Below the pieces are notes generated by a model. That model was not told the DNA's origin and searched no databases. It was given only the letters and a program-made list of their open reading frames with translations. From assembly GCA_027604685.1 (NCBI GenBank), contig JADHYX010000276.1, positions 1 to 29,611 of the forward strand: a DNA stretch of 29,611 nucleotides, read 5' to 3'. Made by a program: the position numbers and the translations under genes. How positions within the stretch are numbered: the stretch's first letter is position 1; each line of letters begins with the position of its first letter. This document shows positions 1 to 29,611 of this stretch, one piece after another. Source of the stretch: Lobulomyces angularis. Its lineage: Eukaryota; Chytridiomycota; Chytridiomycetes; Lobulomycetales; Lobulomycetaceae.

Positions 1-3
1 TTT

Positions 4-3000
4 TTACCTTAATTCTAATTCCAATTGACTTAACCTTTTTTGTAAAATTTTAACGTTTGGGTCACCAAGTCCTTGAGCTTTCATGAGATCAAATTTATTT
101 ATTTCAATTTTTTTTTTTGAAATTGCAGTTTTTCCTTCCTTGTCAACAGAGATATCATTTTTATCAACTCTGTTGATTTTTAAAGAAGGGGAGGAGGAGG
201 GTTGTAGAGATTTGTTTGATCGACCGTTGTCAAAAAAAAATTTTTTTTTTTTTTTTTTGTCATAATCATCATCATCATCATTGATAAAATCTTGTTTTTT
301 TAATTCTTTAGTTTGGAAGTTGTTGATTGTTGCTAAATTATCTTTTTTAAATTTTAAATTATCAAGGTTTTCTTCGTTGTTGTTTTTAAAATTTAAATAA
401 TTTAAAAAATTTTTTTTATTTTTATCTTCCTTTACTAAAAAGTTATTGTAGTAACCACACTCAACTTCACCAGCTCCTGCTTGGGTATAGTGAGAAGGAT
501 GATCAGTTGGTAAGTAATGTTGGTCTTCCTTTACATATGGTTCAGGGGAGTATTTTTCATCAAAATGGATATATCTGTGTGGACTGGTTTGCATCTTAAA
601 TAATTCTTTTTTTTTTTGGTTATGATCATTCAAATAGTTTTCTTGGTTCGAAGAGGGTAAAAAATTACTGTCATTGTTTAAAAAGTTGTTGTTAAATTGA
701 TCTTTCGAGAAATTGTTTTCTTGAAAAATGCTTTGATTGGAGTCACTGTTTAATCGATGTGGTACTGAATTTATGGCAGTGGTGGTGGTATGACTAAAAG
801 CGCATTGTGACTGAGGATTGTTATATTGCTGATTGCATTGCTGAGTTTCGTAACCCATATAGTGATATTGCTGATTGGATCGATGATGGGTGTCGTGATC
901 ACCATAATTTTGAAAAGTTGGTGATTGCTGTTCCTGAAACTCTACATTTTGTACATGACTATTATTACCGTTTTGGTTTTCGTAATTCACAAAGTGTTGC
1001 GGTGATGGTCTTTGCTGACATTTATCTTCGTTCATGAAATAACGGCTGCCACTCTGGCTGCTGTGATTCCCTATTTGATGAGAGCAACCCTGCGGCCTTT
1101 GTAAATCATACTTGGAACAATTATTATCATGTTCGTTTTCGTAATGCATAAATTGTTGTGAGAGGTTTTTCTGACTTTTCAAATTGTCTTTGGGGCTATT
1201 ACTAATATTCCTATTATGATTCACAAAATGTTGTGTTGGTTGCTGGTGATCATTATTATCATAAAAGTAAGCGTTGTCGTCATTCCGGTCGTTAAAATCT
1301 TTCTGCTCCACAAAATAATTTTTAGAAGCATCAAAATTTTTTTGTCTCTCTTTTTGAAAATTACTTGTCGAAAAGTTACTGTAAAACTTTTCGTTACCTT
1401 GCCTGTCTTGTAATGTTGCATTGTTTGATTGTTGCTGAACGTTAAAAAAAACTGGGTAGTGATTCTCGTCATAGTAGCATTGATCATTTTCGGTGTTGAA
1501 AGTGCGTGAATTTTTTGGTTGAGGGTGATGCAGATGGGTGTCCTGACAGACTGAGATGTACTGCTGTTCATATTTTTTTCCAATTTCATCTTTATTAAAA
1601 TTAAACTTTTGTTGTTTTTGTTGTCTATCAGTCGTTGGGTTGTTTTTTTGTGATAATAAAAGCGGGGACGTTGATCTGTCATTCCTGTTGTTGTATCCTA
1701 TAGGTGAAGTTGCTCTGTCAACCAAATATTTAATGTTGTTATTGGTATTTATAACTTTTTTAAAATTTTCGTTACTCTTCTCTATAAAAATAAAATAAAA
1801 TAAAATAAATAAAAAAGTAAAAAGAAAAAAAAAAAGAAAAATTTAATATTTCTTTACTATTTTTATCAAAAACGGGACTATACAAAAAATTATCCATTCC
1901 AACGTTTCTATTATTAAAGTGTGTTTCCCTCTCATTTATATAGTATTCAGTGTCGTTTAATTTATTTTCAGTTGAAAAAAAATTGTTAGATTTATCTTTT
2001 TTTTTTAAATTGCGATCATAGTGATTACTGCTACTACTATCAATGTCAACATCATCATCATGGTGGTTGATAATATTTTGGTTAATGAAATTATTATTGG
2101 AATTTTTCCATTCTCTATCAGCAAAATTTTGAGAAGGAGAACAAGACTCAATTTCAGATCCATTATGGTTTTTTTCGTTTGGATCATTGCTAATGTTATG
2201 ATCACACTCATTTTCCTGGTATAAATGATCCAATGAATCAAAATTTTCTAAAGTTCTTGTATCCAAGACTTTTTGTGTGCAACCGTCATCAAAGCCCTGC
2301 ATTTCTTGACTATTAAAACGATTACCTAAATCGTATTTTTGTTTATCGTCTAAAATATTGAAGCCTTGTGCAACTTCTGAAGTTGAGTAGTCATTGTCTT
2401 CTATAATATTTAAACTTCGGAAGATATCAACAGTTGATAATCTTTCTTCATTTTTTTTGTCTTTACTTTCTAAAATATTATTGTTGTCTTGGAAAACATT
2501 TTTTTTTTTTTCTTTAATAAAATCTTTATCAATTTCAGTTTTATTAAAATCAAAAAATTTTTTATTGTCTTTATTTAATTTTGTATATTTTTTTTTTTCG
2601 TTTATTTTTTTTTCAAATTTAATTGAATCTTGACTGTCAAATTTTTGAATAACAAAATTTTTTTCTTTTTTAGTAGAAATAATTTCCATTGAAGACTTTG
2701 GTCTATTTTTTTGTAAGTCAAAAAAATTGATACTTTCGTTTGGGGGTGAAGAGTCATCAAAACAATTTTGATCGGTTTTATTATTTGATGACATTGTGAA
2801 ACCTAGGCTGGTGTGTGGTCTTTGAATTGATTGTGAAAATAAATTATTAAATTTTTTTTTTTTTTTTTTTTTTAAACTTGAATCATTTAAATTTTTTTTT
2901 TTTTTGATATCAGCATCACTACTATTCGGGTCTTCGTTGCTAATACTTTCTAGTGAATCAAAACTGAGGTCAAGTAAATTTTCTTTTTGATTTTCGTTAA

Positions 3001-4964
3001 CAGTATCAGTATCATTTTTCGTTTTTATCTCATCTTTCTTTTTTTTTTTTTCTTTGAAATTTTTTTCCCGCAAGAAATTGGTGTTTTTTAATTCATCAAG
3101 AGAAAGACGAGATGTTTCAGCTTTACTATCGTTGTGATGGTCGTATTGAAAAGTTGGGCTATATTGTGCATGAATAAAGTCATCGGCATGTTCCTGGGCC
3201 TCATAAAAGTCCTGTAATCCGGTTTTGACGTCATTGTTATCCAGAAAAACAGGTTTCTTTTCAGTTTTAAAAAACCTTTTTGATGAGATGGGACTTGGGG
3301 AACGATTTTTTAAAAAAAGTGGGGCTCCATTATCAGCAATGTGTTCTTGAAAAATGTCATCCTCTTTTTTGTAATTGTTTAACTGCTTATTAAAATAAAA
3401 ATTATCTTCAGTGGACTCCTCCTGAAACATATCACCAACTAGAGTCTTGTGTAAAAAACTTTTTCTGTCAAAGATTCCTGCTTGCTCAATTTTTTCATCT
3501 TTCATGTATACTAGAATGTCAGATTTTGGTAAGGAAATTTTTTTATCTTTTTTAGTTTTTTCTTTTTCCACAACATTCAAGTTTGGTTTTATATCAAGTT
3601 TTTCATTCAAAATTATAGTTTTCGGTACAGGGGAAGGAGATGATTTTGAGTTATTTAAAAGAGGTTTTTCTTGATTAATTTTGATCTCAACATCTTTTTT
3701 AGGGAAGGCATCACTAATTGATTTTACTCTATCTTTTGACTTTGGGATATTATCAGTTTCAAAAAAACTAGGCGATTTAAAAACAGTCATTAATTCATCA
3801 GTAGAATTTGTTCTGGTGGATACATTGGAAGAGTCTTTACCGTAATCTACCTTTTGAAGACTATTTTCAATTTTATTTTTTTCTTTTTCAACGCTTAAAT
3901 TTATTTTTTTTTCAGCTTTCACTTTTTCTTCAATTTCTCTTTGTAATTTTTCGATTCTATTTTTGGCATTTATTTTATCTTTTTGTTTTTTTTTATTTTT
4001 TTTTTTTATTTTAATTATATTTTCATTTTTTTCTTACAAGAATTTTTTGTATCATCAAAGTCGGCTTTACTATTTCGAAGATTTGTTTGTGGAACGGAAT
4101 TATAAAAAGTTTTATAATCTTCAAAAGTTTTTAGAGTTTCAACTTCATGTGGTTGACATAATCGCTCCCTCAATTCGTTTGTAAAAAGAGGTTTCTGATC
4201 GTCTATCGATGGTCTAGCAATTTCAGAGAGTGGTATACTAGGAAATATAATATAATATGTTAAAAAATAAAATAAAGGCTGATAAGAATAAAAAAACATT
4301 AGGCTCGTTAAAAAAAGTGTTAAAAAAAAGTTAAAAAAAAATTTTTTTTATAATTACTTTGTTTTTATTAAAGCATCCATATTATATTCATGATTAGTAT
4401 TGAAACATTTTTCGTCATTTTGAGAAGTTCTCAGAAACGGTAAACTGTCTTCAATCCCATAACGTTTTTTTAAAGAATTGATAATTTCTTCTGGAGTATT
4501 TTTATTTTCCACTTCTTTATCATTTTTTCCTTTTTTTTGTATCAAATACTGTTCCGTTATTGAATTTTTTGTTAATGGTTTCATATTTAAATTTTTTTTT
4601 TCAAAATTTCTAAAAAAAAAAAAAAATAAAAAATAAATGTTCATTTTTTTTAATGGTTTTTTTAATAATTTTATTTTTTATTTTATTCTTATGTTTTTTT
4701 TTTAAAATACTTTTTATTTAAAAGTTGTTCAGTTCTATATTGTAGTTCAATTTCATTTTTGTTATTATTAAGATATTTTTCCTTCAACTTTTCTAGATCT
4801 AATTGATGTGAATCGTTAAAAGTGGTAGTTTTTTTTACTTTTTTTTCTTTTATCTCGAAATTTGTGTTTATTGAATCAACATTTTTTGTTTCTTCGGATA
4901 TCATCTCTCTAAAAGTAGTTTCGTTGGGTTTCGTTATTACCCTTTTTTTTAAAACTTTTACCAT
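4..4964 (-). CDS. Large low-complexity coiled-coil protein, five exons, probably 3'-truncated
   Basis: I do not recognise this family. Exons in transcript order are 4964-4711, 4609-4358, 4237-4038, 3978-1858 and 1781 to the window edge; all four introns are GT-AG and keep phase, giving more than 1,500 residues. The start is the first ATG, MVKVLKKRV. Exon 4 opens with a predicted helical stretch (NRIEKLQREIEEKVKAEKK) and the last visible residues (LQKRLSQLELELR) look like another coiled coil. In between the protein is Lys/Asn/Asp-rich with many Ser-Pro and Thr-Pro sites, then a Gln/Asn/His/Tyr-rich region with degenerate repeats. At the edge the frame meets either a stop (TAA at 4-6) or a splice donor (AG/GTAAAA); I favour the donor, so the C-terminus probably lies outside. 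A structural or scaffold role is a guess. Confidence is high that it is one gene, low for function. The acceptor of exon 4 (CAAAAAG) is the weakest junction. Confidence 0.75.
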
Positions 4965-5137
4965 ATGTTAATAATATTTTATATTATTAAATTTATTTTT
5001 ATTTTTATTTTTTTTAAAACTCAGTCTTTTTTTTTTTTTTGTTAAAAAAGAAAATTTTTTTTTTAATTTTTTTTTTTATAAGATCAAAAATTTTGAAAAA
5101 GAAATAAAATTTTAAAAAAAAAATAAATTAAAAAGTT
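4965..5137. promoter_or_regulatory. Shared divergent upstream region
   Basis: About 170 bp separate the ATG of the minus-strand coiled-coil gene from the ATG of GID8 on plus, so both promoters must lie here or overlap the genes. The stretch is almost entirely A/T with long homopolymers; I see no specific binding site. Confidence 0.4.
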
Positions 5138-6301
5138 ATGGTAAGGAATTTTTAAAAAATAAAAAATAAGAATGAAGAACGATAGAAAAAAGTAGACAGG
5201 AAGAAAAAAAAGATTATATGCATACATAAAATTAAATTTGAAATTTTAAAAATAAATTAATTTATGTAAATAGGCATCACAAGTACCACCAAAAGTAATA
5301 ACGAAGATAAGTAAACAAGAATGGCAAGCAAAGTTGGATAAAATAAAAATAAACAAACATGATTTAAATAAATTGATTATGAATTACTTTATGATTGAGG
5401 GATTTAAAGATGCTGCTGAAAAGTTTAGTAAGGAAGCAAACTTGGTTCCTTCATTTGATTTGAATTCAATAAAGGATAGGATGATTATTAGAAATGCAGT
5501 GCAAAGTGGAAACATTGATGAGGCGATAGAAAGGGTTAACGATTTAGATCCTGAGGTAAAAATAAAATAATATCTATTAGAAAAAATAAAAATATATATA
5601 AATAGATTCTTGATACAAATCCTAGATTATACTTTCATTTGCAACAACAAAAATTAATTGAACAAATTAGACAAGGAAAAATTTCAGAAGCTATTGAATT
5701 TGCTCAAGAAGAATTAGCACCAAGAGGAGAAGAAAATGTAAAATAAAAAAAATAAAAAATAAAAAAAAAGAGAAAAGTTTTTTTAAAAAGAAAATTATAA
5801 AAAAAAAAAAAAAATAATAGCCGGAATTTTTAGAAGAGTTGGAAAAAACCATGGCATTGTTAGTTTTTGATCAATCTTTAAAATCATCAGTTGGGAATCT
5901 TTTGGGTAAAAAGAAAGTATATATGTATTTTTTTTTATTAACGAAAAAAAAAAAAAAAAAAAAAAGATCATTCACAACGTCAAAAAACGGCGAGTGAATT
6001 AAATGCAGCAATTTTAACTGCACAGTGTCAAGAAAAAGATCCAAAATTACCATCATTATTGAAGATGCTTGTTTGGTGTCAAGTAAAAAAAAATTTTATT
6101 TTATTTATTTAATTTTAATTTTTTTTCCTTTTTTATTTAATTTTATTTTTTTTTATTTTAAATTTATTCAATTTTATTTTATATTATTTTAAATTTATTT
6201 AATTTTATTTTTATTTTTAGAATCAATTGGATGAAAAGGTAATTTACCCAAAGATTACTAACCTTGCAACGGCGGAAGTAACAGAAGTAGTTAGTTTGTA
6301 A
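5138..6301 (+). CDS. GID8: GID8 (TWA1) homologue, GID/CTLH ubiquitin ligase scaffold subunit
   Basis: Gid8 is a core scaffold of the GID/CTLH E3 ligase, which in yeast degrades gluconeogenic enzymes when glucose returns. Six exons: 5138-5140, 5274-5555, 5606-5737, 5821-5905, 5967-6082 and 6221-6301, all GT-AG and in phase, giving 232 residues (human GID8 is 228). A LisH motif lies at about residues 31-57 ([15 protein letters not shown]), CTLH at about 67-124, and the CRA region follows ([14 protein letters not shown], then [14 protein letters not shown], then YPK). The alignment with animal GID8 runs end to end. The long second exon has no in-frame ATG near its 5' end; the start was chosen because ATG at 5138 is followed directly by a GTAAGG donor and joins in phase to the acceptor at 5273. 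Identity is very secure; the ATG-only first exon is inferred. Confidence 0.93.
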
Positions 6302-6406
6302 ATAAATAAAAAATAAAAATATAACAAAAAGTTTAGTAAATGCGAAAGTTTTTTTTTTTAATTTTTTATTTTTTTTATTTAAGTAAATATTGTGAGATGC
6401 TGAATA

Positions 6407-6479
6407 GTGTTTGCGCATTAACTTTCTGAACACGGCGTATTTTCTAAAAGTTGGCAATATATTATTTGTGTGACAATGA
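6407..6479 (+). repeat. Left terminal inverted repeat
   Basis: Begins GTGTTTGCGCATTAACTTTC and continues to CAATGA. It matches the reverse complement of 9135-9207: the first 27 positions differ at one base, then the repeats diverge with small indels but share AAAGTTGGCAA and a conserved inner block. Confidence 0.88.
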
Positions 6480-6504
6480 GTTGCTAACTTTTTAACACTA
6501 AAAA

Positions 6505-7567
6505 ATGTTTAATTCATCACTTTCTCAAGAATACCATCAAAAAACAAAAAAGAAACATCATTCTGAAAATGTTAAATTAGCTGCATTATATGCGTTTCGA
6601 AAAGGTGATTCCATTTTAATGATACTCAACAATTTTAAAATATCTCGAACTACTTTTTTTACTTAGAGAAAACAATGGGAAACAATTAAAAATGTCAAAC
6701 CATTAATAAAAACTGGTAGAAAACTAAACTCGATAATACTAAAACACAGCAATTACTTCAATTTTATAATCAAAATCCAACTGCAACTAATGAACAAGGT
6801 TCAGCTTATTTGAATCACGAAATTAAACCTCGAACTATAACAACTTATCTTCAAAAAGAAAATTTTACTAGAAAAAAGATATCTGATGAACCTGAAAATT
6901 ATCCAGATCAAAGAGTACTTGATGAAACTAGAAGTTATTTACAAGAAATCCGAAATATACCACATGAAAAAAGAGTTTGTATGGATGAAAGCTTTGTCTA
7001 TGATAATGAAGCACCATCTCGAAGTCGTAGTTTAAAAGGTAAACGAATTTCAAGAGCTCGTAAACTTCATGGTAAAAGATGGACCTTATATCTTGCAATT
7101 AGATTGGAAGGGATAGTTCATGATCCAATACTTTCTACTGAAATGCGAAAGATCCAAATTTTATGAATTATGTTAAAAATGTGTTGGTAAAAAAATTTAA
7201 GAGAAGGAGATGTAGTAATTTGGGATCGTCTAGGAAAAGCTGGCAGATGCACAAATCCCAAAAAACAACACTATAATCCAGAAGCAAAAGAATTGATAGA
7301 ATCAAAAGGAGCTAGAGTTTTATTTTTACCGCCTCAAGGAAAATATTTTAATCCAATTGAATTAGCGTTCGGGACAATAAAAACAAATATTAGAAAACAC
7401 CTATTCTTTGTCAGATGCAGGAAAAGAATTAAGATCAAGAACTGAACAGTAAGTTAGAGTGATAGTTAAAGAATCTTGTAGAAAATTAACATGAAAATAC
7501 AAAAGGGTTCTATAGAGAAAGAGGGGATGAAAGAGAGTTTATTAGATTATATCCAAATTTATTATAG
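6505..7567 (+). pseudogene. Decayed IS630/Tc1-type DDE transposase
   Basis: Reading across frames recovers about 350 codons of an IS630-type transposase: an N-terminal helix-turn-helix region (LAALYAFRKGDS, then KISRTTFF), then a DDE catalytic domain. First Asp is in VCMDESFVYD, second in VVIWDRLGKAGR, Glu in FLPPQGKYFNPIELAFG. Lesions seen: an in-frame TAG near 6665 where Trp is expected, single-base frameshifts near 6722, 7141 and 7195, and a further shift after 7395. The tail (FIRLYPNLL, then stop at 7565-7567) is in frame again. The central block 6786-7140 is open, so decay is fairly recent. The ATG at 6505 starts just inside the left repeat. Some lesions could be sequencing error, but so many in one gene and none in the neighbour argue for real decay. 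Confidence 0.87.
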
Positions 7568-7663
7568 TTAAATTAAAATAATTTATAAAAACATCGTATT
7601 ACAACAAATTTTCTGTAAATATAACTATTGATGGATTAGTTTTAAAAATTCTGTTTGAAGTCT

Positions 7664-9067
7664 CTACCATGAAACTGCAACAATAAGATTTGGAATACTA
7701 ACAGGAACACTTAACATCCAATAACTTTTTATTACATCAAATCTTATCAAAGTTTCATCTTCTGCTTCTTGAGGAGGATTGACATGAATAACCAAAGGAC
7801 CAATTAAACTTTTTTCCAAGTTCGGAATTTTCACCCTACTAACTACAATTGACGACCCCCTAACGATACCATCACCAATGCCAGACCAACGAACAGGAGT
7901 TTTTTTTGGTTTAGGTTCCATTTGATTCCAATGATTATGGTTAATTGTTGTTGTTTGACACCCGCTATCCAAAACACCGTTTACAGAAATAAATTGATCC
8001 TTTGTTTAGATGCCTTAATTTGAATATTTAACTTGAATAAATCACTATTAAATTATTTTTTAATTATTTTTATTACTTACTTTGTATTCATCATCTGTAC
8101 TTTCAACAATAACTGAATTGCTACAACGCTTCTTTCCTCCCCAAGTTTTATTTTCGTCAATTGGTTGGATTAGTCCTCCTTCGTCCTCATTTGACTCAGC
8201 TGCAGCAATTTGATTGTCGAAAAAACCAACTATTTGCTGATTTTGAACTAATACATATTGTTTTTCACGTCCTAAAAATTTCCCTTCTTGTTTAAGTTTG
8301 TAAAAAGCAGCTACATTTTTTTTAAATTCAGCTTCATCATCACCTAACTGACTTAAATAATCTTTTACATCTTTTGGTATAATTGATTCCATAACTATAT
8401 TTTTGTTCATTTAATATATATTTTCTATTTTATTTAATATATAATCAATTTTTTTAATACCATTACTTCCTTTTAATGAAACAGTCTTTAAACTGTCGAT
8501 TAATAAAACATCATCCTGTTTGATTCTAGAAAAAAATATGAATATCATCAATTTGCAAAATAAAAGATATAAACCTTCGTTTTTTTTGATACTCATCGTC
8601 ATCATCTTGAGAAATAACGTCCTCTTCCTCTTCCTTAACTTCCTCTTCCCTAAAAGAGTGAAAAAAAAAAAAACAATGAATATTTAATTAAAAAAAACAA
8701 ACCTATACTCTTTTTCACCTGCATATTTTGAGAGGGAATTTCCCAGTTCGTTATCGAGTTCTTCCTGATGATTTGAAATAAATTTTTGAATTGAATCAAC
8801 AGCATCTTTTTCTTCAGCTTTTAATAAAAAACTAGTATTTTTATAATATTTATGACGATATTTAAGATATGCACAAATTCTTCTATTAACATTTTCATCA
8901 ATAATCACTCTACCAATTACAGTCCAAAATAATTTTCTCATTCCAGTACTATTTTCTTCATTAGGAACTTGATCTACAATAGCATTTAATTGATATCGCC
9001 TATAGTAAATATAATTATTAAAAAATACAACAAAAATTTTATCAAACCTAAGTTTATTTTGACCCAT
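7664..9067 (-). CDS. Retropepsin-like aspartic protease domain protein carried by the transposon
   Basis: Six exons (9067-9048, 8999-8703, 8649-8575, 8525-8461, 8394-8081, 7999-7664) join in phase into 368 residues. Donors are GTTTGA, GTTTGT, GTTTAT, GTATTA and GTAAGT, and every acceptor is AG. The third-to-last junction removes an in-frame TAA at 8411-8413. The C-terminal domain contains GVLDSGCQTTTI, matching the DSG/DTG active-site loop of retropepsins, then VRWSGIGDG and two beta-rich segments as expected for that fold. The N-terminal 200 residues (basic helical part, an acidic run, LSQLGDDEAEFKKN) match nothing I know. As a single-lobe protease it would need to dimerise; activity is inferred only. 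No transposase-like motif is present. It could be a gag-protease relic captured from a retroelement, or a host-derived gene. I am confident the gene is real and fairly confident of the protease fold. Confidence 0.68.
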
Positions 9068-9134
9068 AATTTTTATAATTTTAGAAGACTATTAGACTAA
9101 ATTTGCAAAAATTTTTAAATTTCAAATAATTTTT

Positions 9135-9207
9135 TCATTGTTACACGGAAATTATTTGCCAACTTTGTAAAATGTGGCGTGTGTTCAGAAAGTTAATGCA
9201 CAAACAC
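9135..9207 (-). repeat. Right terminal inverted repeat
   Basis: Read on the minus strand from 9207 inward it begins GTGTTTGTGCATTAACTTTC and ends at CAATGA, mirroring the left end at 6407-6479. TA follows at 9208-9209. Confidence 0.88.
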
Positions 9208-9209
9208 TA

Positions 9210-10215
9210 TACAATTATATATAAAATAATGTATTATGTGTTTCGTATTGAAATGAGGAAGAGTGGTGAGAAAAATTTTTTTAAAAAACAAGGACAAAAA
9301 AATAAATAAACAACGGAGTTATAGAACAAGAAATGGAGAATAAATTGTTTCTAAAAAAAAATATTAGATGACAAATAAAAAATTTAAAAGAAAAAACTAA
9401 GATCTGAAAACAATTATGATTTATTTTTAAACGTTTTGTATTAATAGATGATTTCAAAGTAGTAAAAAAAGAGGGGAAGACAACACATCATATAATATAT
9501 AATAGTTAAATATGGTGTTTGTAACATGTAATTAATATAAGATAACTGTAAGTAAAGATGATATATAAGAGCCAACATAGTGTGAGATGGATATGTAAAA
9601 ATGTAGGAATTAAAGGAAAGATATAAGAATAATTGTAGGGATGAACGGTGTAAATAGTAATAGTAAGGAATAGACATGGGAACAATGGTAGAATGTATGA
9701 CATTTTAGGATTTTATGCTTAAATGAATATCAATAACTTGTGTGGAGTAAGTGTATTTTTTGAAAAACATTTAACATAATTACAGCATTAAGTAATAGTA
9801 TTTCTTCAGATATTGAATAAGGTATAAAACATCTTATAAAACATCTTATAAACCATTTATTTACACTATGAAATATGCTATAAAATTTACTATAAATTAC
9901 ACTGTAAATTATACTATGAAATAACTTGGATTCAGCTTTTTCAAAAATACTTTATTTCTATTTCGTCCGACGGAGGTTCCAATTTTTTTGAGCCCTGTGT
10001 CTGAGTTGTGGCACAATAGTAAAAACTAAAATGCTTCGTTCCTATTTTTTTTTTTTTTTTTTTTTTATTTTTTTAAGTGGTTAAGCAAAATTTTCATTTT
10101 TTCAATTAAAAAATTCACAAAAAATTCCTATAAAATTCCCTCTAAAAATCAAAAATTTATCCTTATAAATTTTTTTAAAAAAAAAAAAAAAAAGTAAAGT
10201 AAAAAAAAGAAGCTG
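9210..10215. other. Intergenic stretch, no gene seen
   Basis: About 1 kb between the transposon and the C2H2 gene. The open frames here are short, Tyr/Leu-rich and without codon structure. The stretch holds an AT-rich degenerate repeat block (9823-9925), a GC-richer patch near 9967-10040 and poly-T/poly-A runs just before the C2H2 start. It probably contains the C2H2 promoter and 5' leader. Confidence 0.5.
9823..9925. repeat. Degenerate ~12 bp tandem repeat
   Basis: Two perfect copies of TATAAAACATCT (9823-9834, 9835-9846) are followed by looser copies built on ACTATAAAWTT/ACTRTGAAAT up to about 9925. The pattern looks like a decaying minisatellite; no function is evident. Confidence 0.5.
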
Positions 10216-11216
10216 ATGCAACATATGCAATCCTCCTTCAGCTTCCAACATCATCTTACCAATAATAAATCTTCTGAAAATCTTAATCTTACCAACAACA
10301 ATAAATCTTCTGAAGTTCTTAATCAAACTAACCTTATCGACAATCTTCTAAGTACAAACGATATTCAAAATTCTTCTGGATCAAACTTGGATATTAATTC
10401 AAATAATTTAAATATGCAATCAAATAACTTTTTAAACAACAACTTTAATCTCCAAGCTGACGGTACTTTAAATTTCAATTCTGATTTAAACTTCAATACA
10501 GAATCTTCTGCCAACTACTTTCCTACCCCTGCCTTATCTACAACTGACTCATTCTTGGATCTCCAATCCCCTTTGATCTTAAATCACTTCAACACTCCCA
10601 TCTTTTCCTCCCTAAACTCCCCATTTTCTGCTTCCACCTCAGACTTCCAATCTCCCTTTCCTAACTCTACTGACTCCTTCAATCAAATCAATCTTTCTAA
10701 TTCGCCAATCGACCAACAAGTAAACTACTTTGAACCTTTGGAACCTACTTCCCCTTCCATCAATCCTGCTGACACTGTTACTCTCACCTTTGCCCAACTC
10801 TCAGCTTTAATTTCCGCTTCTGCAAATCCTTCTACCACCAGCTCCACTACCAATTCTCAAAAGAAACCTTCAAAATCCCTCAAAGAATTTCCTTGTCCTC
10901 ACCCTGGTTGTGGAAAAATTTTTACTAGAAAGTTTAATCTAAAGACTCACTCCTTTACTCATGATGCTAATAGACCTAGAGACTTTGTTTGTCAACATCA
11001 TGGATGTGGAAAATCCTTTGTTAGGTATTAATAACTAAAATTTTAACATCTTCTTATTTATTTTTCTCTGATAGAATCCATGATTTACAAAGACATAGTT
11101 CTATTCACTCTAGAAATAATGGAAATAAATGCAACACTTGTCAAAAACATTTTGCAAGATCTGATGCTCTTTCCAGACATATCAAAAGTGGAATTTGTTT
11201 TGAAATAAATCCTTGA
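10216..11216 (+). CDS. C2H2 zinc-finger transcription factor, Swi5/Ace2-like finger cluster
   Basis: Two exons (10216-11024, 11075-11216; intron GTATTA...GATAG, phase 2) encode 316 residues. The first ~220 are Asn/Ser/Gln-rich and disordered, with many Ser-Pro/Thr-Ser patches, typical of fungal activators. Three C2H2 fingers close the protein: CPHPGCGKIFTRKFNLKTH, then CQHHGCGKSFVR/IHDLQRH split by the intron, then CNTCQKHFARSDALSRH ending KSGIC. Two C-x4-C fingers followed by a C-x2-C finger with DALxRH and a terminal Cys match the Swi5/Ace2 arrangement, which controls late-mitotic and daughter-cell genes in yeast. Related fungal factors share parts of the pattern, so the orthology is tentative. 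The start is the first ATG in the open frame. The 3' end converges with the SCFD2-like gene 95 bp away. Confidence 0.85.
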
Positions 11217-11311
11217 ACGATCTTTTTTTATTATTACTGAAAGAAACACATTTGAAAACTGAAGGAAAAAAAAAAAAATGAAAATTTTTTTTTTTTTATT
11301 TTATTTTAAGT

Positions 11312-14300
11312 TTAAAAAAATTCATTAAAAAGTTTGTTTTTGTTAAAAAATTCACTGGAACCAAAAATTATGTTTGACTTTTGTCTTTCTACATTGTCAT
11401 ACAGGTGGAGATTTTCTTCTTTTAAATTTAAAAAATCATTCATTAATTTTAACTCTGAAAACTTGAGACCACCTCCAACAACAAAAAACAAAATTGTTTG
11501 AAATTGAGAAGGATGCAATGGTTCCACTGATAATAACCGACTAAAACAATTAAAAAAAAAATATTTGACTAAGTTGTTATATTTTAATTAATACTTGAAA
11601 ACATTTACTCCGAAAGTATCCTTTTTTTTTTTTGGTGGTACTCGATAAAAAACATCTTTGGCCGCTATGTCGTTAGATTCAGTAATAACTTCTTTAAAAA
11701 CTTGAAGCATTAAGTTATTATACGAATACAGTGAAGTGCCACTGTCATAATTAACGTTGCCTCCTAAAACGTCACTTAAAGAAAAAAAAGAATTAATTAA
11801 AAAGAAAAAAAAAATTGTGGTGAGGAGGGAGATTTTTTCCTTTTTTTCTTTTAAAAGCTAACCTGAATTTTAAAAGAGAACTTCGTTTATTTTTAAATTC
11901 ACTTATTTTATCAAAAAAAAATTCTAATTGTAACTTTAGTTGCTTCCTTTCTTCACAATCTTCGCTAAAATTTTCTGTCTTAAAAAAAAATTCTCTATCC
12001 TCAGTGGGAATGCTTGTTTCTAACTGATTTACATCCTTTTTTGATAACTAAAGAAAAATAAAAGTAAAAATACAAAGTAGGAGATGTAAATATTAAAAAA
12101 AAATTTTTTTTTCTTTACCAAAGAATTTTTTTTATTTTTGCTGGAAATAGTGCCACCCCCCTGAAATTCAGTAGAAAAAGGACTTTGAATTGAATTTGGT
12201 AAATCTGGTATATCGATTAAGTTACTGTCTTCAGAAATAGCTTTAGGATTAGAAGAGGAGAGTTTATTTCCACTTTCTAATTTCCCATCAAAATTGTCTT
12301 CAAAAAATATATGTTGAGATTTTTTATCAGATACAGGGATAGATGGATTATTCGCTAAAATTTTATCGACTTTTTTTGCTGGATTTTTTAAATTTGCCTC
12401 AGTATTTGTATTTGTAAAAAAATTATCTTCAAAATTCCAATTGGATTGATTTACTGTAAGTATCAAATTGCTTGAGATGTCTTCAGTTTGCTCATTACTG
12501 TCAACGGATATTTTCTCCCCATAATGTGTTATGATATCAGGTTGAATATGTTCAGTGAAAAATGCTTCATCGCCACTTTCAAAATCCCAACCTGTAGGTT
12601 CTGTATTTCTCGGTTCAATTGTTTTCGGGTTATAAGCAATTTCATCTTCACGTTTAAAATTCTCTTCAGCTAAATCCAAATTGTGATTAACTGGTATAAT
12701 ATTTGATGTTATAGCTTCAGTAGGTGTGGCATCGTCTGGAGTGGATTGCTTGTATATATCGGATTCAATTATTTTTGTATTTTCAGTGGTATTAGGATTT
12801 TCGATGTTTAAAGGAAGTAAAGAGTTTTCTTCAAAACTCCAGCCAGTTTCTTCTATTGCTGTTGGTAAGACATTCATCAAAAGATTTGCACTATGAATAG
12901 AAGTTGGTGTCGTTTTGAAATCAGATGGTTCCGAATCAGTTATTTCATTGTTTGATGGTGACATTTCATTGGCAATTAACTCGAGTTTTTTTCCAGTTTT
13001 ACTAAAGTCTGAAAAAGCAGGAGTCAATTCTTCCTTTATAATATTTTCGTTTTTTGGTGAAATTGAGAGGTTGTTTTCGTTGTTTTTTTCGGATTCGGTT
13101 TCAATTGTTAAAACTGATTTAGTGACATCACATTGTGCCAAATTAGCATTGTCAGCGGTATTTCCGAAATAAGGTAATTCTAAAACATTAGTGGGTGAAT
13201 ATTCTAAACCAACAACCGTGGATTCATTCTGAGGTGAAATGGATACTTGCTTTAAATTTGAGTTTTCTGCAATATTGGAAGCGTCACTTTCGATAGGGCC
13301 AGTAATGAGATCATTATTTTGTTTGAAATGATGAGGGGAAAATTCTAAACCATCTGCCGGCTGCTTGTTCCAACTAATGTCGTAAATTTCTGGTCTATCT
13401 GTTGTAACAGAGTTCAATTGGTTTTGCAACTTCACATTTTCGATATCGTTCTCCCTGTCTACATCCTCTACTTCTTTTAGCGGTTTCCACAATTCACTAC
13501 TCAAGTAATCCGTTTTACCAATACTTGGTACAGTGAAAACCGGACCGCCAACAATACTAGAATTATTTTCAATATGGATCGTATCGTCTTCAACCAAGTT
13601 TTCTTTAATCGGTGAAATGGGTTCAATGTCACTTTCAACATCCCAACCAAGTTCTTTCTTGTGTTCGAATGGTTCTTCGTTATGAAAGTTACCTGGAACA
13701 TTCAAACTCTCAAGACCTACATCTAAGTTTTCAGTAACCTTGAAGTCAGTAGTGGTGGGAGAGAACGAACCAAATTCACTTCCTAAATCCCAACCAGTAT
13801 TTTCAGTATTTTCTAATTCAACTTGCATATTTATGGTAGCAATGGATGTAGGTAATTGACTGCTAAGTATACCTTCCACATTTTTTTTTACTGAAGTAAT
13901 ATTTTTATCAACTTTATCTTCAAAATTAATGAAAGAATTACTAGCGTTAAAATGCGAAGAATTTACATTTACTTCATTTTCAAAATCATTTTTTAAGGTT
14001 TGTGGATTTTTTTCGTCATCAAAAGGACTACCTATTTTTGATTCAGTCAACGAATCTTCAATTTTTACTTCAAAATTAATTTCTTCTAAGGTTGAAGGAG
14101 AAAATTCAAAGTTACTTTCCAAATCCCAACCCTAATTTAAAAAAAAAAAAAGTTAATGCTTACCGCTTAGTATGATTAATAAAGTACCTCTGCAGCAGGA
14201 GTATCTGTCTTTATAGGGTCGAGGATTCCGTAAGGCTTAGTGTCCAACTCATCCTCAAAATCAAAGCCTAAATCGACATCCCAACCATCCTGCACCATAG

Positions 14301-16029
14301 GATTACTTTCGTCATTAAAATTATCAACATCCATATCTTCCCATCCACTCTATAAAAAGATTATTAATACTGTGAATTGAAAAAAATAAAAAAAATTACC
14401 GAAACGGGAGGAAAAGATGAAGGACTATTTTTTAAAGGAGCTGCCTTAAAGTCTAGTTGGACATGCTTCTGCCCAAAAACCGTATCTAAAATTAAATTAT
14501 TCAACTTTCCTTTTAATTTAAAATTTAAATTGAGTTTTTCCCCAAATAAACTTATTATTAAAACCATAAAGCCCGTAATTTTTCTCAAAAGTAAATTTTT
14601 CATTGAGTTAAATGTCGTATTTTCTTCAATACTGTAAAAATTTTTAAATTTTAAAAATATCTCTTTAATTTTGAATAAAAAGTACTGCTCATCTAAACAA
14701 AATTTATTAACAAAATCAGGCACTTTATTAAACAACTCAAAAAATTCCTTTTCAATGTTTAGATCTTTTTGAAATGGAGTGGCTTCTGGGGAAACGGAAT
14801 TTTGAAACCCAGTCTTTTCAAGTGCTTGAACAGCAGCACAAATAAATTGAAGTTTTTGATTATATTTGACTTTTTCTTTATTGTTTAAAGTTTTAATTAA
14901 AGTTTTTATTTGTGATAAAGTTCCCATCAACTATTTTTTTTTATGGTAAAATGGTAGAAATGGTAAAAATGTTAAAAAAAAAACAACAAAAATAAGAAAC
15001 CTTTGGTGTCTTAAAATTAGGATTTTCGATTGAATGATACTCAAGTAAAATGTTTGTGAAGAGCCTCAGTGCTGCGTTAATTGTTAAATTTGATACTAGT
15101 TGTAAAAACTTTAAGTATTCAACATCGAAGCAATCACGTATTGATAATTCGTCTAGTAAAAAAAAAAAAACAACATAAAAAAAAAATGTAAGAAAGATAA
15201 AATGAAAAACAGATAACCTTCTTCATCTTCATTGTCATAAAAATAATTAGGATCAATATCAACATCAAGAACTGAGTTTTCTTTTTTTGGTAATGTGTCA
15301 TATACCATATCCAAAATATTATTTTCGCACTGAAGATAAGGAGAAACTAAATCCAATTCCTTAGAATTAATGTTTTGGTTGAGGTTAAAGATAAAAAAAA
15401 TTAAATTAAAAAAATAAACTGTTTACGTACCCTGTCAACTAAAACGACAGCGATATTTTTTTCGCAGTTAGATCTGTTTCCCAGATTTCTAATCTGGGAA
15501 GCTATAATTTCACTATTAGCGCCAACTGCGAAAATGTGGTCATTGTAGTTTAACAAATCCAAGAGAGAATTTAAGTTTGTGGAAATTTCAGAAAAACTTT
15601 CAGAATTGTTGAGAATGATGTAATTGTTAGTAACGGGTTGATAAAAAAAAGGAAAAAAGAGAAATTTGGGATTTGGAGTTTGTTGATCAGTTAAAAATAG
15701 TTTAGTTGGTTTTTCGGTTTTAATTATTTTTTTATTATCATTTTGTAATCCCGATTCTCTTATATCAAAATCAGTTGCATTAAACTTTAAATTAAAATCA
15801 GTTATACTTTTATCCAAAAAACTGGAAAAGGCAAAAGAAATGAAAAAAAAAAAATTAGATAAGATAACATTAAAAAGTAAAAAAAAATTGATTTTTGAAT
15901 ATTATTTTCGAAAATAGAAAAAAAAAATAAAAAAAGTAAAAGAATGTTGGACAATTACCAAGTATTATGAGAAGCTTTTTCTGCCAGCTCGTCTAGATAG
16001 AAATCATATAATTGGATAAATTCACTCAT
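11312..16029 (-). CDS. SCFD2: SCFD2-like Sec1/Munc18 family protein with a large GWD-repeat insert
   Basis: Ten exons in phase: 16029-15959, 15821-15431, 15359-15218, 15152-15001, 14930-14400, 14349-14188, 14131-12119, 12047-11863, 11774-11595, 11540-11312; 1,351 residues. SM proteins clasp SNAREs in vesicle fusion; SCFD2 is a little-studied member. Family marks in order: HIFAVGANSEIIASQI, then VVLVDR/ELDLVSP across an intron, then LMGTLSQIKTLIKTL with LQFICAAVQALEK, and near the C-terminus HPSQFQTILFFVVGGGLKFSELK. These align in order with animal SCFD2 (about 680 residues). The extra length, about residues 430-1154, is an acidic Ser/Thr/Asn-rich insert (exons 6-7) with repeated GWDxE motifs: two in exon 6, then GWDLES, GWDLGS, GWDVES, GWSFEE, GWDFES, NWNFED. 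Seven of nine introns are phase 0 or flank the insert cleanly, and the insert keeps the frame. The SM identity is secure; the insert function is unknown. Confidence 0.85.
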
Positions 16030-16584
16030 GTAAATTATCTTTTTTATTTGTTGGGTTCAGATCTGGTTTTTGGGTATAAATTTTTATTTAATTTTTTAAA
16101 ATTAAATTTTTTTTTGCAAAAAACAACCAAGTTTTTGAGTTTTTTTTTTTTTTTTTTTAATATAAATATGAACTAAAAAATATAAAATATAAAAAAATTA
16201 AAAAATTAAAACTTTCATACATGATCCGATTGCAATTAAAAAAACAAAAAAACTATTCTTTTTTTTAGAAAATTTTGCTTCATAAGAATTTCAAAAATAA
16301 CAATGGATTTACTAAACAAAAAATCGGATAAATTAGTTTTCATACTCGTTTCTGTTGAGCTAAATTTCCATTTTATATTTGCATCATAAATTACTGAAAT
16401 GAATAAAATTAAATTAACTAGCCTTTATTATGTATTTTTGTTCATTTAACTATAGAAGCTTTAACTTGTCATTAAACTGCGTTAAACTTCAACATCTCGT
16501 TTAATTAATTAAACTTTCATTAACCAAAGTGAATTTAACTTGCAGAGGAAATTCAACCTTAACAACAAAACCTACTTCAATACA

Positions 16585-16640
16585 TTAATAGAACACCCAA
16601 CATCCATTACTATATTAGAACACCCACCATCCACTATAAT
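16585..16640. repeat. Imperfect tandem duplication, ~28 bp unit, two copies
   Basis: TTAATAGAACACCCAACATC is followed by TATTAGAACACCCACCATCC, each continuing into CA(T)T/CACTATA. It sits about 30 bp before the ERSE/UPRE-like site, so it may hold duplicated factor sites, but I do not recognise one. Confidence 0.55.
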
Positions 16641-16667
16641 CCTCCGATCCAGCTCAACCACAGGTTG

Positions 16668-16690
16668 ATTGGCCAGTTCTTGCCACGCTG
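16668..16690 (+). promoter_or_regulatory. Candidate ER-stress response site (ATTGG-N10-CCACG with CACGCTG)
   Basis: ATTGG (inverted CCAAT) at 16668-16672 is followed ten bases later by CCACG at 16683. The last seven bases, CACGCTG, are the reverse complement of CAGCGTG, the yeast UPRE core bound by Hac1. Mammalian ERSE is CCAAT-N9-CCACG and ERSE-II is ATTGG-N-CCACG; this spacing matches neither exactly. It lies about 240 bp before the ATG of a Hac1-type gene, which fits autoregulation. Function is inferred. Confidence 0.4.
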
Positions 16691-16925
16691 GTTTTTTACG
16701 CCATCTTTATAGCTCGTGAAACTTGCTTCGTTGTCAAAAATTTCAAAATTTTTCAATAAAAAAAAAAAGATTTTTTTAAAAAAAAAAAAAAAAAAAATTA
16801 AAAATTATTATTGTTTAATAACATATATAAATATTTCCTTTGTTTTATTTTATTATATTTTTTTTGTTCTTCAATTACAATTTCAATTCATTTCAACAAA
16901 TTACATTCAACACATAAAATATTTC

Positions 16926-17936
16926 ATGCTTGATACTCTTCCTCCTTCGCCTTCCTCTTCTATGGATTCTCCTCGACTTCAAAATACTGACTTTAATTGG
17001 TTAAAAAATAGTATACAGAATACATCTGAAGTTAAAGTCAAGCAGCGTAGAGGAAAAAGTAATTATCATTAAAACTTTTTTCTTTTTAATTTTTTTTTTT
17101 TGGTTTAGATTTATCTCCTGAGGAAAGAGAAGCTAAAAGAATTGAGCGAATAATGAGAAATCGACATTCTGCCGTCGCCTCCAGAGAGAGAAAGAGAAAA
17201 CGCCTGGAAGAATTAGAAGTCAGTCATAGCTCCTTACTAGAAGATAGTGAACAACTTCGAAAGCGTTTGAAAACTTACGAAACTGAAAATGCAAACTTGA
17301 CCACTAAGTTGGAAACGCTTACTACCCAATTTGAAACGTTAAAAAATCTATTTACCTTAGCTACAACAACAAATAATAATTCTCAGACACCTTCTTTAGA
17401 GTCGATACTTTCGACGACCACCATGCTGCTAAATGCATCTACATCCCCTGTTACCCCATCATTGTTGAAACCTGATAGTCAGTTAGATACATTTGATACA
17501 ACTCAGCAAAAGATTTTTCATTTTGATAACCAACAGAATTTCAGTGTTGTTGGCAACCCTTCAGCGGTTCTGCAGCCGATAACATTGACTTGTTTAATCA
17601 AGCACCAAGCCAACCAACTCAACTTCCTTTTTATCTCCTTGATAGCAACGTCGTTGAGAATGGTACTTGGGGAACTTCCGGACTTCATGATGAAAAATTG
17701 TATGTTGACTTGTTTGATGATCTCTTTAACTTCCAATTCGAAGAAAATGACAATGGAAAAATGTGTAGTGGAGTGGAAGGTATTAAAAAAATCTTTTTTT
17801 TAGTAATATTTTTTTTTTTTTTGTAGATACTAATAAAACGGTACCTAGAATACAAAAAGAATTACTATTTAAAGAAGAAAGCTCTCTGGCCAACCCTTTT
17901 GAAGACATCTTTGCCAGCTGTTTCTCAAAGATATGA
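16926..17936 (+). CDS. HAC1: Hac1/XBP1-type bZIP transcription factor, candidate for non-conventional splicing
   Basis: Hac1/XBP1 proteins activate the unfolded-protein response after Ire1 cuts a short intron from their mRNA and changes the frame downstream of the bZIP. Exon 1 is 16926-17058 and exon 2 begins at 17109. The basic region RIERIMRNRHSAVASRERKR carries Asn62-x7-Arg70 and matches the Hac1 class (RIERxLRNRxAAxxSRExKR), followed by a zipper with Leu/Tyr at 80, 87, 94, 101, 108. The bZIP frame then runs on in exon 2 with a hydrophobic/basic tail (LNFLFISLIATSL), and through a GT-AG intron at 17780-17826 stays open to a stop at 18028-18030 (335 residues). A second frame, open from 17530, encodes an acidic tail (LYVDLFDDLFNFQFEEND, later NPFEDIFASCF) ending at 17934-17936; reaching it needs removal of 2 mod 3 nt. 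The acidic frame looks like the activation domain (about 300 residues when joined). The ATG at 16926 is the first in frame. Confidence 0.8.
17562..17578 (+). other. Cluster of Ire1-type cleavage motifs (CNG/CNG) in the frame-switch zone
   Basis: The 17 bases CAGCGGTTCTGCAGCCG contain three overlapping C-N-G/C-N-G motifs: CAG/CGG (cut after 17564), CTG/CAG (after 17572; its loop CTGCAGC equals the XBP1 3' site) and CAG/CCG (after 17575). Removing 17565-17572 (8 nt) or 17565-17575 (11 nt) moves the bZIP frame exactly into the acidic frame. Both would be shorter than known HAC1/XBP1 introns (20 nt in Aspergillus, 26 in XBP1, 252 in yeast), and I could build only one weak 4-bp stem with a 7-nt loop (AACC/GGTT, 17555-17569), so the actual pair of sites is uncertain. 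Confidence 0.4.
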
Positions 17937-18224
17937 AGCTTTTTTCAATCAAAATAGATATAAAGAATTAAATTTGTTTTTTACTTTCGTTCAGATTCAA
18001 GTTCAACAAAAAATTAAAAATATGCAATAAAAAAAATATATATTTGTAGTAACTAAACATAAATTTTTTTTTTTTTTTTTTTTTTAATTGTATATAAATA
18101 TATTTTTATTATTATTATTTTTTTTTTTAATTATCAATCAACTGAAAAACAAAAAAATTAAAACTAAAAAAAAGAAAAAAAAAAAAAAAATATTATAAAA
18201 CAAAATGAAAAAAAAAGAGAAAAT

Positions 18225-19136
18225 ATGAAAAAAAAAAAATGTCTACTAGTAGGAAGAGGAAGTAAACCCGAGAGTGAAAAAGAAGAATTAAAAAATAGTG
18301 AATGGTATTTATGTGATAAATCCCAATATGCATTTTCTTTAGAGGAGGAGGAATTGAAATTGGAGGAGGAAAAAAAAATAAAATTAGTGATGGATTTTAA
18401 TAACGTGAAAGAGTTAAGTAAGGTAGAAAGTAAAAGTTTCGAAGCAATAGTGATAGATTGGTCGACCTGGCGATATCTACGACCTTTGGATGAAGGTGTG
18501 GTTAAAGAGTGGCAAAGAATGTTGAATGAGGATTCTGAATTTGAAATGAAAGGGTTGATCTTTGAATCTTCGCTGTCGAGTTTGACTTATGTTAAAGAAT
18601 ACAATGAGTCTGTAGGATTATTTAACGATGCCAATTACTCACATGTCAACGTTTCCATTAAAAAATTTAAAAATATATTAAAAAAAGAAAAATTTGACAT
18701 AAAAAAATTTAATAATAATAATAATAATATTCGGTTACCTATCGATCCTTTAAATAGATTAAAGATTTTAGATTCAAATTTATCATTTGATATAAAAAAA
18801 AAAAAAAAAAAAATTTTAAAAAAAAATTTTTTTTTAATAGATGATGATAATTATGATGTTGATGATAAATACGAGGATGATGTTGATAAATACGAGGATG
18901 ATGATTTTTTTCTTCCCGTTTTAAATTTAAAAAAAATTTTTTTTAAAAATAACTTTGACAATGAGTTGGACTCGTTTATGTATAAAGTTTTGGTAAAGGA
19001 AATTGAAAGTGAATGGAAAAAATTTTTTGTGGACTTGTTAGGTTTTCGGGATATCCTTTTTTGGGTAAAGGAAATAAAAAAATTTCCTGTTCAGACCACC
19101 TACGTCGTTGACAGATGGATTCAGGTTATAAAGTAA
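18225..19136 (+). CDS. Single-exon protein of unknown function
   Basis: 303 residues, no intron, not recognised. The N-terminal half is well structured: CLLVGRG near the start, KLVMDFNNV, then FEAIVIDWSTWRYLRPLDE and MKGLIFESSLSS, a beta-alpha alternation like a Rossmann or methyltransferase-like fold, but no SAM-binding glycine motif is visible. A low-complexity middle follows (Lys runs, poly-Asn, and a DNA-level repeat encoding DDKYEDDVDKYEDDD at about 18850-18905), then a conserved-looking C-terminus (WKKFFVDLLGFRDILFWVKEI, TYVVDRWIQVI). The start is the ATG at 18225; an earlier ATG at 18204 stops after seven codons. Its 3' end converges with the ABC transporter 148 bp away. The structured ends make a real protein likely. 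Confidence 0.65.
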   Translation: MKKKKCLLVGRGSKPESEKEELKNSEWYLCDKSQYAFSLEEEELKLEEEKKIKLVMDFNNVKELSKVESKSFEAIVIDWSTWRYLRPLDEGVVKEWQRMLNEDSEFEMKGLIFESSLSSLTYVKEYNESVGLFNDANYSHVNVSIKKFKNILKKEKFDIKKFNNNNNNIRLPIDPLNRLKILDSNLSFDIKKKKKKILKKNFFLIDDDNYDVDDKYEDDVDKYEDDDFFLPVLNLKKIFFKNNFDNELDSFMYKVLVKEIESEWKKFFVDLLGFRDILFWVKEIKKFPVQTTYVVDRWIQVIK

Positions 19137-19284
19137 AATAAACACTTTTTTTTTTTTAAATAACTTTTCCTTTTGTAAAATAAAATATTATTAAAAAAAA
19201 AAAAAAGATAAAAAATTTAAAAAAAAAAAAAAAAAATTGAAAAAAATTTATTTTTTATCATTAGGTTTATCATATTTTTGTTTT

Positions 19285-22200
19285 TTAATTTTCAAGGTCA
19301 TTTTTTTGTTTAGCGATTTTTAACAAAGAAATTTTTGCTTCTTCACCCATTTCGTCAACCATTCTTCTAAACCAAGCACCAGGGTCGTTACTATCTTTTA
19401 TTAACATTTGGTAGGGGGTATCGTATTCAACGACTTTTCCAAAATCGAGCACCATGATTTTATCAAAGTCTATTACAGTATTAAGTCTGTGAGCTATAGT
19501 CAAGACGGTGGAGTTTGCGAATAGTCCACTTTTTGAACGGATAGCGTTTTGGATTAGTTGATCTGTATTCAAGTCAACGTTAGAAGTAGCTTCGTCCATG
19601 ACAATAAGTCTAGTGTTTCTTAGAATAGCTCTGGCTAGACAAATTAGCTGCCTCTCACCAACTGACCAGTTACTTCCTCCCTCTGAAACTGGACTTTCCA
19701 TTTTTTGTGGTAAACCTTCGATAAGTTTTTTTAGTTCTACTGCTTCCAGCGCTGTCCATAGCTCGTCGTCAGTATATTTTCCAAAAGGGTCGATGTTAAA
19801 TCTTAGTGTTCCTTTAAAACAAAAAGGTTCCTGTGGTATAATGGAGATTCTGGATCTCAAATCTTTCAGTCCAATTTTTGAAGTGTTTATTCCATCAATG
19901 ATGAAATTTCCCTCACTCGGCTCGACTAGTCTAAATAGTGCCTGCAATAAACTACTCTTTCCCGCCCCAGTTCTACCCACTACTCCTATTTTTTTCCCTG
20001 CCTCAAAATGAATTGAAATATTGTTTAGAACTTTGTGGGTTGTTCCAGGATAAATCAAACTAAGGGAGTCTACTTTGACGTCACCCTTATCTGGCCAATT
20101 GGAGGGCAAGACCACATCCTTTGTCTCTTCGTCAGCTTCAGGTGTTAGCTTGGTATACTCCAACATCCTTTCAACACAAACCATTTGGTTTTCGACTTCG
20201 GCGGACTGACGAGTTCCCCATTGGAGAGAACCCAACATCTGTAAAGCATAGGTTAAAACTAACCCAACGGAGGAGGCACCGAGTTTTGAGTTTTCTTTCA
20301 AAAAAACTGACAACAAGACAATCATCAAAAAAAAGACACCGCTCAACCAATCTAATCTCAATCCTAGCCAGCGAGAACAAGAAATGAAAGCAAAGTAAAA
20401 TCTTGTGTTTTTATTTTGGAGGTTGTTAAATACTGTAATGGATCTTTCCTGTGCACCAAATGCCCTCAAGGTTGTTAGTCCCTCCATCGTCGTTGGAATG
20501 TTGGCGTAGATTGGAGACTTGGCTGCTGATTCTATTCTTTTGATTTGTGTTGAACTACTTATGTAATATTTTCTTAAAAAAAAAAATACTCCAATTACAA
20601 ATGGTATTCCTATTATCAAAAATTAAAAAAAAAAAAAAAGGAAAAGATTAAAAAAACACAAAAAAAAAAAAAAAGAAAAAAATTTAACCTATCAATATAG
20701 GAGGAATAAAAACACAAGAGAGAACAAGAGCGGCAAAAATTTGAAAGGAAGCTTGGATAAAATCAAAAAATGTTGGTGGTAATAGTTCATCAACTGTACT
20801 TAGATCTTTAGAAAATCGACTATATTCAAAAAAAAAAGAAAATAAAATAGAATAAATAAATAAAAAATAAAATAAAACTTTACTTCAAGATTCTACCATG
20901 GGGGTTGACTTCAAAAAAGTAAAGTGGAGATCTCATAACACCTTTGGTCATCGATAAAAAGATGCTTCTACTACATTTCAAACAGACCAAAAAAAATCCA
21001 CCAGATCTTAAGAAAGAGAGTAAAAAAGTCAAACAGACTAGTCCGGAATAAATGGATGCATGTTTATTTCCACTAGCTTTTTGTTGTGCTGCACTCTCGT
21101 TTGCCCAATTTGATAGAGACCAATCACCCAAAATGGAACTGACTTGACCACAAATTAAAACGGCAACTAGTAAAAAAAATTGTAGAGGGTGCACACCAGA
21201 CTTGAAAAAGTTTATGTAGGTGTTTATATTGACACTTCCTTGGGCTTCAGTTAATTCCTTTGAAAGTTCTTTATCTTTATCTTTTTTTCCTTCAATTTTT
21301 TCTTCTGGATTTAACTTGTCCTCAATGTCAATCGTTTTATTTGTATTGGTTGCTATCCTGGGGTTTTCTTTTATCAATTCCTCCTCACCTGCTGTTGAAG
21401 AATCTGACTCCTCTACTTCATATTTGTTTCCTTCAGTTAAAAAGTTTCTCATTGCTAAAAAAAAAAAATGAATAAATTATTTTTTTTTTTTTTTTTTTTT
21501 GCCTTGAATAAAATCTCCCCCATCTTCTTGACTTGTATTGACATTAACAGCATCTTCAAATTTACCAATACTATTTATTTTTCCATTGATTAGAACTAAA
21601 ACTTCTTCACAAAATTTAATGTATTGTAACTAAAAAATAGAAATTAATAAAAACAAAAAAAAGGAAAAAAAAAAATTTTAACCTGATGTGTAATCAAAAC
21701 AACTGAGGCAGGATTTTTTCTATAATTTCCATAGGTGTTTGAAGAAAGCAAGAGATTTTTTAAACAATTTTCAAACAAGTTTCTTCCAACTTTTGCATCA
21801 ACTGCTGATAATGGATCATCCAAAACTATATATATATTATTAATTTTTTTATTTTATTTTATTTTTATTTTTTTAACCATATAAATCTGCATTATAATAA
21901 ACAGCTCTTGCTAAAGCTAATCTAGCTTTTTGACCACCACTTAACATTACTAAAAACATCATAAAAAAATAATAAAAAAATAAAATAATTTAAAATATTT
22001 ACCACCACGTTCACCGATCAAGGTTTCAACTCCTTCAGGAAAGGATTCAATATCTCTTTCAAGTTCACAAGCAGATATAACAACTTTAAACCAATCTTCG
22101 TTGTACGTCTCAGAAAATAAAATGTTGTCTTTAATAGTTCCTGATATGATCCTATTATGGTGGTGAGAGAAAAAAAAAAAACAAAAATTTTTTTTTAATT

Positions 22201-24301
22201 ATAAATATATAATTTTTTTTTTTTAATTTTTGTATTATTTATTACCATGGAATTTGAGAACAATAAGCGATTTTTAATTTCTTTGTTTCTCCATTTGGAT
22301 CCTTCACTGTTTTTCTTAAACCATACATTCCTCCAGTACAATCCATTTCACCCAAGAGTGCACTTGCAAAGGAAGATTTTCCACTTCCTTTTTTTTTTTG
22401 AAATATTGTTAATATTATTTAATTTTTTTTTTTTTGTATTCTTTTTTTTTTAAAAATATTTAAGTTTGTAGTCTATCTTTTTTAAAAATTTTCTCTTTTT
22501 ACCAACAGGACCACAAACACCCAAAAGTTTTCCTTTGTTTATGGTTAAATCTATATCACTCAAGATATTTTGACCAATATCCTCATTGGGAGCAATGGAT
22601 GAGGTCCATTTAAAGGATGCATTTTTCATGAGACAAATAATTTCTTCGGTGTCAACTCCTTTTTCCCTTAAAAAAGTCAAATCCATTTTTTCCAAAGCAA
22701 TTGCATTTAATTCAATTTCTTCCAATAATAAAAATTCAGTAATTCTTTCTAGAGAAATAAGAGCTTCGCTGCCAAATTGAACTGCACCAGCGAAACCTTT
22801 AGAGAGACTCATTTTTAAATTTGAAATGACATTAATGGAACTGAATACTGCAGATGGAGTTAATATTCCACCCAATAAATAAAAGGTGATGAAAGGAAAT
22901 AGTGGAATTAAAGTCGTTGAGGAAAAATAAAATGCCTCGTTACAACTTTTTACTAGAGAACTTTTTTTTATCTGATGTAGTTCACTCTTTCTTTCTTTTT
23001 CTACTTGTTTAGTAAATGGTTTCTTTTTTTTTTAAATATAAAAAATATATTAATAAATAATTTTTTTTTTTTTTTAAATAAAAAATCATTAAAATATATT
23101 TAATTTATTTCTTACCTCCCAAGAATAAAGTTTTACAACTAAAATACCAGCCAACATATCACTGATAGTTCTTACTCTTTCGTCTCTAAATCTGACAGTA
23201 ATTCTTCTAAATCTTCCAAATAGCCTGCCAAAACTAGCTTGGATCAACATGTACAAAAATAAGGCTACTAAAACCATTAGTGAGGATTCAGCAATTTGAG
23301 TAGAAATGAAAATGGTCGAAACAACAATTTCAACAGGTACAGAAAAAATACTAGGAAGAAATGGTCCAAGATCCTTAAAAAAAATATTAATTTTTTTTTT
23401 TATTTTTTTTTTTTATTTTTCACCTCAAATCTCTGAACATCATTACTAATTATATTTACAATTTTTCCAGTAGTACCTGGACCTCCCTCTTTTAATCGTA
23501 ACATTTTTTTATAAATTAAGGCAATAAAGCCAACTCTTAGTTTTACACCTAATCTGGTTGGGTTAAAAAAAATTAATAAAAAAAAAAAAGAAGGGAGGGG
23601 AACCTAAATCCAACAAATACAGCATTATGGTTGGTAAAAGCGATCATTAAAACTAAAAAAAACATTATAATTCCTATTGGTAACGTATCCTTGTAAGTTG
23701 CATTTTTATCTGCAAAGGATTTTAAAAAAAAAGAAAATGTGATTGCATTTGATAATCGAAATGTAACAGATAAAAATTGAATTCCGACTTGTCTAAGTAA
23801 CTCAAATTTATAAACTGAAGCTATAGCTAAAAAAAAAAAAAAATTAAAAAAAAAAATATTTAAAAATAAAAACTATAAATATTACCTTTCCATAATTTTG
23901 CATCTTTTTTTCCTTTAATTTTTAATTCATAATCCCAAGCATCTTTTAATTTATCACAAAGTAAACTTGCATCATCTTCATCCTTTTTTATTAAAATAAT
24001 TTTTTAGAAAAAAAATTAAAAATAAAAAAAATACATCAATATTAGCAAAGTTTTCTTCGGTTAATTCATTGTTTTTACCCCATTTTAATAAACCATTCAT
24101 ATAACTTTTTTTAATTTTTTGTTTTTTTTTTTGGAATTAATAAAAAGAATAATAACAATTATGATAAGATATATATATGTAAGATGTAAAAATTTTTTTT
24201 TTTTTTTTTTACTTGAAAGTAGAAATAGATAAAAATCCAGAGTCCTGAACTCTATTTGAAGAGGTAAATTTTTGTGGTTTTTTTGATTTTTTTTGAACCA
24301 T
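19285..24301 (-). CDS. ABCC-family (MRP-type) full ABC transporter, 15 exons
   Basis: A membrane ATP-driven exporter of about 1,350 residues without TMD0, similar in size to ABCC4. Order from 24301: short basic N-terminus, first membrane domain (24301 to about 22870), NBD1, linker, second membrane domain, NBD2, stop at 19285-19287. NBD1: Walker A GPVG/GSGKSS split by an intron (22388-22502), [21 protein letters not shown], Walker [12 protein letters not shown] with Asp in place of the catalytic Glu, as usual in ABCC NBD1, and THQ instead of the H-loop His-Arg. NBD2: [54 protein letters not shown], all intact. So NBD2 is the hydrolysing site. Fourteen introns of about 45-110 nt are in phase; one (21455-21502) has a GC donor. 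The linker (residues 680-750) is rich in Glu/Lys/Ser. Substrate cannot be read from sequence. The start ATG is the first in the open exon. Confidence 0.92.
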
Positions 24302-24612
24302 AGAATTTATTTTAATTTTTTTAATTTTTTGAATGGTTAATAAAAAAAAAAAAAAAAAGTGTTTCTTTTTAAGCGCGGAAAAAATACGGGATTTTTTTTT
24401 GGGAAAAAAGAAATTAAGTTAGGAGAAATAAATTTTTGAATTTTATTAGTAATAAAAAAAAAAAAAAGGATTTTAAAGAGAATTTTAAAGATAAAAGAAA
24501 GAAATTATAAAATCAATGAGAAATTTTACATAAATTTATAAAATATTTTTTTAAAAATATTGATATTTATTGAAAATTTTGGTGCTTTTTTTAAAAAAGT
24601 TGTATGAAATAA

Positions 24613-24762
24613 ATGAAAATTTTATCCTTTAATGCAAGTATATCCATACTAGTATTGCTGATGTCTATTAGTAGTTCTATAGTAGCTCTGTTAGTAGTTC
24701 CAGTAGTAGCTCTAGAAGTAGCTCTAGTAATGTCCGTCAAAGGTGTCAACAAGGAACTCTAA
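24613..24762 (+). CDS. Possible small hydrophobic protein (49 residues)
   Basis: ATG at 24613 opens a frame ending TAA at 24760-24762. The product has a Lys at position 2 and an almost unbroken hydrophobic core (ISILVLLMSISSSIVALLVV, then PVVALEVALVM), closing with VKGVNKEL, so it looks like a membrane segment or signal peptide. Much of the core comes from an imperfect AGTAGYTCTAGTAGT repeat, which could give this frame by chance. It lies 312 bp before the ABCC gene start on the opposite strand. Low confidence. Confidence 0.2.
   Translation: MKILSFNASISILVLLMSISSSIVALLVVPVVALEVALVMSVKGVNKEL
24672..24730. repeat. Imperfect short tandem repeat, AGTAGYTCT type
   Basis: Successive copies such as AGTAGTTCTATAGTAGCTCTG, TAGTAGTTCCAGTAGTAGC and TCTAGAAGTAGCTCTAGTA form a degenerate 9-18 bp repeat. 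It is non-coding unless the small frame at 24613-24762 is translated. Confidence 0.55.
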
Positions 24763-25696
24763 TTATCATCTGAGCAGTGGTGCTTTGAATCCTACCTTGT
24801 TGAGGCTTGTGTGAGGTGGCACTTTTGAAATTCGGATTATTTCAATTTTCTACACATTTTCAAACTTTTTTAAAAAAAGTTCATAATTCTTCCTCAAACT
24901 CCGCTGAAAACCTGCTCTGTCCTCCGCACTGCGGCGAATTTACCCACAAAAAATACTGGAAATTGTGATGCCAAAAACAGCGAAAAACCTATCGCTAAAT
25001 TCTCTCCCAATTCTCAAATCTCTGCAAAAATCACTCTTATCTTCTTCAACCATCCATTCTGTATGCATCAAAATCATCTGTTTTTATCACTTTAAATCAT
25101 CTTTTTTATTTCTGTTAAAAAACTTTTAATCTCATTTAACTAATCTTTTGTAACTCTTTTTTAAAACTTTAAAATTCACTTTCATCTTTATTAATTTATT
25201 CATATCAACTGTTATTTACTTTAAAAAAAAAATAAATTTTATAAATAAATGATTTTTAAAAAAAAAAAAAAAAAAAATTTCTTTTTATTCATTCTTTTAA
25301 TTTTTTTTTTTTTTAACAAAATAAAAAACATATCCTTTCTTTCATATTTTTTTACATTTCAAATCCTACTTTCACATTTTCTTTAATTTTACAAGTAAAA
25401 TGAAGTAACTTTAAAAAAAAAAAAAAAGGATTTAAAATACCTTGACAATGTCATTTTTTCAATTTTTTTATATACTTTCAAAAAAATTATTTTATTTTTT
25501 TAAGTTAAAGAAAGATATTTTACCAGAGTTGTCAATAAAAATTTGTTAACACAAACGTTTTATCTCTGGGGGCATTTTGTGGTTCCAAACTTTTTTTTTT
25601 AAAAAAAAAAAAAAAAAAAAAAATTCAATTTTTTTCTTTTCACATTTTTTTTTATTTATTTATATAAAAAAAAGCAAATAAAATAAACAAAAAAAA

Positions 25697-28600
25697 ATGC
25701 CTAGTTCAAACACTAATGATGAAGAATTATTTAATGAAGTCTCACAAATAATTGCAGTTTTAACTGCTAAAACTAGTAAAGTTGCTGATATGAATGCTGC
25801 TGCAAAAAACTTGGCTACCTTTGTTCAAAAAAATACCATTTTTACTCTTGATACTCTTCAGATTATTGATAATTTATTAGCCGCCAGTTCCTTTAACGGT
25901 TCTCCTCAAGCAAGACAAGGTGCTTTTTTGGGTTTTGCTTCTTTAGCAAATCATCTCGGAAAACCTGTTGAACCTTATTTAATTCCTCTTTTACCCTCTA
26001 TATTAGATCGTCTCGCTGACAAAGTTGTTGGCGTTCGTCAAGCTGCTACTAACGCTGGAAAAGCAATTATTAAATTAATTAGTCCTCAGTCCTTTCCTAT
26101 ACTCTTACCTATTCTTTTTACTGCAATGAATAGTGAAAAAAAGTGGCAGACTCAACAAGGTGCTTGCGTTCTACTTGGCGAATTAGTAGTAAGAATTCAT
26201 TAAAAAAAAATTATTTGTTTTTGTAATAATTTTTTTTTTTTTTTTCTTAGCCTAAATGTTCTGCTCAAATTTATTCAAACTTGACAAAAATTACCCCAGT
26301 TATTTCAAATTGTGTTTGTGAGATTAGAGAAGAAGTTAGTGAAGCAGCATCTAAAACAATGTTAAAATTGTGCACTGTCATTGGGAATCCTGATGTAGAA
26401 AGTATTATACCTGATGTTGTAAGTTGTGTTGCAGACCCTTCAAAAGTTCCAAATGCTATTGAGCATATTGCTGATACCACTTTTGTTAAATCTGTTCGTG
26501 CTCCGTTATTGGCTGTTATGGTAAAAACTAAAAAAAAAAAAATTATGTATTAAAAATTAAATCTTACAAAAAAATATAAAAAAGATGCCTTTATTGGGAA
26601 GAGGTTTAGCTGAAAACTCAAATTTAGTCAAACGTAGATGTGCAGTAATTATTGATAATATGTGCAGATTGGTACCTGAAGCTTCCGAAATTTTAATGTT
26701 TTTACCTGAAGTGTTACCTGGTTTAAATAGAATTGTTGATATTGGTGGTGATCCAGATTTGGTAGCTGGTAAAGAAAAAAAATTCTTTTTCTTTTTTCAA
26801 TTATTTTTTAAATTGTTTTTTTTTAAGTAACTGCAAGAGCAATTATAACTTTGCATCGTGTAAGTGGGATGGATATTCCTTCATACTTAGTAGAGGCAGC
26901 TGATTATGATGCAAGTAAACCAAAAATTGCTTCCCTTAAATCAGTAACAACTAAGAGAGATATTGAAAAGTTAGAAAGAGATACAACAAAATTAAATTTA
27001 ATAAAACAACGTAAGGAAACTCGAGCAAAAGAGTTGGATCAGTTAGTCGCTGATATTCCTGATGAAAACGAAAAGGATAAAAATTCTATAGAAATAAAAA
27101 AAAATGATATTTTTAAAATATTTGTTGATGAAATTAAGAACCAAACCGTCGAAAACCCTGTAGACTTGGAATATCCCTTTATTATACAGGCAATTCAATA
27201 CGTTAGCTCCATTGCAGAGATTTTAATAAAAGAAGGTGAATATGACTTTGACCTCTGGGAAGAAGAATACATATCTCCATATTTAGTGGAAGTAATTGGT
27301 GGGGAGGTTATTACTCGAAGTGTTGTGTCAAAAGTTTTAGACAAATTAATTGAGCTGAGTGGAAATGGTAATAAAGACGCTGAAAGTGACTTGGACGAAG
27401 ATCTCATAACAAACTGTGAATTCAGTTTGGGTTATGGGGCAATGGTTTTGTTGAGAAAAGCAAAACTTAGATTAAAAAGAGGAGCTATATATGGAATATG
27501 TGGTGGTAAGTTATACACAAATATATATATATTTTTGTGGTCAAATAATACTAAAATTTTTTTTTATTTGTTTACTTGCAGCAAATGGATGTGGTAAGTC
27601 AACTTTACTAAAAGCAATTGCCAAAGGTCAAGTTGATGGATTTCCTCCACAAGATAAAGTTCGTACATATATGGTAGCGGACGAACTAATGGGAAGTGAC
27701 AGTGATGTGTCACTTATTGACTTACTTGCCAACGATGAAAGATTTCAAGAATATTCAAGACAACACATTATTAACGTTTTTAATGAACTAAATTTTTCTT
27801 CAGAGTTACAAAACAGTTCAGTTGGAAGTCTAAGTGGTGGTTGGAAAATGAAACTTGCTCTTGCCAGAGCCATTTTGATAAAAGCCGATATACTTTTATT
27901 AGATGAACCGTAAGAAGTTTTTTTTTTTTTCGTTGAATACATTTAAAAAAATTTTTTTTATTATTTTTTTTTTTTTTTTTGTTAGTACAAATCATTTAGA
28001 TACCGAAAATGTTAAATGGCTACAAGATTATTTATGTTCATTAACTAATGTCACCAGTATGATAATTTCTCACGATACAAAATTTTTAGATGCCGTATGT
28101 AATAACATAATTCATTATGAAGGAAAAAGGTTAAAGACGTACAAAGGAAATTTGAGTGATTTTGTTAAGGTTTTATTTTTATTTTTATAAAGAAGAAAAA
28201 AATAAAGGAATGTACATTTATATATAAAATTTTTTTTTTTTAGGTTAAACCAGAAGCAAAAGCTTATTATACATTAAAGGATGCAGCGTTTAAGTTTGTA
28301 TTTCCGAAACCAGGATTATTAGACGGAATTAATAGTAAAGTCAAGCCAGTTTTACGTTTAAAAAATGTTTATTTTACGTACCCAAAGGCAACAAAGCCAA
28401 GTTTAAAAAATGTTACAGCATCCTGTTCGCTATCATCGAGAGTAGCGATTATTGGAGCAAATGGAGCTGGAAAAAGTACACTTATTAAGGTGCTTACTGG
28501 AGAGACTATGGCTCAGGAAGGGGAAGTTTGGAAGCATCCAACATTGAGAGTAACTTATGTACCGCAACACCCTCTAAAATACCTAAACATGCACTTAGAT

Positions 28601-29554
28601 AAATCACCTAACCAATATATTCAATGGAGATTTGAAAAAGGTGAAGACAAGGAATTGGTGATGAAGCAATCTAGACAACTATCTGATGACGAAAAGGCGC
28701 AAATGGCGAAGGAAATAGAAGGAAAAAATGGACAAAAGAGAAGGATTGAAGCAGTAGTTGGAAGAGCGAAATTAAAAAAGAGTTTTCAATACGAAATCAA
28801 ATGGGTGGGATTAGCGGAAAAGTTTAACAGTTGGATAGCGAGGGATAAATTAGAAGAATGGGGATTTAGTAAGTTGATGCAGAGTTTTGACGACAAGATG
28901 GCAGGAAAGGAAGGGCTGTCTGGATATGGAATGAAAGATTTGACTAGTAACTCAATTCAAACTCATTTTGAAGATTTTGGATTGGAGCCACAATTTTCGA
29001 CTCACGGAAAGATAGGAAATTTGTCAGGAGGACAAAAAATAAAGACAGTGTTGGCTGCATCGATGTGGGGAAATCCACACATGTTAATTCTTGATGAACC
29101 AACGAATTACTTGGACAGAGAGAGTTTAGCAGCTTTTGCAGATGCCATTAAAGATTTTGAAGGAGGAGTAGTAATAATATCGCACAACCACGAGTTTACA
29201 GAGGCACTTTGCAGTGAAAAATGGTACATGGATGCAGGTGTTTTGGATGTGAAAGGAACGAGAGGGGTAGAGGAAGACAAGGACGAGATACCAAATGGGC
29301 TACTATTAAAAAAAGGACTTTTGGGAGGAATCGATATGGAAAGAAACTTTTCAACAGAAAGTAACGCAAGTTCAGTTTCAAGCACTGGAAGTCTCATCCA
29401 TGTTGACGAAGGGGAGGGACCAATAACGGATGGAGTAAAAAAATTAAAAGTCAGTAGTGACAAACCAAAAAAATTAACAAGAAAACAACAAAAAGAAAAA
29501 GAATATCAAGAAAAAAGAGCTGAACTTATTAGATTAGGGATTGTACCTGAATAA
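25697..29554 (+). CDS. NEW1: EF3-family ABCF ATPase, closest to New1/Elf1
   Basis: Cytosolic ribosome-associated ATPase with two ABC domains. EF3 drives E-site tRNA release; New1 (Elf1 in fission yeast) acts in termination/recycling. Seven exons (25697-26188, 26251-26520, 26585-26768, 26828-27505, 27582-27909, 27986-28169, 28244-29554) give 1,148 residues in phase. HEAT repeats fill about residues 1-315. NBD1: GANGCGKST at ~541, LSGGWKMKLALARA, LLLDEP/TNHLD, ISHD. NBD2: GANGAGKST at ~783, LSGGQKIKTVLAAS at ~972, LILDEPTNYLD, ISHN. A chromodomain-like insert (about 879-920, KLKKSFQYEIKWVGLAEKF) sits inside NBD2, the EF3/New1 hallmark. The segment WGFSKLMQSFDD and the ISHNHEFTEALCSEKW and KLTRKQQKEKEY tail read like New1/Elf1 rather than EF3 proper, but the N-terminal prion-like region of yeast New1 is absent. 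The family is certain, the subfamily likely. AATAAA overlaps the stop codon. Confidence 0.93.
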
Positions 29555-29611
29555 AAAAAAAAAAAATTTTTTTGATTTTTATTTTTTTTATTTTTGTTTT
29601 CATGATTTAAT
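29555..29611. other. 3' flank of the EF3-family gene
   Basis: Poly-A and poly-T runs follow the stop codon; this is probably the start of the 3' UTR. Nothing else is visible before the window ends. Confidence 0.4.

Follow-up and report, generated by a model that had tools for sequence, protein, structure and literature searches.

Frame-switching splicing by Ire1 is known from animals, plants, and higher fungi. According to the published rule, its sites lie in stable stem loops whose 7-nt loop reads CNG|CAGN, with the cut separating positions 3 and 4, and the animal representative XBP1 carries a 26-nt intron between two stem loops, with ligation by RtcB (PMC8674358). In Neurospora, the motifs CTG|CTG and CTG|CAG flank a 23-nt intron (PMC4488935), and HAC1 introns are described down to a length of 19 nt (PMC6222058). 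The HXL1 gene of Cryptococcus contains a 56-nt intron and codes for a protein very divergent from Hac1 and Xbp1 (PMC3154848), and the message of bZIP60 of plants undergoes Ire1-dependent splicing at two stem loops (PMC4891664). For anaerobic fungi, Ire1 is reported from four genomes, with HAC1 not named among the query proteins in the excerpt of that paper used here (PMC10512342), and the statements on the other systems likewise refer to excerpts of the papers cited. Among the literature matches listed, which cover titles and the beginnings of abstracts and leave subscription papers and the survey by Hooks and Griffiths-Jones outside the comparison, no chytrid HAC1 was seen.

The gene described here is located on the plus strand of an AT-rich contig of 29.6 kb (the window, i.e., the whole stretch of DNA analysed, to which the positions refer) in an assembly of 20.76 Mb and 533 contigs. 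It is one of two HAC1 paralogues of a lobulomycetalean chytrid, and its message very probably undergoes Ire1-dependent frame-switch splicing within one hairpin. The first coding exon (16926..17058, with the ATG at 16926), whose N-terminus is nearly the same in the NCBI model (P0001), is followed by a predicted spliceosomal GT-AG intron of 50 nt directly before the basic region (17059..17108) and by a bZIP domain (PF00170, 17123..17311). From 17090 onward, the bZIP frame is free of stops through 17779, crosses a second predicted GT-AG intron of 47 nt (17780..17826), and ends with a stop at 18030. The tail of this unspliced form consists of 17562-17779 and 17827..18030, and the predicted product has 335 amino acids. 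A second frame of the same strand is open from 17530; its acidic coding part comprises 17573..17779 and, behind the same intron, 17827..17936 with the stop. The earlier note had described just these two frames across a common intron, and its coordinates (to 18030 for the bZIP frame and 17530-17936 for the acidic one) are correct. A change out of the bZIP frame into the acidic one requires the loss of 2 mod 3 bases, and a product of about 300 amino acids, joining bZIP and acidic tail, would result from the loss of 8, 11, or 14 nt.

A view on the bZIP genes of this genome shows that PF00170 and PF07716 both score above the cut-off for the Hac1-type bZIP, and that the gene and its paralogue occupy ranks 1 and 2 of eight own-genome bZIP loci with each of three fungal Hac1-like queries (3/3), the window gene being the best own-genome match of all three. 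These queries were taken to be Hac1 proteins from their sequences, not from the names of their records. A search of the whole genome with one fungal Hac1-like protein returned the same order, the window gene before the paralogue, and when the bZIP was compared with the PDB, the lowest of the six E values not exceeding 1 was 0.0047. At sequence level, the window gene is supported as a bZIP of the Hac1 class that changes to an acidic tail by a frame switch of the Ire1 type.

Searching the genome at the DNA level with positions 17090-18030 reveals one other locus, on contig C85 (L014), which matches in two pieces with 77% identity to 17552-17747 (155/202, at the switch) and 71% to the bZIP part. 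This paralogue shows a matching exon layout, with introns of 77 and 45 nt at the same places as those of 50 and 47 nt in the window gene, and encodes a bZIP of the same kind; both frames are open after the bZIP, and the switch is found at the same place. The aligned columns are identical in 97 of 223 cases upstream, 48 of 108 in the acidic tails, and 47 of 151 in the unspliced tails. The nearest database proteins are HK099_007874, representing this gene, and HK099_004025, representing the paralogue, recorded for Clydaea vesicula (Chytridiomycota, Lobulomycetales); compared by eye with the present translations, they differ in a few residues outside of errors in the models, so that the assembly probably represents a further isolate of this species or a near relative. 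In these record proteins, too, the acidic tail is reached from the bZIP only via a bridge. Protein searches, one of which was limited in its scoring to the 7995 candidates with the highest number of shared words, yielded as matches the two C. vesicula proteins, one each from Podila epigama and Diplocarpon coronariae, and one unnamed protein, so that no other chytrid sequence is available from them for comparison. A scan of the genome contigs for relatives gave 94 pattern matches with no relative among them, and viral contigs contained no exact match to the DNA pattern.

Over window positions 17478-19136, the NCBI model HK099_007874 (P0001) fuses the Hac1-type gene with the directly downstream open reading frame at 18168-19136 (plus strand), which codes for a Lys/Asn/Asp-rich protein of 322 amino acids whose best family, PF05018, stays below the cut-off. 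Further along, the minus strand encodes an ABC transporter of at least two exons (19285-21476), which has membrane and ATPase domains. The open frame at 22450-23031 may also belong to it. A gene at 25682-29554 (plus strand) shows EF3 HEAT, ABC, and chromo domains and appears to encode translation elongation factor eEF3, for which we take the combination of ABC and chromo domains to be the mark. Upstream, a Ser/Asn-rich open reading frame (10198-11031, plus strand) contains a C2H2 zinc-finger sequence at its end, consisting of one finger below the curated cut-off.

As proposed in the earlier note, the second frame is unlikely to be open by chance. When the protein of the bZIP-frame tail is kept fixed and its codons are resampled, an equally long acidic frame arises in 7 of 20,000 cases (0.00035) for the window gene and in 0 of 20,000 for the paralogue, indicating that the acidic frame truly codes for protein; note that the two genes are related and these tests are not independent. 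The reverse test carries less weight. If the acidic protein is kept constant, codons drawn by usage leave the bZIP frame without a stop in 4.1% of the cases for the window gene, and permuted codons do so in 6.8%; for the paralogue the values are 3.8% or 15%, depending on the null model, and the long openness of the bZIP frame is therefore only mildly surprising.

The switch region contains a predicted RNA hairpin at 17541..17588 (plus strand), which is supported by the two sequences and consists of a 14-bp outer stem formed between the exons and composed of exon sequence only, a bulge of 5 nt, an inner stem of 4 bp, and an apical loop of 7 nt. Its loop side coincides with a conserved block, GGCAACCCTTCAG[C/T]GGTTCTGCAGC[C/T]GA, which starts exactly at the switch. 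In the predicted coding mRNAs (1008 nt for the window gene and 945 nt for the paralogue, UTRs excluded), the hairpin is the strongest fold of any 50-nt segment, with -20.7 and -17.9 kcal/mol, respectively, as against -11.3 and -10.6 kcal/mol for the best fold elsewhere. These energies are attained in 0 of 2000 synonymous resamples of the bZIP frame for each gene, in 5 (window gene) and 24 (paralogue) of 2000 mononucleotide shuffles, and, for a 101-nt segment of the window gene, in 2 of 200 dinucleotide shuffles. A comparison of the paralogues shows 12 of the 18 stem pairs unchanged, 3 altered on one side, 2 with compensatory changes on both sides, and 1 broken, and sliding the partners by 1-3 columns lowers the proportion of paired cells from 97% to 17%-53%. 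A column shuffle for covariation reached the score in 248 of 500 cases, a value that is uninformative with two sequences. An Rfam scan of 16900-18100 returned six matches up to E 10, the best at E 0.68, none of which was relevant or near the gathering score.

Candidate Ire1 sites are located in the two unpaired parts of this hairpin. The apical loop (17559..17565) reads CUUCAGC in the window gene and CUUCAGU in the paralogue and contains the proposed 5' site CUU|CAGY, with the cut after 17561 at the canonical 3|4 position of a 7-nt loop. The proposed 3' site, CUG|CAGC (17570..17576, cut after 17572), is an exact CNG|CAGN match in both genes. The bases at both cuts are predicted to be unpaired with a probability of at least 0.92, and cutting at the two sites would excise the 11 nt CAGCGGUUCUG (17562..17572), joining the bZIP to the acidic tail. 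A scan of the upstream sequence for 5' motifs, with the register fixed by two 3' candidate motifs and at least 4 of 5 defined letters required, identified CUU|CAGY as the only in-register candidate common to both genes. With as many as 3 mismatches allowed, the sequence AACCCTTCAGNGGTTCTGCAG occurs at two sites in the 20.76-Mb assembly, both of them exact and in the two Hac1 paralogues, and the reversed control pattern has no match in the genome. The element deviates from the published rule in two respects: the 5' site has U in place of G before the cut and departs from CNG|CAGN, and the 3' motif lies in the bulge without a 7-nt loop of its own, so that one hairpin is found instead of twin stem loops. 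Second hairpins around CUGCAGC, as sought by eye, compete with the outer stem, and keeping this motif unpaired by force costs about 8 kcal/mol in both genes; they were rejected.

The decisive support for overlapping frames comes from the paralogue with both frames and from the hairpin conserved at the switch, and the other explanations for the locus may be judged against these. An assembly or sequencing frameshift within one continuous frame, which the earlier note had named as an outcome that would overturn its reading, would likewise produce two abutting frames, but the paralogue keeps both of them, with the same switch at the same place, and the C. vesicula proteins need a bridge as well; the paralogue rules out such an error, the chance of which we consider negligible. 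It is improbable, to a somewhat lesser degree, that an ordinary, possibly alternative, spliceosomal intron connects the bZIP and acidic frames, as assumed in the automatic gene models. The GT-AG bridges of both NCBI proteins can indeed be reproduced on this DNA, with 59 nt (17478-17536) in the window gene and 26 nt in the paralogue, but they are situated at different places and are of different kinds in the two genes, and this lack of correspondence is the reason for rejecting them. Moreover, the 26-nt bridge is shorter than the four other predicted introns of both genes (45-77 nt) and would remove half of the conserved hairpin, the 59-nt model extends into the downstream gene, and neither bridge explains the hairpin with its compensatory changes. 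The 59-nt intron crossing the switch in HK099_007874 is probably false, and the automatic models have probably hidden both Hac1 genes behind false introns of this type.

Programmed ribosomal frameshifting by -1, with the hairpin as its stimulator, would take translation out of the bZIP frame into the acidic one and could make use of the stable structure, but no full X XXY YYZ heptamer is found in register in either gene from the last stop of the acidic frame through the hairpin, which led to its rejection, and the Ire1-like motifs would be left without explanation; we regard this route as very improbable, even less likely than a spliceosomal bridge. More weight, though still clearly the smaller share, is given within the Ire1 reading to a cut at other bonds, with an intron of 8 nt (CAG|CGGU and CUG|CAGC), one of 14 nt, or a distant 5' site. 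Removal of 8, 11, or 14 nt would in each case lead to the acidic frame and a new C-terminus, as would use of the distant site, and CAG|CGGU fits the pattern CNG|CNG in the window gene. However, this motif is not retained in the paralogue, which reads CAG|UGGU and so speaks against the 8-nt intron, while the distant in-register candidate CTG|CAAG (161/164 nt) occurs in the paralogue alone, in a scan tied to the two 3' motifs and the threshold of at least 4 of 5 letters. Ire1 splicing with the 11-nt intron is the reading followed below.

The components required for such splicing are recognizable in the same genome. A gene on contig C454 codes for an IRE1 with a kinase domain and an RNase domain, the latter matching PDB chains named IRE1 with E 4e-41. 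The first of these is 4z7g, which we take to be human IRE1. The RNase retains an RNK-KHHY stretch together with the preceding tyrosine, presumably the catalytic residues of IRE1. Open frames upstream of the kinase read like a luminal part and a membrane stretch, and a Pfam search of the exon read as the luminal part gave no match. Contig C529 (L018) carries a ligase gene of the Trl1 type, with domains for RNA ligase and tRNA-ligase kinase. As judged from these predicted genes, the genome encodes an IRE1 with an RNase of the active type as well as an RNA ligase. An RtcB-family gene is located on contig C449 (L016:1429-2335), and the fungus contains two kinds of RNA ligase, one of the RtcB family and one of the Trl1 type with a kinase domain.

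The gene with its frames, the paralogue, the predicted hairpin with its compensatory changes, the motifs, and the genes for IRE1 and ligase are all present in the sequence, and we infer from them a course of events that covers the cutting, the exact sites, the ligation, the dependence on stress, and the activity of both protein forms. Default translation of the HAC1 mRNA would yield the unspliced form, an inactive protein consisting of the bZIP and a hydrophobic/basic tail. Upon ER stress, the membrane kinase-RNase Ire1 would cut the apical loop (CUU|CAGY) and the bulge (CUG|CAGC) of the same hairpin. The 14-bp outer stem would then keep the exons paired, and the 11-nt fragment, held by about 4 bp, would depart before the Trl1-type ligase joins the exons. 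The predicted pairing between the exons (-21.1 kcal/mol in the window gene and -18.5 in the paralogue) is far stronger than that of exon 1 with the 11-nt fragment (-7.2 and -6.2 kcal/mol), suggesting that the exons would remain paired upon release of the fragment and available for sealing by the ligase. A similar "RNA zipper" has reportedly been proposed for XBP1. The loss of 11 nt would bring translation into the acidic frame and generate a bZIP protein with an acidic activation tail as the active form. Of the acidic, activation-domain-like tail postulated before, the acidic coding frame is real, and the activity of the protein form belongs to the proposed part of the scheme.

The suggestion that the unspliced tail may serve as a membrane anchor like that of XBP1u did not gain support. 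Given the acidic frame, the best 19-residue hydrophobic window of this tail has P values of 0.31/0.27 in the window gene and 0.065/0.057 in the paralogue, and its hydrophobic stretch is about what the acidic frame alone gives. The tests for selection on this tail disagree: over 39 codons, identity in the unspliced frame amounts to 19/38 as compared to 12.5 expected (P 0.005), or to 15.9 expected under a laxer null model (P 0.13), and without the initial 5 or 8 codons the P values are 0.002 and 0.007 (0.05 and 0.13 with the laxer null), but the first 40 codons after the switch show a dN/dS of 1.15 in the unspliced frame. The acidic frame reaches 0.63 over the same codons. In this frame, synonymous divergence over the first 40 codons is low, with a pS of 0.34 compared to 0.72 upstream and to 0.67 for the remaining tail, and codons for the same residue are unchanged there in 16 of 20 cases, and upstream in 49 of 94 (uncorrected P 0.026 by Fisher's test). 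Being derived from one sequence pair, these values are at most a hint that selection may act on both frames or on the RNA within the first 40 codons. Taken in full, the proposal of a chytrid HAC1 with an 11-nt single-hairpin Ire1 intron, both cuts in one stem loop, a U before the 5' cut, and first 40 codons maybe selected in both frames appears evenly poised between right and wrong.

In comparison to the known systems, the gene shares with HAC1/hacA of ascomycetes the bZIP with a frame-changing Ire1-type intron after it, the CUG|CAG 3' site, and a Trl1-type ligase, but according to the excerpts cited above the ascomycete introns are about 20 nt or longer (23 nt in Neurospora, 19 nt at minimum) and bounded by two hairpins, whereas the chytrid has about 11 nt, one hairpin, and two paralogues. 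The likeness to XBP1 of animals consists in the CNG|CAGN 3' site, the change of frame to another tail, and a long unspliced tail with a hydrophobic stretch; in contrast to the 26-nt intron, two stem loops, and RtcB given for XBP1 in the source excerpt, the chytrid gene has one hairpin, and the hydrophobicity of its tail is not above expectation. HXL1 of Cryptococcus is likewise a non-ascomycete fungal bZIP gene with an Ire1-dependent intron and CAG at its borders, but differs, as far as its excerpt goes, by the 56-nt intron and by a protein very divergent from Hac1/Xbp1. For bZIP60 of plants, the excerpt shows agreement in the Ire1-dependent splicing of a bZIP mRNA and a difference in lineage and in the two stem loops. 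The view that XBP1 and Hac1 use exactly the arrangement seen here accordingly holds for the Ire1-type frame switch, which is supported on the sequence level, but not for its geometry, with one hairpin and sites about 11 nt apart. We classify the protein as a bZIP of Hac1 type, the switch as one that would work like that of HAC1/XBP1, and the predicted splice element as a variant outside the twin-hairpin rule; compared with known switches of this kind, the element that would be cut seems exceptionally small.

With a chytrid example, the known range of the Ire1 switch would include an early fungal branch. If the proposal is true, Ire1 splicing needs neither twin loops nor a G at both sites, and should a single hairpin with 11 nt be enough, the search rule of twin hairpins is too strict and further introns will have been overlooked. 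The element would also provide a minimal natural substrate for studying the choice of cut sites by Ire1 and the way in which exons are kept together for ligation.
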